From Candidatus Kryptoniota bacterium (lineage in GTDB: Bacteria > Bacteroidota > Ignavibacteria > Kryptoniales > JAKASW01): 64,000 nt of DNA. The position numbers and the translations under genes are program-made. Location: contig DATCTN010000031.1 of the NCBI GenBank assembly GCA_036567965.1, positions 434,001 to 498,000 of the forward strand. The letters run 5' to 3'. Shown piece by piece: positions 1 through 64,000 of the stretch (its first letter is position 1; each line of letters opens with the position of its first letter). The notes under the pieces are model-generated. The model was not told the DNA's origin. It saw only the letters and a program-made list of their open reading frames with translations, and made no database searches.

Positions 1-789
1 TTGAAATCATATTCCAAAGAGCTGGAATGTGCTCTTAAGATTGTCAGGGCATCGGAGAAAGTCACTCTCAAGTATTTCCGCTCGCGATTGAGAGTGGACT
101 ACAAGTCCGACCGTAGTCCTGTTACGATTGCCGACAAAAAGTGCGAGAAGTTCCTCATCGGCGAATTATCGCGTAAATTTCCTCATCACGGTTTTTACGG
201 AGAAGAGTTCGGAGAAAGCGCCGTCGGGAAGGAATTCAGGTGGATCATCGATCCGATCGACGGGACGAGGAATTTCACCCGAGGTATTCCGTTCTGGGGG
301 ACCCTCTGCGGCCTCGAGCATGAAGGCGAGATGGTCGCGGGAATCATGTTTCTACCGGCGCTGAAGTCGATCTACTACGCCTCAAAACACCACGGTGCAT
401 TCAAAAACGGGAAACGAATAAGAGTCAGCACAATCAGAACTCTGGAGAAGGCGGGTATTGTGTTCGGAGGACTCAGCTACTTCGTCGGGACGCATTACGA
501 AAGGAGGTTCCTCGATATCGTCAAGTCTTCGTATCACGACCGGGGATTCGGCGACTGCTTCGGCTACACTTTTGTCGCGGAAGGCTCGGCAGAGGCGATG
601 GTCGACCCGATCGTTAAGCCATGGGACGTGGCCGCAATAAAACCTATCATCGAAGAAGCGGGCGGAGTATTTACCGACTTCGAGGGAAACCGCACAATCT
701 ACGGGAGCACCGGACTCGCGTGCAATCCTTATATCCATGAATTGATACTGAAGCGGCTGTCGGCTAGGGGTGCGACAGATGGTCAGTGA
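1..789 (+). CDS. Inositol monophosphatase-family phosphatase (HisN-like)
   Basis: A 262-residue Mg-dependent sugar/inositol phosphatase-family protein. The metal-binding motif WIIDPIDGTRNF lies near residues 81-92 and the second signature KPWDVAAIKPIIEEAGG near 206-222; a GEEFG acidic patch (about 67-71) completes the site. Length fits the family (250-280 aa). The substrate cannot be read from sequence: histidinol phosphate, inositol phosphate and PAP are all possible, and the DGTRNF form is common in histidinol-phosphatase-type members. The first codon seen is TTG at the window edge, so the true start may lie upstream. The 3' end overlaps the convergent PP2C gene by 7 bp. Confidence 0.85.
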   Translation: MKSYSKELECALKIVRASEKVTLKYFRSRLRVDYKSDRSPVTIADKKCEKFLIGELSRKFPHHGFYGEEFGESAVGKEFRWIIDPIDGTRNFTRGIPFWGTLCGLEHEGEMVAGIMFLPALKSIYYASKHHGAFKNGKRIRVSTIRTLEKAGIVFGGLSYFVGTHYERRFLDIVKSSYHDRGFGDCFGYTFVAEGSAEAMVDPIVKPWDVAAIKPIIEEAGGVFTDFEGNRTIYGSTGLACNPYIHELILKRLSARGATDGQ

Positions 790-3230
790 GCCGGCGTCGG
801 CTTCACTTTTATCGCAACCATTGTCATGTCGTCATGCTGTGGGGCGTTGCCGACAAATTTCCTGACACCTTCTTCGATTTCGGTGAGCATCTCGTCCACG
901 GGGAGATGGCGGGCAGATTCAATGAGTTCCACAAGTCTCGGCTCGCCGAATTCGTTTGCCTGTGAGTCCATTGCCTCGCTGAACCCGTCGGTATAAAACA
1001 CAAGCACGTCTCCAGGCTTCAACGCAATCTCCATTTCTTCCAGCGTAGAATTGAACTTATCCGAGTTGTCGAGTCCAAGCGCGAGTCCGTTCGGCGTGAA
1101 AAGTTTCGCCGAGTTTGCGCCGGTCGAAAAGAACACAAGCGGGTTATGTCCTGCCCTGGCGAAGCGCACCACTTTCGTACGCGTGTCGAGAACCGCGTAG
1201 ATCATACTAATGAAAGTTCCGCGGGAGATTGACTTGAATACTATCGAGTTTATCCTGTTCAGAACTTTCCGCGGAGAGGGCTGGTCTTCACCGTATGCCT
1301 GGAGCGCTCCTTTGGTGAGAGTCATGTATATGGCAGCCGGCAGACCTTTTCCTGAAACGTCCGCGATCGCGGTGCCGATCATTCCGTTCGGGAGTTGGAC
1401 AAAATCATAGTAATCTCCCCCGACTTCGAGGGCGGGAATGCATATTCCTCCGAATTCGAAATCGGAAGGAGAGGGGTTGGATCTCGGAAGGAGGTTGATC
1501 TGAACATTCTTTGCTATCTCGAGTTCGCGCGCCATCCGCTCTCTTTCACTTATCCGCCGGATATGCTTGGGCATCAGGTTGACTGAAAGCTCGAAGTGCT
1601 GTTTCTTTACAAGAGCGACGAACGAAAGAATCACCGGAAGAACAAGAATCGCGAAAGCAACAATCGTGTTCAAGCGATAATAGGAGTTCTCGGAACCGAA
1701 TAGCGGCACGAGCGAGTGTGCGAGATTGAAAAGAATGCTCGCGACCAGGACCGTAAGGAAATCATATCGAAGGAAAATGAAAGTCAGTGCCAGAGATAAG
1801 ACGACAGTGATCAATATGCGAGGGAGGATTTGATACTCGCCGTATGGAAGCGAGTAAAAAAGCGAAGGGACGAACAACACCGCTGAAACTGTGATTCCGG
1901 TGACGAGCCGTTTCTTTCCGAAAAAGGAAAGGACACCGAACCTGTAGAAGGTTTCGCAGAAGAGAGCGAGCGCGAACGATTCGGCTATGACTTGGACCGA
2001 AGGGACGTACGAATCCAGAGGAGTACTGGAATTAGCGAGAACTACTCTGAGTGAGAAAGCCGGATTGGCGATCGCGTAGAGACCCATAAGTATCAGGCCG
2101 AACGCGTATCCGCGAAGTATCGAGATGCCGACTTTCTCATTAAAGAACTTCAGATGAGTCGCGGCATCGAAGGTAAACAATTTGTTCGGCCATTGGGCGC
2201 GCGCCGAGGATTCACCTATGCCCCACGCTGAGAAAGTCAGGATTCCGAGGAGCGGTGTCCACAGGAGAAGAAGCGCGGCAAGAACTACCAGCCCTTCGTA
2301 GAACAGGTTTAATGTCGAGATCTGAACTCCTTTGGAGATCGACGGGAAAGAGAGAACCATAGATAGGGCAGCCGCGATGTAGTATGTTCCGCTAACCAGG
2401 AGAGATGAGCCGACTCCGGCCTCTCCTTCGTTGTATCTTTTCAGGAATATCACGAGACCGATTGCGAAGAGGACAAAAATCACCACCCAGGACGCAAAAG
2501 TGAGAAACACATAAGGTGTGCTCCTGGAATTATAAAGCAGTGTGAACTCCGACGGGGCCTCGTACGATTTTTCAAATGAGACCAACTGATCGCCGGAAAT
2601 CCTGATTGAAATCCTCCCTTCGAGACCAAAGGAATCCGCCCTTTGCTTCGTAAAAGTAAATGTCCAGTCCTGTCGGTGCTCGAGCCTCACAGGTTCGGAC
2701 GATTTCTCTTTCCACTCATCCAGGTTCGTTCCGGTTATGACACTGAGGTTATGGGTCCGCCAGTACGAATTGAGCGCGTCTCTTGCCTTGCTCTCGTCGA
2801 GGAGCTTTCCGGCGGCCGTGTCGGGAATTGTGATTGAGTAAGATATAAGATGTCCCCCCTGGGAATATTTCGCACGGAAAATCTCTCCCTCTTTTGATTG
2901 CTGCGATGGGTCGAACCAAATAACCGTCCAGTAATTCAATGGTATGGAATCCGACCTTACAAGTTCGTTTCCGCGTTTTGTACCCACACTGCTCTGAAGA
3001 TAAACTAGGGCGATCTCATCCAGGCCGAATGTTGTATTGTTCATCGATCTTGCCGGGATCTTCACATCGATTTCTTTTGCAAGACTCTCTGACATTGAGC
3101 GCGCATCAGCAGGAGTAAGCCTGCTGTCGACGGAATAGAGACCCGTATATGAAGGCAACAAATAAACGAATATTGCCAGCCCTGCAACAGCGGCTATGCC
3201 GAATACTGCGGCGATCGGTTTAATCTTCAT
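783..3230 (-). CDS. Membrane protein with CPBP-like domain fused to PP2C (SpoIIE) phosphatase
   Basis: An 815-residue membrane protein. An N-terminal TM helix (about 5-27) precedes a roughly 200-residue extracytoplasmic region, then a multi-pass domain (about 240-560) with weak resemblance to CPBP intramembrane proteases (CETFYRFG at the usual EExxxR position). The C-terminal 240 residues are a SpoIIE/RsbU-type PP2C phosphatase: LEIAKNVQINLLPR linker, EVGGDYYDF, IADVSGKGLPAA, RAGHNP and the final QHDDMTMVAIK. Such phosphatases usually act on anti-anti-sigma factors. The CPBP-like part has Cys for the first Glu and lacks a clear FxxxH, so it is probably not a protease. Convergent with the upstream phosphatase gene. 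Confidence 0.85.
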   Translation of the reverse strand: MKIKPIAAVFGIAAVAGLAIFVYLLPSYTGLYSVDSRLTPADARSMSESLAKEIDVKIPARSMNNTTFGLDEIALVYLQSSVGTKRGNELVRSDSIPLNYWTVIWFDPSQQSKEGEIFRAKYSQGGHLISYSITIPDTAAGKLLDESKARDALNSYWRTHNLSVITGTNLDEWKEKSSEPVRLEHRQDWTFTFTKQRADSFGLEGRISIRISGDQLVSFEKSYEAPSEFTLLYNSRSTPYVFLTFASWVVIFVLFAIGLVIFLKRYNEGEAGVGSSLLVSGTYYIAAALSMVLSFPSISKGVQISTLNLFYEGLVVLAALLLLWTPLLGILTFSAWGIGESSARAQWPNKLFTFDAATHLKFFNEKVGISILRGYAFGLILMGLYAIANPAFSLRVVLANSSTPLDSYVPSVQVIAESFALALFCETFYRFGVLSFFGKKRLVTGITVSAVLFVPSLFYSLPYGEYQILPRILITVVLSLALTFIFLRYDFLTVLVASILFNLAHSLVPLFGSENSYYRLNTIVAFAILVLPVILSFVALVKKQHFELSVNLMPKHIRRISERERMARELEIAKNVQINLLPRSNPSPSDFEFGGICIPALEVGGDYYDFVQLPNGMIGTAIADVSGKGLPAAIYMTLTKGALQAYGEDQPSPRKVLNRINSIVFKSISRGTFISMIYAVLDTRTKVVRFARAGHNPLVFFSTGANSAKLFTPNGLALGLDNSDKFNSTLEEMEIALKPGDVLVFYTDGFSEAMDSQANEFGEPRLVELIESARHLPVDEMLTEIEEGVRKFVGNAPQHDDMTMVAIKVKPTPAH

Positions 3231-3452
3231 AGTCAGATGAATTTAGTATTGAGCTTAGTCGATTCCAAACAAGCTGTGCCATCATGCCTCCTTCATGCTT
3301 TGCCTTTGCAAACGATCAAAACTATATTTCTGACACAGACCGGAAGCGTATTTCGAGTGTCACTCATTAAGAGTACGATTTAAATAGGGAAAGTTGCCGA
3401 TTCGGCATATCTTTAATCCGGTTTGTTTATTCACATTATCTGAGGATTCAAA
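3231..3452. other. Divergent intergenic region
   Basis: About 220 bp between two divergent genes (PP2C phosphatase leftward, M1 peptidase rightward). It must hold both promoters, but I cannot assign a specific -35/-10 or Bacteroidota-type box with confidence. A GAGGATTC ribosome binding site precedes the ATG at 3453. Confidence 0.4.
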
Positions 3453-5432
3453 ATGAAAAAGGGACTTTTATCCGTTATCTGCTTTCTCGCGATTCTAGTA
3501 CATGCGAAAGTATGCAGATCGCAGGACGACGCGAAGTACAATCCGCATGAGACATTCGATCCGGCTTTTGGCAGCGCTTCGACTTCTCCATTCCGGGACG
3601 CCAGCGGAGCGCCGGGCGCAAACTATTGGCAAAACAGAGCCGACTACAAAATAGAAGCGGCGCTCGACACAAATTCAAAATCAATAAATGGTAAAGTGGA
3701 GATAACATATACTAACAATAGTCCGGACGAGCTTTCTTATCTGTGGATGCAGCTTGAGCAAAACGAGCTCGCAAAGGGCTCACGTGGGATAATAAGCGGC
3801 GGTAATCCGGACATTCAATTCGCTGGAGGAGACAGTATTGAATCCGTCATGATTGAGGAACACGGAAAGAGCATTAAGGGAGATTATCTCATCAATGATA
3901 CAAGGATGCAGATCAGGCTCCCGATAGCGATGAGGCCCAAGGGAGACAAAATCAAGATCACTATTCATTACTCGTTCGTGATCCCGCCGGGTGGGATGGG
4001 CAGAACGGGATGGATGTACACTCAGAATGGAGCAATCTATGACATCGCCCAATGGTACCCTCGAATGGAAGTCTACGACGATGTCCATGGATGGAACAGC
4101 TTTCCGTTTCTTGGAGCGGGAGAGTTCTATCTTGAATATGGGGATTACGACTATTCGGTAACGGTGCCTGCCGACCAGATTGTAGTCGGTTCGGGAGAAC
4201 TTGTAAACCCGCAGAAAGTTTTGACCGGCAAAGAAATTGCGCAGCTTGCCGAGGCGAGAAAAAGTGACAAGAGAGTGTACATTGTTTCGCCGACTGAGGT
4301 AGGAAGTGCCGCAACGCGTCCAACAGCGAAGGGAATGATTACATGGCACTTCAGTATGAAGAACTCCAGGGACGCCGTGTGGGCGAGCTCCCGCGCGTTT
4401 ATCTGGGACGCAGCTTGCATAAATCTTCCGAGCGGCAGAAAATCTCTCGCCATGTCCGTATACCCGATAGAGAGCTCGGCTGATTCGTGTTACGGAAGAT
4501 CTACTGAATATGTAAAAGGAAGTATCGAGATCTTTTCAAAAGACTGGTTCGAATATCCATATCCGTCGGCGATAAATGTCGCGGGGCCGGTCGGTGGAAT
4601 GGAGTATCCAGCCATCGTTTTCTGCTGGTGGAAAATGTACAACAAGGTGATGTGGTATGTTACCGCGCACGAGCTCGGACATAACTGGTTTCCAATGATC
4701 GTGGGCTCAAACGAGCGGGCGAACGCTTGGATGGACGAGGGCTTCAATACGTTCATCGACGTTTACGCGTCTGACGAATTCAATCGCGGAGAGTACGCTC
4801 CTAAAAGGGACAATGAATTTGATCCGCAAGGAAAGAACCCGGCACGCGACATTGTACCCTTCATGGTCGGACCCAACTCGCTCCCGATTGTGACTTACGC
4901 AGACGCTATTCCGGGGAGATACGTTCACACACTGGAATATTATAAAACCGCGCTCGGCCTTTACATGCTGAGGGAATATGTTCTCGGCCAAGACAGATTC
5001 GATTACGCATTCCGGACTTACATAGAGCGCTGGGCATATAAACACCCTGTGCCTGAAGATTTTTTTAGAACTATGAACGATGCGTCCGGAGAAAACCTCA
5101 ACTGGTTCTGGAAAGGCTGGTTCGTGAAGAAGTACGATCTCGATCAGGCTGTTGACAGCGTCAGGTACGTCGGCGGTGATCCCTCAAAGGGAGCTCTTAT
5201 CACCCTTGAGAATAAAGGAAAGATGGTGATGCCTACAACTGTTGAGGTCAAAGAATCAGACGGTAAAACCGGAAGACTCAATCTACCTGTTGAAGTCTGG
5301 GAGCGAAGCGGGTTGTTCACTTTCAGGTATGCATCGACTTCGTCCCTCGATTCCGTCGTTGTCGATCCCGATAAGATACTTCCCGACGTGGACGCCACAA
5401 ACAACATCTGGACAGCCGGTACGGGAAAATAG
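3453..5432 (+). CDS. Exported M1-family zinc metallopeptidase
   Basis: A 659-residue protein with a cleavable signal peptide ([23 protein letters not shown], cleavage near residue 23). The gluzincin zinc site HELGHNW is near residue 406, followed about 19 residues later by the third ligand in [11 protein letters not shown]; the exopeptidase-type motif upstream is GGMEYP. N-terminal beta-rich domain about 40-270 and a C-terminal tail with immunoglobulin-like strands fit M1. Probably periplasmic or outer-membrane-associated aminopeptidase; substrate unknown. It stands alone, with an RBS (GAGGATTC) 5' of ATG, and is followed by secA. Confidence 0.9.
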
Positions 5433-5582
5433 TGAGGGGGTAATCTGTCACCTGAGGTGGCGGCCCAGAATAAACTTCGGAGAGGCTGATAGCGTGCGTT
5501 GGAGGGAGCGGAAGGCTGATTCCGTTCACCTTGATTACGGGTACCCGCCTAACTATATTTTTTGGACTATTTAAGAGGAAAA

Positions 5583-8500
5583 ATGGCAGCATCCCTTCTA
5601 AAGAAGATATTTGGCTCGAAACATGAACGCGACGCAAAGAAATTGGTCCCGGTTGCAGTGGAGATTAATGAAGCTTTAAAGGGGGTGGAGGGACTTACTG
5701 ACGACGAGTTAAGGCAAAAGACCACAGCGTTCAGGGAAAGAATAAGGGGTGAGACTTCCGAAGTCGAAAAAGAGATCGCAGAGCTGAAGGAAAAACTCAA
5801 AGAAGATATCCGGGGTGAAGAGCGAAAAGGAATTTACGAGCGTCTGGAGAATATTGAGAGCGATCGTGATGATATTATATATGATATACTCGACGAGATT
5901 CTTCCGGAGGCATTTGCAGTCGTTAAGGAAGCTTGCAAACGGCTCGTAGGTCAAAGCTGGGATGTCACCGGACACAAAATAGTCTGGGACATGGTTCCGT
6001 TCGACGTTCAGCTGATGGGTGCGGTAGTCCTCCACCAGGGAAAGATCGCGGAAATGGCGACGGGTGAAGGAAAGACACTTGTGGCCGTGATGCCGCTCTA
6101 TCTCAATGCGTTGCCGGGAAGAGGGGCGCACCTCGTAACCGTTAACGATTACCTTGCCAAGCGTGACAGCGAATGGATGGGGAAAGTATTCGAATTTCTC
6201 GGATTAACTGTCGGTTGTATTCAGTCTGACATGGATACCTCCCAGCGACGAAAGATGTATGAGTGCGACATAACCTACGGTACCAACAATGAATTTGGAT
6301 TCGATTATCTCCGCGACAACATGGGTGTGGAAGCCGACGATATAGTCCAGAGAGAGCACTATTACGCGATCGTCGATGAAGTAGACTCAGTTCTGATCGA
6401 TGAGGCAAGGACGCCTCTCATTATAAGCGGGCCTGTGCCGTCTTCGGAACATACCTTCGACGATATGAAGCCGCGAGTAGAGAGAATTGTAAATGAGCAG
6501 ATCAGACTGATCAACAAGTACGCGGCAGATGCGGAGAAGCTTCTTGCAGAAGGAAAAACCAAAGAAGCGGGGGTACTGCTCCTGAGATCCTACAGGGGAT
6601 TTCCAAAGCACAACAGGCTGACGAAACTCCTCAACGAGCCGTCGAATAAGCGCCTGATGCAGGAGACCGAACTAGAATATCTGAAGGACCAGGGCTCTCG
6701 CATGCACGAAATCGACGACGAGCTGTTTTACGCTGTTGACGAAAAGACACACGTCATAGACCTTACGGAAAAAGGGAGAGACTTTCTAGCGTCGTCGCAG
6801 GCCGATAAAGATATGTTCGTTCTTCCCGACATTGGAACGGAGGTCAGCGTGATAGAAGCAGACAAGTTCCTCACGCCGGGTCAAATGCAGAGAAAGAAGG
6901 AAGAGCTTTACAAGTTATACGCGGAACGAAGCGACAGGATACACACCGTCTCCCAGCTGCTGCGGGCTTATTCGCTTTACGAAAAGGACGTCGAGTATGT
7001 TGTGCAGGATGGCAAGGTCCTGATCGTAGATGAATTCACGGGAAGAATTCTCCAGGGCCGCCGGTATTCGGAGGGATTGCACCAGGCGATCGAAGCCAAG
7101 GAGGGTGTCAAGGTCGAGCGAGATACACAGACTCTCGCAACGATCACTCTCCAGAATTATTTCAGACTTTACAAGAAGCTCGCCGGCATGACCGGGACGG
7201 CGGAGACTGAGGCGGGAGAGTTTTACGACATTTACAAACTTGATGTTGTGGTGGTGCCCACGAACAGAGTTGTTGTCCGTGACGACCATGACGATCTCAT
7301 ATACAGGACAAAGCGTGAGAAGTACAACGCCGTGCTCACAGAAATTGAAGAGATGAAAAAAGAGCACCGGCCTGTTCTGGTCGGAACGACGAGCGTTGAA
7401 GTCAGCGAAACTCTGAGCAGAATGCTGAAGAGGCGCGGTATCGGTCACGAAGTTCTGAATGCGAAGCAGCATCAACGCGAAGCGGAAATCATTTCGCGCG
7501 CCGGAATGCCGGGAGCTATCACGATTGCAACAAACATGGCGGGACGTGGAACCGACATCAAGCTCGGTCCCGGTGTTGTTGAAAAGGGCGGGCTTCACAT
7601 CATCGGAACCGAGAGGCACGAAGCGCGCCGGATCGACAGGCAGCTGCGCGGCCGCGCGGGACGACAGGGCGATCCCGGATCGTCAAAGTTTTATCTGTCC
7701 CTCGAAGACGACCTGATGAGACTCTTCGGCAGCGACAGGATCGCGAAAGTCATGGACCGGTTCGGCATGAAAGAAGGCGACGTCATTCAACACTCGATGA
7801 TTACGAGAAGTGTCGAGCGCGCCCAGAAGAAGGTCGAAGAGAACAACTTCGCAATCAGAAAGAGGCTTCTCGAGTACGACAACGTCATGAACCAGCAGAG
7901 AGAAGTCGTTTATGACAGAAGAAGGCACGCGCTCGTCGGAGAGCGTCTGAAGGACGAGATATTCGACATGCTCCGTGAGCATATGAATGAGATCGTGGAG
8001 AATTATTACGACGACGGCGATATCGCCGGTTTCATAGATGAATTGAGACGCACGTTCCTCACAGACATAAGTTTTACGCCCGATGAATTCAGGCGGTTTG
8101 GTAAGGACGGCGTTGCTGATCGGGCATACAACGCGGCTGTCGACTTTTACAATCGGAAGGAACAGGAGCTCGGAGTGGAGATAATGAGTCGTCTCGAAAG
8201 GATGGCGACTCTCCAGGTCATCGACGAAAAATGGAAAGAGCACCTGCGGGAAATGGACGACCTCAAGGAGGGAATCAATCTCCGCGCGTACGGACAGAAG
8301 GATCCGCTTGTCGAGTACAAGCGTGAGGCATTCGATATGTTTGTGACGATGTTGAAAGGGATAAACAGAGAAGTACTTCAGATAGTTTTCAGGGCGTTTC
8401 CTGCAGTGCCGGAAGAAATCCCGCAGCGCCGAGCGGCGAAGATGCCGAGACGGGAACAAATGCAGCTTCATCACGATTCCGCCGCCGGACTCGGTCTTCA

Positions 8501-8639
8501 GGGCAACAGAGAGCCCGCCGCGCAAGGGGCGCAGGGCCAAATTAAACGAAAGCCGATCAGAGTCGCCGAGAAAGTCGGCCGAAACGATCCCTGTCCCTGT
8601 GGGAGCGGGAAGAAATACAAGAACTGCCACGGAAAGTGA
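5583..8639 (+). CDS. secA: Preprotein translocase ATPase SecA
   Basis: SecA motor of the Sec translocase, about 1018 residues. Walker A is in MATGEGKTLVA, Walker B in IVDEVDSVLIDEARTPLI, with the preprotein cross-linking region between the nucleotide-binding halves, TATNMAGRGTDIKLG in NBD2 and a C-terminal SEC-C zinc motif GRNDPCPCGSGKKYKNCHG. An in-frame TTG exists at 5562, but the ATG at 5583 is preferred because AAGAGGAAAA lies directly 5' of it. The size is larger than the 900-residue classical SecA, as is usual in Bacteroidota. The TGA stop overlaps the GTG start of the PorU-like gene, so secretion motor and T9SS genes are translationally linked. Confidence 0.97.
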   Translation: MAASLLKKIFGSKHERDAKKLVPVAVEINEALKGVEGLTDDELRQKTTAFRERIRGETSEVEKEIAELKEKLKEDIRGEERKGIYERLENIESDRDDIIYDILDEILPEAFAVVKEACKRLVGQSWDVTGHKIVWDMVPFDVQLMGAVVLHQGKIAEMATGEGKTLVAVMPLYLNALPGRGAHLVTVNDYLAKRDSEWMGKVFEFLGLTVGCIQSDMDTSQRRKMYECDITYGTNNEFGFDYLRDNMGVEADDIVQREHYYAIVDEVDSVLIDEARTPLIISGPVPSSEHTFDDMKPRVERIVNEQIRLINKYAADAEKLLAEGKTKEAGVLLLRSYRGFPKHNRLTKLLNEPSNKRLMQETELEYLKDQGSRMHEIDDELFYAVDEKTHVIDLTEKGRDFLASSQADKDMFVLPDIGTEVSVIEADKFLTPGQMQRKKEELYKLYAERSDRIHTVSQLLRAYSLYEKDVEYVVQDGKVLIVDEFTGRILQGRRYSEGLHQAIEAKEGVKVERDTQTLATITLQNYFRLYKKLAGMTGTAETEAGEFYDIYKLDVVVVPTNRVVVRDDHDDLIYRTKREKYNAVLTEIEEMKKEHRPVLVGTTSVEVSETLSRMLKRRGIGHEVLNAKQHQREAEIISRAGMPGAITIATNMAGRGTDIKLGPGVVEKGGLHIIGTERHEARRIDRQLRGRAGRQGDPGSSKFYLSLEDDLMRLFGSDRIAKVMDRFGMKEGDVIQHSMITRSVERAQKKVEENNFAIRKRLLEYDNVMNQQREVVYDRRRHALVGERLKDEIFDMLREHMNEIVENYYDDGDIAGFIDELRRTFLTDISFTPDEFRRFGKDGVADRAYNAAVDFYNRKEQELGVEIMSRLERMATLQVIDEKWKEHLREMDDLKEGINLRAYGQKDPLVEYKREAFDMFVTMLKGINREVLQIVFRAFPAVPEEIPQRRAAKMPRREQMQLHHDSAAGLGLQGNREPAAQGAQGQIKRKPIRVAEKVGRNDPCPCGSGKKYKNCHGK

Positions 8640-11600
8640 TCGACAGAAAAAGGGTCTTTCTTCTAGTAGTTCTTTTCACATTCACGTCTCAGCTGAACGC
8701 GGCTGTGCGAAAAGGATTGAGTGTCAAATCGATTTCGCCCACTCAAAGAGTTCTCACGATTACATCCGACAAAACAAGCGTCCTTTCGCTCATAGATGGC
8801 TCGTACGGTTCTGTTCCTTATATCTCGTTCCCTTTTGTGTCGACCGGAAATGTCAGCTACTCGGTTCAGAGATCCAATCCCGCCATACTTTCTCTCTCCA
8901 GCCCGCCTCCAGCTTTCGTAGACAGCTCCACCGGACTTCCCGGAGTTGCGGAACCGGATCTTGCGGCGCTCGGCGCGTCTAGCGGAGTAATTCTAAAACA
9001 GGTCGGGATCATGCGAGGGCGAAAAGTCTTTTCTCTGATCGTTGTTCCTTACGTTTACAGCCCGACCTCCAGACAGCTGACTTACTACGAGTCTGTAACG
9101 GTCAGCCTTAATTCCACACAGCCATTCGCTGAGGACTTCGATAAGCCGTCAGGGGTTCTATCATCGAAACTGACCAACAAAGTGCAGAGCAGTGCCCCTC
9201 CACCCGCAGGTTCATATATCAGGATTATTGTGAACCAGGACGGCATTTATCACGTATCCGCCACCGATCTCGACACCTCGCACGTGAACCTCTCCGGTTT
9301 CACTTCACAAAACATGACATTGTGGAATCACGGGAAGCAGATTCCGATTTACGTCCACACCTCCGGTGGCACCGCCTTTACCGGCGACAGCTATTTTGAA
9401 TTTTATGGAACGGCGAACAGGGTCAACTACTCCGGGGGCCGTCCCGATCTATACGCTGATCCTTTTACAGACAACAATGTCTATCTCCTTACGGATGATT
9501 CTACCGCCCCTGCTCAGAGGCTCGTCACCGAATCGGGCGCACTGAATCGAGTAAGCAACGCCGTCGATCTTTCAGGCTACTCATTCACTCAGACCGCCCA
9601 TCTCGAAAAGGACCTCAGGTTCGAGCGACTGGACGCCGTCGACCTAAATCAGAACTTTGACAGGCGTGATCACTGGTTTTGGGCGGAAGTCTCGAGCAAT
9701 CACACGGTGACAGTTCCGTTTACACTTTCATATCCCGATACAACTTCGATACAACCTCTCACGCTTACCGCGGCATTTCACGGGATAACTCATCTTGACG
9801 GTTCGAATAACTCGCCTAATGTACCAAACGAACACCAGGCCGAGTTGTTTATTAACCAGACTCATGTTCTTAATTCGACATGGGACGACCAGAACATACA
9901 AATATCTTCAGTCGGTTCGGCTGCTAATATCCCTCAGAGCGTGCTTCACAACGGGTCGAACAATCTCCAGGTCTTCGACGCGAACCCGGGAAATGTTGCC
10001 GTCTCTACGTTTGCTTTGAACTGGGTCGAACTGGAATACCAGCGTTTGTATGTGGCCGATAACGATTACATTAAGTTCACAATTCCCGACAATGCGCAGC
10101 CCGGCTATTACAATTTCCTCATTCAGAATTTTCATAACTCGACCGTCTCGGTTTACAGGTTGAATGTTTCGAAGATCACCGACATCACGATCCGTTATAT
10201 CAATACACCGGGCTCGCCAGTCGGTTACACCGCATCCTTCCAGGCGTATATGCAATCCCCCGACGATCAGCTGATAGCGGTGAGCGACGCGGGTAAACTT
10301 CGACCGATTTTGATCGAACAGGTCCCGAATTCGGGATTGTCTTCGTACGACTATTCAGCCGATTACATAATTATATCGAGCCGCCAGCTTGACGATATTA
10401 CTAAAACACAGGACCCTTCGAACCCGGTGAACCAGCTTGCGTCATGGTACAATACGCACGGAGTGAAAACTCTTGTGGTAGACGCCGTCCAGGTTTATGA
10501 TGATTTCAATTATGGAATAAAAAGCCCATATGCAATAAGAGATTTCATATCGAACGCGTACCATAAATGGTCGTCGGCGCCGAAGTACGTGCTCCTCGTC
10601 GGACGAGGGACGTGGGACACAAAGAACGGCCATGATGTTACCAATCTCCTCCCGGTGATGCTCGTTCAAACTTACACCTTCGGGGCGACGTCAGCCGACA
10701 ATTTCTACGCTTGTGTAGACGGAGACGACCCGCTTCCCGATGTCGCTGTCGGGAGGATCCCGGCACTGACTTCCGACCAGCTGAAGTCGGCCATAGACAA
10801 AACGTTGAGTTACTATTTGAATAAGTCGTTCGGATGGCAGAATTCCACTTTGCTGATAGCCGGCGAAGAAGAAGTCTTTCACACCCAAACGGATTCAGTC
10901 GTGCATGCGATGATTCCTTCCCATTTTTTTACTGAAAGGCTGTATACGAGCATTCAGGATCCGCAAGTGGACACCAAATACTACGGCACGACTCAAGACC
11001 TCTTGAATCATTTTAACCAGGGCGTTTCACTCGTCAATTACATGGGTCACGGCGGCGGTGCGATCTGGGCTGACAACGGCATCCTCACCAATGACGAGGT
11101 CAGCAGCATGTCGAATAACGGAAAGTACCCATTCATCGCGAGCATGACTTGTTTTGCCGGCGCTTTTGACGGTCAGGAAGGAGTTCCCCTTTCTTCCACG
11201 CTTTTGTTTGCGCAGAACAAGGGAGCGGTCGGACTTGTCGCTTCTTCGGGACTCGGCTGGCTTCTGAACGATTTCTATATGGACAGCCAGCTGCTTCCTT
11301 TAATTTTCGATTCGACCCGAAGCAACACGAGCGTCGGCTCAAATCTCATTCTCGCGAAGGCAGAGTATTATGCCAGCTATTATTACTGGCCGCAGTCCGT
11401 CGGAATGATCGGGCAGTATAATCTGATCGGCGATCCCGCGCTCGTGATTCAACTTCCGCCGAACAACTCGAGTGTAAGACTGAATTCCTACACTGCATCG
11501 GCCGGCCAGACCGTGTCAGGGTCCGTCTCCGGCGGCCCGGCGGGCGGCACAGGCACGGTCGAGCTGACGAACTTCGACGGCGACATCATGGCACAGTCAA

Positions 11601-13483
11601 ACGTGACGCTGGATAACAGCGGCAGCGGAAATTTCAATATCCCCTTCAGCGGCGGTTTCGCCGGAGTGGGCCATGCAAAAGTGTATGTACACAATAGCAC
11701 CGCCCAGAGCTCATCCAGCATTGATTTCTCCACGGAAAGTTCGTTTGCGCAGATCGAAAGGTTCGGAATAACATCAAATGGTTCCGCATTTCAGCTTTCG
11801 ATTGGAGCTCTGGCCAGTTCCGGATCGGGATTTACCTCGGTCAATTTTGTGGGAAAGATTTATTCCTCCATCAATACGACGGGCGACAGAATCATAGCAA
11901 CACTAAATATTCCGCTTTCACTTTCTGCGCAAAGCGAATACTCCGCCACTTTCTCGGTAGGCGGAGACACACTGAAGCCGGGCGAGATCATCATCGGCAG
12001 CATAGTAGCGAATGTATCGTCGGGTGGAACATTCACGGGCACCCAGGCCAGTTACACTGTGCCTGGGGCATCCGATATTTCCGCGTATTCACCCGGCAGC
12101 TATGTAAATGTGAACTCGACCATAAAGGTCGTCGCAGACACATCGGTTCGGCTCCAGGCATTCGTTTACGACTGGAATAAAGTCCCGGCACAAAATGTCA
12201 GGGTAGATTTCTATGATGGAGCGAAGAATCCCGCGGGCAAATTCCTCGGATCGGTACGAGTCGGTTTCGACACTCTCTTTCAACAGTTGGCAAGTGTACC
12301 TGTAAATCTAACTACAGGCAGCCACCGGATTTATATGTACCTCGCGTTTGACAGTCTTACCAACGGCTATGATCTTCATCCTGAAAACAACTTCGCTTCA
12401 TCCACCATCAATGTCGATTACACATCCGCGAGCCCAGGCGGAACAGTAATTCTCGACACGACCGGCACTCTGACCGGAGCATCCCCCGGGCAGATATTTC
12501 AGGTCGACCAACTTTCTCCGGTTTTGTTTCAGCAGCCATTCATAATTCTGGCGAAGTACAAGAGCGGCGGATCTCAATTCTGCAGATTTCTTTCCATCGG
12601 AAGCTCTCAGAGCGGCAGTTACACCGTATCAGTTCTAGTCACTAATCCCGATTCCACCACGAAAGCGAATCTCTCCGCTCTTCATCTCTATATTTATGAC
12701 GACAGGACTCACACGGTTAATAAAGTTGGAGGGAATTTTGCAGCTGGAGCAGTCTCCGCGACCGTCAGCTCGCTCGGCACATTTGTCGCCGGGTTTTCCT
12801 CCGACAACACACCGCCACAGGTAACGGTTTCAGTCGGGGAACAGTTTTTCTCGGACGGCGACAATGTCCCGCCCAATCCGCGGTTCTCGCTCCTGCTTCA
12901 CGACGAGGACGGGATATATCTCTCAAGAAAGAGCATCAAAGTTCTTCTTGACAATCAGCAGATTGACACCTCACTGATAATCCTGCCAGACACAGTCACC
13001 AATCCGACATCGGTTACGGCTGCAGTTCAGCTTCCGCTTACTTCGGGCGCGCACGCGCTGGTACTGTCGGCTGAAGATGCGAACGGAAATGTCTCCGCGC
13101 CTGTTACAGTGAACTTCGTGGTCAGATCAGATTTCAACCTGAAAGTTTACGGGGCGTATCCGAATCCGTTTATAAACGACACTTTTATCGCGTTCGACGT
13201 CACTTCTTCCAACCCGATTGACGCAGTTGAAGTAAAAATTTATTCGGTGAGCGGGCGACTGGTGAAGACAATCCGGTACCCCAGCAATGACAACAACGAA
13301 ACCTTCGGTCTCCTCCGGGGAGGTACCGGTTCGCCTACGGCTGTCGGCTATCACGAGGCTTGGTGGGACGGTACCGATAATTTTCAAAACCAGGTGGCAA
13401 ACGGCGTCTATTTTTATAAGGTCAGCGTAAGCAGCGGAGGCAAGACTGTCCAAGACATCGGAAAACTGGCGAGGTTGAGGTGA
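8636..13483 (+). CDS. porU: T9SS sortase, PorU-like (C25 cysteine peptidase)
   Basis: A 1615-residue exported protein starting at GTG inside the secA stop (GTGA overlap), with a signal peptide MIDRKRVFLLVVLFTFTSQ. The C25 (gingipain-type) domain spans about 590-960: catalytic His in YMGHGGG near residue 805 and catalytic Cys in SMTCFAGAF near 839. PorU removes the C-terminal sorting domain of T9SS cargo and attaches cargo to A-LPS in well-studied members. After it come beta-sandwich repeats and a FlgD-like C-terminal domain ending VYFYKVSVSSGGKTVQDIGKL. The next gene being PorV-like supports the call. Overlaps that gene by GTGA. Confidence 0.92.
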   Translation: MIDRKRVFLLVVLFTFTSQLNAAVRKGLSVKSISPTQRVLTITSDKTSVLSLIDGSYGSVPYISFPFVSTGNVSYSVQRSNPAILSLSSPPPAFVDSSTGLPGVAEPDLAALGASSGVILKQVGIMRGRKVFSLIVVPYVYSPTSRQLTYYESVTVSLNSTQPFAEDFDKPSGVLSSKLTNKVQSSAPPPAGSYIRIIVNQDGIYHVSATDLDTSHVNLSGFTSQNMTLWNHGKQIPIYVHTSGGTAFTGDSYFEFYGTANRVNYSGGRPDLYADPFTDNNVYLLTDDSTAPAQRLVTESGALNRVSNAVDLSGYSFTQTAHLEKDLRFERLDAVDLNQNFDRRDHWFWAEVSSNHTVTVPFTLSYPDTTSIQPLTLTAAFHGITHLDGSNNSPNVPNEHQAELFINQTHVLNSTWDDQNIQISSVGSAANIPQSVLHNGSNNLQVFDANPGNVAVSTFALNWVELEYQRLYVADNDYIKFTIPDNAQPGYYNFLIQNFHNSTVSVYRLNVSKITDITIRYINTPGSPVGYTASFQAYMQSPDDQLIAVSDAGKLRPILIEQVPNSGLSSYDYSADYIIISSRQLDDITKTQDPSNPVNQLASWYNTHGVKTLVVDAVQVYDDFNYGIKSPYAIRDFISNAYHKWSSAPKYVLLVGRGTWDTKNGHDVTNLLPVMLVQTYTFGATSADNFYACVDGDDPLPDVAVGRIPALTSDQLKSAIDKTLSYYLNKSFGWQNSTLLIAGEEEVFHTQTDSVVHAMIPSHFFTERLYTSIQDPQVDTKYYGTTQDLLNHFNQGVSLVNYMGHGGGAIWADNGILTNDEVSSMSNNGKYPFIASMTCFAGAFDGQEGVPLSSTLLFAQNKGAVGLVASSGLGWLLNDFYMDSQLLPLIFDSTRSNTSVGSNLILAKAEYYASYYYWPQSVGMIGQYNLIGDPALVIQLPPNNSSVRLNSYTASAGQTVSGSVSGGPAGGTGTVELTNFDGDIMAQSNVTLDNSGSGNFNIPFSGGFAGVGHAKVYVHNSTAQSSSSIDFSTESSFAQIERFGITSNGSAFQLSIGALASSGSGFTSVNFVGKIYSSINTTGDRIIATLNIPLSLSAQSEYSATFSVGGDTLKPGEIIIGSIVANVSSGGTFTGTQASYTVPGASDISAYSPGSYVNVNSTIKVVADTSVRLQAFVYDWNKVPAQNVRVDFYDGAKNPAGKFLGSVRVGFDTLFQQLASVPVNLTTGSHRIYMYLAFDSLTNGYDLHPENNFASSTINVDYTSASPGGTVILDTTGTLTGASPGQIFQVDQLSPVLFQQPFIILAKYKSGGSQFCRFLSIGSSQSGSYTVSVLVTNPDSTTKANLSALHLYIYDDRTHTVNKVGGNFAAGAVSATVSSLGTFVAGFSSDNTPPQVTVSVGEQFFSDGDNVPPNPRFSLLLHDEDGIYLSRKSIKVLLDNQQIDTSLIILPDTVTNPTSVTAAVQLPLTSGAHALVLSAEDANGNVSAPVTVNFVVRSDFNLKVYGAYPNPFINDTFIAFDVTSSNPIDAVEVKIYSVSGRLVKTIRYPSNDNNETFGLLRGGTGSPTAVGYHEAWWDGTDNFQNQVANGVYFYKVSVSSGGKTVQDIGKLARLR

Positions 13484-14490
13484 AGCGTCTCATAATATAT
13501 ATTTCACTTCTGGCGTCGACAGTATCCGCTCAATCCCAATACGCAGGAAGTTTTCTAGAGATTCCCGTCGGCGCGAAAGCCCTCGGGCTCGGTGACGCCT
13601 ACGTTTCTCTGGCTGACGATGGGACGGCCTTTCACTATAATCCGGCAGGGACAGCACTTGTTAATTCTAAGATCCTTACCATGATGTATTCTTCACAATA
13701 CGGTTCAATACTTTCGCCCCTCTCTAATTTCTTCTTCGTCGGGTATACGCAGAAAGTACAGGACCTGAATCTTTCAGTCGACTGGGTAAGGCTCAGTGTG
13801 GACAATATTCCCTTCGAGCCGGACCTGGACTGGATCGACTTATCGCCGACTCAAAGAGAACAGCTTGTGAAGACGAGCTCCAACAACGGATATTTCAGTA
13901 GTGCCGACGACGGAATCTATCTGAACATCTCGAGGATGTTCAAGTTCGATTTAGACCTCGGGTGGTCCCTCTTCAAGCTTCCCGTTGAGATGCCAATCGG
14001 TGTGAACTTCAAGATAATTCACCGCTCGCTCTACGGCCGCGCGGGATCTGGAGTCGGGCTCGACGGCGGATTCATGTTCCGTGTCCCGCTCACGGTTTTC
14101 CCATCCGCTTCAGATCGCGGGAGGTTAGCTTTCGGAATGAATGTTCGCGATGTGACTAATACCAGGATAGCGTGGGACACACAAACGACCGAATATATCC
14201 CGAGAACCATACTGTGGGGATTGTCGTACGACGCGCCCGTTGACGCCATAAACGGCCATGTCGTCCTCGCTTTTAACAGGGACACGGAATACGGCGATCT
14301 TCGTTACGGCCTCGAGTATGTCTATAAGAACCTGCTCTCGATACGCGCCGGCCTCGACGCGGGTGACATTACCGCTGGGGCAGGCATCGATCTTAATTTT
14401 ATGCAGGTCGATTATGCGTTTCTTGCCCAGAGTCTCGGCAACGTCAACAGGGTGAGCGCTTCGTTTTATCTCGACAGGATTTTCAAATGA
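13480..14490 (+). CDS. T9SS outer-membrane protein, PorV/PorQ family
   Basis: A 336-residue outer-membrane beta-barrel protein with signal peptide (MKRLIIYISLLASTVSAQS). The family start SFLEIPVGAKALGLGDAYVS followed by DDGTAFHYNPAG is the FadL-like PorV/PorQ signature. PorV shuttles cargo from the translocon to PorU; PorQ is a paralog. Position directly after porU favours PorV, but sequence alone does not separate the two. GTG start within the porU stop. The downstream lipoprotein starts with an ATGA overlap, so this is one transcription unit. Confidence 0.85.
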   Translation: MKRLIIYISLLASTVSAQSQYAGSFLEIPVGAKALGLGDAYVSLADDGTAFHYNPAGTALVNSKILTMMYSSQYGSILSPLSNFFFVGYTQKVQDLNLSVDWVRLSVDNIPFEPDLDWIDLSPTQREQLVKTSSNNGYFSSADDGIYLNISRMFKFDLDLGWSLFKLPVEMPIGVNFKIIHRSLYGRAGSGVGLDGGFMFRVPLTVFPSASDRGRLAFGMNVRDVTNTRIAWDTQTTEYIPRTILWGLSYDAPVDAINGHVVLAFNRDTEYGDLRYGLEYVYKNLLSIRAGLDAGDITAGAGIDLNFMQVDYAFLAQSLGNVNRVSASFYLDRIFK

Positions 14491-15215
14491 AGAAAATTTC
14501 ATTGATAGCGATGGCGGCGATTTTTCCCGTGCTCTACGGCTGCTCAACAAAGGGCACGCGGGTCTATACTTTAGGAACTCCGCAGTTTGTCCCGCAGTCT
14601 TCACCTACCTCGGTGGTGGAACAAGGCATAGGACAGGATGACTCGCCCGCAGGAGGAATATTTTTGCAGTGGTACCCGGTACCCGGAACGGCCGGCTTCA
14701 ATATCTACCGGGCCGATTCTGTCGACACACATGGATCACCCGTAAATTTCGTCTTGATTGGTTCCGCATCATCTGCAGATTCTACGATGATAGACAATAA
14801 TTCCGTCGTCATCGGACCGACATATTACTACAGCATGAAAGCTGTCTCGCCGGATCAAAGCCTCAGCAACTGGTCGGATACCGTCAGCATAATGCTTCTT
14901 GCGAGACCGACGCTGATCAGCCCGGGATTAGGTCAATCAATCTCCAAACTCGGAATAGTCTTCACATGGACTGATAATACGAACGGCGGTAGCACAGTCC
15001 TTCGACTCAAGGATATCATAGCGTCCAAATATATTTATGTCAGTCCAAAAGCGTTTTCCGATTACAGGAGCAGCCCGAGTTTTCCCTATGATACGGTTAC
15101 AACCGCCTTCGATTCGTTGACATCGGGTCATCAATACCAATGGCGGATCGATAGATACAATATCAAAACAGACCAGCAAGCAAAATCGATCTGGCAGACT
15201 TTTACTGTCAATTAG
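14487..15215 (+). CDS. Lipoprotein with fibronectin type III-like repeats
   Basis: A 242-residue lipoprotein: signal sequence MKKISLIAMAAIFPVLYGC with the lipobox LYGC (Cys at about residue 19). The mature part has two beta-sandwich segments (FLQWYPVPGTAGFNIYRADS and FTWTDNTNGGSTVLR) of the fibronectin III type. No catalytic motif. It starts inside the stop codon of the PorV-like gene (ATGA), and so is probably a surface or periplasmic accessory of the secA-porU-porV operon; the exact role is unknown. Confidence 0.8.
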   Translation: MKKISLIAMAAIFPVLYGCSTKGTRVYTLGTPQFVPQSSPTSVVEQGIGQDDSPAGGIFLQWYPVPGTAGFNIYRADSVDTHGSPVNFVLIGSASSADSTMIDNNSVVIGPTYYYSMKAVSPDQSLSNWSDTVSIMLLARPTLISPGLGQSISKLGIVFTWTDNTNGGSTVLRLKDIIASKYIYVSPKAFSDYRSSPSFPYDTVTTAFDSLTSGHQYQWRIDRYNIKTDQQAKSIWQTFTVN

Positions 15216-15226
15216 AAAGGAAAGAA

Positions 15227-15742
15227 ATGCGATCCAAATTGGCAATCGTATTATCGATGATTCTATTTTCATTTATCGGGGAAGAAGTTTCAGCGCAGGG
15301 ACTTTTCAGCAGTCAGCAGGTGGCTCCTCAGGGTTCAAGTGCGCCATCCTATTATTATCTGGGAGGACGGGAAGGATTGACAATCGTCGTCAATCTTTGG
15401 GGATTTGTCCTGCACCCGGGGAGATATGAAGTCCCGAGCTCTACGGACCTGGTTCAGCTTGTCTCGCTCGGAGGAGGCCCGCTTGAACATGCGCAGCTGA
15501 CCGACATAAAGATCGTGCGACAAATATTGCAGCCGGATTCCAGCTATCAGACGCAGGTCATACCCGTAGATTTAACGGATTACCAGAACACGGGTGTGAA
15601 GACGCCGCTCCTTTTGCCGGGTGACACGATTATCGTACCCGGCTCGACTTTCAGCGCCGTGGAGGAGATCCTGTCGGTGTTCCGGGATGTCGCTCTGATC
15701 TTTTCGGGTGTCGGCACCATCATAATCGCCCTGAAACGCTGA
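15227..15742 (+). CDS. SLBB-domain-like exported protein
   Basis: 171 residues with a signal peptide (MRSKLAIVLSMILFSFIGEEVSAQ), an SLBB/polysaccharide-export-like fold (about 45-135: VVNLWGFVLHPGRYEVPSSTDLVQLVSLGGG and LLLPGDTIIVPGS) and a C-terminal hydrophobic helix (about 150-168). SLBB domains of Wza-type proteins bind soluble ligands or polysaccharide, but the protein is far shorter than Wza and lacks the export helix region. Preceded by AAAGGAAAG at an 11-bp gap after the lipoprotein gene; last gene of the secA-porU cluster. Confidence 0.75.
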   Translation: MRSKLAIVLSMILFSFIGEEVSAQGLFSSQQVAPQGSSAPSYYYLGGREGLTIVVNLWGFVLHPGRYEVPSSTDLVQLVSLGGGPLEHAQLTDIKIVRQILQPDSSYQTQVIPVDLTDYQNTGVKTPLLLPGDTIIVPGSTFSAVEEILSVFRDVALIFSGVGTIIIALKR

Positions 15743-15861
15743 CGTTATAATAGAATCCGATGAACTTCCGCGTCGGCAAGGCAGATCTCCGTTTCTCGAA
15801 AAGAATTTTACGCGCGGGGATTTTGTTGTAGTGAAGGAAGCATTTAAGGATTGGAGTCAAC

Positions 15862-17103
15862 ATGCGTCACGACATAAAGAATGATTTTCCTATATTTCGA
15901 AACTGGGAGTCGAGAGGGAAGCCGCTCATATATCTCGACAGTGCGGCGACGACCCAGAAACCGCAGGCAGTAATCTCCTCTCTCGAGGAATACTACTCGA
16001 GATTTAATGCGAACGTACATCGAGGAACTTACGAGCTAAGTCAGATGGCGACCGATTTGTATGAAGAAGCCAGGGCCGCGGTCGCACGGTTCATCGGTGC
16101 TCCCGCACCGGAGACCGTCGTGTTTACCAGGAACGCAACCGAGGCGATAAATCTGGTCGCTTACGCGTGGGGACTGAATAACCTTCAAAAGGGAGACGAA
16201 GTTCTCCTCACTGAGATGGAACATCATAGCAATCTTGTTCCATGGCACATCATCGCAAAGCATACTGGAGCGGTCCTGAAGTTTATCACACTCGACGACG
16301 GATACCGTCTTGATCTTGAATCGTTGAAGAGTTCTCTGAGCACCAGGACTAAAGTCGTATCGCTGGTCCATGTCTCAAATGTCCTCGGCACAATCAACCC
16401 GGTGAAGGAAATTGTAAGACTCGCACACAGCGCCGGCGCCCTCACTATAATCGATGGGGCTCAAAGTGCACCTCACATGCCCGTGAATGTCGTGGACATA
16501 GGGTGCGACTTTTACGCGTTCAGCGGCCACAAGATGTGCGGGCCGACGGGAATCGGCGGGTTGTACGGCAGGTATGAGATGTTGGAAAAAATGGAGCCGT
16601 TTCTCGGAGGCGGAGAAATGATCAACGAGGTATACCCGACGTCATCCACCTATGCGAAGCCTCCGTACAAGTTCGAGGCCGGGACGCCGAACATCGCGGG
16701 AGCGATCGGACTCAAAGCTGCAGTCGAGTATCTGCTGTCCATCGGCATGCGCGATGTCGAAACGCATGAGATCGAGCTTGGAAATCGCGCGGTCAATCGT
16801 CTGCAGAAAATCGACGGGATCCACATCCTTCGTCCGAAGTCCGAAGGGACGGGTGTCGTGTCTTTCACGATTGATGGCATCCACCCTCACGACATTTCCA
16901 CGATCCTCGATTCAAAAGGGATCGCGATCAGGGCCGGGCATCATTGCGCGCAGCCGCTTATGAGAAAACTCAAGGTCCAATCGACGGCCCGTGCGAGTTT
17001 TTATATATACAACAACGATTCCGACGTCGAGGCGCTCGGCTCGGCACTTGAGAAAGCGGCGGCAATTTTCAAACCAAGGAAGAAAGCTGATGTCGTTAGA
17101 TGA
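15862..17103 (+). CDS. sufS: Cysteine desulfurase SufS
   Basis: A 413-residue class V PLP enzyme that takes sulfur from cysteine for Fe-S cluster assembly. The PLP lysine is K224 in AFSGHKMCGPTG; the persulfide cysteine is C362 in IRAGHHCAQPLM, the short-loop SufS type rather than IscS. Other signatures: YLDSAATTQKP, TRNATEAINLVA and EMEHHSNLVPW. Overlaps sufU by 14 bp, so it is coupled to its sulfur acceptor. Confidence 0.96.
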   Translation: MRHDIKNDFPIFRNWESRGKPLIYLDSAATTQKPQAVISSLEEYYSRFNANVHRGTYELSQMATDLYEEARAAVARFIGAPAPETVVFTRNATEAINLVAYAWGLNNLQKGDEVLLTEMEHHSNLVPWHIIAKHTGAVLKFITLDDGYRLDLESLKSSLSTRTKVVSLVHVSNVLGTINPVKEIVRLAHSAGALTIIDGAQSAPHMPVNVVDIGCDFYAFSGHKMCGPTGIGGLYGRYEMLEKMEPFLGGGEMINEVYPTSSTYAKPPYKFEAGTPNIAGAIGLKAAVEYLLSIGMRDVETHEIELGNRAVNRLQKIDGIHILRPKSEGTGVVSFTIDGIHPHDISTILDSKGIAIRAGHHCAQPLMRKLKVQSTARASFYIYNNDSDVEALGSALEKAAAIFKPRKKADVVR

Positions 17104-17539
17104 CCTGTTCACGGAAATAATTCTGGATCATTACCAGCATCCTCATAACCACGGAGTTATCTTAAACTCCAGTCACAGCTCGAGAGGATTCAACGAATCA
17201 TGCGGCGACGACATCGAAGTGACTCTCCTGGTCCGCGACGGGGTGATAAGCGATGCGAAATTCTCGGGCGCAGGCTGCTCGATCAGCCAGGCGTCGGCTT
17301 CAATCATGACTGATCTCGTCAAGGGGAAGACAGTGGAGGAGGCTAAGAAAGTCGCGAGGAAGTTCTATGAGATGGTGAAGGGAAACGCCCCGGAATCTGA
17401 AGAGGAACTTGGCGATGCGGTTGCACTCCGCGGTGTCTCCAAATTCCCGGTACGCGTGAAATGTGCTACCCTTGCCTGGCATACTCTCGAGGAATCTTTT
17501 TCCGGCAAGAAGGAAGATCCTGAGAAAGGATCGGACTAG
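17090..17539 (+). CDS. sufU: Fe-S assembly protein SufU (IscU-like sulfur acceptor)
   Basis: A 149-residue protein starting at ATG 17090 (MSLDDLFTEII), preceded by AAGGAAGAAAG; the longer in-frame reading from 16991 lies inside sufS and is not used. The three cysteines expected of SufU are present: ESCGDD, GAGCSISQAS and VKCATLAWH, with the Asp after the first one. The roughly 20-residue insertion typical of SufU against IscU is present before the third Cys. SufU in Firmicutes and others is a zinc-dependent sulfurtransferase partner of SufS; the 14-bp overlap with sufS fits. Confidence 0.93.
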   Translation: MSLDDLFTEIILDHYQHPHNHGVILNSSHSSRGFNESCGDDIEVTLLVRDGVISDAKFSGAGCSISQASASIMTDLVKGKTVEEAKKVARKFYEMVKGNAPESEEELGDAVALRGVSKFPVRVKCATLAWHTLEESFSGKKEDPEKGSD

Positions 17540-17593
17540 TAGTTTTTTTCACCAGAAGCAGACCGGACAGATCGATTTGAATAAGGGAATGAT

Positions 17594-18259
17594 GTGGAAG
17601 CGGGAAGTCTGATCTTTTGGGATGTCGATACGCAGCACGATTTCATGATGCCGGACGGCAAATTGTATGTCCCCGAGGCGGAATCGTTGATCGGAAATCT
17701 GGAAGAACTCACTTCGTTCGCACGTGAGCAGAGAATTCCAATTTGCGGATCGGTCGATTATCATACGCTTTCGGATCCCGAGATATCCGATCAACCCGAC
17801 TTTCACGAGACGTTTCCTCCGCATTGTCTGCAGGGCACGTCCGGACAGGAGAAGATTAGCGCAACGAAACCCGTGAACCCGCTCTGGATCGACAGCATCA
17901 AGCTCGATAAGAAGATACTCGATGCGATGGTGAACGATCATAATGGCGAGATTGTGTTTAGAAAACAGAAGTTCGATGTCTTCTCAAATCCAAACGTTCA
18001 CGACGTGCTTGACATTCTCGGACCGACGGACATTGTTGTGTACGGAGTTGCGCTCGACGTGTGCGATGCTTACGCGGTTGAAGGATTTCTTGCGATGAGG
18101 AAGTACAACGTCTTCCTGGTAAGCGATGCAGTGAAGCCGATATACGAAGAGAAGGGGAGAGAGCTGCTTGGAAAATGGTCGAATCAAGGTGTGAAGATCC
18201 TGACGACCTCACAGATCGAAGACAAACTCCTCTCCGGAAAAAAGAGAGCGGTAAATTGA
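17594..18259 (+). CDS. Isochorismatase-family cysteine hydrolase (nicotinamidase-like)
   Basis: A 221-residue protein of the isochorismatase/nicotinamidase fold. Catalytic triad candidates: Asp in FWDVDTQHDFM (about 9-19), Lys in FRKQKFDVFSNP (about 116-127) and Cys in VYGVALDVCDAYAVEGF (about 151). The first block plus a histidine pair resembles nicotinamidase metal ligands, so conversion of nicotinamide to nicotinate is the favoured role. Start is GTG at 17594 with AAGGGA 5' of it; neighbouring ATGs are out of frame. It follows sufU on the same strand. Confidence 0.85.
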   Translation: MEAGSLIFWDVDTQHDFMMPDGKLYVPEAESLIGNLEELTSFAREQRIPICGSVDYHTLSDPEISDQPDFHETFPPHCLQGTSGQEKISATKPVNPLWIDSIKLDKKILDAMVNDHNGEIVFRKQKFDVFSNPNVHDVLDILGPTDIVVYGVALDVCDAYAVEGFLAMRKYNVFLVSDAVKPIYEEKGRELLGKWSNQGVKILTTSQIEDKLLSGKKRAVN

Positions 18260-18385
18260 AATCGGGTTCAAGTTCGGTGACGCCGGCGTGGTTTAGGTCG
18301 GGTCACTTCTAATGAGGTGGTCATTTCTAATCTGTCGGTTCCATCACCGGCGGGAATTTCCGTCCAAATTTGAAAGGGCTGTAAA

Positions 18386-19777
18386 ATGGAGTACAGAATC
18401 GAAAAGGACTCGCTGGGCGAGCTGAAGGTTCCTGTCAACGCGTATTACGGAGTTCAGACTCAGCGAGCCGTTGTGAATTTTCCTATAAGCGGGGTGAGGC
18501 CGCACCAGGATTGGGTCAAGGCCACTGTGCTGGTCAAAAAAGCCGCCGCGATAGTGAACAGGAAGCTTAAGCTTCTCGACAAGAAAAAGGCAAACGCGAT
18601 AATTGCCGCGTGCGACGAGGTGCTCGGCGGGAAACTCGCGGACCAGTTTGTTGTGGATGTGTACCAGGCCGGCGCCGGGACCTCTCACAATATGAATACC
18701 AACGAGGTTCTTGCGAACCGCGCGATAGAAATTCTCGGCGGAAAACGCGGGGATTATTCCTTAGTCAATCCGAACGACGAAGTGAACATGGCGCAATCCA
18801 CGAACGATGTGATACCGGCAGTCATCCGGGTGTCTGCGATTCTGATGACCGACAAATTCCTGCCGGTGCTTGCGGACCTGGAGAAATCATTTCTGAAGAA
18901 GGCGAAGGAGTTCGACCATGTGATCAAATCCGGACGGACTCATTTGCAGGACGCTACCCCGATAAGACTCGGCCAGGAATTTTCGGGATACGCGGCGTGC
19001 GTGCGCGGTCATATGGACAGGATCAAGCGGGCGAGAGAAGAACTCACTCATCTCGGAATCGGGGGGACTGCGGTCGGGACAGGGGTGAACGCCGATCCGA
19101 AATACCGTGCCATGATGGTGAAAGAGTTGTCGTCACTCACCGGGATTGGCTTCAAACAGGCGGACAATTATTTCGAGGCGATGCAGAGTATGGCCGGCGC
19201 AGCCGCTCTAAGCGGAGCGCTCCGCAACCTTGCTCTGGATATCACGAGGATAGCGAATGATCTGCGTCTTCTTGGCAGCGGTCCCCGCACGGGATTTGCC
19301 GAAGTGAAGCTCCCTGCCGTCCAGCCGGGGTCATCGATCATGCCCGGGAAAGTCAACCCGAGTATTCTGGAAATGGTGAACATGGTATCGTTCCAGGTCA
19401 TAGGGCTCGACACCACGATCGCATATGCCGCTCAGGCAGGACAGCTCGAGTTGAATGTCATGATGCCAGTAATCGGATTTGACCTGACTTTCGCGCTTGA
19501 AATTTACGGGAATGCGCTTCGCATTTTGAAAAATAAGTGTATAGACGGGATCGAAGCCGACGAAGCAGTCTGCAAAGATTTCGCCGAGAAGAGCGTCAGC
19601 ATTGTGACTGCCCTGACACCGCATATCGGATACCTCAAGGCGGCTGAAGTCGTCAAGGAGGCGGTAGCGAAAAACAAAACCATCAGAGCCGTACTTCTGG
19701 AGAAGCAGCTCGTGAAGGAAAAACTCCTTGATGAAATCCTCGATCCGTTCAAGCTGACCGAAGTAGGGCGACACTAA
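18386..19777 (+). CDS. aspA: Aspartate ammonia-lyase
   Basis: A 463-residue fumarase/aspartase superfamily enzyme releasing ammonia from L-aspartate to give fumarate. Superfamily signature GSSIMPGKVNP at about residues 313-323. I call aspartase instead of class II fumarase from YQAGAGTSHNMNTNEV (fumarase has a QTGSGTQSNMN form), from VNMAQSTNDVIP and from the C-terminal ILDPFKLTEVG. Alternative: fumarase. RBS AAAGGGC lies 5' of the ATG. A clear terminator follows at 19823-19849. Confidence 0.9.
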   Translation: MEYRIEKDSLGELKVPVNAYYGVQTQRAVVNFPISGVRPHQDWVKATVLVKKAAAIVNRKLKLLDKKKANAIIAACDEVLGGKLADQFVVDVYQAGAGTSHNMNTNEVLANRAIEILGGKRGDYSLVNPNDEVNMAQSTNDVIPAVIRVSAILMTDKFLPVLADLEKSFLKKAKEFDHVIKSGRTHLQDATPIRLGQEFSGYAACVRGHMDRIKRAREELTHLGIGGTAVGTGVNADPKYRAMMVKELSSLTGIGFKQADNYFEAMQSMAGAAALSGALRNLALDITRIANDLRLLGSGPRTGFAEVKLPAVQPGSSIMPGKVNPSILEMVNMVSFQVIGLDTTIAYAAQAGQLELNVMMPVIGFDLTFALEIYGNALRILKNKCIDGIEADEAVCKDFAEKSVSIVTALTPHIGYLKAAEVVKEAVAKNKTIRAVLLEKQLVKEKLLDEILDPFKLTEVGRH

Positions 19778-19822
19778 GAAAGTCCCGGTTCGCTCTCAAC
19801 GGGTTCTTGTCTCTTATAATAA

Positions 19823-19849
19823 AAAAAGTCCGCCATCGGCGGACTTTTT
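19823..19849. terminator. Bidirectional rho-independent terminator
   Basis: A perfect 7-bp GC-rich stem GTCCGCC/GGCGGAC with a 3-nt loop (ATC), flanked by A and T runs on both sides, so it can stop transcription of aspA (+) and of the small exported protein gene (-). Confidence 0.93.
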
Positions 19850-19875
19850 GCATCTCTGCGTGAGGACAGAAAATC

Positions 19876-20139
19876 TCACTTGCCGGAAGGTTGACTGTCC
19901 GGCGTCTTGGGCTTCATGTCCTTTTTCGACTTCATAGCCTTTGTATGCTTCATCGGCTTCATTGATTTCTTCGCACGCATCTTCGTGCTCTTCTTGTGCT
20001 TCATAGCCATTTTCTTCTTCGGCATCTTTTTCATTTCGGTCTTCTTCTCCTGTTTTGGAGCGTCCTGTGAATAGACCGAGCCGAATGCCACGAACGATGC
20101 AAGGAGCACAAGCAACATGACTTTTTTCATATGTTTCAC
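19876..20139 (-). CDS. Small exported Lys/Met-rich protein
   Basis: 87 residues. A signal peptide (MKHMKKVMLLVLLASFVAFGSVYSQ) precedes a mature part made almost only of Lys, Met, Thr, Ala, Pro and Ser with MKKMPKKKMAMKHKKS-type repeats. No known domain; such low-complexity basic periplasmic proteins occur in many genomes. Methionine and histidine content could mean metal (Cu/Ag) binding, but this is only inference. RBS AAGGTG 5' of the ATG; terminated by the hairpin at 19823-19849. Confidence 0.75.
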   Translation of the reverse strand: MKHMKKVMLLVLLASFVAFGSVYSQDAPKQEKKTEMKKMPKKKMAMKHKKSTKMRAKKSMKPMKHTKAMKSKKDMKPKTPDSQPSGK

Positions 20140-20216
20140 CTTCTTTGTAGGTTTTTTGTTGGTGATAACATACGAGACGCATGTGCTCCGGCCAATTAAA
20201 TGGAGATTAAAAAATC

Positions 20217-21695
20217 TTAATTGGGGACGACCGGGTCAGCGGGAATGAAAACACTGAACTTGCTCCCCACTCCCGATTTGCTTTCAACCGTAATATGTCC
20301 GCCGTGGGCTTCCGCTACCCATTTAGCGATTGATAGGCCAAGTCCGAGTCCGGCGGGCAACCTGCTCCTGCTTTTGTCGACCCTGTAGAACCTGTCGAAG
20401 ATCTTTGCAAGATCTTCCGAAGCGATGCCGACTCCGCTATCCTCCACGACAAAATCCGCACAGCCATCCACTGCCTGAAGCGAGAGAGTCACACGCCCAC
20501 CTGAGGGGGTGTATTTTATCGCGTTGTCGATGAGGTTCAACATGAGCTGACGGAGCTTGACTTCGTCGCCGCTCACCGTCAACTCCTCCAGCTTGGAAAT
20601 GGAGATCGCCACTTTCTTCTGGTCTGCGAGGATCTCCATGTCGCTCTTGATTTCCGTTACCAGTTGATCGAGGCGCGTCGGTTTCTTTTCAAGTTTCGCA
20701 ACTCCGGTATCCGCCTTTGCAAGGAGGATCAATCCTTCAATGATCTCACTCATCCTGATGACTTCATCGAGGAGACTGGCCAGCGTTTTCTTGTATGAGG
20801 CCGTCGTCCTGCTTCCGCGCAGCGCGAGCTCGATTTCTCCCCTCATTATCGTCAACGGCGTGCGGAGCTCGTGAGAAGCATCTATGGAAAACTGGCTCAC
20901 CTGCTCAAAGGAGGCTTCGAGCCTGCTGATCATGTCGTTTAAAGTTTCCGCCAGGCGGCCGATCTCGTCTCGCGGATTGGCGACCTCGATTTGCTGCCGC
21001 AGATTTCTTGCGGTTATTTCGCGTGCGGTCTGCGTAATCCTGTCTACCGGGCGAAGCGACTGCTTGGCAAGGAAGTAACCGCCGACGACCGATATGAGAA
21101 AGACTATAGGTATCAGGAGTAGAAAAATGGAAAACAGGTTTTGAAGGACTTCCTTTATTTCATCTTCAGGATAAGCGACACGTATCCGGTAGAATTTTGT
21201 GTTCATCGCCGCCAGGCGGATTGCCTGGTCGTTTATCATCGCCGTCGTCACAGACACCTGATACGGTTTCAGGTCGGGAGGCGAGGAGAGCGTGTCGGCG
21301 CCGAGATTGTAAGATTTGTAAAATGTTCTCCCCCGCCTGTCGAATATGTAGACGAACTGTTTCTTGGAGTTCAAAAGCGAGTGCTCGTAAATCTTGTTCC
21401 AGATCGCGAAGTCTTCATCGCTTCTGTCCTGGTTGTCGGACTCCGAGCTGGTGTCGGTGTTCGAAGGCGGCACGAAAAGATCGCGTCGCAGGTTCCGGGT
21501 CCTCCCGCGCTCGACTGTGAGTTTACCTTCCAGAATGTCGCGCAGCCATTCAGCTTCGCTCTTCAGTGAAATGTTCAGGTTCTCGGAGAGAGTTTCTCCC
21601 GTGTACAAGTACGAGGACACGCCGAATGTCCCGAGTGCAATCAGGAGGACGATCGAATACCAGAGTGTGAGTTTTAGTCGGATAGATTTGAACAT
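20217..21695 (-). CDS. Two-component sensor histidine kinase
   Basis: A 492-residue membrane sensor kinase. TM1 about 10-30, a periplasmic sensor region of about 155 residues with no recognised domain, TM2 about 187-209, HAMP about 210-262, and HisKA with the phospho-acceptor H275 in DASHELRTP. The ATPase domain has the N box (LMLNLIDNAIKYT), the DSGVGI G1 box and GLGLGLSIAKW. ATG overlaps the TAA of the regulator by one base (TAATG), so the pair is translated together. The architecture resembles CusS/HprS-type metal or stress sensors, but the ligand is not known. Confidence 0.93.
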   Translation of the reverse strand: MFKSIRLKLTLWYSIVLLIALGTFGVSSYLYTGETLSENLNISLKSEAEWLRDILEGKLTVERGRTRNLRRDLFVPPSNTDTSSESDNQDRSDEDFAIWNKIYEHSLLNSKKQFVYIFDRRGRTFYKSYNLGADTLSSPPDLKPYQVSVTTAMINDQAIRLAAMNTKFYRIRVAYPEDEIKEVLQNLFSIFLLLIPIVFLISVVGGYFLAKQSLRPVDRITQTAREITARNLRQQIEVANPRDEIGRLAETLNDMISRLEASFEQVSQFSIDASHELRTPLTIMRGEIELALRGSRTTASYKKTLASLLDEVIRMSEIIEGLILLAKADTGVAKLEKKPTRLDQLVTEIKSDMEILADQKKVAISISKLEELTVSGDEVKLRQLMLNLIDNAIKYTPSGGRVTLSLQAVDGCADFVVEDSGVGIASEDLAKIFDRFYRVDKSRSRLPAGLGLGLSIAKWVAEAHGGHITVESKSGVGSKFSVFIPADPVVPN

Positions 21696-22366
21696 TATTC
21701 GCTCTTCATCATGTAACCTGCGCCACGCACTGTGTGAATGAGCTTATTATCGGAACCCGAATCGATCTTGTTCCTCAGCTTGTTGACGTACACCTCCACT
21801 ATGTTCGTCCCGGTATCAAAATTATACTCCCAGATGTGCTCGGAAATAACCGTCCTTGTCAGGACCCGGTTGACATTCCTCACGAAGTATTCCAGGAGCG
21901 CAAATTCTCTGTTCGTCAGTTCGATTTCTCTGCCGCTTCGTTTCGCCTTGCGAGTAAGGGTGTCGAGTTCCAGATCGGCAACGTGAAGCGTCGTCGTTCT
22001 CTCCGCGCCGCTCCTTCTGCCCAACGATCTGACTCTCGCAATGAATTCCGCGAACGCGAACGGCTTGACAAGATAGTCGTCAGCACCCTGATCCAATCCC
22101 TCGACCTTATCTTCGAGATTTCCCTTAGCAGTGAGAATCAAGACAGGTGTCGGCACGCCTGCCGCGCGAATCGATTTGAGCACCAGGAACCCGTTCTTCT
22201 TGGGAAGCATTATATCGAGGACGATGACATCGTATTTTCCGGTCAGAGCCATCTTCTCGCCGGATTCGCCGTCATAAGCGTTATCGACTTCGTGGTCTTC
22301 ACCCTTCAGCCCCAATTTCAGGAACCGAGCTACTTTCTTTTCGTCTTCGATTACAAGAATTTTCAT
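21695..22366 (-). CDS. OmpR/PhoB-family response regulator
   Basis: 223 residues: receiver domain with phospho-acceptor D51 (VIVLDIMLPKKNG) and conserved K about 100 (LVKPF), and a C-terminal winged helix (ELTNREFALLEYFVRN, VEVYVNKLRNKID and IHTVRGAGYMM). Partner of the sensor kinase directly downstream. Acts as DNA-binding regulator; target genes are not indicated by context. Confidence 0.95.
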   Translation of the reverse strand: MKILVIEDEKKVARFLKLGLKGEDHEVDNAYDGESGEKMALTGKYDVIVLDIMLPKKNGFLVLKSIRAAGVPTPVLILTAKGNLEDKVEGLDQGADDYLVKPFAFAEFIARVRSLGRRSGAERTTTLHVADLELDTLTRKAKRSGREIELTNREFALLEYFVRNVNRVLTRTVISEHIWEYNFDTGTNIVEVYVNKLRNKIDSGSDNKLIHTVRGAGYMMKSE

Positions 22367-22424
22367 AACGTCACTAATTTACTAAAAAGACATAAGTGTG
22401 TCGCGTGGAATTGGCGGACAAAAA

Positions 22425-22445
22425 AGCCCCGTCTATAACGGGGCT
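22425..22445 (-). terminator. Rho-independent terminator of the exported WG-rich protein gene
   Basis: An 8-bp stem AGCCCCGT/ACGGGGCT with a 5-nt loop, followed on the minus strand by a T run (CTTTTTTG), 24 bp after the stop of the gene at 22469. Confidence 0.88.
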
Positions 22446-22468
22446 CTCTGATATTCGTTGAATTCTTA

Positions 22469-23461
22469 TTACGGATGGCGACCTGGTCCATTGTCTCGCG
22501 GTTTCGACTCACGCTCCCGGCCGCGATCGTTGTTCTTGGGGTTTTCTTGTTTTGCAGGTTTTCCTCTGTCGTCTCGCCGCGGCTGATAATGCGGCTGGGC
22601 TTTTCCAGGATTGTCGTGGCGTTCTACATAACGTACCCTCGAGCGAGCCGGAGGAACCGCTTGCTGTGGTCCAGGATGTGGATTCGAACTCCTGCCATTT
22701 CGAACTCCAGGTCCTTCGTTTCTCACCTGCGGCGCGAACGGTGCCGGCGAATAAATCCGGACGCGATTGCCTTCTAGTCGCTCCTGTCCTGCTTCATTCG
22801 AGCGCTCGACGGCAATCGTCTCGATCCGCCTGTGCGTAAATCTTTCGACTTCCTCGCGATGAAGTCCCGAGTTGTACACGCCTCCTGAGGTGAACCTGAA
22901 CTCCGTCACATTGCGTGTGCTTCCCATCGCTCTCGGAACCGCTGCTCTCTCAACGAATCTGTATCGATCCCTTCCCATGTCGTCGGCCCGAATGAAAATC
23001 CATCCGCCCATCCCTACTCCAAAATCCCTGTTGTCGCCCGTGACGACGACGTCAACCCTGAAATGAAATCCAGGTGGCATCGGTGCCCAGCCGCAGTAAC
23101 CGCCGCCCCATCTCCACTCGACCCACGCTGGTGCCCATACATAATCAGGCACCCAGACCCACCCGTATTCGGGATCGAATGTCCATCGTCCATAGTGAAA
23201 TGCTGCCCATCCCCAGGGGTATCCTGAAACCCACGTCCAGCCGTATTCGGTCCAAACCCAGTGACCGTCTGTATATGGTCTCCACCCAATCGGCGTTCCG
23301 ATCGGGCGCCAGCATCTTCCGTAGTCACCGACAGTGACCCACTCGCCATACGGTGACAGTGAAGAATAGAAATCCCGGAATGAAATCCCCTGCGCCTTAG
23401 TTCCTTGAGGAACAATAAAAATCGTCGAGGCGAACATCAGCACGAAAAATAACTTCTTCAT
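22469..23461 (-). CDS. Exported Trp/Gly-rich repeat protein (DUF6600-like)
   Basis: A 330-residue protein with signal peptide (MKKLFFVLMFASTIFIVPQGTKAQ). Residues about 30-140 consist of W/G/Y-rich repeats such as GHWVWTEYGWTWVSGYPWGW and YGRWTFDPEYGWVWVPDYVW, typical of the DUF6600-like exported family. The C-terminal third is low-complexity, basic and Pro/Arg/Asn-rich (RQRRDNPGK-type). No enzymatic motif; probably cell-surface or envelope associated. Function unknown. Ends at a clear terminator. Confidence 0.82.
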   Translation of the reverse strand: MKKLFFVLMFASTIFIVPQGTKAQGISFRDFYSSLSPYGEWVTVGDYGRCWRPIGTPIGWRPYTDGHWVWTEYGWTWVSGYPWGWAAFHYGRWTFDPEYGWVWVPDYVWAPAWVEWRWGGGYCGWAPMPPGFHFRVDVVVTGDNRDFGVGMGGWIFIRADDMGRDRYRFVERAAVPRAMGSTRNVTEFRFTSGGVYNSGLHREEVERFTHRRIETIAVERSNEAGQERLEGNRVRIYSPAPFAPQVRNEGPGVRNGRSSNPHPGPQQAVPPARSRVRYVERHDNPGKAQPHYQPRRDDRGKPAKQENPKNNDRGRERESKPRDNGPGRHP

Positions 23462-23961
23462 CGCGACCTCCGTTTCATAGTAAATATAACGTCTGAGTGC
23501 TGGAGTAGTTTAAGGAACAATCCTCCTTAACAATTTTTAATTTTGACACCATTGGGGGTACACCGACGCGCGTCAGTACCTGAGAACAGATTACACAGGC
23601 TGGGAACTGAGCACAGACAGGGCAAACGCGGCGAGAAAAGTAATGGCTGATGGTGCGCTCAACAAAGACCAGGTTCTACAGCTGCGGGGTTATGCGGACA
23701 GCAACCTCAGCGATCCCAAACATCCGTATGATTACTCGAATCGGAGAGTGAGCATTCCTGTCACCCCGTTTTCCAGAGACAGTCTAGCCACGATCCATCC
23801 CGACGAGGATACTCTCAAAATAGACGGATAACTCCGCCACACTTCCTGCCAGGGAACTTATTAGCCCCGCTTCTCTTTTTATAATTAGTTGGAATTGCTA
23901 AGTTGATCTTTCAAACGGCGCCTTGGTCTCATTTCTTCGGCAGTCAAATCGTGGAGGATGA
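23462..23961. other. Intergenic region with MotB remnant
   Basis: About 500 bp. Apart from the MotB-like remnant at 23547-23831 I see no gene. The last 120 bp should hold the promoter of the M1/HEAT peptidase gene. Confidence 0.5.
23547..23831 (+). pseudogene. 5'-truncated MotB/OmpA-like C-terminal domain
   Basis: An open frame of 94 codons follows a TGA at 23544-23546. Its translation reads GYTDARQYLRTDYTGWELST, then DRANAARKVM, then QLRGYADSNL and DYSNRRVSIPV: the peptidoglycan-binding OmpA/MotB domain, closest in style to flagellar stator MotB (WELSxDRANAARR, GYADxxP, NRRI). Everything N-terminal, including the stator TM helix and plug, is absent, and no MotA is nearby. The 62-codon ATG reading from 23643 is internal to this domain and I doubt it is a functional gene. 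Confidence 0.75.
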
Positions 23962-26400
23962 ATGAAATCCATTTTACATGTTTCCTTTTTAATTTTCGTT
24001 TTTTCATTAAGCCAGGCTTATCCTCAAACTCCGTCTGGTGATGTACTCCCTCCACGTCATCATCCCCCCGATAGAGAATTTCATATGGTTAACATAGACT
24101 TGAGATTCAAATTCGATATGGAGAAGAAAGAAGTCTTCGGAACCGCTGTGGAGAAGATCGTACCGCTCCGGACAGACTACGATACCGTTAATCTCGATGC
24201 GGTCGACATGACGATTGACAAAATTGTCATGGATGGAAAATCTCTGAACTTCGCGTACGATGGCAACACACTGTCGATAGCTCTCGGAGGCAAATACGGT
24301 ATCGACGACACTCTGATTTATACAATCACATATTCGACTTTTCCGAAAAAAGGAATTTTCTTTATCGAGCCCGACTCCGCTTATCCTAAACGCTCGCCGC
24401 AGGTCTGGAGCCAGAGTGAAATGGAGGACGCGAGATACTGGTTCCCGTGCCACGATTACCCGGATGACTTCCTGACAAGCTCGCTGACTGCGACAGTGCC
24501 GGAGGATTGGGTCGTTGTCTCGAACGGGACACTGGACAGGGAATCAACGGACCATGCCGATAAGACCAAGACATTCAAATGGGTCGAGACGGAACCGCAC
24601 GTCATCTATCTCATATCGATCGTGGCGGGAAAATACTCGGTAGCGGAAGATCATTTCGGCAATGATCCGATCTATTATTACGTTCCCCCTGCTCAAGCTT
24701 CATATTCCATGGACAACTTCTCACACACGCCGGACATTTTGAAATTTTACTCGGACATCACCGGCTACCATTATCCGTGGCAGAAGCTGGCGCTGGCTGC
24801 AGTATCGGATTTTACATTCGGTGGAATGGAGAATGTATCCGCGATAACTCTTACCGATGGGACATTACATGACAAGGATGCCGAGCCGCAGGTAGAAAGC
24901 ACCGACCTTGTCGCTCACGAGACTGCGCATCAGTGGTTCGGAGATCTCCTGACCTGCCGCTCGTGGTCAAACGCATGGCTTAACGAGGGATTTGCTACAT
25001 ACTTCGAAGCGCTGTACGCGAGACCTGCGTTCGGTGAAGACTACTTCCAGTATGAAATGTCAAACGACCAGCGGGAAGTGATCTCCGCCGACGAACGAGA
25101 GAGAAGGCCCACCGTCTACGACAGGTACAACGACCCGGTGGACCTGTTCAGCGTCTACATTTATCCAAGAGGCGCAGACATACTCAATATGCTTCGTGGA
25201 ATCCTCGGTGATCAACTTTTCACGAACGCGATCAGGCATTACGTAAATGAATTCCAGCACCGGAACGTCGATACCCACGATTTTGAGAACGCAGTCAGGG
25301 AAGCGACGGGCTATAATCTGTATTGGTTTTTCAACGAGTGGGTTTACAAGGCGGGGCATCCGGTCTATGATGTCAGCTACGATTATGATCAGAGTTCGCA
25401 CAAGCTCGATCTTCACGTCACTCAGGCTCAGATAATCGACAGCCTGACGCCATTGTATAAGATGCCCGTGGATATTTACATCGTCACGGCGTCGCAAAAG
25501 ATTACGGCGAGGATCTGGGTCGACTCCGTGAGCAACAATTATACATTTGATGTAACGGACAAGCCCCTGATGGTGAACTTCGACGAAAACAACTACCTGT
25601 TGAAAGTGTTGAACTTCAGCAAGTCTATTCCAGAGCTCGCGTACCAGCTTGCGAACGACCCGAACGTCGCTGGGAGAATCTGGGCTGCGGAGGAACTCGG
25701 CACTGCGAAGGGAGATAGTGCGGTGTCCCCGCTCCTTGAAGCACTGAGTAAAGATGATTTCTGGGGAGTGCGCGAAGCATGCGTGCGTTCTCTTGGACAT
25801 TTCCATATGCCTGATGTCGAGCAGGCTTTCGGAAATGCGGTCGATGACAAAGATCCGCGCGTGCAGGAGCAGGCGATCGACGGACTTGCGGCTTTCAAGG
25901 ACAAAGACCTTGTCGACCTTTTTTCCCGGATTTACAGTTCGAGGAAGAACTATTTCGTGCGTGCGGCGGCCGTAAGAGCACTGTCTGCCACAGATCCCGA
26001 CAAGGCTCTTCCGATTGTTGAGAATGCTCTCACACAGGACTCATACGAAGAAGTGTTGCAGAGCACCGCCCTAACCTCGCTCGCGTCCATCGATTCGGCG
26101 AAGGCATTCGATGAAGCGGTTAAGCTCGCACACTACGGGGAGCCGCAATCTCTGCGGCTGCGCGCAATAAACGAAATCGGTCGGATCGGTCCGCACGATG
26201 CAAATACTATGAGTATTCTGGAATCTTACATCAATGATCCATACATCTGGGCAAGACTCGTTTCAATCAGCTCGCTCGGCAGAATCGGAGACAAAAGCGT
26301 GCTCACGGTGCTTCAGGACAGGGAAAAAGTGGAGATAGACGGCAGACTGAAAGATGCGGCAAGGAGAGCAATTGATTCGATATCTAGAAGAGAAAAGTAA
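23962..26400 (+). CDS. M1-family aminopeptidase with C-terminal HEAT repeats
   Basis: An 812-residue exported peptidase. Signal peptide about 1-20; N-terminal M1 beta domain; GGMENVSAITL substrate motif (about 289-299); zinc site HETAHQWFGD near residue 319 with the third ligand in NAWLNEGFATYFEA. Residues about 560-800 are HEAT-like repeats (RIWAAEELGTAKGDSAVSPLLEAL; VREACVRSLGHF; ARLVSISSLGRIGD), a known C-terminal addition in some M1 members. Probably cleaves N-terminal residues of peptides outside the cytoplasm. GGAGGATGA precedes the ATG. Second M1 gene of the window, quite different from the first. Confidence 0.92.
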   Translation: MKSILHVSFLIFVFSLSQAYPQTPSGDVLPPRHHPPDREFHMVNIDLRFKFDMEKKEVFGTAVEKIVPLRTDYDTVNLDAVDMTIDKIVMDGKSLNFAYDGNTLSIALGGKYGIDDTLIYTITYSTFPKKGIFFIEPDSAYPKRSPQVWSQSEMEDARYWFPCHDYPDDFLTSSLTATVPEDWVVVSNGTLDRESTDHADKTKTFKWVETEPHVIYLISIVAGKYSVAEDHFGNDPIYYYVPPAQASYSMDNFSHTPDILKFYSDITGYHYPWQKLALAAVSDFTFGGMENVSAITLTDGTLHDKDAEPQVESTDLVAHETAHQWFGDLLTCRSWSNAWLNEGFATYFEALYARPAFGEDYFQYEMSNDQREVISADERERRPTVYDRYNDPVDLFSVYIYPRGADILNMLRGILGDQLFTNAIRHYVNEFQHRNVDTHDFENAVREATGYNLYWFFNEWVYKAGHPVYDVSYDYDQSSHKLDLHVTQAQIIDSLTPLYKMPVDIYIVTASQKITARIWVDSVSNNYTFDVTDKPLMVNFDENNYLLKVLNFSKSIPELAYQLANDPNVAGRIWAAEELGTAKGDSAVSPLLEALSKDDFWGVREACVRSLGHFHMPDVEQAFGNAVDDKDPRVQEQAIDGLAAFKDKDLVDLFSRIYSSRKNYFVRAAAVRALSATDPDKALPIVENALTQDSYEEVLQSTALTSLASIDSAKAFDEAVKLAHYGEPQSLRLRAINEIGRIGPHDANTMSILESYINDPYIWARLVSISSLGRIGDKSVLTVLQDREKVEIDGRLKDAARRAIDSISRREK

Positions 26401-26565
26401 TAATACGTCTCGGACAGGACCGGAACAAGAATAGCGATACTACAAAGTTCAGGATACCGCCCGGTGAAATTGTTTTGCTTTGACTGCTGAAATAGAGGAT
26501 CCTAGAGTATCGGTTCTCACGTAACAGGAATCAGCTTTGCGAAATTCGAAGAGGAGGAGAGTGTC

Positions 26566-28122
26566 ATGAGAATGGGAAACGAGGTTTACAATAAGAATTG
26601 CAGAGGAATTACGACTCTTGCTGCGACGGTTGCGGCATTAATTTGCGTCGGCGTGCAATTCCCCGCGTATTCACAGAGTGGGAGCAAAAGACCAGAAGTG
26701 TATGACTGGCTCCAATTTAATTTCGATGCACAGCACAGCGGGAATGATACAATGGAAACAGGGCTCGGTCAGGAAAACATAAGTGGACTGCGCGAGTTGT
26801 ACCATGTGTCTCTGCCCGATGTCGCAGATGGCGCGCCGGTTTACCTCAGCAATGTTTACACTGCGCACAGAACGCTAAACATGATTTTTGTAACGACAAA
26901 GGAGGGCGACATTGTTGCGCTCGACGCCTCAACGGGAGAGAAAATATGGCAGCATCAGTACGGATCGGGGTCATACAGAATTAACAACGGATATCAACCG
27001 ACCTATACGACCTCTTCGCCCGTAGTCGATTTCAACAAGGAATTTGTTTACTCATATGGTCTGGATGGCTTTGTTCATAAATATCACATCGAAAGCGGAG
27101 ACGAAGTAAAAGGCGGAGGCTGGCCTGAGCTCACGACGCTGAAGCCGTTCAACGAGAAGGGCTCATCACCCATTACGATGGCTACCGCGAAGAACGGGGT
27201 GACTTATCTTTACATGCCGAACGGCGGCTATCTCGGCGACAGGGGCGACTACCAGGGACATGTCACCGCTATCAATCTCACTGACGGATCGCAACATGTG
27301 TTCAACGCGAACTGCAGCGACAACCCTGTCCACTTCGTCCAGAAACCCGGCAAGCCCGACTGTACTTCTGTTCAGTCGGCGATCTGGGCACGCGCGGGAG
27401 TCGTTTACCTCGCTGCCACGGACAGAATCTACATGGCGACTGGAAATGGCCCGTTTAACCCGGCTCACCATGACTGGGGCGACACAATCTTCTCGCTAAA
27501 CCCCGACGGGACGGGTATCGACGGAAATCCAGTCGACAGTTATACGCCGTCCAACGAAGCTCAGCTGAACGATGCAGATCTTGATCTTGGAAGCACTGCA
27601 CCCGCGGTCGTTCCCGTCCCCGATAATTGTGGCGTGAAAAACCTTGCCGTCCAGGGAGGAAAGGATGCCAAGCTGCGTCTTGTGAACCTTGAGGATCTCA
27701 GCGGCAAAGGTGGACCAGGGCACACGGGAGGAGAAATTGGAAAGCTCGTCGATATCGCCGGCGACGAAATGCTTTTTACCGCGCCTGCTGTTTGGGCGAA
27801 CCCCAAGGACCACTCAGCCTGGGTGTTCGTCGAGACTTACAATAATCTTGCTGCGTACCAGCTCAATGTCGACAGGAAGGGAATGCCGTCACTTAAAATA
27901 ATGTGGAAGAGTTCAAGCGGAGGGAGTTCTCCTGTTGTCGCAAACGACATATTGTACTGCGCGGGGAGTAACAACCTTCGCGCGATCGATCCTGTTTCCG
28001 GAAAAGTGCTCTGGCACGACTCTCATATCGGCAGAATTCACTGGGAAAGTCCAATTGTGGACAACGGAGTATTGTTCATTACCGATGAGTCAGGAGATCT
28101 GAACGCGTACGGCCTGAAGTAA
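26566..28122 (+). CDS. Exported PQQ-like beta-propeller repeat protein
   Basis: 518 residues with a signal peptide (about 1-37, ending FPAYSQ) and repeats of the PQQ/quinoprotein dehydrogenase type: VALDASTGEKIWQHQYGSGS, YGLDGFVHKYHIESGDEV and AIDPVSGKVLWHDSHIGR. The catalytic Asp/Glu set and disulfide loop of true alcohol dehydrogenases were not recognised, so a binding or scaffold role is as likely as an enzyme. Stands alone with GAAGAGGAGGAGAG 5' of the ATG. Confidence 0.8.
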   Translation: MRMGNEVYNKNCRGITTLAATVAALICVGVQFPAYSQSGSKRPEVYDWLQFNFDAQHSGNDTMETGLGQENISGLRELYHVSLPDVADGAPVYLSNVYTAHRTLNMIFVTTKEGDIVALDASTGEKIWQHQYGSGSYRINNGYQPTYTTSSPVVDFNKEFVYSYGLDGFVHKYHIESGDEVKGGGWPELTTLKPFNEKGSSPITMATAKNGVTYLYMPNGGYLGDRGDYQGHVTAINLTDGSQHVFNANCSDNPVHFVQKPGKPDCTSVQSAIWARAGVVYLAATDRIYMATGNGPFNPAHHDWGDTIFSLNPDGTGIDGNPVDSYTPSNEAQLNDADLDLGSTAPAVVPVPDNCGVKNLAVQGGKDAKLRLVNLEDLSGKGGPGHTGGEIGKLVDIAGDEMLFTAPAVWANPKDHSAWVFVETYNNLAAYQLNVDRKGMPSLKIMWKSSSGGSSPVVANDILYCAGSNNLRAIDPVSGKVLWHDSHIGRIHWESPIVDNGVLFITDESGDLNAYGLK

Positions 28123-28195
28123 GGGCGGCGTAAGTCGTCGGCGCTGTATCAGTTTGGAGTCGCTAGGTTTTTCTGTAGCAGCTTTAACTTTCGAA

Positions 28196-28897
28196 TTATT
28201 GATTCGCCGGCCTATATGAAAATCCCACGAAGAAACCGTTGCTGTCATGAGACGGATTGCGATCTACACCGAGGACATTTCCGTTCGATACATGAACATG
28301 TCTTGCACCGATCACGATAGATGTCGAGGAGTCGAGATTTATTTCGCTTCCGATACCATACTTTGAAGTGGCATTCCAATGTGTCCCGAGTCTGGAGTCG
28401 GCAATTGTGGGTTTAGGAAAGTTGTCGAAGAAATAAATGATTCCCACTCCCGATTCAAAATACAACCTCCATCTTTTTTCAGTTAACGGATAGAAACGCG
28501 CGAACGGTCGTACTCCGACCCCGCCGGTGTTATTATACTCGTCCATTACATTATATAAGCATATTTCCAGACCGACGCTCATCCATCTCCGCAGAGCGTG
28601 TGAAATGCCGGTACTATTCTGGAACAGCGTCGTGTGAGGAATCTTGTACCCCCACGATATTCCGTCTTCGTTATAAAGGGCATTTCCGTTTGTCAGTGAA
28701 GTATCGTCTTTCGTGAAGATGAGGCAAGCCGCCACCGCAGCCGCAGGCAATAGAAATCCGTTCGCGGCATGCAATTCAAGCGGCGAGAAACCGAGCGGGT
28801 TAGTGTACCAGTGATCGCCTGATGAAAAAGTTTGTGAATCTGCAGACTGATGATGGAACAAAAAGACGGCAATTAACATGACAAACTTGTGCTTCAT
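28196..28897 (-). CDS. Acyloxyacyl hydrolase / PagL-like lipid A deacylase
   Basis: A 233-residue outer-membrane protein with signal peptide (MKHKFVMLIAVFLFHHQSADS). C-terminal strands contain the PagL-like active-site block ARHVHVSNGNVLGVDRNPSHDSNGFF with the His-x-Ser pair (HVSN) and a C-terminal aromatic strand (FVGFSYRP), as in lipid A 3-O-deacylases. Likely remodels lipid A in the outer membrane. Family membership rests on the active-site block and beta-barrel pattern; overall identity to characterised PagL is low. Confidence 0.75.
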   Translation of the reverse strand: MKHKFVMLIAVFLFHHQSADSQTFSSGDHWYTNPLGFSPLELHAANGFLLPAAAVAACLIFTKDDTSLTNGNALYNEDGISWGYKIPHTTLFQNSTGISHALRRWMSVGLEICLYNVMDEYNNTGGVGVRPFARFYPLTEKRWRLYFESGVGIIYFFDNFPKPTIADSRLGTHWNATSKYGIGSEINLDSSTSIVIGARHVHVSNGNVLGVDRNPSHDSNGFFVGFSYRPANQ

Positions 28898-28976
28898 GAT
28901 TGAATATGACCAAGAATTTAGTCAAATGATAACGCAAGTTGTTTACGGATGCATTTCAGCCGGCTTGAGACTCTCG

Positions 28977-29219
28977 GCTATTTATTTCGCATCCAGGGAG
29001 TGAACGTTATTCCGACAAGAACTCCTTCGGGCCCGATGGGTCGCGTGACCGTCTGTCCTCACGGCTCCTTCCTGGCTGAAACCAGAAGCCCATAGCCTTA
29101 AGATTTCAGGTCGACCGTCGCACCATCAATGTCCTCCACATCGAACTCAATCCAGCCCTGAGGAATGGGAATATCATCTCGCGATTTGTCCAAGCCGGCG
29201 GGATGGGTCTATTAGTCCA
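28977..29219 (-). pseudogene. VOC/glyoxalase-family remnant with two nonsense codons
   Basis: One continuous minus-strand frame reads PAGLDKSRDDIPIPQGWIEF, then DVEDIDGATVDLKS, stop (TAA at 29098-29100), GYGLLVSARKEP, stop (TGA, replacing an expected Trp of EPWGQT), GQTVTRPIGPEGVLVGITFT, PWMRNK, stop. This is the C-terminal half of a VOC (glyoxalase/bleomycin-resistance) protein with the frame kept but two internal stops and no start. Clearly decayed. Nothing else is visible in the 28898-29247 gap. Confidence 0.85.
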
Positions 29220-29247
29220 CGCAGAGTCTCTTAATCATTTACTTCAC

Positions 29248-29808
29248 TCAGGCGTTCATCAACACCGCAGACCAGCTGAATGGGAGCCTGGGACCTCGGT
29301 GAACATTGAATCCGATGCTCTCGGCAAGCGTGGTGGTACTTTCAAATTCTTCGCGTGAAACATGGAAAAACTTCGGCTCAACAAGGAGGATCTTTCCGTC
29401 CACATTCAAGACCTCCTTAAGCTGCCTGAAGAGGGAGCTCTTGTCGGGGACTTCGTGAGCCATGTAGAAAGCTAGAATGAAGTCAACTCTATCAGACACG
29501 TTGATCGAATCTTTAGCGCATTGCACGCGCTTGATTATTCTTTCCAATTCGGTGCCCCTGATCTTCCTCGCAAGCTCAACGAGCATCCCTTCCTGCAGGT
29601 CCGCCGAGATTACTTTTCCGCCCGTACCTACCATCTTTGCCATTTCAATCGAGAAAAATCCCGGACCGCAACCGACATCGAGAACAGTCATTCCTTCTTT
29701 GATGTAAGGCGAAAGTATCTTTCGCGGATTCTGAAACCACTTTCTCAATTTGCTGTCAAGTGAACCGGCTCGTTCAACCGGGCAAACCCCGTTTCGACTG
29801 CGTTTCAT
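29248..29808 (-). CDS. Class I SAM-dependent methyltransferase
   Basis: 186 residues from the ATG at 29808 (MKRSRNGVCPVERAG), chosen because GGTGGAAAAG precedes it; the longer in-frame reading up to 29982 encodes an unlikely basic extension. SAM motif I is VLDVGCGPGFFSIEMAK (about residues 42-58), motif II/post-I GKVISADLQEGML, motif IV VDFILAFYMAHEVPD. The N-terminal cysteine/hydrophobic helix resembles UbiE/type-11 methyltransferases. Substrate unknown. Flanked on both sides by decayed genes. Confidence 0.82.
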   Translation of the reverse strand: MKRSRNGVCPVERAGSLDSKLRKWFQNPRKILSPYIKEGMTVLDVGCGPGFFSIEMAKMVGTGGKVISADLQEGMLVELARKIRGTELERIIKRVQCAKDSINVSDRVDFILAFYMAHEVPDKSSLFRQLKEVLNVDGKILLVEPKFFHVSREEFESTTTLAESIGFNVHRGPRLPFSWSAVLMNA

Positions 29809-30293
29809 AACTTTTCCACCGATTTTATTTGATTGTCGATCTGTTGGATCCTGGAAGAGGCGGCTCACTGTATGAGTAAGATCGCTCTTCGAAATAAGGT
29901 GCCGCCGATTCTCACGTGCATCCCGCTTCCCGATTCGTCTTCGCATCCTCGCTGAAACCCAAGATGATGGCCGGGTGCTCATATTACCAGACGAATGGGA
30001 CCAGTCTATATTTTACTTTCTTCGTATAATCCTCGTATCCTTCCAATTCATAGACAAGCTTTTTTTCTTCAACGATGACTCTGGCCTCGAGCGGTCTTCC
30101 TCATTTCTCCTATTCGCCTTAGTATTCGGTTCGAATCATTTAGAACTGGCGTTTTTGAAAGGCAAGCCGTTGCAATGCGGTGTGGCGGCCGAACCTCATC
30201 TCGAAGAGAAGCAGATATTGTGTGCTGCCGTTCTAGGATCGAAAAAGAAAAACCATTTCGGATGCGTTATTCGCTCCCAGGTTTGTCCCGTGA
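29809..30293. other. Intergenic region containing a gene remnant
   Basis: About 485 bp between the methyltransferase and the GAF-PP2C phosphatase gene. The only recognisable content is the isoprenylcysteine methyltransferase-like remnant at 29984-30101. Confidence 0.5.
29984..30101 (-). pseudogene. Isoprenylcysteine carboxyl methyltransferase-like C-terminal remnant
   Basis: A minus-strand frame ending in TAA at 29984 reads RPLEARVIVEEKKLVYELEG then YEDYTKKVKYRLVPFVW, matching the conserved C-terminal tail of ICMT-like membrane methyltransferases (EEK.L...L.GY.EY..KV.YRL.P..W). Upstream the same frame has stops, and no membrane helices can be followed, so only about 40 codons survive. Confidence 0.65.
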
Positions 30294-31535
30294 TTATTTT
30301 GCTTCTATCATTACCACGGTGAGATCGTCGCACACGGGATAACCCTCTCTAAACGTCTCGACGTCTCGCAACAGGTCCGCAATCGACAATGAGCGGTCTG
30401 AAAGTTTATCGGTCAGGCGCTTTTCGCCATACAGTTCTAGTGACAGGTTGATAGCTTCGGTCAGTCCGTCCGAATAGAACACGAGCCTGCTCCCGGGCTT
30501 CATTATCACCGTTCGCTCGGAGAAAGAAATTTCCTTTACTCCCAGAGGGAGTCCCGCATCTGTCGAAAGGAAATCCGGCAAGCTGGCTCCATCGATAAGC
30601 AGCGGAAGGCAATGCCCGGCATTCGCAAAAACGACGCTCCTTTCCTTCGGGTCGAGAATTGCGTACACCATTGTAACGAACCTTGCTGCCGGGAAATCTG
30701 TCAGCAGGACATGATTGACACGGCCCAGAACTTTAGCCGGCGATAGTCCGCTCTCTGCAACCAGACGGAGCACTGATCGGGTAGATGACATAAGCATGGC
30801 TGCTCCCATTCCTTTCCCCGAAACATCCGCCAGGACAACTGCCAGACGACCATCACTAAGCGGGACGTAATCGAACCAATCGCCTCCAACCTCGCGGCAG
30901 GGAAGACAAGTGCCGTCGACTGTGAATCCGGAGACAACAGGAGGCGATGGAGGAAACAGGCTGCGTTGTATGCTCTGCGCCTCCAACAATTCCTTTGACA
31001 TTCGTTCCTTTTCATTGCGTTCGCGCTGGAACATGCGGGCGTTTTCTATCGCTGTGGCGATGTGTCCCGCAAGCGCCTCGAGAAGCTCGATACGGTCCGG
31101 CGTAAAAGCGTTGAGCTCCTTGTGCTGTGCGTTGAAGACGCCGATTAGTTTCCCATTAGACCGCAAAGGTATGTCTACCTCCGAGCGGGTCTGGCTGTCG
31201 CTCACGCGGTAGTAAGGGTCTACGCTGACATCGGGCGCGTAATAAGTTTGCTCGGTGGCGCCGACGTGTCCGACCATCCCGTACTCGCCGATCTTGAAGC
31301 GATCACCTTTCATGTGTTGATTTGCATCGCCGCCGCAATCCGCTCCAACGACGAGCTCATTCGTGCGGTCATCCTTCAACAGGACGGCAAGACGTGAGCA
31401 GCCGATTGTCTGGGAAACGTCGTTGACGATCTCCTCCAAAAGGGAATCGAGATCCAGGTTCGAATTGATCCGTTGCGCCACGCGGTGCAGCAGGACGAAA
31501 TCCTGCGCTTGCTCGTCCCGCTTATTGATCTTCAT
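30294..31535 (-). CDS. GAF domain-PP2C (SpoIIE/RsbU) serine phosphatase
   Basis: 413 residues: a GAF sensor domain (about 10-165) with SNLDLDSLLEEIVNDVSQTI at its start, then a helical linker and a PP2C/SpoIIE phosphatase (about 190-413) with EVGGDWFDYVPL, ADVSGKGMGAAMLM, FANAGHCLP and CDDLTVVMIEAK. Cytosolic regulator of the partner-switching type, probably dephosphorylating an anti-anti-sigma factor in answer to a small-molecule signal bound by GAF. No anti-sigma gene is adjacent. Second such phosphatase of the window. Confidence 0.9.
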   Translation of the reverse strand: MKINKRDEQAQDFVLLHRVAQRINSNLDLDSLLEEIVNDVSQTIGCSRLAVLLKDDRTNELVVGADCGGDANQHMKGDRFKIGEYGMVGHVGATEQTYYAPDVSVDPYYRVSDSQTRSEVDIPLRSNGKLIGVFNAQHKELNAFTPDRIELLEALAGHIATAIENARMFQRERNEKERMSKELLEAQSIQRSLFPPSPPVVSGFTVDGTCLPCREVGGDWFDYVPLSDGRLAVVLADVSGKGMGAAMLMSSTRSVLRLVAESGLSPAKVLGRVNHVLLTDFPAARFVTMVYAILDPKERSVVFANAGHCLPLLIDGASLPDFLSTDAGLPLGVKEISFSERTVIMKPGSRLVFYSDGLTEAINLSLELYGEKRLTDKLSDRSLSIADLLRDVETFREGYPVCDDLTVVMIEAK

Positions 31536-31660
31536 CGACGCGAGCTCCTCATATCCTCGTTACGTTTTCTCATCTGTATACTAATATAGCAAGTTCGGCG
31601 GGGCAAAAGTTTCATGCAAATGCTGGCGCCATCTGCAGTACGCGGAATTTATCATGCAGA

Positions 31661-32083
31661 TCATTTGCCCGATTTTCTTACGGCCTTTCTCTCCTTCGTT
31701 GACGGCCTGATCATTCTCTTTCGTGTTCGCCTGGTAATGGCATTTGGACTCTTGTGGCGGGGCTGATAGACTCCGAGCTTGCCTCCGCCCGGCAATTTGA
31801 CCTCGGTGAGCAGTCCCCAGTCGCGATTCTGGATGGGGCCGCAAACGATAGCGTGACTGTTCATCTCGGAAACAAATCTCTTTACGTTGTCACACATCAA
31901 ATACAGTTCATGAATATCGTTTTCATCCGAGGGATGGATCGCGACCTCAGCGGGTGGCAGCGCGAAGATCAGCCAACCCTCACCGATGTCCACGTTGGGC
32001 AGTTTCAGCACGTCCTTTAAGAAAGCTCGGTCAGACTCAGGCTTCCTGCTGTAAATGATGGAATGGGCACCGATAATACTCAT
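31661..32083 (-). CDS. VOC (glyoxalase)-family protein
   Basis: 140 residues. Intact VOC fold: SIIYSRKPESDRAFLKDVLKLP at the N-terminus, WLIFALPPAEVAIHP, ELYLMCDNVKRFVSEM, and DWGLLTEVKLPGGGKLGVYQP; a basic C-terminal tail of about 25 residues follows (RRTRKRMIRPSTKERK). His and Glu metal ligands are partly visible. Function (isomerase, dioxygenase, resistance) cannot be read. Not closely related to the decayed VOC gene at 28977. Confidence 0.78.
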   Translation of the reverse strand: MSIIGAHSIIYSRKPESDRAFLKDVLKLPNVDIGEGWLIFALPPAEVAIHPSDENDIHELYLMCDNVKRFVSEMNSHAIVCGPIQNRDWGLLTEVKLPGGGKLGVYQPRHKSPNAITRRTRKRMIRPSTKERKAVRKSGK

Positions 32084-32204
32084 ACATCCTCCTCAATCAG
32101 GTATCTGCTTCAATCTCTGCCTCAAGCCGCATGAACAGTCCGATAGGTTATCGTTCACTTCGACGAGAGTTTTCCACTGAACTTAGAGCCTTGCGGAAAC
32201 CAGA

Positions 32205-32244
32205 GCCGGCATAACGAGCCATCGGTTATGAAGCGGCATAACGG
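32205..32244. repeat. GGCATAACG direct repeat with GTTATG hairpin
   Basis: Two copies of GGCATAACG flank an inverted GTTATG, making CATAAC/GTTATG stems. It lies downstream of the small membrane protein gene (32282) next to the integron-like array. It is not long enough for an attC site of the kind seen further right. Confidence 0.4.
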
Positions 32245-32281
32245 GTAGGTTCCTTAGCGTATGAGCCACGGGACGATCGCA

Positions 32282-32587
32282 TTACATGTCGCTCTTTGTT
32301 CTATTTGGAGTCTCGATGCTTGATTCTCCATCCTTCGGAACAATGGCGCCGGTGATTCGAATGGATAACCACAGGATAAAGAGTATCAGCGCGAAAAGCA
32401 GGAACCAGGATGGATAAATCTCAAATAAGCAGAGAAAGGTCAGAAGAATAGTTAGGAATGCGGTGTTGATCAATTGTTGGATGAATGCATACTTTCGTTT
32501 CGGATAGTGTGGAATGAGCTTGATCCACGTCGAGAGTAATGAAACCAGAATCGAAACGCCTATTACCTCTAACACGAAATAGAACAT
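32282..32587 (-). CDS. Small membrane protein of unknown function
   Basis: 101 residues, with three hydrophobic helices (about 4-20, 38-60 and 62-82), then a charged tail (KDGESSIETPNRTKSDM). A good AAGGAG ribosome site precedes the ATG. No family recognised. It sits just outside the broken last attC of the array and may be a further, now fixed, cassette gene or an old chromosomal gene. Confidence 0.6.
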   Translation of the reverse strand: MFYFVLEVIGVSILVSLLSTWIKLIPHYPKRKYAFIQQLINTAFLTILLTFLCLFEIYPSWFLLFALILFILWLSIRITGAIVPKDGESSIETPNRTKSDM

Positions 32588-32614
32588 TGGAATCTCCTTA
32601 GAAAATTCACTTGA

Positions 32615-32676
32615 TGAAGCGCCCTAATCATTGACCCGGCTGCCTGGCGGCTTGCGCATGTTAGTTGCAGTTGCCC
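32615..32676 (-). repeat. Truncated last attC-like site
   Basis: After the stop of the cassette 5 gene, the 5' arm GGGCAACTGCAACTAAC (32660-32676 on the complement) matches the start of cassette 5 in 16 of 17 positions, and a CGCTTCAT block typical of the first half of the other sites follows. The second half, with the GTTAGTTGC core, is missing, so the array end is broken here. Confidence 0.65.
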
Positions 32677-32679
32677 GTC

Positions 32680-34932
32680 TCATTTGAGAACCACGAGCTT
32701 CTTGGTTTGCGTAAATAGGCTAGCCTGCAAACGATAGAAGTAAACTCCGCTCGGCAGGTTGACCGCTTCGAACGTAACGGAGTGAATCCCCACTGTCTGG
32801 CGCTCGTTGACGAGTGTTTCAACCTCCCTCCCAAGCACATCGTAAATCTTTAAGCTAACATGGCTGTTAGCCGGAAGTTGATAGCTGATCATAGTTGAGG
32901 GATTAAACGGGTTTGGGTAATTCTGTGAAAGCGCAAAGCTGATGGGAGAATCATGAGATCGAATGGAAACAAATGTGAGTCCTCCGTCATCTGTCCTTAG
33001 GACCAGTCCGCGGCCTCCAATTGCGTACCCGCTCAAGGTGTCTGCGAATTTGATGACATTTAGATCATAGGCCGGATTGACCTGTAATCCTAGCCAACTT
33101 GTCCCGCCATTAGAACTCCTGTATATCATACCTCCAGCTCCGCAAGCCCAGCCATGCCACGCATCGACGAAGCACAGAGACGAAAGACCGTGATCGATCT
33201 CCGAAACTACTTTCCATGATCTACCGCCGTCCGATGTCTTGACGATCATGGCCCGAGTCCCAGTTCGCCCGGAATCGGCAAGCGCGAATCCGATGGAGTC
33301 AGAGACGAATGAAAATGAGCTTATGTTGTCGGTAAACGAAATTTGCGAGAGGATACTCCAGGTCTTCCCACTGTCAGAAGTCTGAAGAACAGATGCTGTG
33401 GAACCGATAAAATCTTCAACAGGTAAACTTGCCAAGCCGCGAACTGAATTCCAGAAGTAAATAGAGCCTGGTGGGACGAAGTAATCTATCGCATAGACTT
33501 GGGTCCAATTCCTTCCGCCATCAGTTGATCGCACTACGTTCCCCTCCTGTACAGAAAATCCATGATTCCCGTTGAGAACTTGCTCCCGCACTCCAACCAT
33601 AAGAGATGTGTCAAAGACGGTCAAAGGATTAGGTAGACAGGCAGAAGATGTCAATATCCATTTCGACCCACCGTCTGACGTCCGATAGAAATCGTCCAAG
33701 GTCGTCGCCCAACCGTCTTTTTCTGATATGAAATCGGTTTGCAGCACATCTGTGGTCGTTGGAACCTTGAGAATTGTCCATGTATCTCCTGCGTCGGTGC
33801 TTTTGAAGACTCTGCCTCCGTCTCCTCCTACGATTAAAGAGGTTGTGGAAAGCAAGTCGATGGAATTCAGGTTCTGAAGCGTTGGCTCTATAAGCGTCCA
33901 AGACGTTCCACCGTCCGCGGTAAGATAAACATACCCTGGCCTTATCAAGACAAGTCCGCTATTACTGTTAACAAATTTCATGTCGACGATATCGTTGACA
34001 TTCCAGATTTGCGAGTATGGAAGTAGATTCTGGTACACGAGCGAGGTATCCCAGCTGTTCCCGTCATCTGTTGTCTTGAAGATTACTGAAGATGAAGAGA
34101 CAAGCCAGCTGGACCCTCCCAAGTAAGATACGTGGTTCAAATATCTCCCACTTTCCTGATATGAGAAAACCTGCTTCCAGTTCGCACCGGCATTTGTTGT
34201 ATTAAACACCAACTCACCGGTGACGCAAAATCCACGGTTGGAATCTGCCCAAGCGATGTCAGGGACGCCTGTCGCCGAATACATGTCACCGGTGAGGGCA
34301 TAATCTGTAATGCTTTTCCCCCCGTCCGTGGTTCTGTGAATTACTCCGGCATTTGCAGACATTCCACTTCCGCCCAAAAAACCATACGCTTGATTGAGAA
34401 ACTTGACGCTGTAAAGGTCTCCGAAAATCGAGTCTTTTGCCCAATGACTTCCTCCATCGGTAGTGTGTAGGATCAAGCCTTCATTCTCCACTTGGGGATT
34501 CGTACTACCAACGATCCAGCCATTGTGCCTGTCAGTAAAATAGAGCCCGTTTAGGTCTTCGTGCGAGGTGTACTGGATAGTCCATGATGAGCCGCCGTTG
34601 GTTGTACCCATAATGATAGCATTGCTAGGACTGTTCCATGAACTCTTGCCCCCGATGATCCAGCCTGTCGACTGATCCACAAAGAATACTCCGGTGAGGT
34701 AATTACTTATTCCAAGGTAGACACTAGACCATGTCTCGCCTCCGTCTGTCGTTCGCATGGCCGTGCCTCCCGGACCGACCGACCAACCGTTTTGTGCATC
34801 CTGTTCCATGTAGACACAGGTATAGGAACCCCCGTGAATGCCCGACGGACTTCTGTCTACCCACTGAGCCACCAGCCTATCCGCGGTCATAAGCATTAGG
34901 AGTACGATCAAGTTTAATCTAACGCAACACAT
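32680..34932 (-). CDS. T9SS-sorted beta-propeller (YCF48/BNR-like) surface protein; cassette 5
   Basis: 750 residues from the ATG at 34932 (MCCVRLNLIVLLMLMTADRL signal peptide), preceded by GAGGAAAC; an upstream in-frame TTG at 34983 is not preferred. The mature protein is a long series of YCF48/BNR repeats (TTDGGSHW, STDGGRNWTQV, SNGGTSWLGL). The C-terminus is a T9SS type A sorting domain: LSQNYPNPFNPSTMISYQLP, VSLKIYDVLGREVETLV and GVYFYRLQ..., ending KKLVVLK. So it should cross the Sec system, then the T9SS, and be anchored outside. Enzyme activity is not evident. Lies within an integron-like cassette, unusual in size. Confidence 0.9.
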   Translation of the reverse strand: MCCVRLNLIVLLMLMTADRLVAQWVDRSPSGIHGGSYTCVYMEQDAQNGWSVGPGGTAMRTTDGGETWSSVYLGISNYLTGVFFVDQSTGWIIGGKSSWNSPSNAIIMGTTNGGSSWTIQYTSHEDLNGLYFTDRHNGWIVGSTNPQVENEGLILHTTDGGSHWAKDSIFGDLYSVKFLNQAYGFLGGSGMSANAGVIHRTTDGGKSITDYALTGDMYSATGVPDIAWADSNRGFCVTGELVFNTTNAGANWKQVFSYQESGRYLNHVSYLGGSSWLVSSSSVIFKTTDDGNSWDTSLVYQNLLPYSQIWNVNDIVDMKFVNSNSGLVLIRPGYVYLTADGGTSWTLIEPTLQNLNSIDLLSTTSLIVGGDGGRVFKSTDAGDTWTILKVPTTTDVLQTDFISEKDGWATTLDDFYRTSDGGSKWILTSSACLPNPLTVFDTSLMVGVREQVLNGNHGFSVQEGNVVRSTDGGRNWTQVYAIDYFVPPGSIYFWNSVRGLASLPVEDFIGSTASVLQTSDSGKTWSILSQISFTDNISSFSFVSDSIGFALADSGRTGTRAMIVKTSDGGRSWKVVSEIDHGLSSLCFVDAWHGWACGAGGMIYRSSNGGTSWLGLQVNPAYDLNVIKFADTLSGYAIGGRGLVLRTDDGGLTFVSIRSHDSPISFALSQNYPNPFNPSTMISYQLPANSHVSLKIYDVLGREVETLVNERQTVGIHSVTFEAVNLPSGVYFYRLQASLFTQTKKLVVLK

Positions 34933-34963
34933 AGTTTCCTCTACTTTTCTTCCTAGGGCAATT

Positions 34964-35109
34964 GCAACTAACGTTTGCGGCAATCACGCTCGCGCCGCGC
35001 TCCTTGAAGCCTCTTATGTGCGCGGCATGGAGCCTGTCCGCCGTCCCGCAAGGCGGGCGAGCGCCATGATATGCAATAATCGAGCGTCGTGATGCGGCGT
35101 GTTAGTTGC
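34964..35109 (-). repeat. attC-like site 4 (cassette 4/5 boundary)
   Basis: A 146-bp imperfect palindrome bounded by CAACTAAC (35101-35109, complement) and GTTAGTTGC (34964-34972). Inside, minus-strand hairpin arms GCCGCGC and GCGCGGC flank ACATAAGAGGCTTCAAGGA. Outer arms near the core are imperfect (GCCGCATCACG against CGTGATTGCCGC). Cassette 4 starts with GCCACGTGGCAACTAAC (35855-35871), matching in 15 of 17 positions the arm 35101-35117. Predicted crossover lies between 34971 and 34972. Confidence 0.78.
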
Positions 35110-35138
35110 TGCGTGGCGACCGTCGTAACCAAATACCT

Positions 35139-35825
35139 TCACTGAGCCAAATGAAATTGTTGGTTCATATCGGTGGTCGTATCAATGGTGACCGACTGAA
35201 CCGCAGTTTGATAGCCCGACTTATAGAGAACGAATTCTATTGTTCGTGACATGTACACGGTGTCGATGGGGTTGACCCCGTTGGTAAGAACAAACGGAAC
35301 GCCGAAAGCAAATATTCCATAAGGCAAAGAGAATTTGCCATTAGAGTCTGTCGTCGTCAAAGGGGTCTTCTTGATAAGTACAGAGTAATCCAAGTTCTCA
35401 AGTGCTATCTTGAACTCAGAAACCGAAGTGTCGGCGACAACTCGACAAATGTAAACTCCATTAGTAGCGCTCAGCCCATCGACAGTAACCATGTATTCAC
35501 CCGCGTTCAACGTATCGTCCACAAGCGTGGCAATCGAATCAAGCGTGAACCATCGAAGAAGGGTTACTGTAACATGACAACGCCTTGGGACTGTATAGCC
35601 AATAATCGTAGAGGGACAAGTTTTGTCCAATTTGTACAACGAGTTCGGTTCGGTGGTGAACATATAATGGATGGCAACACCTTCCAGCGGCTTTCCTTGG
35701 CTATCAAGAACTTGTCCGTAAAAAGTATGAGAAGTTCCATCTTGGGAGACGGGATTGCTTCCTTTCGCGCACCCGAACAGAAGAAGCGCCGCCGCTAAAG
35801 AGATACTCAGGACTGTTTTATTCAT
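35139..35825 (-). CDS. Lipoprotein with carboxypeptidase-regulatory-like domain; cassette 4
   Basis: 228 residues from the ATG at 35825 (MNKTVLSISLAAALLLFGC; lipobox LFGC), preceded by GGGAG; the longer in-frame reading enters the attC site. After the lipobox a beta-sandwich of the carboxypeptidase regulatory type appears (FYGQVLDSQGKPLEGVAIHY) and a second strand set LTTTDSNGKFSLPYGIF. No catalytic residues. Probably an envelope lipoprotein. The single gene of cassette 4. Confidence 0.8.
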   Translation of the reverse strand: MNKTVLSISLAAALLLFGCAKGSNPVSQDGTSHTFYGQVLDSQGKPLEGVAIHYMFTTEPNSLYKLDKTCPSTIIGYTVPRRCHVTVTLLRWFTLDSIATLVDDTLNAGEYMVTVDGLSATNGVYICRVVADTSVSEFKIALENLDYSVLIKKTPLTTTDSNGKFSLPYGIFAFGVPFVLTNGVNPIDTVYMSRTIEFVLYKSGYQTAVQSVTIDTTTDMNQQFHLAQ

Positions 35826-35862
35826 GCACGACTCCCACATTAAATTGAATGCAAGCCACGTG

Positions 35863-35982
35863 GCAACTAACGTACTGCCGCATCGCGCCGTGGCGCCCGC
35901 TCCATATATTCTAATGTCGGCGCCATTGAGTGAGCATCTTGAATATAAAATGACGAACGTCGTGATGCGGCTTGTTACTTGC
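35863..35982 (-). repeat. attC-like site 3 (cassette 3/4 boundary)
   Basis: A 120-bp imperfect palindrome between AAGTAAC (complement of 35974-35982) and GTTAGTTGC (35863-35871). Outer stem: GCCGCATC against GATGCGGC. Inner stem: TGGCGCC against GGCGCCA. The cassette 3 start arm (38048-38064) matches the arm 35974-35990 in 14 of 17 positions. Predicted crossover lies between 35870 and 35871. Confidence 0.78.
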
Positions 35983-35992
35983 AGTTGCCCGT

Positions 35993-38023
35993 TCATTTGA
36001 TTATCAAGAGTTTCTTGGTGTTGATGAATGTGCCAGCCTGCAATCGGTAGAAGTACATTCCGCTTGACAATTTCTCGGAGTTGAAAAGGACATAATGAGC
36101 ACCGGCTGTCTGATGCTCATCGACTAACGTTGCTACCAGCCTTCCAAGCACGTCATATACCTTCAGAGTGACTTGTGCTTGGTCAGGTAGACTGTATTGT
36201 ATTGTGGTGGAAGGATTGAATGGGTTAGGATAGTTCTGGTATAACCTGAAATCTGAAGGGAAAGGAAAATCGTTGATCATTTCTGAAAGCGGGCGTCTTA
36301 ACACGGCCTGCGATGTGCCCGCAAAAAGGTATCCATTGATTAACGCAAGTGACGTTACGTTGCCGGTCGATGACGTACCTGAATTGACTGATGTCCAAGT
36401 GCTTCCGTTGTCACTTGAAAGGTAGATCCCTCCGATCGTTCCAACGAAGACGTAACCGCCAATAGCGGCAAAAGCGTTAGGCAAGGGACTAGGTAATCCG
36501 GCATTTGCACGTGTCCAACTATTGCCGGCGTCGGTGGATACACTAACCCAATTAATATCCACCGCAAATATCGTTGTTCCATTAACACAAATAGCGGAGA
36601 TAGGGCCCGAACCTTTGACCATCAACCAGTCTAAGCCATGATTCCTTGATATGTATAGTCCGAGGTTCGTTGCTGCCAGCACGTCGTCGCCCTGCTGAGC
36701 AAACGAATACACTTCAAGGTATTTGATAGCTGGGGTTGCATCAGACCAGCTTTTGCCGCTATCTGTGGAAACGTAGATCCCCCCAGAGGCTCCCGCAACA
36801 ATATTACCCGCAATCGTGGCAAGACAATTTATTTGAGCAGGCCAAGGTAATCCTTTGCTGGTCGGATCCCAGCTTGCGCCGTAGTCGGATGAAATGTAAA
36901 CCCCAGTATACGTACCGGCGTAAAGAGTATTTCCCAGAAGGGTCAGAGCATCGACTTCAGGGTCATTTATCCCTGAGCTGACCGGCAGCCAATCTAGCCC
37001 ACCATCGGAAGACACGAAAACACCGGCTGATGAGCCCGAAAAAATAAGCGATCCGTTTGTCGCAAAGGTGCGGCTGCCGAGATTCGGGAACCCCATGCTT
37101 ACACTCGTCCAGGTGTTGCCATTGTCAGTCGAAGTGTAGACTCCGCTGTACGTGCCTGCAAAAAGTCTATTTCCAGCGGCGGCAAATGAGAAAACATATG
37201 GTAGGTTGGGAGTTCCGTGGTTGGTTGCGTTCCAAGTTTTGCCACTGTCTTCTGAGATATAAAGATGGCTGTACCACGTTGCGTAAACATATCCACCGGC
37301 TGCGAAAACATGGGATACAGTGTCAGGCGCACCCGAAGTGATATGGCTCCAGCTTGTCCCGCCGGTGGTCGATACGAAGATACCGCTCGCTGATCCGGCC
37401 ACTATGTTTTCTCCCAAAATGCAAAGAGAGGGGGGCCACCAACTTGCGCGGTCAGGTGAATTACTGACCTGTTCCCAGTCCGAGCCTGAGTCGGCAGAAA
37501 CATATATTCCCCCGTATGCAGACGCAAAAACCCTGGTGCCTTCAGTTGCAAGCGAAACGACGTAGTTCAAGTTGCCCGCCATTGAGTCAACGTGTATCCA
37601 ACTGTCACCTCCGTTCGAAGAAACGAAGATGCCCTGATCCGTCCCTGCCAATACTCTCTTGCCTATGGTGGCAAGCGATATGACGCTTAAGCCGCTCAAA
37701 CCACCTTCTGTCTGCGTCCAGGTTGTTCCTTCGTTAGTGGATCGGAAGACCCCCTGATTTGTTCCAGCAAAAACCATCCCGTTATTAAAGGCAAAAATGG
37801 AAATACTTGCGTGCATGCCGCTGTCAGGCTCTAACCAAGTGTTGCCATTGTCAGAGCTCAGGAGGAGCCCGTTGTTATTTGTACCGGCAAAGAGAACATG
37901 GCCATCAACAGCGAGAGCAGTGACCATTGCGCCGCACGGTCCGTTCATCCCTTGCCACTGTCCATCTGATTTGTTAATCGCTATGCCGACAACCATTATT
38001 CCAAAAAGCACGCCCTTTAGCAT
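35993..38023 (-). CDS. T9SS-sorted beta-propeller surface protein; cassette 3
   Basis: 676 residues from the ATG at 38023 (MLKGVLFGIMVVGIAINKSDGQ signal peptide); an AAGGAG 15 bp upstream could instead serve a TTG at 38029, so the start is uncertain by a few codons. About ten BNR/VPS10-like repeats follow (ISSDYGASWDPTS, VSTDAGNSWTRAN, LSSDNGSTWTSVN). The C-terminus is a type A sorting domain: LYQNYPNPFNPSTTIQYSLP, VTLKVYDVLGRLVATLV, SGMYFYRLQ, KKLLIIK. Exported, then sorted by T9SS. Similar design to the cassette 5 product, though the repeats differ. Function beyond surface display is unknown. Confidence 0.9.
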   Translation of the reverse strand: MLKGVLFGIMVVGIAINKSDGQWQGMNGPCGAMVTALAVDGHVLFAGTNNNGLLLSSDNGNTWLEPDSGMHASISIFAFNNGMVFAGTNQGVFRSTNEGTTWTQTEGGLSGLSVISLATIGKRVLAGTDQGIFVSSNGGDSWIHVDSMAGNLNYVVSLATEGTRVFASAYGGIYVSADSGSDWEQVSNSPDRASWWPPSLCILGENIVAGSASGIFVSTTGGTSWSHITSGAPDTVSHVFAAGGYVYATWYSHLYISEDSGKTWNATNHGTPNLPYVFSFAAAGNRLFAGTYSGVYTSTDNGNTWTSVSMGFPNLGSRTFATNGSLIFSGSSAGVFVSSDGGLDWLPVSSGINDPEVDALTLLGNTLYAGTYTGVYISSDYGASWDPTSKGLPWPAQINCLATIAGNIVAGASGGIYVSTDSGKSWSDATPAIKYLEVYSFAQQGDDVLAATNLGLYISRNHGLDWLMVKGSGPISAICVNGTTIFAVDINWVSVSTDAGNSWTRANAGLPSPLPNAFAAIGGYVFVGTIGGIYLSSDNGSTWTSVNSGTSSTGNVTSLALINGYLFAGTSQAVLRRPLSEMINDFPFPSDFRLYQNYPNPFNPSTTIQYSLPDQAQVTLKVYDVLGRLVATLVDEHQTAGAHYVLFNSEKLSSGMYFYRLQAGTFINTKKLLIIK

Positions 38024-38055
38024 TCTCAATTTCAATATCTCCTTGGCAGGCAATT

Positions 38056-38173
38056 GCAACTAACGTCCTGCCGGACAAAGTCGTGGCACGCTCCTTCTTC
38101 GTATAATGTGCGTGCCATGAAGCGAGAACCAAATATAAAAATGACGAGCGTCTTTGTCCGGCTTGTTAGTTGC
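38056..38173 (-). repeat. attC-like site 2 (cassette 2/3 boundary)
   Basis: A 118-bp imperfect palindrome. Cores: GTTAGTTGC on the complement of 38056-38064 and CAACTAAC opposite 38165-38173. Outer stem is a perfect 11 bp (38070-38080 GCCGGACAAAG with 38152-38162). Inner hairpin: GGCACGC (38085-38091) with GCGTGCC (38110-38116). Cassette 2 starts with CGGCAATGGCAACTAAC (39818-39834), matching this site's arm (38165-38181) in 16 of 17 positions. Predicted crossover between 38063 and 38064. Confidence 0.82.
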
Positions 38174-38189
38174 CGTTGCCGTGCCATTG

Positions 38190-39197
38190 TCAATTCAGAT
38201 TCCTTGCAGCGCGTGTGATTGTAAAGTCGAGCAGCTTATTGAGCCTCCACACTGTCAGCTGAACCTGCGAACCCTCGCTACCTCGCATCATACCAAGAAC
38301 CTCTGTCATTGGCATGTTACGCGTGTCGCGTCCATTTATCTTAACTATCATATCATACAATTCTACGCCGTCACTCTCCGCGGGCATTCCGTCCATCAGT
38401 TTAACGACTGTAGGATAGTAGCTATTGCCATCGACGGTGATAAGTCTTAGAAATAAGCCCACATAGCCAGTCTGAGTCGGTTGGTCAATTTGCTTTGAGG
38501 TGGGGAATTTGTTGACCATGTCAATCAATACGAGTTGTCCAGAGACTCTTACGTCGGAATTGTCTGAGGTTCCTACACCTGTTGCGGTCCAAATATTCTG
38601 CAGCGTTTTGCTATCATATGCTTGAATAACAAGCTCAGGATAGTAGTGTCCAACCGTATACCCTGGCATTTGGTAACTTTGCGTCGTCATATATCCTGGC
38701 ACTTGCACTGTCTGTGTGCTGTTCTCAGTCCAGTTGCCCCAGCCAAAAGAATTAATGTCACCGAAGGTATTGAAATTCAGATTCCCAGAGGAAAACCCTT
38801 CCACAGTGATTGTTTTGCTAGGCACCCAGTATGGCAATGTCATGGACTGGGGTGGAACATACCTCTCCTGATACTGGGAACGTCCATCTACGGTCATCAG
38901 AAAATCAGGGTGGTCATTTAATTGCACGAACCTGTACCCTTGCTGCTCGAATAGGTTGCGGACATAGAAAAGAAGCTGTTGTTCGAGAATCGGGTTGGTT
39001 TGTGTCAGTGAATCAACTACGGAGTAAGGAAAGACAGCGAACGTTTTATACGAACTTATGTCAGAGCTTGGATTCTCGTAGGCGGTTACGCTTGGTTCAA
39101 GATAAAGGTATGCTGGCGTAAGATTCGTGAGTCTCTGTGAAGTACTGCACCCAGCAAGCCAGAGTGCTACTAAGAAGCAGGCGATTGAATATTTCAT
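38190..39197 (-). CDS. Lipoprotein with DUF4136-like and C-terminal PDZ-like domain; cassette 2
   Basis: 335 residues from the ATG at 39197 (MKYSIACFLVALWLAGC; lipobox LAGC). The first part (SYKTFAVFPYSVVDS, FLMTVDGRSQYQERYVPP) resembles DUF4136-type lipoproteins, with a Thr/Gly/Tyr-rich insert (TVQVPGYMTTQSYQMPG). Residues about 245-325 look like a PDZ domain (VKLMDGMPAESDGVELYDMI, VKINGRDTRNMPMTEVLGMM). Function not recognised. It shares cassette 2 with the membrane protein gene 61 bp upstream. Confidence 0.75.
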   Translation of the reverse strand: MKYSIACFLVALWLAGCSTSQRLTNLTPAYLYLEPSVTAYENPSSDISSYKTFAVFPYSVVDSLTQTNPILEQQLLFYVRNLFEQQGYRFVQLNDHPDFLMTVDGRSQYQERYVPPQSMTLPYWVPSKTITVEGFSSGNLNFNTFGDINSFGWGNWTENSTQTVQVPGYMTTQSYQMPGYTVGHYYPELVIQAYDSKTLQNIWTATGVGTSDNSDVRVSGQLVLIDMVNKFPTSKQIDQPTQTGYVGLFLRLITVDGNSYYPTVVKLMDGMPAESDGVELYDMIVKINGRDTRNMPMTEVLGMMRGSEGSQVQLTVWRLNKLLDFTITRAARNLN

Positions 39198-39257
39198 AGG
39201 ACACCTATCTATGGTTTTGAAATAACTCATGATTATGATGTAGGGTGCTAACGGTAT

Positions 39258-39785
39258 TCACAGTTGTGATTCTTCCTCAAGGAAAGAAGCTATGTCCTCT
39301 TTTGACAACTTGAGGTCATCGTCGGAACAATGCGTCTTCCTTTTCTCGACTTGCGTGATGCAATGATTAAGAAATGCAAACTCTTCCCAAGTTGTGGGAT
39401 CATCCGCTCTCTGAGAAGCGACATAATTCTCAGAGGCCACCCAATAGTGGTGGAGCCAATAAAAGAAAGTGTTCCAAACCATCTCCTCATCAAGTGCCTT
39501 CTTTCGGACAAGCATTCCTACGGTCTCGAAGAAATCAAAAACATCATCGGCTTCTGAATCGCCGCCTTTCTGAAGAGATTTGGCAGCGTTTCGCCTCGCA
39601 CTTACCATTTGCTGAGAACTGGTGAATCTGTCCTCTAACTTAAGAAGAAGGTCAACGCTTTGGGTGAACTTCGACCGTTTGATTTGAGAGCGCAGGCTCA
39701 GAATCGCAATGATAACTCCAAGAAGTCCAACCATGACTCCCGCGATAGGAGTCCAAGTCGTGAGAATGCTATACGAATCACACAT
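39258..39785 (-). CDS. Small membrane protein, DUF4760-like; cassette 2
   Basis: 175 residues with one N-terminal TM helix (about 8-30) followed by a basic stretch (RSQIKRSKFTQ) and a helical cytosolic domain (DVFDFFETVGMLVRK, FFYWLHHYWVASENY). The pattern resembles DUF4760-type orphan proteins often found beside mobile or defence genes. No enzyme motif. GGGAGACCTC precedes the ATG; 61 bp separate it from the next cassette gene, where a solitary GTTAGCACC core remains. Confidence 0.65.
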   Translation of the reverse strand: MCDSYSILTTWTPIAGVMVGLLGVIIAILSLRSQIKRSKFTQSVDLLLKLEDRFTSSQQMVSARRNAAKSLQKGGDSEADDVFDFFETVGMLVRKKALDEEMVWNTFFYWLHHYWVASENYVASQRADDPTTWEEFAFLNHCITQVEKRKTHCSDDDLKLSKEDIASFLEEESQL

Positions 39786-39825
39786 GAGGTCTCCCGTCAG
39801 ATCACTTTAAAAACATTCGGCAATG

Positions 39826-39945
39826 GCAACTAACGTCCACGAGAAAAGAGTCGCGCCGTGCTCCTCGTCGGCTATAATGTGCGCGGCGTGAAGCGAGCTC
39901 CATTATATACAATAATCGAGCGTCTCTTTTCTCGTTGTTAGCCGC
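39826..39945 (-). repeat. attC-like site 1 (cassette 1/2 boundary)
   Basis: A 120-bp imperfect palindrome. Cores: GGCTAAC (complement of 39937-39943) and GTTAGTTGC (complement of 39826-39834). Outer stem is a perfect 12 bp (39839-39850 ACGAGAAAAGAG with 39924-39935). The start arm of cassette 1 (40781-40801, AGTGCCGTGCTTGCGGCTAA plus C) matches the arm at 39937-39957 in 20 of 21 positions. Predicted crossover lies between 39833 and 39834. Confidence 0.85.
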
Positions 39946-39965
39946 AGGCACGGCACTGCCAATAG

Positions 39966-40760
39966 TTAAGAAATCATTTTCTCTCGTTTGAGTACCCTCT
40001 GTAACTCGTAAAAGGTCTGTTCGATTTTGTCGTCGCTGAAACCAATATATTGGAGACCAGCAATGTTGGAGAAATCCTCTAGTCCATCTTGTCTCAGGAC
40101 AACGGCCTTCGTGAAGCCAAGCCTCCCTTGAAAAAGTCCTGCTTCGTGAACGACGTTTTGCCTTGCGCGTTTGGAACCGTCAGGAGTCTCATCTTCAGCG
40201 GTTAGAATAAGGACGGCAAACGTAGCTTGGTCAAGCATTTTCTCAAGAATTGGCACAATTGACTCTCCGACCCTTGATTCAGATTCGTAGCTAATGGCGG
40301 GAATGTGCACCTCGTCTTCTAAGAAGACCTTGACTCTTGCCCAGAGCTTGCTTCTGCCATGGCCGATAAACACGCAGGGGCTCGATGAAGATGTGACAGA
40401 GGGCCCTTTGGCTTGAGATGCAAAACGGGGGCTAGGAAAAAGTGCCTTGAAAGCATCGTCATCCAGTGAGATTAGTTTTGTTACTAATCTGTTGATGTCT
40501 TGCACGGTGGGATCAGCGTTAGAAGTCTGGTTGGGCGGAATGTAGAGGCTTTCCCCAGTCGGGCGGTACCTCTGAAAGAAGTCTTCTATCTTATCGGCAA
40601 GCATTTTGAATTCATCCTTGCTGACATCCTCTCGATTAGCTTTGGCAAGCTGAGCAAGTCGGTCTACGTAATGGATGATAGCAGCAAAGAACTTTTTGTC
40701 GTCGTTCACGGCTTGTTGGAGAGCTTCAGCGTGAATTTTAATCTCTTCGATTATTGTCAT
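39966..40760 (-). CDS. TIR-like domain protein (CAP12/PCTIR type); cassette 1
   Basis: 264 residues. N-terminal helical region (about 1-95) and a C-terminal TIR-like domain (about 127-260) starting VFIGHGRSKLWARVKVFLED, with IPAISYESESRVGESIVPIL and FAVLILTAEDE, then ARQNVVHEAGLFQGRLGF. This is the predicted nucleotide-binding TIR family, renamed in Pfam after CBASS CAP12 and Pycsar TIR effectors, whose TIR can degrade NAD. The likely catalytic Glu is in VVHEAGLFQG. No cyclase gene is adjacent, so it stands alone in the cassette. Suggests a defence role (inference). First cassette next to the recombinase, thus the best-placed for expression. Confidence 0.85.
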   Translation of the reverse strand: MTIIEEIKIHAEALQQAVNDDKKFFAAIIHYVDRLAQLAKANREDVSKDEFKMLADKIEDFFQRYRPTGESLYIPPNQTSNADPTVQDINRLVTKLISLDDDAFKALFPSPRFASQAKGPSVTSSSSPCVFIGHGRSKLWARVKVFLEDEVHIPAISYESESRVGESIVPILEKMLDQATFAVLILTAEDETPDGSKRARQNVVHEAGLFQGRLGFTKAVVLRQDGLEDFSNIAGLQYIGFSDDKIEQTFYELQRVLKREKMIS

Positions 40761-40780
40761 ATCGGATTCCTCGTCAATTG

Positions 40781-40867
40781 AGTGCCGTGCTTGCGGCTAA
40801 CTACTGTAATTACCCATTACGACTTCACGTCCAATCTGGGTGTAAAATTGTAGTTGGTTTTTGTACT
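40781..40867 (-). other. attI-like junction between recombinase gene and first cassette
   Basis: On the minus strand, TTACAGTAGTTAGCCGCAAG: the recombinase stop is followed by about 65 bp of AT-rich spacer, then the core AGTAGTTAGCC at which cassette 1 begins (crossover between 40800 and 40801). No long palindrome is present on this side, as expected for an attI site instead of attC. Confidence 0.6.
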
Positions 40868-41761
40868 TCATGTCTTCGGAAAGAGCTTGTCAATCGGATT
40901 CGCTATCTGCCCGATAGCCCGCTTCGTAACGTGTGTATATATTTCTGTCGTCTTGGAACTTGAATGACCCAATAATTCTTGAATATACCTTAAGTCCACC
41001 CCTGCCTCGAGAAGATGAGTGGCAAAGGAGTGCCGCAACGAATGTATTGAGACGTTTTTTATTATCCCTACCCGCGCCACCGCGGCTTTGAAAATCTTTT
41101 CTGCCGACTGCACGCTCAAATACCCACTCTCGCTTTGACCCGGAAACAACCACTTCATCGGACGACAAGCCCTCCAGTACTTCCTTAGCTCTTCAAGGGT
41201 CGCATCGCCAAGCAGCGTATACCGCTCCTTCTTCCCCTTGGCAGCCCGAACGTGAATCACCTTCCTTCCCCCATCTATGTCCTCCACCTTTAAGTGGGTC
41301 ACTTCGCTCACTCTCAAACCGCCGGAATAAGTGACCATCAATAGACAACGATGTTTTAGGTTTCTTACTCCCCCTATGAGTTTCTGCACCTCTTCCTGAC
41401 TCAATACCACAGGTAGCTTCTTTGACCTTTTCGGACGCGGTATATTCCCGAGAACCAGAGGTCGTTTGTACAACTCCACGTAAAGAAATCGCATCGCATT
41501 TAACACTTGATTCACCGAACCTGCCGAAATCCTCTCGACATCTATCAGATCCAGTAAGTAATTTCGGATGTCGTCACTTGACAGCTCCCGCGGATCACGA
41601 GGAGAGAAATACTTCACGAACGATCGCAGATGACTTCGATACGCCTTAATCGTCTTGTAGCTGTAGTTACGCAGGCGCAGTTCATCCTCCAGGACTTCTA
41701 ACAGCCCCTTTCCCTGGTCAGGAATTCCTGAATTGCCTCCTGTTTGCACGATCGCATTCAC
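40868..41761 (-). CDS. Tyrosine recombinase / integrase of the cassette array
   Basis: 297 residues. SAM-like N-terminal domain (about 20-105), catalytic domain with R150 (SGGLRVSEV), K175 (AAKGKKERY), H240-x-x-R243 (IHSLRHSFATHLLE), H266 (ELLGHSSSKTT) and Y275 (TEIYTHV). The C-terminal RAIGQIANPIDKLF recalls the GxxSPLD ending of IntI and its Bacteroidota relatives. Between the second beta sheet and the RxxH helix there are only about 14 residues (ELRKYWRACRPMKW), so the extra alpha-helical insertion that marks true IntI is absent. GGAAGG precedes the ATG. Its 3' end, not its 5' end, faces the cassettes. Confidence 0.93.
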   Translation of the reverse strand: MNAIVQTGGNSGIPDQGKGLLEVLEDELRLRNYSYKTIKAYRSHLRSFVKYFSPRDPRELSSDDIRNYLLDLIDVERISAGSVNQVLNAMRFLYVELYKRPLVLGNIPRPKRSKKLPVVLSQEEVQKLIGGVRNLKHRCLLMVTYSGGLRVSEVTHLKVEDIDGGRKVIHVRAAKGKKERYTLLGDATLEELRKYWRACRPMKWLFPGQSESGYLSVQSAEKIFKAAVARVGIIKNVSIHSLRHSFATHLLEAGVDLRYIQELLGHSSSKTTEIYTHVTKRAIGQIANPIDKLFPKT

Positions 41762-41936
41762 CTTCCCGTTACCCTATGCCTGCATGAAGCTAACCTTCGG
41801 CATTTCAATTATCAAGGTTCAGCCGTTTCTTGCACCAACACTGCGGATGAAAGCATTGTAGTGGGTTCACATGGCTAAGTCACCCGCGCGCTGTGAACTC
41901 GCAAGCTTCAACGCGGGTATGTGCACATCAAAGAGC
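41762..41936. other. Region upstream of the recombinase gene
   Basis: About 175 bp between the recombinase gene and a DUF1579-like gene, both leftward. It contains the recombinase promoter; no operator or att-like structure that I can support. Confidence 0.4.
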
Positions 41937-42452
41937 TTAGTTTTTTTTCAGCGTCAATCTCGCGAACGGCTGAGTCTTTCCGCCCGCCTCTGCATCCATT
42001 ATCCATTTCCATGTGTCTGTGTCAAGCCCGTATGCGAATGTCGTGTGAAAGCTGCTGCCGTCCGGACTTATGAATAAGAAGGGAATCTCATCTCCGTTCT
42101 GCTTCGCGTGACCGATCGCGTCGCCGTTCAAGCCTCCTCCACCAGTCACATCGAGCCATAAGCATTGATACTGACTCGTCTGCTGGTTCCAGCCGATGTA
42201 TACAATCGCCTCATATGCCGGCGTACCTTGCGCGTTTTTCTCGCGAGATACTTCATGTATCTGCAAGTACTCGTGGTTCAATACCCATTCAACTGAAATG
42301 TCGTGAGTCGTCTCCTGTCCCGCTATCGTACCCTGAAGGATCCATTTCCCGGCAAGCTTGTCGAGTAGAGAATCCTGAAACGCCGTTTGCTGCGCGCGCG
42401 CCGTAATCGAAATCAATGCAACACAGGCGATGATCGTTTTGATCGTCTTCAT
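41937..42452 (-). CDS. DUF1579-like exported protein
   Basis: 171 residues with signal peptide (MKTIKTIIACVALISITARA). The motif LAGKWILQGTIAGQETTHDISVEWVLNHEYLQIHEVS is typical of DUF1579/lipocalin-like proteins. No function known. Just outside the integron array. Confidence 0.75.
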   Translation of the reverse strand: MKTIKTIIACVALISITARAQQTAFQDSLLDKLAGKWILQGTIAGQETTHDISVEWVLNHEYLQIHEVSREKNAQGTPAYEAIVYIGWNQQTSQYQCLWLDVTGGGGLNGDAIGHAKQNGDEIPFLFISPDGSSFHTTFAYGLDTDTWKWIMDAEAGGKTQPFARLTLKKN

Positions 42453-42526
42453 TTTAGCCAGCTCCTCCTTTTATCTGATTGTGTTTACATGAGTCTCTCG
42501 CTTTGTCCATTTTCCTCTCCAACAGG

Positions 42527-42588
42527 TTTGTGCCTTCCACCTCTCTCCCTCTGTGCCTTTGTACCTCTCTCCCTTTGTGCCTCTTCAC
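42527..42588. repeat. 24-bp tandem repeat, about 2.5 copies
   Basis: Units TTGTGCCTTCCACCTCTCTC (plus CCT), CTGTGCCTTTGTACCTCTCT (plus CCCT) and the partial TTGTGCCTCTTCAC follow one another in the gap between the DUF1579-like gene and the transporter gene. Confidence 0.75.
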
Positions 42589-43832
42589 TTAATACCCACT
42601 CCCATCATTCCATAAACAATCAATACTCCCGTCCCAATTATCCATGTTAGGATCGCCACTACGCCGCTTACTTTTGTGAATTCCCAGAAACCTAATGGCG
42701 CTTTGTCCTTTGAAAGTTCGAGAACAATCATGTTGGCTACCGATCCGGCGACTGTGAGATTACCCGCGAATGTGGAGCTCATCGCGAGCACGAGCCACAT
42801 GAGAGCCGGCGCGCTGAATGACGCGATCCAGTGCCTGACAACCATCACATACGGTACATTCGAGACAACGTTGGAAAGGACCAAAGAAGCGAATGAAAAG
42901 GTCCCTATCTGTGCCGCCGCGGAAATAGAGAAGTACCCTCTGAGCATTTGGTGAGCTTCCTCGACAAGCCCTGCTTTATTTATTCCTCCAACCACCACGA
43001 ACAGACTCGCGAAGAAGAGGAGGAGTGACCAATTTACCCTTGCGAACATCTCATCGGGCCTCTTATTCGACACGAGTACAAGAAGCGCCGCTCCGAGGAT
43101 CGCCATGAAGGACAAGCTCACGCCGACTGAAAATCCGATTATGACGATTGACATAACTCCAAGCGATTTGTAGAAAAGAGGCTTGTCGAGCGGCCGCAAA
43201 GTCTCCGGCTTCTGAGGCGCGAGTGCCGGGTTCAATTTGTTCCTGAAGAAGATCCTGAGAATGAAAAAGTTGACCGCCAGTCCGGATAGCGCGATGGGCA
43301 GCATCAAAATAAAAAACTTCAGGTAAGGCCAGCCTGAAAACGTTCCGATAAGCATGTTCTGAGGATTGCCCACAAGTGTCGCGACACTTCCGATGTTCGC
43401 GCTTGTGGCGAGCGCGATGAGGAACGGCTTCGGGTCGAGCTTCGAGCGCGTGGTAAGAAGAAGTATGAACGGCGTCATCATTACGCATATCGTGTCGTTC
43501 ACGAGGAACGCCGAGAGCACTCCTGCGGCGACTATTATCATAAGCAGCAGCCTATTGCCGGTCTGCGCTCTCTTCATCACAAACGTCGCGACAAGATCGA
43601 AGAACCCGCTGACCTGCAGATATGCCACGATGAGCATCATTCCGAGAAGCAGCACGATCGTGTCGAGATTCACCGACATGTACGCTTCGTTGATCGTTAC
43701 GATGCCGAGCGCGATCATAGCAACCGCACCGATCATAGCACCGGAAGTTCTGTCTAAATGGAAGTAGGGAAGTCGCTGAACAGAAATGACAATGTAGGTA
43801 AACGCGAAGATAATGAGTGCGGTTAGTAGCAT
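42585..43832 (-). CDS. SLC13/ArsB-type anion permease
   Basis: 415 residues with about 11-12 TM helices. The middle FLVNDTICVMMTPFILLLTTRSKLDPKPFLIALATSANIGSVATLVGNPQNMLIG is a hallmark of the ion-transporter (IT) superfamily, seen in ArsB and SLC13 carriers, with a symmetric C-terminal SNVVSNVPYVMVV. Likely a sodium- or proton-coupled organic anion or arsenite/antimonite carrier; substrate not fixed. Length is typical for the CitM/ArsB kind. Confidence 0.85.
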   Translation of the reverse strand: MLLTALIIFAFTYIVISVQRLPYFHLDRTSGAMIGAVAMIALGIVTINEAYMSVNLDTIVLLLGMMLIVAYLQVSGFFDLVATFVMKRAQTGNRLLLMIIVAAGVLSAFLVNDTICVMMTPFILLLTTRSKLDPKPFLIALATSANIGSVATLVGNPQNMLIGTFSGWPYLKFFILMLPIALSGLAVNFFILRIFFRNKLNPALAPQKPETLRPLDKPLFYKSLGVMSIVIIGFSVGVSLSFMAILGAALLVLVSNKRPDEMFARVNWSLLLFFASLFVVVGGINKAGLVEEAHQMLRGYFSISAAAQIGTFSFASLVLSNVVSNVPYVMVVRHWIASFSAPALMWLVLAMSSTFAGNLTVAGSVANMIVLELSKDKAPLGFWEFTKVSGVVAILTWIIGTGVLIVYGMMGVGIK

Positions 43833-44634
43833 TGTGTCCTGAAGGTTAGTTATGAAACGTCAAAGGTCAAAATATGTTCCGTGAAACCTCACAATCATTG
43901 CATCCCCTTGCGAAAATGGAGTCCCGTTGAGTAGGTAGTATCCTTGCATGACTCAACGTATGGATACAGCGATTTTTTGTCTGACGAATGAATTGGAATA
44001 GCTATTCAAAAAATCGCATACAACTGCGTACGGGACGATCCCGACCCCAGTCGGGACCATTTTCGCGGGGCACCTTTTTTGCGCCTCCGATTATTTTACA
44101 TGCGGCGCATCCGCAGAAGGCGGACTTTCCATTCACTTTCTTTTGGGTGAGCAAAAGAAAAAGAACAACAGAGAGAAAAGTAATGTTAAAGCTCAACTTC
44201 CGGTTGCTTTCTCATGACTGCTCCGCTGTCGCTCGGACAATCCTTGTTTCCTAATCCCATATTGGAAACTTCTACCCCTCGAACACTACAGTTTCACACA
44301 TAATGTGGCTTCTGTGATCCCGTTCTGCGGGATCGGGACTCATGGTCATCTTTTCCGAAGGCCGTACTCAAGAATTGTTCTAACATTGCAGTTCTCGTGA
44401 GCATCTTCCGATCTAGAGGTTTTCAGTTTCGCGATGCGATAGGCAACGTGGATTGTATACAGCCGAAGTTTAGGATGGGATGAAAGCTAGAGTACGGTCC
44501 TCATATAGACATTGTCCGATGACTTGGATTTTGCAGGAGTCGCGAATTCAGAAGTCATAGCTCAAAGTTGGAGATCAAAACTCAAAAGTGTATCGAATCT
44601 AGTTTTGACTTTTGATGTCGCCCCGTTTAGTTCT
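43833..44634. other. 800-bp region with no supported gene
   Basis: Contains short GC-rich hairpins (TCCCGAC/GTCGGGA near 44034; ATCCCG/CGGGAT near 44318) and AT-rich inverted arms at 44574-44616, but no open frame with a family signature. The short frames on both strands near 44000-44200 are low-complexity and I do not support them as genes. Confidence 0.5.
44574..44616. repeat. AT-rich inverted repeat (possible weak terminator)
   Basis: Arms ATCAAAACTCAAAAG and GTTTTGACTTTTGAT (13 of 15 pair) flank a 12-nt loop, 19 bp beyond the stop of the gene at 44635. Probably a weak terminator for that minus-strand gene. Confidence 0.45.
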
Positions 44635-44922
44635 TCAGATCTGGTGTAGAGTATAAGACTTCAGTTTATCCGGTACGAGGCAGTCGTTTATTTTCACCAC
44701 GAGCTCATCGAACGCGCTATCGTCGGCGCTCTGGAAAGTCTCTTCGTTCTCGTAAGTATAAATTTCCATGTAATGGTTCTGCGAGCCCTGGACCTGGTAA
44801 ACTTCGAGCTTGGCGATGGCTGACGATTCGTACCCCGACTTGAGCTCGTCGATCAGCTTGATATAATCCTCATGCCTTTCAGGTTGCACCTCGTAATTGA
44901 TCTCCAGTAGAACTTTCGACAT
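44635..44922 (-). CDS. Small alpha/beta-barrel (ABM-like) protein
   Basis: 95 residues, with the pattern of dimeric ferredoxin-like (ABM/quinol monooxygenase) folds: VLLEINYEVQPERHEDYIKLIDEL, AKLEVYQVQGSQNHYMEIYTYENEETF. No catalytic signature, so function is not stated. It ends the long minus-strand series that begins with thrS. Confidence 0.6.
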   Translation of the reverse strand: MSKVLLEINYEVQPERHEDYIKLIDELKSGYESSAIAKLEVYQVQGSQNHYMEIYTYENEETFQSADDSAFDELVVKINDCLVPDKLKSYTLHQI

Positions 44923-44931
44923 CTAGACCTC

Positions 44932-45495
44932 CTATTTTGGCTGCTCGGACGCAGGCTTTGAGTTCGCTGTTCTCACGATCCAGTATATCAGCGCGGCGAT
45001 CGCTATGGCTGCGGCTACTACTATCTCAACTCTCCTCAGTCCCGCAAATGAACCTATCGCCTCACTGAAAAAATAACCAAGAAACCCATAAGAAACAGCC
45101 CAAATTAATGCCGAGGCAATATTATATACGGAAAATTTTATCGAAGGCATGTCCGCCAGCCCGCACATTACGATCAACGCCGACCTCAAACCGTAAATGT
45201 ATCTCGAAAAAAGGACGACGTAAGCGCCATATTTCTTTACCAGCTTTTCGGCGCGGGGAAGTACGGAAGCCACATACTTGAACTTCTTGACGAATTCGTA
45301 TCCCTCGTGCTTCGTAAGTTGGAAAAAGAGCTGGTCGCCGATGGTCGAGCCGAGGAACGCGGACAACATCGAGAGCTCGAGATTCAGTAACCCCTGATGC
45401 GCCAGTATCCCCGCGATTATCAGTACCGTCTCGCCTTCAAATAACGTGATCGCGAAAATTATTAGGTAGCCGTACTGATGAAGAAGTATTTCCAA
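44932..45495 (-). CDS. DedA-family membrane protein
   Basis: 187 residues, five or six TM helices. Motifs GSTIGDQLFFQLTKHEGYEF, KKYGAYVVLFSRYIYGLRS and the conserved Arg in SRYIYGLR are of the DedA/SNARE-associated (VTT) family, which flips or transports lipids (undecaprenyl phosphate, aminophospholipids). Stop-to-start spacing to the neighbouring zincin gene is one base. Confidence 0.88.
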   Translation of the reverse strand: MEILLHQYGYLIIFAITLFEGETVLIIAGILAHQGLLNLELSMLSAFLGSTIGDQLFFQLTKHEGYEFVKKFKYVASVLPRAEKLVKKYGAYVVLFSRYIYGLRSALIVMCGLADMPSIKFSVYNIASALIWAVSYGFLGYFFSEAIGSFAGLRRVEIVVAAAIAIAALIYWIVRTANSKPASEQPK

Positions 45496-45496
45496 T

Positions 45497-45868
45497 TCAG
45501 TAGCCGGCCTTTCTTATCTCTTTGTCCGTCATACCAAAATAGTGCGCGATCTCGTGGATAAGTACTTCCCTGATCTTCGCCTCGACCTCTTCGTCGCTGC
45601 TGCAAATGCGCTCGATGTTCATTCTGAATATTTTTATCCTGTCGGGCAGAACGGGGTACACGCCGTAATCCGCTCCGCGCTTGCTCAGCGGGATTCCCGA
45701 GTAGAGCCCGAGAAGGTTTTCCTGATTTTGAATGTGCACGCTTTGCAAGTCGTTCGGATCCGGCATGTCTTCGACGACAACATGAACGTTTTCCAGCCTC
45801 GACTTGAAGTTAGACGGAATATCCTCGAAGGCTTTCTCAACGATCATTTCAAATCTTTCTTTGTCCAT
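45497..45868 (-). CDS. Minimal zincin-type metallopeptidase (PF06262-like)
   Basis: 123 residues. Family pattern: EMIVEKAFEDIPSNF at the N-terminus, LLGLYSGIPL, and the metal site VLIHEIAHYFGMTDKEIRKAGY (HExxHxxGMTD) at the C-terminus. These short proteins are widespread zincins of uncertain substrate. Overlaps the dapF stop by 20 bp and is one base from dedA, so it belongs to the same operon. Confidence 0.88.
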   Translation of the reverse strand: MDKERFEMIVEKAFEDIPSNFKSRLENVHVVVEDMPDPNDLQSVHIQNQENLLGLYSGIPLSKRGADYGVYPVLPDRIKIFRMNIERICSSDEEVEAKIREVLIHEIAHYFGMTDKEIRKAGY

Positions 45869-46733
45869 CAGTGAGGTCCAGGAGTTTGTGCGTTTGCTCG
45901 TCGTATTTAATCCGTCCTTCGAAAACCACTCTCGCGCTCCCTTCGAGAACGAGATTTGAGAATGTGTCCGCTTTTCTGTCGAAATAAACTTTCAGAGTCT
46001 CACCTCCGGCAGTGAGTATCTCCACCGGCGAGATCATGTTGTATCTCAGTGAAGACGTGATCGCGCAAGCAACCGCTCCTGTGCCGCACGCGAGCGTTTC
46101 ATTCTCTACTCCCCGCTCGTAAGTTCTGATGCGAATAGCATTCGGACCGGTCTTCTCTATAATGTTCACATTGGTGCCTTTTGGGAATATGCCGAAGTTA
46201 AACCTGATTTTTCGCGCGAGGGCAACCAGATCGGCCTTCTCGACGTGATCGAATCCTTCTCCGCTCGTCAGAACTGTGTGGTCCGTGTTAGGACGTACGT
46301 ATGTGGCGTCGAGCTCTTTCGAGCCGACGGGTATTTTCAAGGACTTCACGATCTTCTCCGGATCGGGAAGGTGGAGCCGTACCTTGTTATCATCGAATAC
46401 TTCGGCGGAATAAATCCTTCCATGCGCGGCAAACCGTGTAGTCTTGCCGGAAATTTTCTTGAGCAGCGCAAACCGGGCAATGCATCTGCCGCCGTTGCCG
46501 CACATTCCTCCTTCGCTGCCGTCGGAGTTCAGGTATCTCATCTCGAAGTCTGCTTCCGCGCTCTTCAGAAGGACGAGCATTCCGTCCGCGCCGATGCCGA
46601 ATCCCTTCGCGCACAAGGCGGCGGCAAGAGGAGGTAGCGCGGTTTTCAAGCTGCCACTAAAGTTATTTATGACCACGAAATCGTTACCCGCTCCGTTCAT
46701 CTTCGTGAAATTTATTTCAATCATCTCCAGCAC
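45849..46733 (-). CDS. dapF: Diaminopimelate epimerase
   Basis: 294 residues. LL- to meso-diaminopimelate epimerisation for peptidoglycan and lysine. Catalytic cysteines are in MCGNGGRCIARF and LACGTGAVACA; the N-terminus FTKMNGAGNDFVVINN is the family start. ATG at 46733 overlaps coaE by 17 bp. Confidence 0.95.
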   Translation of the reverse strand: MLEMIEINFTKMNGAGNDFVVINNFSGSLKTALPPLAAALCAKGFGIGADGMLVLLKSAEADFEMRYLNSDGSEGGMCGNGGRCIARFALLKKISGKTTRFAAHGRIYSAEVFDDNKVRLHLPDPEKIVKSLKIPVGSKELDATYVRPNTDHTVLTSGEGFDHVEKADLVALARKIRFNFGIFPKGTNVNIIEKTGPNAIRIRTYERGVENETLACGTGAVACAITSSLRYNMISPVEILTAGGETLKVYFDRKADTFSNLVLEGSARVVFEGRIKYDEQTHKLLDLTDGQRKI

Positions 46734-47346
46734 TTCCTTTCGGAAGGGAAGAGATGACGGAATGGAGCAGCTCTACCTTCTTTTTCAGATCTTCAACCGT
46801 GCCATTGTTTGCAATTACGAAATCGGCAAGTTTCTCTTTTTCAAGCTGAGGAATTTGGGTGTTTAATCTCTCAACTGCTTCTTTCCTGCTTATTCCGAGT
46901 CCGGTAGAAGCCCGCTCGATCGAAAGATTTTTCTCGGCTTTCACAAGAATGATATAGTCGAAACGGTCTGAGAGTTCTGCTTCGTATATAAGAGCGGCTT
47001 CAATTATCGCGTAATGTTTCTCTCCAATATTCGCCAGCTCGGCGTCAATTGATTCCATTATGGCGGGATGGAGAATCTTTTCGAGATCGGTTTTCTTGGT
47101 GGGAGAATTGAAAACGATGTGTGCGATTCGTTTACGGTCTATTATTCCATCGACCAGGACATCGGCTCCGAATTTCCCGACGATTTTCTTCTTTACGTTC
47201 TCGTCGTGCTCGAGGATCCGGTGTCCGACTATATCCGCGTTGATTACCGGCACATTCATTTCGGCGAATAGTGAAGCTGCGGTCGACTTTCCGCTTCCGA
47301 TATTTCCGGTCAGTCCGATTCGGAGAGGCCGGATATCATTTCGCAT
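46717..47346 (-). CDS. coaE: Dephospho-CoA kinase
   Basis: 209 residues; last step of CoA synthesis. P-loop GLTGNIGSGKSTAASLFAEM (about 11-30), ADIVGH DPCK motif and the lid-like KRIAHIVFNSPTKKTDLEKILHP. The ATG overlaps the stop of rny by 11 bp. Confidence 0.95.
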   Translation of the reverse strand: MRNDIRPLRIGLTGNIGSGKSTAASLFAEMNVPVINADIVGHRILEHDENVKKKIVGKFGADVLVDGIIDRKRIAHIVFNSPTKKTDLEKILHPAIMESIDAELANIGEKHYAIIEAALIYEAELSDRFDYIILVKAEKNLSIERASTGLGISRKEAVERLNTQIPQLEKEKLADFVIANNGTVEDLKKKVELLHSVISSLPKGSAGDD

Positions 47347-48889
47347 ATGCGATACTGCGGACCTCTCGGATTACTGTCACTTTTATCTGGCCTGGATATT
47401 CCATCTGCTCCTGGATCTTTTGGGAAATCTCGTGGGCAAGCTGGTCTGCGAACATATCGTTCACCTTTTCCGGCTCGACAATGACTCTGACTTCGCGGCC
47501 CGCCTGGATCGCGTATGTCTTGCCGACTCCCGAGAAGGAGTTCGCGATGCCTTCGAGTTTCTCGAGTCGCTTGACGTACCCTTCGAGTGATTCGCGCCGC
47601 GCACCGGGTCTGGCGCCGCTTATTGCGTCTGCCGACTGCACGATCGCCGCGATCGGACTCTCCATTTCGATGTCCTCGTGGTGGGACCCAATCGCGTTAG
47701 CCACTACCGGGTTTTCACCGAATTTTTTCGCGATCTCAAATCCAAGCAGGGCATGCGGACCTTCGACGTTTTTGTCGACAACCTTTCCGAGATCGTGGAA
47801 AAGTCCCGCGCGCTTGGCAAGCGTGGCGTCAAGACCGATTTCAACTGCCATCAGTCCGCTCAGGAACGCGACCTCGATGCTGTGCTGAAGAACATTTTGC
47901 CCGTAACTCGATCTGTATTTCATTCTCCCGAGGAGCTTCACGATCTCAGGATGCACGCCGTGAATTCCGACTTCGAGAAGCGCGTCCTCGCCGATCTGCA
48001 CGATCTCCTCGTCGAGCTCGCCTCTCACTTTCTCGACGACCTCTTCGATCTTTGTCGGATGGATTCTCCCGTCGGTTATCAGACGCTCGAGGGCGATCTT
48101 CGCGATCTCTCGTCTGAAAGGATCGAAACCTGATATCACGACTGCATCGGGGGTATCGTCTACGATAATGTCGCATCCTGTCGCCGCTTCAAACGAGCGG
48201 ATGTTTCTTCCCTCGCGCCCGATTATGCGCCCCTTCATTTCCTCGTTCGGGAGACTGACGACGCTTACCGTCGTCTCGACGGAATGGTCTGCCGCTGTGC
48301 GCTGGATTGCCTGGACGATGACCTTCTGGGCTTCTTTCTTGGATTCCATCCGAGCCTTCTCGCGGATCTCGCGGATCTCGAGAGAGGCTTCGCTTCTTGC
48401 CTCGTTCTTCAGGTTCTCAATGAGCATTTTCTTGGCGTCGTCGCGGGATACGCCGGCAAGTTTCTCAAGCTTCTCCGTTTGAAGCTGGACCAGCCTCTCG
48501 GCCTCTGCTTCCTTCGACTGGACGACCCGGGTTTTCTCCCTGACGTCCGATTCGAGTGTCCGAAGGCTCTTCTCCTGTTGTCTTAACGATTCCGCCTTCC
48601 GGTCCAGGTTTTCTTCTTTGGACGTGAGCTGACGTTCAACGTTCTGGATTTTTCGCTGGCGTGAATTGAATTCATTATCTAGATCCTGTCTCTTCTTGAT
48701 CCATTCATCTTTTACTTCGATGAGTTTTTCTTTTTTGAGCGAGTTTGCTTCTCGATCCGCCGCTTCCAGTATCTGCCTGGAGCGTTCTTCCACGGCTCCG
48801 ATCTTCTTCCTGGTAATTGATGCTTGACCGAACCAGCCGATGAGGAACGCCGCCGCACCGCAGGCTACTGCGATCAACGATGTTAACAT
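47336..48889 (-). CDS. rny: Ribonuclease Y
   Basis: 517 residues from the ATG at 48889 (MLTSLIAVACGAAAFLIGWF), preceded by CCGGAGG; the upstream in-frame ATG at 48955 is inside the 6S-like RNA. N-terminal TM helix, long coiled coil (about 30-210), KH domain (VVSLPNEEMKGRIIGREGRN; TGCDIIVDDTPDAVVISGFD) and HD domain (RAGLFHDLGKVVDKNVEGPH). Membrane-anchored endoribonuclease starting mRNA decay. Part of the thrS-dapF block. Confidence 0.95.
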   Translation of the reverse strand: MLTSLIAVACGAAAFLIGWFGQASITRKKIGAVEERSRQILEAADREANSLKKEKLIEVKDEWIKKRQDLDNEFNSRQRKIQNVERQLTSKEENLDRKAESLRQQEKSLRTLESDVREKTRVVQSKEAEAERLVQLQTEKLEKLAGVSRDDAKKMLIENLKNEARSEASLEIREIREKARMESKKEAQKVIVQAIQRTAADHSVETTVSVVSLPNEEMKGRIIGREGRNIRSFEAATGCDIIVDDTPDAVVISGFDPFRREIAKIALERLITDGRIHPTKIEEVVEKVRGELDEEIVQIGEDALLEVGIHGVHPEIVKLLGRMKYRSSYGQNVLQHSIEVAFLSGLMAVEIGLDATLAKRAGLFHDLGKVVDKNVEGPHALLGFEIAKKFGENPVVANAIGSHHEDIEMESPIAAIVQSADAISGARPGARRESLEGYVKRLEKLEGIANSFSGVGKTYAIQAGREVRVIVEPEKVNDMFADQLAHEISQKIQEQMEYPGQIKVTVIREVRSIAYAK

Positions 48890-48911
48890 GCTGGACCTCC
48901 GGATGTTTATA

Positions 48912-49123
48912 TAAAAAAAGCCGTAACGTGCGTGGCAGATAGGAAAGAACCCCATCTTGACACGGTGGGTGCCCTCCTGAACGGGTCATGCTTCTGCCGC
49001 GAATCGTTTCCGGTTCGACCCGCACGAGGCGGGTTGCAGCCTGCTTTCGTCGTTCACGAGCCGGGCTCCCATAACCATTTACTTAGCAGTTCTTTCACGT
49101 GTGACCACGGCACCGTTACGGCT
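48912..49123 (-). ncRNA. ssrS: 6S RNA candidate (ssrS-like)
   Basis: Between zapA and rny lies about 210 bp without protein gene. On the minus strand the ends pair perfectly over 10 bp (AGCCGTAACG with CGTTACGGCT at 49114-49123 and 48919-48928) and the right arm is followed by a T run, the pattern of a structured RNA with terminator. Inside are hairpins such as ACCCGC-CTCGT-GCGGGT. Position next to zapA is the classical ssrS context. Identity as 6S rests on position and shape, not on a covariance search. Confidence 0.65.
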
Positions 49124-49152
49124 GAAACTTTACAGAAAATATTTAAAAGAAC

Positions 49153-49443
49153 TTAACTCGCTTCGATCGGAAAATTCTCTCTCAAGTAGCTCAAAACTCC
49201 AACCAGGTCAGCGATCTCGATCCCCTCGTTCTGGACCCGCTCTTTTAAATCGAACAGTTGTTCGGATATATTTAAAGCGGCAATCACTGCTATGGTCGAA
49301 GTAGGTGCACCAGGATTTTTTTCAATGAGTTCATTCAATAGAGAATCTACGTATGCTACCACTCTGAGTGCTTTTTCTTCATTCTCAACGCGAAGCGGAT
49401 ATTCTCTACCCAGGATGGTGACACGAATGCTCTTCTTTTCCAT
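49153..49443 (-). CDS. zapA: Cell division protein ZapA
   Basis: 96 residues: beta-hairpin start SIRVTILGREYPLRV, then helix EKALRVVAYVDSLLNEL and the coiled coil STIAVIAALNISEQLFDLKERV. ZapA stabilises FtsZ bundles. Followed on the minus strand by the 6S-like RNA, a classical arrangement. Confidence 0.9.
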   Translation of the reverse strand: MEKKSIRVTILGREYPLRVENEEKALRVVAYVDSLLNELIEKNPGAPTSTIAVIAALNISEQLFDLKERVQNEGIEIADLVGVLSYLRENFPIEAS

Positions 49444-49457
49444 CTCCGGCTCCGTGG

Positions 49458-49781
49458 TCAGTAGAGATTAAGTTGTTTGTCGATCTTGTCGATCAGCTTT
49501 TGCGCTGCCTCGACAAGTTGGTCTCTCTCTTTATCGTCGAGACCGTTTGACGCAGCGACGGTCCTGGATGTCAACATCTTCTCGAGCTCTGCCGATTGCG
49601 TTTTGAGCTTGTCGATCTCGGACCCCGCCTTTACCAGGTTTTGTTTCAACGACTCGTTCTCACCTTTGACAACGCTTACGATGTCGACCGCCCTCCTGAT
49701 CTCGTTCCACAACTCCAAAAGGAGCTGCTTCTTCATCGACAATGTTGTTTGTTCGTCCGACGATTCTGTAGTCGCGCTCAT
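49458..49781 (-). CDS. Short coiled-coil protein (ZapB-like)
   Basis: 107 residues, mostly one coiled coil (LLELWNEIRRAVDIVSVVKG, NESLKQNLVKAGSEIDKLKT). Placed just before zapA and after pheT. ZapB-like by size and position; no specific domain is recognised, so the ZapA-partner role is inference. Confidence 0.65.
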   Translation of the reverse strand: MSATTESSDEQTTLSMKKQLLLELWNEIRRAVDIVSVVKGENESLKQNLVKAGSEIDKLKTQSAELEKMLTSRTVAASNGLDDKERDQLVEAAQKLIDKIDKQLNLY

Positions 49782-49782
49782 A

Positions 49783-52209
49783 TCAGCTCTTCTGTCTTCT
49801 TAAGACGGCTGAAAATTCTTCCCGGAGCCTGATCTCTGCTCCTTCGATAAACTTGCTGACATCAATGTCGTTCAATGTCCTCTCGTCGCTCCCGAGCACA
49901 ACGGTGAACGCTACGCTCTTCTTGCCCTCAGGGATCCCTTCGCCAGCGTATATATCGAAAAGGCGAATGTCGCGGCACAATTCGCTGCCGGATTCGCGGA
50001 TCGATTTGATTATTCCTGCCACCGGTGCATCCGAGTCGACGATGAACGCCAGGTCGACTGAAGCGAATGGAAATCTGGGAAGAGGACGATATCTCTTTGC
50101 CTTCTCTCGTGCTGAAATGATTTGTGAAAGGTCCAGTTCGGCAAAGCAAACATCCTGTTCGATCGAGAATCTCTCGAGAGTTGTCCGGCTGACTCGCCCT
50201 GCCGTGCCTACCTCAGTTCCGTTCACAATCAACTTTAATGGTTGTTCGTATTCTTCGGTAGTATCATAAGAAATAATGTCCCAATTGTCAAGATTGAGGT
50301 GCCGCATGACACGCTCCATCTCCGTCTTCAGGTCGAAAATATCGAATGGAGTCTCTTTTCTGTCGAATGATACCGGGTCAGACGCACCCGTGATCGCAAG
50401 CGAGAGGGTGGTTTGCTCCAGGAAATTCCCGACTGTCTGCTTTTTGTCGCTTTCGGAATAGATCCTTCCGATTTCGAAGAGCTTCATGTTCTTCATTCCG
50501 TACGAGAGGTTCCGTGAAACTGTCTGGAGCGTTCCGGGAAGAAGGGAAGTCCTCATCGCGGCCATGTCTTCGCTTATCGGGTTCGCGAGCCTGACATAAT
50601 TTCGTGCGCTCGATCCCGCTATCGATGCGGGCTGAAGTGAATTCGTCACGATCTCGTTGAAGCCCGCTCCCGCAAGAAAGTCCCGGAGGCCGTTGTCGGG
50701 ATCCGATTTCCCGAATCTCGTGTCGAATACAAGTCTCGTCTGAAGTGAATCTTCTATCTTCTCATAACCGTAAAGTCTTCCGACCTCTTCAATCAGGTCG
50801 ACTTCGCGCTCGATATCTCCTCGATATGTAGGGACGAAGCATGTGAGGACCGTATCGGACTTTCTCTCGCAGATGATCCCGATCGAGTCGAGAGACTTCT
50901 TGATTTCTCCGCTGGCGAGCCGCGTGCCGAGGAGCATATTGATTCTCTCGACGTGCAATTCGATCCTTGCCGGTCCGAACTTCTTCTCGGCGACATCGAT
51001 GATTCCCTGTGCGATCTTTCCGCCCGAAGTATCGGCGATTATGTCGCTCACCCTGTCAAGCGCGATCACGGTGAGATTCGGGTCGACACCGCGTTCGAAT
51101 CTGTAAGACGCCTCGGTCGAGAGTCCGAGCGCTTTCGACGTCTTCCTGACGGACGACGCGGAGAAATTTGCGCTCTCGATGAGGATGGAGGTGGTCTCGG
51201 GACGGATCTCGCTGTTCATCCCGCCCATCACTCCGCCGATCGCGACGGTCTTTTCGGCGTCGCAAATCATCAGCATTTCCTGATCGATCTTCCTCTCTTT
51301 TTCGTCAAGCGTCTTGAACGACGACTCGCCGGGTTTAGGTCGTCTCACGACGATCTTGTGCTTCGTCAGCAGGCTTAGATCGAACGCGTGAAGCGGCTGG
51401 CCGAGCTCCAGCATGACGTAATTCGTAGCGTCGACGATGTTGTTTATCGATCTCATCCCGACTTTTTCCACTGCGTTTTTCAACCATCGTGGAGACGGGC
51501 GAACTGCGATTTCAGTGATCACCCGCGCGGAATAGCGGGGGCAAAGATCGTGAGCCGTCACTTCGACCTTCGCATAGTCTGTGACGGGAGTTTCGGTTTC
51601 ATGGAGCGTCGGTTTTCTGTGTGTAATCTTCTTCGAGAACGCCGCCGCTAGCTCTCGAGCAACGCCGAGATGCGAAAGGCAGTCACCGCGGTTGGGAGTG
51701 AGACTGACGTCCAAGACGGTGTCGTTGACGCCGAGATGCTCTGCCAACGGTTTCCCGACTGCCGCGTCATCCTCGAATACCAATATGCCGCTCTTATCGT
51801 CACCGAGACCGAGCTCAGCCGCTGAACAGATCATTCCTTCAGACTCGACGCCGCGAATCTTTGCCGTCGTTAGCGTGAACGGCTTTCCTTCAGGGTCGTG
51901 CTGGTCGTGCGGGACGACGGCACCCACGAGTCCGACGGGCACTTTTTGGCCCGCGGCTACGTTCGGAGCGCCGCAAACAATGCTCCTCGTTTCTCCGCCG
52001 ATGTCCACCTTGCATACCGTAAGCTTGTCTGCATTTGGATGCTTTTCCACCTCGAGCACCGAGCCGATTACGAACCCATCGTACTTTCTCGCGAGATTCT
52101 CGTACGATTCGACTTCAAGTCCGAGCATCGTCAAGCGAAGAGCGATATCTTCGTCAGTTATGCCCGAGAGATCGACGAACTGCTCAACCCATTTCCTGGA
52201 GATTTTCAT
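49783..52209 (-). CDS. pheT: Phenylalanyl-tRNA synthetase beta subunit
   Basis: 808 residues, full length. N-terminal tRNA-binding (EMAP-like) domain (ARKYDGFVIGSVLEVEKHPN, LTVCKVDIGGETRSIVCGAP), B3/B4 editing domain, B5 domain (FGPARIELHVERINMLLGTR) and ferredoxin-like anticodon-binding C-terminus (FPFASVDLAFIVDSDAPVAG). Catalyses aminoacylation with the alpha subunit. Confidence 0.97.
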   Translation of the reverse strand: MKISRKWVEQFVDLSGITDEDIALRLTMLGLEVESYENLARKYDGFVIGSVLEVEKHPNADKLTVCKVDIGGETRSIVCGAPNVAAGQKVPVGLVGAVVPHDQHDPEGKPFTLTTAKIRGVESEGMICSAAELGLGDDKSGILVFEDDAAVGKPLAEHLGVNDTVLDVSLTPNRGDCLSHLGVARELAAAFSKKITHRKPTLHETETPVTDYAKVEVTAHDLCPRYSARVITEIAVRPSPRWLKNAVEKVGMRSINNIVDATNYVMLELGQPLHAFDLSLLTKHKIVVRRPKPGESSFKTLDEKERKIDQEMLMICDAEKTVAIGGVMGGMNSEIRPETTSILIESANFSASSVRKTSKALGLSTEASYRFERGVDPNLTVIALDRVSDIIADTSGGKIAQGIIDVAEKKFGPARIELHVERINMLLGTRLASGEIKKSLDSIGIICERKSDTVLTCFVPTYRGDIEREVDLIEEVGRLYGYEKIEDSLQTRLVFDTRFGKSDPDNGLRDFLAGAGFNEIVTNSLQPASIAGSSARNYVRLANPISEDMAAMRTSLLPGTLQTVSRNLSYGMKNMKLFEIGRIYSESDKKQTVGNFLEQTTLSLAITGASDPVSFDRKETPFDIFDLKTEMERVMRHLNLDNWDIISYDTTEEYEQPLKLIVNGTEVGTAGRVSRTTLERFSIEQDVCFAELDLSQIISAREKAKRYRPLPRFPFASVDLAFIVDSDAPVAGIIKSIRESGSELCRDIRLFDIYAGEGIPEGKKSVAFTVVLGSDERTLNDIDVSKFIEGAEIRLREEFSAVLRRQKS

Positions 52210-52215
52210 TTTAAG

Positions 52216-53235
52216 TTAAAATTGATTTAAGAACCTGAGATCATTATCGAAGAAAAGCCTGATATCGTCTATCCCGTACTTAAGTATCGCGAGCCGGTCG
52301 ATTCCCATGCCGAAGGCGTAACCACTCACTTCAGTCTCGTCATAGCCGACGTATTTGTACACATTAGGGTCGACCATTCCGCAGCCCAGAATTTCGAGCC
52401 AGCCGGAATGTTTGCACATCCTGCAGCCGCTTCCGCCGCAAATAAAACAACTGATGTCGACTTCGGCGCTCGGTTCAGTGAACGGGAAATAGCTCGGGCG
52501 GAAACGAAGCTTTACGTCTCCTCCGAAGAATTCTCTGGCAAAGAATGTAATTGTTCCCTTTAACTCTGCCATGCTCACGTGCCGATCGACATACAAGCCT
52601 TCCACCTGGTGGAACAGGCAGTAACTCCTCGAGCTGATCGCTTCGTTGCGGTAAACTCTCCCCGGCATTATCACCCTGACGGGCGGCCTGTTGTTTTCCA
52701 TGACGCGGATCTGGACGGGAGACGTGTGAGTCCGCAGGAGATATTTGCCGCTCTCGTTCTTCACGAAGAACGTGTCCTGCATGTCTCTTGCGGGATGGTC
52801 GGGAGGGAAGTTCAGCGCTTCGAAATTGTGATAATCGTCTTCGATCTCGGGCCCGTCGGCAATTCCGAATCCGAGTCCAAGAAATATCTTCTTAATTTCT
52901 TCTGCTGTCTTGGTGAGCGGGTGTTTGCGGCCGACGTACCTGGTTCTTCCCGGGATTGAGAGATCGATATTGTCCTTTTGCGCGCCCTGTCCGCCTCTGA
53001 TTCTCTTTCCTGCGAGGTCGAATTCAGATTCGAGAAAATTCCTCAGCTCATTCAGAGATTTTCCGACCGACGGTTTCTCTTCCTTCGGTACATCTTTCAT
53101 CTTCTCGAAAAGTTGCCCCATAAGTCCTTTCCGCGAGAGATACTTCAGGCGGAACGTCTCGAGAGATTCAACGCTCTCGATGTGACTCAAATCGGCAGCG
53201 GCTTCTTCCTTCAGCTTTTCGATTTCCTCAAACAT
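52216..53235 (-). CDS. pheS: Phenylalanyl-tRNA synthetase alpha subunit
   Basis: 339 residues; class II aminoacyl-tRNA synthetase. Motif 1 region GFGIADGPEIEDDYHNFEAL, motif 2 (FHQVEGLYVDRHVSMAELKG) and motif 3 (YAFGMGIDRLAILKYGIDDI). 6 bp 5' of pheT; a terminator/attenuator hairpin precedes the gene. Confidence 0.97.
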   Translation of the reverse strand: MFEEIEKLKEEAAADLSHIESVESLETFRLKYLSRKGLMGQLFEKMKDVPKEEKPSVGKSLNELRNFLESEFDLAGKRIRGGQGAQKDNIDLSIPGRTRYVGRKHPLTKTAEEIKKIFLGLGFGIADGPEIEDDYHNFEALNFPPDHPARDMQDTFFVKNESGKYLLRTHTSPVQIRVMENNRPPVRVIMPGRVYRNEAISSRSYCLFHQVEGLYVDRHVSMAELKGTITFFAREFFGGDVKLRFRPSYFPFTEPSAEVDISCFICGGSGCRMCKHSGWLEILGCGMVDPNVYKYVGYDETEVSGYAFGMGIDRLAILKYGIDDIRLFFDNDLRFLNQF

Positions 53236-53311
53236 TGCTTCTGTCCATTTAAATAGGAACTAGATGAAAAATCGGTCATCATTCTGCGGACATGTCCGAA
53301 TGTCCGGATAC

Positions 53312-53362
53312 AAAAAATCTTCCTGCGATACAGAAAAACCGATTTCCGAACGCAGGAAGATT
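53312..53362 (-). terminator. rplT terminator / pheS attenuator hairpin
   Basis: A perfect 12-bp stem (AATCTTCCTGCG with CGCAGGAAGATT) with a 23-nt loop, followed on the minus strand by TTTTTT, starting 3 bp after the rplT stop. The loop holds TTCGGAAATCGG. Beyond it lies a GGACATGTCC palindrome. Either a terminator after rplT or an attenuator controlling pheST. Confidence 0.85.
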
Positions 53363-53365
53363 GTG

Positions 53366-53713
53366 TTAATTAAATGCGAAATGTACGACTTGCTTGAAAG
53401 TCTCGGGATTGTTTGCCGCGAGATCGGCGAGAACCTTTCGGTTCATCGTCACTTCCTTCTTTGCGAGCGCGGCGATCAGGCGGGAATAAGTTGTCCCGTT
53501 CTCCCGCGCCGCAGCGTTTATGCGGACAATCCATAAACTGCGGAATTCGCGTTTCTTCTTCCTTCTGTCCCTGTAAGCATGCAGAAGCGCTTTCTCGACA
53601 TGATGCTTTGCAATCGAATGTACTTTGCTTCGCGCTCCCCAGAATCCTTTCGCTAGCTCTAGAGTCTTTTTCCGTCTTCTGTGAGATGCGACTTTATTTC
53701 TCGAACGTGGCAT
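53366..53713 (-). CDS. rplT: 50S ribosomal protein L20
   Basis: 115 residues; MPRSRNKVASHRRRKKTLEL start, KGFWGARSKVHSIAKHHVEK and RRKKKREFRSLWIVRINAA are characteristic. L20 often represses its own operon by binding the leader mRNA. Confidence 0.97.
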   Translation of the reverse strand: MPRSRNKVASHRRRKKTLELAKGFWGARSKVHSIAKHHVEKALLHAYRDRRKKKREFRSLWIVRINAAARENGTTYSRLIAALAKKEVTMNRKVLADLAANNPETFKQVVHFAFN

Positions 53714-53768
53714 TTTAAGATTTCTCCATTAAACAGTTAAATATAAGAATAACGCGCGAAAGAGTCAT

Positions 53769-53963
53769 CTACTCGTTTAACATTTGCCTTACGCGACGGT
53801 TGTCCGTCTTGTCGAGGATTGCCGCTGCGCGGAGATGACGCTTTCGCTTTCGAGTCTTTGACGTTAAAATATGGCTCCTGAACGCTTTTTCCCTCAGATA
53901 CTTGCCGGATTTTGTCCTCTTTATTCGCTTTGCCATCGCGCGATTTGTCTTTGTCTTCGGCAT
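53769..53963 (-). CDS. rpmI: 50S ribosomal protein L35
   Basis: 64 residues; MPKTKTNRAMAKRIKRTKSG and the KTRKRKRHLRAAAILD ending are typical. One base after the infC stop (53965). Confidence 0.95.
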   Translation of the reverse strand: MPKTKTNRAMAKRIKRTKSGKYLREKAFRSHILTSKTRKRKRHLRAAAILDKTDNRRVRQMLNE

Positions 53964-53964
53964 T

Positions 53965-54525
53965 TCAATTCTCCTTTGTCTCTTTTTGCTTTGGCTCGAC
54001 CGTCTTCTTCTTCGACTTGTCGGGAGCGATGATCACTGCCATGCTCTTACCTTCCAGCTTCGGCTTCTGCTCCACCTTGCCGACTTCCACCAGGAACTCG
54101 ACAAACCTGTTGAGCAAGGCCTCTCCATGCGACGCGTACGTTATCTCTCTTCCCTTGAAGAAGACACTTCCCTTCACTTTGTGTCCCTGCTCGAGAAATT
54201 CCTTTGCATGCCGCGACTTGAATTGGAAGTCATGCTCGTCGGTATTCGGGTGAAACCTGATCTCCTTGAGTTGTGCCGAGGTCTGGCCCTTCGTCTTTGC
54301 TTTTTCTTTCTTTGTCAGCTCGTACATGTACTTGCCGTAATCCACCAGCTTGCATACTGGCGGATTCGAGGTGGGTACAATCTCTACGAGGTCAAGACCT
54401 CTGTTCTCTGCAAGTCTCATGGCTTCACGGGGAGGCATTACCCCCAGCTGCTTACCGTCAGAGTCGATCAAACGGACGTTCGGGACTCTGATTTCGTTGT
54501 TGATCTTTAACTTTGGTGTGTTGAT
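53965..54525 (-). CDS. infC: Translation initiation factor IF-3
   Basis: About 187 residues if started at the ATC at 54525. From there the frame reads MNTPKLKINNEIRVPNVRLI, the exact N-terminus expected for IF-3 (in which INNEIR is conserved). AGGAG lies 7 nt 5' of that ATC. The first canonical in-frame codon at 54471 would remove part of the N domain. IF-3 genes in many bacteria use AUU or AUC as start to let IF-3 repress its own synthesis. Motifs: DLVEIVPTSNPPVCKLVDYG, KEIRFHPNTDEHDFQFKSRH. The SD overlaps the thrS stop. Confidence 0.93.
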   Translation of the reverse strand: MNTPKLKINNEIRVPNVRLIDSDGKQLGVMPPREAMRLAENRGLDLVEIVPTSNPPVCKLVDYGKYMYELTKKEKAKTKGQTSAQLKEIRFHPNTDEHDFQFKSRHAKEFLEQGHKVKGSVFFKGREITYASHGEALLNRFVEFLVEVGKVEQKPKLEGKSMAVIIAPDKSKKKTVEPKQKETKEN

Positions 54526-54535
54526 AGGCGGACTC

Positions 54536-56437
54536 CTAGGTTTTTTCCACTATTTCTTTCTTAATACTCATAATGAATTCAGTAAGCTTTTTAGTTCCCT
54601 TGTCGCCTTCCCGGTGCTTGCGAATGGACACGGTGCCGGCGTCTTTCTCTTTCTGGCCGACAATCAGCATGTACGGCACCTTCTTCGTCTCCCATTCGCG
54701 AATCTTGAAACCGACTTTCTCGTTCCTGTCGTCCAGTTCAACGCGGACGTTTTCCTTCTGAAGAGCGTCGACTACCGACTTTGCATAATCGTTCAGACTG
54801 TCTGTGATCGGCAGGACTGCTGCCTGAACCGGCGACAGCCAGGTTGGGAAAGCGCCGGCATAATGTTCGGTCAATATGCCGACAAATCTCTCGAATGAAC
54901 CGAATATTGCGCGATGGATCGCCACGGGTCGCTTCGCCTGGCCGTCGGCGTCGATGTAGGTCAGGTCGAACCTCTCAGGGAGCATGACGAAGTCGAGTTG
55001 TATTGTCGCGACCTGCCACTCTCTGCCGATTGCGTCCTTAATCTGTATGTCTATCTTCGGCCCGTAGAACGCGCCGTCCTTTTCTTTGATACCATACTCG
55101 ATGCCGTTCTTCTCGAGCGCTTTCTTTAAAGAGTCTTCGGCTTGTTCCCAGAGCTTCACGTCGCCCATTGCGTTGTCCGGACGTGTGGAAAGATTATAGG
55201 ACGGTTCGAAATTGAAGATCCGATAGACTCTGTTCACAAAATTGATCAGATCGATCACCTCGTCGAGGATCTGGTCGGGACGCAGATAAATGTGTGCATC
55301 GTCCATAGTGATCTGTCTGACGCGGAACATACCGCCCAGCGCGCCGGAAATTTCGTTCCTATGAAGTCTGCCGATCTCGGCAAGCCGCAACGGAAGATCT
55401 CGATAGCTCCTCGTCTTGTGCTTGTAAACGTAAGTGCTTTCAGGACAATTCATCGGCTTAAGCGAGTAGGTATCCTCTTCGACGTTCAGAATGAACATAT
55501 TCTGTTTGTAATGATCCCAGTGGCCCGACTGTTCCCATAGCTCTTTCTTGACGAGCATCGGAGTTGAGATCTCGACATAACCATGCCTGTCAAGTTCTTC
55601 GCGGATAAATTTCTCGAGTTCTCTGAATATTACCATTCCTTTCGGGAGCCAGAACGGCGCGCCCGGAGAAATATCATGGAACACGAAAAGTTCGAGTTCT
55701 TTCCCGAGTCGCCTGTGGTCGCGGAGTTTGGCCTCTTCGAGCATTTTAAGGTGATCGTCGAGCATCTTCTTTTTCGGGAAAGAGATTCCGTAAACCCGCT
55801 GGAGCATCTTGTTCTTGCTGTCACCTCTCCAGTACGCCCCGCTCGTACCGAGTAGCTTGAAGAATTTCAATTTTCCGGCGGAAGGAACGTGTGGACCACG
55901 GCACAGATCTGTGAAATCACCCTCGCTGTAGAAAGTGATCGTCTCATCGAGACCAGTGATGATCTCCACTTTGTATGGGTCTTTCTTGTCGCCGAAGAAT
56001 TTGAGAGCGTCGTTTTTCTGAACCACCTTGCGCACGAATGCGTTGTCGCGGTCGGCGATCTCGTGCATTTTCGCCTCGATCGATACAAGATCTTCGGGAC
56101 TTAACGGCTTGCTGATGTCGACGTCATAATAGAATCCGTCGTCGATGGCCGGGCCGACTCCGAATTTCGCTTCCGGGAAGATCGACTGAATCGCATGAGC
56201 CATGAGGTGGGAGCTGCTGTGCCAGTACACTTCGCGCCCTTCAGGGTCTTCGAACTTCAGAAATTTGATTTCGCAGTCGGATGAAATCGGGGTGTTCACA
56301 TCGCAGACTTTTCCATTGATCTTCACGGCGAGCGCATCTTCAGCGAGGGAATTCGAAATCTTTCTAGCGATCTCGAGCGCGGGGGTCGATTGCGCGACTT
56401 CAATTACCGAATTGTCAGGGAGTTTCACTTTTGGCAT
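54536..56437 (-). CDS. thrS: Threonyl-tRNA synthetase
   Basis: 633 residues, class II. N-terminal TGS domain (about 1-60), editing domain with HSSSHLMAHAIQSIFPEAKFG, catalytic core with GPHVPSAGKLKFFKLLGTSG, LKPMNCPESTYVYK (zinc Cys), MDDAHIYLRPDQ (zinc His) and VAIHRAIFGSFERFVGILTE (motif 3), and the anticodon-binding C-terminus. The TAG stop lies in the SD of infC. Confidence 0.97.
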   Translation of the reverse strand: MPKVKLPDNSVIEVAQSTPALEIARKISNSLAEDALAVKINGKVCDVNTPISSDCEIKFLKFEDPEGREVYWHSSSHLMAHAIQSIFPEAKFGVGPAIDDGFYYDVDISKPLSPEDLVSIEAKMHEIADRDNAFVRKVVQKNDALKFFGDKKDPYKVEIITGLDETITFYSEGDFTDLCRGPHVPSAGKLKFFKLLGTSGAYWRGDSKNKMLQRVYGISFPKKKMLDDHLKMLEEAKLRDHRRLGKELELFVFHDISPGAPFWLPKGMVIFRELEKFIREELDRHGYVEISTPMLVKKELWEQSGHWDHYKQNMFILNVEEDTYSLKPMNCPESTYVYKHKTRSYRDLPLRLAEIGRLHRNEISGALGGMFRVRQITMDDAHIYLRPDQILDEVIDLINFVNRVYRIFNFEPSYNLSTRPDNAMGDVKLWEQAEDSLKKALEKNGIEYGIKEKDGAFYGPKIDIQIKDAIGREWQVATIQLDFVMLPERFDLTYIDADGQAKRPVAIHRAIFGSFERFVGILTEHYAGAFPTWLSPVQAAVLPITDSLNDYAKSVVDALQKENVRVELDDRNEKVGFKIREWETKKVPYMLIVGQKEKDAGTVSIRKHREGDKGTKKLTEFIMSIKKEIVEKT

Positions 56438-56584
56438 ATAAATTCTTCTACGTTAGAATGATTAGTCCGGAGAATATTCGGATAATGGAAAAAGATTAAA
56501 CCCCATCTGGTCGGGAGAGCGGAAGCTTTCCTCGTTATCAACTTGCGACGAAAAGATTCTTCATACTCAAGGACATATCTCGTT

Positions 56585-56698
56585 TGTGGGCGATAGAGGA
56601 TTCCTCCGAAGGAGTCCCTTTCCCGAAGGGATCCTCCGAAGGAGTCTCCCGAAGTGACCTGCGGTTGGACCTTCGGGACGGGAGAACCTCTGACCTCT
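56585..56698. repeat. Split copy of tRNA-Val 3' end with 80-bp palindrome-rich insert
   Basis: Bases 56585-56603 repeat 56712-56730 exactly (TGTGGGCGATAGAGGATTC), and 56684-56698 repeat 56731-56745 (GAACCTCTGACCTCT). Together they form a copy of the 3' third of the tRNA-Val gene, interrupted in its T loop by 56604-56683. The insert carries CTCCGAAGGAG twice, CCCTTTCCCGAAGGG and TCCCGAAG/CTTCGGGA arms: compact hairpins. This could be a mini-element inserted into a duplicated tRNA end. Confidence 0.8.
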
Positions 56699-56714
56699 TC
56701 TCTTTCATATCTGT

Positions 56715-56788
56715 GGGCGATAGAGGATTCGAACCTCTGACCTCTACAATGTCAATGTAGCGCTCTAAACCAACTGAGCTAATCGCCC
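56715..56788 (-). tRNA. tRNA-Val(GAC)
   Basis: 74 nt. On the minus strand the cloverleaf starts GGGCGATTAGCTCAGTTGGT, with anticodon arm CTACA-TTGACAT-TGTAG (anticodon GAC) and the T arm AGAGGTTCGAATCCTCT. No encoded CCA. Confidence 0.93.
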
Positions 56789-56805
56789 GTGCCTGAATCG
56801 TTCTG

Positions 56806-56892
56806 TGCCGAGGGCGGGACTTGAACCCGCACGGCCCGTTTGGGGCCAAAGGATTTTAAGTCCTTCGCGTCTACCAGTTCCGCCACCCCGGC
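56806..56892 (-). tRNA. tRNA-Leu(UAA)
   Basis: 87 nt with a long variable arm, typical of type II tRNA. Acceptor GCCGGGG..., D loop GGCGGAACTGGTAGACGCG, anticodon arm AAGGACTTAAAATCCTT (anticodon TAA), T arm GCGGGTTCAAGTCCCGC. Confidence 0.93.
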
Positions 56893-57033
56893 GGCGAGCC
56901 GCCGAAGTCTCGTCAGAATCGCCGAACAATTTAGGCACGGTGGCTTAAAAAGTCAACGAGAATGACGGAATTTCACTATTTTTCGGGTATCTCTCCCGTT
57001 TCCGGGCGTCCTAATCTAAAATCGAGTTGCTAA

Positions 57034-57900
57034 TTACTCGCTGGAATCATTTGAAACTACGATCAGTCCCAAAATCCCAAGGTCACAGTAAAGAAGCGGC
57101 GCGAGGATCGGGGCGAAGACAAGAACTCTCTCCAGACTGAGCCGGCCATTGTCAGCTAGATCGCCCGACAAATGAAACGCGAACCCGAGAACCCCGACAA
57201 CTATACCTGTAACCATTGTCCAAAAATATGTGAGCTCATCTCCCGCAGACCATCTCCTGCTAACCGCCAGAGATATCACTACTCCTGTCGAGAAAAGTCC
57301 GTACGCGATAGGGATAAGCTTATATAATGTATATCCATATTGGCCGTGATCGATTATCGACGTGAGCGCACTCGCCGCGAATCCCAGTCCGACAAGCCAG
57401 AGAAAATGCCGGTCCCTCGAGATCGGTGCCTTGAACGTGCCGAGTCCCGGCACCTCGAGAATTCCCGTTTCCCTTTCTTCGACCACCGCGTACAATCCCA
57501 CGAGCGAAATTCCGGCAAAAGCGAGCGGGGCAAGTATAGGTGACGCGAATGTCAGCCATATCCAGGTCAGCTGTCCGAGCGGGTTCAGCGCCTGGTTCGC
57601 GTGGAACGCAGTGCCGACGACTCCCACCATTACGCCAATCGCCATGAGACAGATATGGAAAAGTGCGATCGTCTTCCCAGGCTTCGGCTTCAAAGCGACG
57701 AGAAAACTTGAAAGTGCAGCAAGCGGCACAAAGAAGATCGGGATGAGCTCGTACAAAGGGACGAAATCGTTCACGGCATGCGCAAGAATTACATCGACCC
57801 CTGTGAAAATGAAATTCATCCCAACCAGTATTAGAAGAAGCCGGTTTTTTTCAAACGGAAGCTTTACTCTCGCAAGATGGAACACGGATATCTCGCTCAT
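57034..57900 (-). CDS. Membrane protein with internal duplication (possible b-heme partner)
   Basis: 288 residues, about 8 TM helices in two repeated halves. First half: LAHAVNDFVPLYELIPIFF with H41, GVVGTAFHANQAL with H100, then SPILAPLAFAGISLVGLYAV. Second half: IIDHGQYGYTLYKLIPIAYG with H185, GVLGFAFHLSGDL with H243, then APILAPLLYCDLGILGLIV. The His pairs are spaced 59 and 58 residues in the two halves. No known family is recognised. Its ATG lies inside the stop of the octaheme cytochrome gene (ATGA), so both are one unit. The histidines suggest b-heme or quinol binding (inference). Confidence 0.78.
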   Translation of the reverse strand: MSEISVFHLARVKLPFEKNRLLLILVGMNFIFTGVDVILAHAVNDFVPLYELIPIFFVPLAALSSFLVALKPKPGKTIALFHICLMAIGVMVGVVGTAFHANQALNPLGQLTWIWLTFASPILAPLAFAGISLVGLYAVVEERETGILEVPGLGTFKAPISRDRHFLWLVGLGFAASALTSIIDHGQYGYTLYKLIPIAYGLFSTGVVISLAVSRRWSAGDELTYFWTMVTGIVVGVLGFAFHLSGDLADNGRLSLERVLVFAPILAPLLYCDLGILGLIVVSNDSSE

Positions 57901-59219
57901 GGCCGTCTTCCGGATCGATGCAGGCGGCGCAGCTCGGCGGCATCCTCTTTGACTTCATTCAGCTGTTTCAGCATCGGATAAACTCCATGCCACTGAACGA
58001 AATCCGGTCCCTGCATGTATGCGGCGAACTTCGCTGTCCTGCCGTAATAATGCCACAGGTCGAAGGCGTCGAAACTGATTTGTGTGGCGAACGGTTTAGA
58101 AGTTATGATGTTATCTTTGATCAATCCTGATATTATGGCGGACGCCTCTGCGACTTTTCCATTTACAAAAGATGTAACGCTGTCGGCACGTTGATATACG
58201 TTCTTAATGAACGTCTGCGAATGGCAGTTGGCGCACACTTCCTGCATCGCCAGCCTGTTCTGCTGTCCGTTCGGTCTGTCCGTAGACACGGCGGCAAAGA
58301 GATATTTTGTGAGTCGTGTCCCAACTTCGTGGGTGGTTCCCTGTCCGCCGAACCCGCTCATATGGCATGTGGCGCAAGTCGGGGCAGGCATGTCGCTGGT
58401 TGTGAGACGACCCGGTTTCTGGTCCCAGTTCCATTTTTCTCCTTCAGTCGCATACATCACACCGTGCGCGGATTCCTTGTAGATCTCGTCCTGCGGATGA
58501 TCGGGACCAAGATGGCACTGTCCGCATACTTCAGGTTTGCGGACCTGGGCGAGTGAGAACTCGTGTCTCAAATGACACTTGTTGCAGTTTCCGATGCTTC
58601 CATCTTTGTTGGGCTTTCCGATCTCGTGACAACTCTGGCATGCCGCAGGAGTGACGTTGGGGCCTTCCATATCGAAGATCGAATTTCTCAATGCGGTTGG
58701 GATTCCGTTCGGCCCGAGTGTGAGTTCGGAGATCTGCTCGGTTTGCTTCTTCTGTTCCGGCGAGAAGTCATCGAAGCCGGTGAGCGCCATCCAGGCGGGC
58801 CCGGCGTGGCGGCTGTGAAGATATTCGTCTGTCTCTCTGACATGGCAGCGTGCGCACTGTTTCGGCGTTGGCTCGCCGGTAATGAAGAAACCTTCATGGT
58901 CGTGACCCATCGGATTATTCCTGTCAACTACATGGCAGTCCTCGCATTTCACGCCTGACTTTCCCATGCTGCTTGACGCATACTGGTACACGATATCCGG
59001 CGTCACTCTTTGATGACAAGTCGCACACTTGTCCCCGCCCGAATACGCGACCTGTTCACCTCCGAGCTTTGAGCCGGCGGATTGGACGCGGAGCGTCTCG
59101 CCGCCAGAAGGTATTCTTGTGAAAAAGTAGAGTGCTACGAGCACGATCAGCGTGATCGATGCACCAACCATGAATGATCTCGGGATCTCTCGTATCATCT
59201 GGGCTTCCTTCCGTTCCAT
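57897..59219 (-). CDS. Octaheme c-type cytochrome (HAO-like)
   Basis: 440 residues with an N-terminal TM anchor (about 15-33) and eight CxxCH motifs: CATCH, CEDCH, CARCH, CQSCH, CNKCH, CGQCH, CATCH and CANCH. After the last one the helical C-terminus (FDAFDLWHYYGRTAKFAAYM, QGPDFVQWHGVYPML) is of the hydroxylamine oxidoreductase type. HAO-family members oxidise or reduce nitrogen compounds; whether the active-site heme has the Tyr crosslink needed for oxidation cannot be decided here. Anchored on the outside of the inner membrane. Coupled to the duplicated membrane protein. Confidence 0.88.
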   Translation of the reverse strand: MERKEAQMIREIPRSFMVGASITLIVLVALYFFTRIPSGGETLRVQSAGSKLGGEQVAYSGGDKCATCHQRVTPDIVYQYASSSMGKSGVKCEDCHVVDRNNPMGHDHEGFFITGEPTPKQCARCHVRETDEYLHSRHAGPAWMALTGFDDFSPEQKKQTEQISELTLGPNGIPTALRNSIFDMEGPNVTPAACQSCHEIGKPNKDGSIGNCNKCHLRHEFSLAQVRKPEVCGQCHLGPDHPQDEIYKESAHGVMYATEGEKWNWDQKPGRLTTSDMPAPTCATCHMSGFGGQGTTHEVGTRLTKYLFAAVSTDRPNGQQNRLAMQEVCANCHSQTFIKNVYQRADSVTSFVNGKVAEASAIISGLIKDNIITSKPFATQISFDAFDLWHYYGRTAKFAAYMQGPDFVQWHGVYPMLKQLNEVKEDAAELRRLHRSGRRP

Positions 59220-59474
59220 CGCTTCCCGCGGTCGGAATCAATGCTTGTCGGGGAAACGCAAGTTGATTTTCTAAACGATTCCATCCGCCGGCGGCAGAAT
59301 TGTGATTACAGAAGAAATTAGGAAATGGAATTTGAAAATGACAATCGAGGGATGCGCACGGGGGGTTATGGCCTGAGGCTCACACCTCCAGATTTGGAAA
59401 TTACGGTGGCGTTTCTAAATTGAAATTGGGATTGGATACGCAAGATTTAGCTCTTTTTTCGGAGATTTTACAAG
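59220..59474. other. Divergent intergenic region
   Basis: About 255 bp between the cytochrome gene (leftward) and the rel gene (rightward); must hold both promoters, but I cannot assign a box with confidence. Confidence 0.35.
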
Positions 59475-61691
59475 GTGTCTTATTTAGCTGATGTAAAAAG
59501 CGTTGAAAAACTGAACCGACTGCTGGAAGTGTGTCGGGCGAACCTGTTCACGGTAGACGAAAACCTCATACGGCGAGCATTCGAATTCAGCTGGAACGCG
59601 CACGTTCGTGGAAAGCCTCGCGCATCAGGCGAACCGTTCTTCTCGCATCCCTACGAAGTCGCCCTTGTTGTCGCAAAAGAAATTCCACTCGATGATATCT
59701 CTGTCGCGGCTGCCCTTCTTCACGATGTGGTCGAAGATACCGCTTACGATCTGAAGGCAGTGCGATCTGATTTCGGAGATGAGATAGCCGAGATCGTCGA
59801 TGGCGTGACAAAGATTTCAGGCGCGGTCGAGAGCCATGACATCACCCGGGCGGAGAATTACCGTAAGATGCTACTCTCCATGGCGAAAGATCTGCGCGTC
59901 ATTCTCGTGAAATTCGCGGACAGGCTTCATAACATGCGGACACTTGCGTTCCTCGCGCCGGAAAAGCAACAGCGCATCGCCAAGGAGACACTGGAAATCT
60001 ATGCGCCGCTGGCACACCGGTTCGGTCTGGCAAAAGTGAAATGGGAATTCGAAGACCTCGCGTTCAAACACATCAATGCCGCCGATTACGAGTACATCTC
60101 CCGCAAGTTGAACGCGAAGCGGCGGGAGCGTGAAGCCTATATCAGGAAATTCATCCAGCCAATACGCAAGCGGCTCGAAGGAGAGGAAATTAAATTCGAC
60201 ATTACCGGACGGCCCAAGCATATCTACAGCATTTACAACAAGATGGTGAAAAGGGGAAAGCCCATAGAGGAAATCTACGACCTCTTTGCGGTCAGGGTAA
60301 TTCTCGATACAGCCGATAAGAACGAATGTTTTTCCGTCTATGGAATCGTCTCGGAGATTTACACTCCTGTTCCTGAAAGATTCAAGGATTACATTTCTGT
60401 TCCTAAACAAAACGGTTACCAATCGATCCATACGACCGTCGTCGGTCCCGAAGGAAAGATGGTCGAGGTGCAGATCCGGACGAACCAGATGGACGAGGTG
60501 GCCGAGCGCGGAGTGGCGGCGCACTGGAAATACAAAGAGGACATAAAGCTGTCTGACAAGAATCTGGACGAATGGATTTCGTGGGTTCGTGAGATATTGG
60601 AACAACCGCCTGTTGCCGCTAGCGAAGACGCCGCGACGAGTTTTCTGGAGAGCTTTAAGCTCGACCTGTACCAGGATGAGATTTATGTCTTTACTCCGAA
60701 AGGGGACCTGCAGATTCTGCCAAGAGGATCCACGCCCGTCGACTTTGCTTTCGAAATCCATTCCGAAGTGGGCACGCATTGCGTCGGCGCAAAGGTGAAC
60801 GGCAGAATCGTGCCCCTTAACACCAAGCTTAACAGCGGCGATCAGATTGAGATCATCACCTCGTCAAACCAGAACGTAAATCCTGATTGGGAGAAGTTTG
60901 TCGTCTCGCGGAAAGCAAAGGCGCACATTCGCCGGTGGTTGAACGACGAAGCCAGAAAGAAAGCAGCCGAGGGTGAGGAAATCTGGACAAAGAGGGTGAA
61001 GAAGCACAAACTGACGATTGCGGAAGACGACTTCGCAAAAGTTCTCCATGATCTTAAATTCGACAACACGCAGAAATTTTTCATCGCGATCGCGGATGAG
61101 GAGATAGAACCCGACAGCGTTATAGCGCGGCTCACGCAGCAGAAGACAGCGAGAGAGCCGGTTGAAAATACCAAACCCCTGCACACTTTTGTCGAGATTG
61201 CGCGCAGGGCATCCGACGGAATTGTAGTCGACGGCACGCGCACCGATCTCAAGTTCTCTTACGCGAAATGCTGCAGCCCGATACCCGGCGACGATATCGT
61301 CGGGTTCGTCACGACCGGAGAGGGAATAAAGATCCACAGGCGCAACTGTACGAACCTCGCAAGGTTGGAAAACGCAGCGAGAGAAAGAATCGTCGATGCC
61401 ACATGGCCCGGCGAAAGCAGCGGCCTGTTTGTGGCCGGCGTTACCGTGTCGGGACTCGACCGGCCGGGAATCCTCACGGAGTTGACGCATGCGGTCACTA
61501 ATTATCAGAATACGAACATCCGGAGCGTTTCAGCCGAAGTCCGCGGCGAGCTTTTCGAATGTCACATCATTATCTATGTCAAGGACAAAGAACATCTCGA
61601 ACGACTGATCGACAAGTTGAAAAAGATCGACAGCGTGACTCATGTCGACAGAATGTCGGCCGGATCGTCCGGACAGGGACCTAATGCCTGA
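59475..61691 (+). CDS. rel: (p)ppGpp synthetase/hydrolase (RelA/SpoT)
   Basis: 738 residues, starting at GTG 59475 (VSYLADVKSVEK). HD hydrolase domain (SHPYEVALVVAKEIPLDDIS; ALLHDVVEDT), synthetase domain (VKWEFEDLAFKHINAADYEY; FAVRVILDTADKNECFSVYG; KDYISVPKQNGYQSIHTTV), TGS domain (VFTPKGDLQILPRGSTPVDF) and C-terminal ACT domain (FVAGVTVSGLDRPGILTELT). Makes and degrades the stringent alarmone. Its 3' end overlaps ruvX. Confidence 0.96.
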   Translation: MSYLADVKSVEKLNRLLEVCRANLFTVDENLIRRAFEFSWNAHVRGKPRASGEPFFSHPYEVALVVAKEIPLDDISVAAALLHDVVEDTAYDLKAVRSDFGDEIAEIVDGVTKISGAVESHDITRAENYRKMLLSMAKDLRVILVKFADRLHNMRTLAFLAPEKQQRIAKETLEIYAPLAHRFGLAKVKWEFEDLAFKHINAADYEYISRKLNAKRREREAYIRKFIQPIRKRLEGEEIKFDITGRPKHIYSIYNKMVKRGKPIEEIYDLFAVRVILDTADKNECFSVYGIVSEIYTPVPERFKDYISVPKQNGYQSIHTTVVGPEGKMVEVQIRTNQMDEVAERGVAAHWKYKEDIKLSDKNLDEWISWVREILEQPPVAASEDAATSFLESFKLDLYQDEIYVFTPKGDLQILPRGSTPVDFAFEIHSEVGTHCVGAKVNGRIVPLNTKLNSGDQIEIITSSNQNVNPDWEKFVVSRKAKAHIRRWLNDEARKKAAEGEEIWTKRVKKHKLTIAEDDFAKVLHDLKFDNTQKFFIAIADEEIEPDSVIARLTQQKTAREPVENTKPLHTFVEIARRASDGIVVDGTRTDLKFSYAKCCSPIPGDDIVGFVTTGEGIKIHRRNCTNLARLENAARERIVDATWPGESSGLFVAGVTVSGLDRPGILTELTHAVTNYQNTNIRSVSAEVRGELFECHIIIYVKDKEHLERLIDKLKKIDSVTHVDRMSAGSSGQGPNA

Positions 61692-62124
61692 ACAGAAACG
61701 GATGATGGGAATCGACTTTGGCCAGAAAAGAGTAGGGATCGCAGTAAGCGATCCGACTGGAATAATTGCCCGCGGTCTCGATACGATACCTAATGACAGG
61801 AACCTGATTGAAATAGTAATAGCGATGATAGTAAAGTTGTCGGTTGGAAAGGTCGTCGTCGGGAAACCGCTGATGCTGAGCGGTAAAGAAGGAGTCTCAG
61901 CGATCGAGGCGGCAAAATTCGCAGCGAAACTTAGAGAGAAGCTTCGGTCCGGCCCTGACGGCGAAATCGAGGTGGTCGAGTGGGATGAACGGTTCACTAC
62001 AACAATGGCTCAAAGAATACAGCTTGAACTCGGCGTGAAAAGGAAAGAGAGGCAGAGGAAGAGCAATCTGGATCGTATGGCCTCGCAGCTCATTCTCCAG
62101 AGTTATCTTGATTCACGAAAATGA
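61684..62124 (+). CDS. ruvX: Putative pre-16S rRNA nuclease / Holliday junction resolvase YqgF
   Basis: 146 residues from the ATG at 61684 (MPEQKRMMGIDFGQKRVG), overlapping the rel stop. RNase H-like fold: MGIDFGQKRVGIAVSD, VVVGKPLMLSG, EVVEWDERFTTTMAQ and DRMASQLILQSYLDS. YqgF family member involved in 16S rRNA 5' maturation. Confidence 0.9.
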   Translation: MPEQKRMMGIDFGQKRVGIAVSDPTGIIARGLDTIPNDRNLIEIVIAMIVKLSVGKVVVGKPLMLSGKEGVSAIEAAKFAAKLREKLRSGPDGEIEVVEWDERFTTTMAQRIQLELGVKRKERQRKSNLDRMASQLILQSYLDSRK

Positions 62125-62840
62125 ATCCGATGCCGGCTGAAATCCGAACTCGTCATGTCGTTCGAAATTCTGCAGCCTTAATTGTTCTTGTCCTCCTCGT
62201 CGTGGAAGCTGTCATGCTCCCGTTCCCGTGGACGGTTGCAAAACTGAAAATGTCAAATCCGAAGTCGACGGCACTTATGGACGAGAGAATTAAAGACGCA
62301 AAAACAAATCATGAACCGTTCTTCATCCGCCATACTTTTGTTCCCTTGTCACAAATCTCACCTTCTCTGATCCATGCGGTGATTGTCGCGGAGGACGGAA
62401 CGTTCTTTGAGCACAACGGCGTCGACTGGTACGAAGTCAAGGAATCTCTGGAGAAGAATTGGGAAGAAAAGCGGATAGTGAGGGGATCGAGCACCATTAC
62501 CATGCAGCTGGCGAAAAACTTGTGGTTTTCCACCAGCCGGGATCCTCTCACGAAGATGAACGAGGTGATCGCGGCATATATGCTCGAACACTATTTGACG
62601 AAAGACAGGATACTTGAGCTCTACCTCAACGAGATCGAATTCGGCCGTGGAATTTTCGGCGTCGAATCTGCAAGCAAGGTTTATTTCGGAACGTCCGCAT
62701 CCCAGGTTACACGTGAAGAGTGCCTCCGGCTTGCAGCGATAATCCCGAGTCCTATCAGGCACGATCCTAACACAGACTCCCGGTTTGTGTCGAACAGGCT
62801 CGAAATCATCTCGTTGAGAATGGAAGCAAGAGGCTGGTGA
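62121..62840 (+). CDS. mtgA: Monofunctional peptidoglycan transglycosylase
   Basis: 239 residues: N-terminal TM helix (about 18-38), then the GT51 domain with VIVAEDGTFFEHNGVDWYEV, RGSSTITMQLAKNLWFS and LELYLNEIEFGRGIFGVESA. Polymerises lipid II without a transpeptidase domain. Overlaps ruvX by ATGA-type spacing. Confidence 0.93.
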   Translation: MNPMPAEIRTRHVVRNSAALIVLVLLVVEAVMLPFPWTVAKLKMSNPKSTALMDERIKDAKTNHEPFFIRHTFVPLSQISPSLIHAVIVAEDGTFFEHNGVDWYEVKESLEKNWEEKRIVRGSSTITMQLAKNLWFSTSRDPLTKMNEVIAAYMLEHYLTKDRILELYLNEIEFGRGIFGVESASKVYFGTSASQVTREECLRLAAIIPSPIRHDPNTDSRFVSNRLEIISLRMEARGW

Positions 62841-63491
62841 ATGGATATCAGTGAACTGAAGGCGTTGATCTCCGAGGGAGAGAATTTCAAGATTGAATTC
62901 AAACGGCAATTCAGCTCCGTGGAAAAAATCGCGAAGGAACTGATAGCCTTCGCTAATACAAAAGGTGGGATGATACTCTTCGGTGTTGATGACGACGGGA
63001 CGATATACGGAGTTGAAAGCGAGAAGTCCGAAATGGACCTCATATACGAAGCGGCGAGAGATTATTGCGAGCCGCGAATTGAACCGATAGTCCAGGTCAT
63101 CGAGTTGAACAGGAAGGATATCGTCGTCGCGATAGTTGAGGAAAGCGGGAAGAAACCTCACCGCCTGCAGGATTACAGGAATTTCGTTTCCAGCGACGCG
63201 AAAGTCTATATCAGGATTAACGACAAGAGTGTTATCGCGAGCAGGGAGGTTGTAAAGATACTCGAGAGCGAAAGTTCGGACAGCGAACCGCTCTCGATAA
63301 TCATCGGGGACAGCGAGCGAAGACTCTTTAAGCATCTCGAGGAGAAAAACAGGATCACGGTGAAGGAATACGCTAAACTCGTGAACATAAGTGAGAGACG
63401 CGCGTCCAGAATCCTCGTCAACCTCGTGAGGGCCGGCGTAATCCGAATCTATACGGACGAGAAGAACGAGTATTTCACGTCAGCCTTCTAA
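62841..63491 (+). CDS. AlbA_2 (Schlafen-like) domain protein with C-terminal HTH
   Basis: 216 residues. The AlbA_2/ATP-binding domain (about 10-135) reads EGENFKIEFKRQFSSVEKIA, ELIAFANTKGGMILFGVDDD. The C-terminus (about 150-216) is a winged-helix-like region (KEYAKLVNISERRASRILVNLVRAGVIRIY). Such proteins are annotated as putative transcription regulators; no target is indicated. ATG directly follows the mtgA stop. Confidence 0.82.
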   Translation: MDISELKALISEGENFKIEFKRQFSSVEKIAKELIAFANTKGGMILFGVDDDGTIYGVESEKSEMDLIYEAARDYCEPRIEPIVQVIELNRKDIVVAIVEESGKKPHRLQDYRNFVSSDAKVYIRINDKSVIASREVVKILESESSDSEPLSIIIGDSERRLFKHLEEKNRITVKEYAKLVNISERRASRILVNLVRAGVIRIYTDEKNEYFTSAF

Positions 63492-63630
63492 TGTGCATGA
63501 GGGCGAACAGGAAAATGAGCCGGGGGAAATCTACGGTAAATGGTTTACGATTGAGAATTTGGAACCAACGAAGAGTCGCGAGATATGTTAAAAAGTTGAG
63601 AGGCTGAATGCGGAAAATGACGAGGGATGC
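63492..63630. other. Convergent intergenic gap
   Basis: No gene and no clear hairpin terminator in about 140 bp between the AlbA_2 gene and the convergent SpoU-type gene. Confidence 0.35.
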
Positions 63631-64000
63631 TTACACCTGTCGTTGATTCTTCAATTCAGATTTCGAGTTAACTTCACAATACATTTCGTACAGTCTGTAG
63701 ACGGCGATCCCGTAAGCTACTGCGACATTTAACGAGTGTTTCACACCTTTCATCGGAATGTCTACGGCGATATCCGCGTAATCCACTAGCTCTTTGGATA
63801 TTCCACCGATCTCGTTTCCCACGGCAATGCAAACCGGAAACAGGTTGCGAGGCAGCTCCCAGATTGGAACGCTTTCCCTCGTTTGTTCGAGGACCACGAA
63901 CTTTAGTCCCGCAGACTTGATTTCCTGAACCGCTTCGACAGCTTTTTTATGGTATGACCATGGTACACTTTCCACTGCGCCGAGTGCTGTCTTGGAAATT
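63631..64000 (-). CDS. SpoU/TrmH-type rRNA/tRNA methyltransferase, partial
   Basis: The C-terminal 120 codons of a SPOUT knot methyltransferase: frame reads ISKTALGAVESVPWSYH at the window end, then the knot motifs FPVCIAVGNEIGGISKELVDYADIAVDIPMKGVKHSLNVAVAYGIAVYRL. N-terminal part lies beyond the window, so the gene is truncated by the edge, not by mutation. Confidence 0.9.
   Translation of the reverse strand, partial: ISKTALGAVESVPWSYHKKAVEAVQEIKSAGLKFVVLEQTRESVPIWELPRNLFPVCIAVGNEIGGISKELVDYADIAVDIPMKGVKHSLNVAVAYGIAVYRLYEMYCEVNSKSELKNQRQV

Follow-up and report, generated by a model that had tools for sequence, protein, structure and literature searches.

How is an octaheme cytochrome wired to the quinone pool when the gene beside it encodes a membrane protein of no named family? 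HAO-family proteins have been recorded in 65 phyla, and for most of clades I and II no function is known (PMC9213671). The HAO modules described so far use NapC/cM552 (PMC3701875). The locus studied here belongs to a Candidatus Kryptoniota bacterium (contig DATCTN010000031.1); the window is the whole stretch of DNA that was analysed, 64,000 nucleotides long. The question arises from two of its genes:

57897..59219, (-) strand: octaheme cytochrome gene, HAO/OCC family, 440 aa, 8 CXXCH, N-terminal membrane anchor
57034..57900, (-) strand: gene of an 8-TM membrane protein from an unnamed family, 288 aa, made of two homologous halves with four TM helices each

The octaheme cytochrome and its surroundings

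The cytochrome gene comes first, and its stop codon overlaps the start codon of the membrane-protein gene in an ATGA at 57897-57900. Both open reading frames were thus found where the initial annotation had placed an eight-heme HAO-like cytochrome overlapping a membrane protein. To one side of the pair lie tRNA genes and thrS, to the other a RelA/SpoT-type gene, the names thrS and RelA/SpoT-type being taken from the sequences of these genes. No further cytochrome or nitrogen genes adjoin it at the window locus. Beyond the two genes, no conserved neighbours were found except lineage-specific synteny, and the pair stands alone. No plasmid copies of the pair were found, and searches for defence systems gave no matches. 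Next to an intact tRNA-Val (56713-56788), the 3' half of this tRNA recurs in the window as a broken copy (56585-56710), whose parts are separated by short palindromes over about 80 bases (CTCCGAAGGAG, present twice). This may be the remnant of an integration or of a repeat insertion.

The cytochrome is an octaheme protein of the HAO/OCC family. It matches the Pfam family PF13447 (Multi-haem_cyto) with 104 bits against a cut-off of 21.9. Among PDB sequences it matches IhOCC (4qo5) at 8e-30 and HAOs at 1e-24 to 1e-25. The fold of its model (VIA) agrees, with Z scores of 23.8 to 4qo5 and 18.5-19.8 to HAO/HDH structures, and NrfA resembles the cytochrome only weakly. The eight CXXCH motifs and eight further histidines are invariant in 58 aligned relatives. 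A helix predicted at residues 14-35 forms the N-terminal membrane anchor. Such a segment is present in 75 of 79 relatives, and the others include truncated or frameshifted copies. One cytochrome with seven CXXCH (L011) carries a frameshift inside heme 1, and three loci (L015, L070, L080) are cut by contig ends.

Two sites bear on the direction of catalysis:

58497..58502, (-) strand: Asp240-His241 of the cytochrome, aligned to the active-site Asp-His of NeHAO (GxDH)
57987..57992, (-) strand: Trp410-His411 of the cytochrome, in the region of the heme-cross-linking Tyr of oxidative HAOs

Asp240-His241 is invariant, and the active-site Asp-His that follows heme 6 (GVDH in NeHAO) is retained. Trp410-His411 is likewise invariant, in all 80 paired cytochromes. 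In a profile alignment Tyr467 of NeHAO falls on Trp410 or, if a one-residue gap is moved, on His411. The window cytochrome lacks the Tyr through which oxidative HAOs form a cross-link to heme 4 of an adjacent subunit. A Tyr in this region was found in the octaheme proteins of L112, L113 and L117, and an invariant Tyr414 lies a few residues past Trp410-His411 in the paired cytochromes. The loss of the cross-linking Tyr has been read as a mark of reductive HAO-family members, which are reported with a His at the key site (PMC12758564, PMC3701875). Since Trp-His stands in place of this Tyr, the window cytochrome is probably a reductase.

A duplicated membrane protein with four invariant histidines

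In the membrane protein a 4-TM unit is genuinely duplicated in tandem. Compared profile against profile with hhalign, the halves prove homologous (99% probability, P 2.2e-18), and their alignment sets H41 over H185 and H100 over H243. Four histidines are concerned:

57778..57780, (-) strand: His41 codon, TM1, first half; invariant in 77/77
57601..57603, (-) strand: His100 codon, TM3, first half; invariant in 77/77
57346..57348, (-) strand: His185 codon, TM5, second half, after the invariant Asp184; invariant in 77/77
57172..57174, (-) strand: His243 codon, TM7, second half; invariant in 77/77

The spacing is 59 residues for H41/H100 and 58 for H185/H243, and the second histidine of each half lies in a GxxGxxxH context. 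Identity within the family falls to 20%, yet these four are kept in every one of the 77 homologues. The protein has seven histidines in all and the other three vary, so the pattern is not due to chance. The 77-row alignment contains 21 invariant columns, among them, besides the four histidines, Asp36, Glu51 and Asp184. AlphaFold2, run with the 77 homologues, predicts eight TM helices (pLDDT 88.8), in which the four histidines occupy positions 24, 25, 24 and 25 of TM1, 3, 5 and 7. Two homologous halves, each with a pair of TM histidines 58-59 residues apart, had been proposed from the window alone, with the reservation that variable histidines in homologues would speak against a di-b-heme or quinol-handling role; the duplication is borne out and this refutation failed.

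The orientation of the protein can be estimated from its charges. Lysine and arginine are enriched in most of the loops on the N-terminal side (1.3-3.7 in N, L2 and L6, 0.3-1.1 in the outer loops). The long loop 4 is not positive, and the call therefore rests on the other loops. Both termini are thus probably cytoplasmic and the four histidines periplasmic. With the histidines near the periplasmic ends of the helices, both putative hemes would lie on the same side and would not be stacked across the membrane.

No fitting family was found for the 77 members in Pfam or NCBIfam. They gave no match to the cytochrome b-type families of Pfam at E values up to 0.1, and NrfD/PsrC families were absent from their hits. 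A search of PDB sequences with the family profile found nothing, and Foldseek with the model gave no match at E 0.001. Fold comparison returned weak matches only (GPCRs, rhodopsins, GGCX). The best of these, GGCX (VIA Z 8.5), is suggestive as this enzyme binds vitamin K hydroquinone, but the score lies in the chance range for helical bundles. Pfam DUF2530, hit under the cut-off (E 7e-4) by 4 of the 77 members, was rejected as a chance TM match. The protein is unlike NapC/NrfH, which have several CXXCH motifs and a single-TM anchor: it lacks CXXCH and is predicted to cross the membrane eight times. Elsewhere in the class, proteins with only one 4-TM unit (L007/L132, L133, L134) carry the same His pair and match the profile over one half; they are not duplicated, have no heme genes nearby and are likely unduplicated relatives of the family.

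Linkage of the two genes and partners in sister clades

The octaheme gene and the membrane-protein gene constantly co-occur and co-evolve. Among 395 genomes of the phylum, seven full-length matches to the membrane protein were found, and all seven adjoin an octaheme gene. A wider scan, in which each species of bacteria and archaea was represented by one genome, found 80 membrane-protein loci in about ten phyla (Bacteroidota, Rhodothermota, Poribacteria, Acidobacteriota, Planctomycetota, Fidelibacterota, Gemmatimonadota, Myxococcota, Bdellovibrionota and Pseudomonadota). Cultured carriers include Aquisphaera insulae, Paludisphaera soli and Roseithermus sacchariphilus. An octaheme gene lies directly upstream on the same strand at 79 of the 79 loci that have upstream sequence, and the two genes mostly overlap or lie within 63 bases of each other, at most 151. 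The initial annotation had called for a search for constant co-occurrence with HAO-like genes and would have given up the partnership had homologues never stood next to multiheme genes; these loci settle the point in its favour.

In the class, 11 of 391 genomes carry both genes, 380 carry neither and none carries one alone (Fisher 1.4e-21, with genomes treated as independent). The 11 genomes with a membrane-protein hit above 250 bits are the same 11 with a cytochrome above 559 bits, and the next-best cytochromes of the class fall to about 362 bits. Within the window's genus, six of the 13 sampled genomes have both genes and seven have neither. A mirror-tree comparison over 78 pairs gave r 0.93, which none of 2000 permutations reached. 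In a tree of 112 octaheme proteins, made by a quick method and rooted for drawing only, the paired cytochromes form one side of a branch with SH-aLRT 98.

Other octaheme clades offer an indication of what the partner may do. Octaheme proteins of about 440 aa and 33-39% identity are encoded between genes for a NapH-like ferredoxin and a NapC/NirT-type triheme protein (L097-L100, L159-L162), so that the class also contains an HAO module linked to quinol in this way. Octaheme HAO-family genes of about 540 aa immediately follow a gene for a bc-type cytochrome b (L101-L105, L166), which suggests that here the octaheme protein is part of a bc-like complex. In L166 a Rieske-like sequence was noticed upstream. 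Other octaheme clades have no obvious partner gene. A clade of short proteins (about 415 aa; L109, L113, L115, L117) adjoins hemerythrin/PAS or ferredoxin-type genes in some genomes, and its members in L113 and L117 have a Tyr at the cross-link region (WYG). Because sister clades have quinone-reactive partners, the 8-TM protein stands in the place of the quinone link. This position is the strongest argument for its role. It also fits the earlier view that the protein stands in place of a NapC-like one, as sister clades of the class have NapC/NapH-like proteins or cytochrome b there.

Proposed function and comparison with known systems

The reading that we favour, with somewhat better than even confidence, is a self-contained quinol-dependent reductase module in which a di-heme-b 8-TM subunit feeds an octaheme reductase. 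The 8-TM protein would oxidise quinol on the periplasmic face of the membrane and pass the electrons through two bis-His b hemes, one per half, held by His41/His100 and His185/His243. The two invariant His pairs are compatible with such bound hemes. Asp36, Glu51 and Asp184, invariant and near the periplasmic side, are candidate proton acceptors. Electrons would then go directly to the membrane-anchored octaheme cytochrome, at whose open heme a small oxide of nitrogen, or a compound like it, may be reduced. NarI and cytochrome bc1 are transmembrane electron wires, and the NapC/NrfH step is electroneutral. With both heme sites on the periplasmic side, the electron step proposed here would be electroneutral, like that of NapC/NrfH. 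Heme b content, quinol oxidation, direct docking, the direction of electron flow and the substrate are all points that we infer. It counts against the di-heme module that the membrane protein showed no detectable relationship to known families of cytochromes b or quinone-binding proteins.

As for the substrate, nitrite, NO and hydroxylamine are precedents in the HAO family. The window genome has no convincing NrfA and no convincing respiratory nitrate reductase, with weak partial matches to each, and its context therefore does not indicate a respiratory role with nitrogen oxides. It has one heme-copper oxidase. For other HAO clades sulfur compounds have been proposed (PMC9213671).

The same histidines could serve a protein that binds no heme. 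It is unlikely, though worth weighing, that the 8-TM protein is a heme-free, NrfD-like quinol dehydrogenase, in which the histidines and acids make up quinol sites and the nearest c heme receives its electrons from quinol without an intermediate. The four histidines lie at the periplasmic helix ends, where a quinol site beside the cytochrome would be expected, and invariant Asp and Glu lie near them. For NrfD-like subunits, an interaction with quinone that needs no redox cofactors has been described (PMC8076601). However, the 77 members have no NrfD match, and two invariant histidines per half, on helices 1 and 3 and at equal depth, are the classic arrangement of bis-His heme ligation. If the protein carried no electrons at all, it might instead be a metal, proton-relay or assembly protein that matures the cytochrome. 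Its histidines and carboxylates could bind Cu or Zn, and its family matches no named one. We regard this as highly improbable, as an assembly factor of this kind is absent from the other octaheme clades examined, several of which have electron-transfer partners at the same place, and the membrane protein co-evolves tightly with the cytochrome.

The module might also run the other way, the cytochrome oxidising hydroxylamine or another substrate and the membrane protein reducing quinone. The HAO pocket (Asp240-His241) is retained, a heme-copper oxidase is present in the window genome, and some carrier groups, e.g. Isosphaeraceae, are regarded as aerobic. Ammonia oxidisers are known to have hydroxylamine:quinone modules that run forward (PMC3701875). 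The invariant Trp-His in place of the cross-linking Tyr speaks against this direction and makes it quite unlikely, with the small doubt about the missing Tyr that is left by the invariant Tyr414 close by.

The cytochrome belongs to a known family, and the membrane partner and the module are a new form of the HAO-quinone type. No published description of the gene pair was found in the open-access literature. In about ten phyla, one HAO-family clade is now tied to the same universal membrane partner, which has no name, and the pair points to a new wiring of the octaheme enzyme family to the membrane quinone pool. With these two genes, the role of HAOs outside nitrifiers and their route to that pool can be tested directly. 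Should the heme prediction hold, the protein would have a new membrane cytochrome b architecture. We give an even chance to the fuller proposal: an undescribed class of di-heme-b quinol oxidoreductase, built from a duplicated 4-TM two-His domain with both hemes periplasmic, that replaces NapC/NrfH as quinone link in a widespread reductive HAO clade of about ten phyla and gives this clade a new respiratory or detoxifying role.

Among known systems, the class-mate clades share an octaheme gene beside a quinone-reactive membrane gene, but their membrane partners are unrelated and they form separate clades. IhOCC of Ignicoccus hospitalis (4qo5) is the closest solved relative of the window cytochrome (Z 23.8). 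It has PDV where the paired clade has GPDH and is about 80 residues longer, and it is not known to have the 8-TM partner. The NrfHA cytochrome c nitrite reductase complex is similar in layout, a quinol:multiheme reductase of two subunits that faces the periplasm. NrfA has five hemes and matches the window cytochrome weakly; NrfH, a c-type protein with four hemes and one TM, does not match the membrane protein at all. The reverse-HURM of Nautilia and Campylobacter (HaoA without the Tyr, with CycB/NapC) likewise combines an octaheme HAO that lacks the cross-link Tyr with one membrane partner that wires it to the quinone pool (PMC3701875). That partner is a NapC/NrfH-type multiheme c cytochrome, whereas the 8-TM protein of the window lacks CXXCH and has four invariant histidines.
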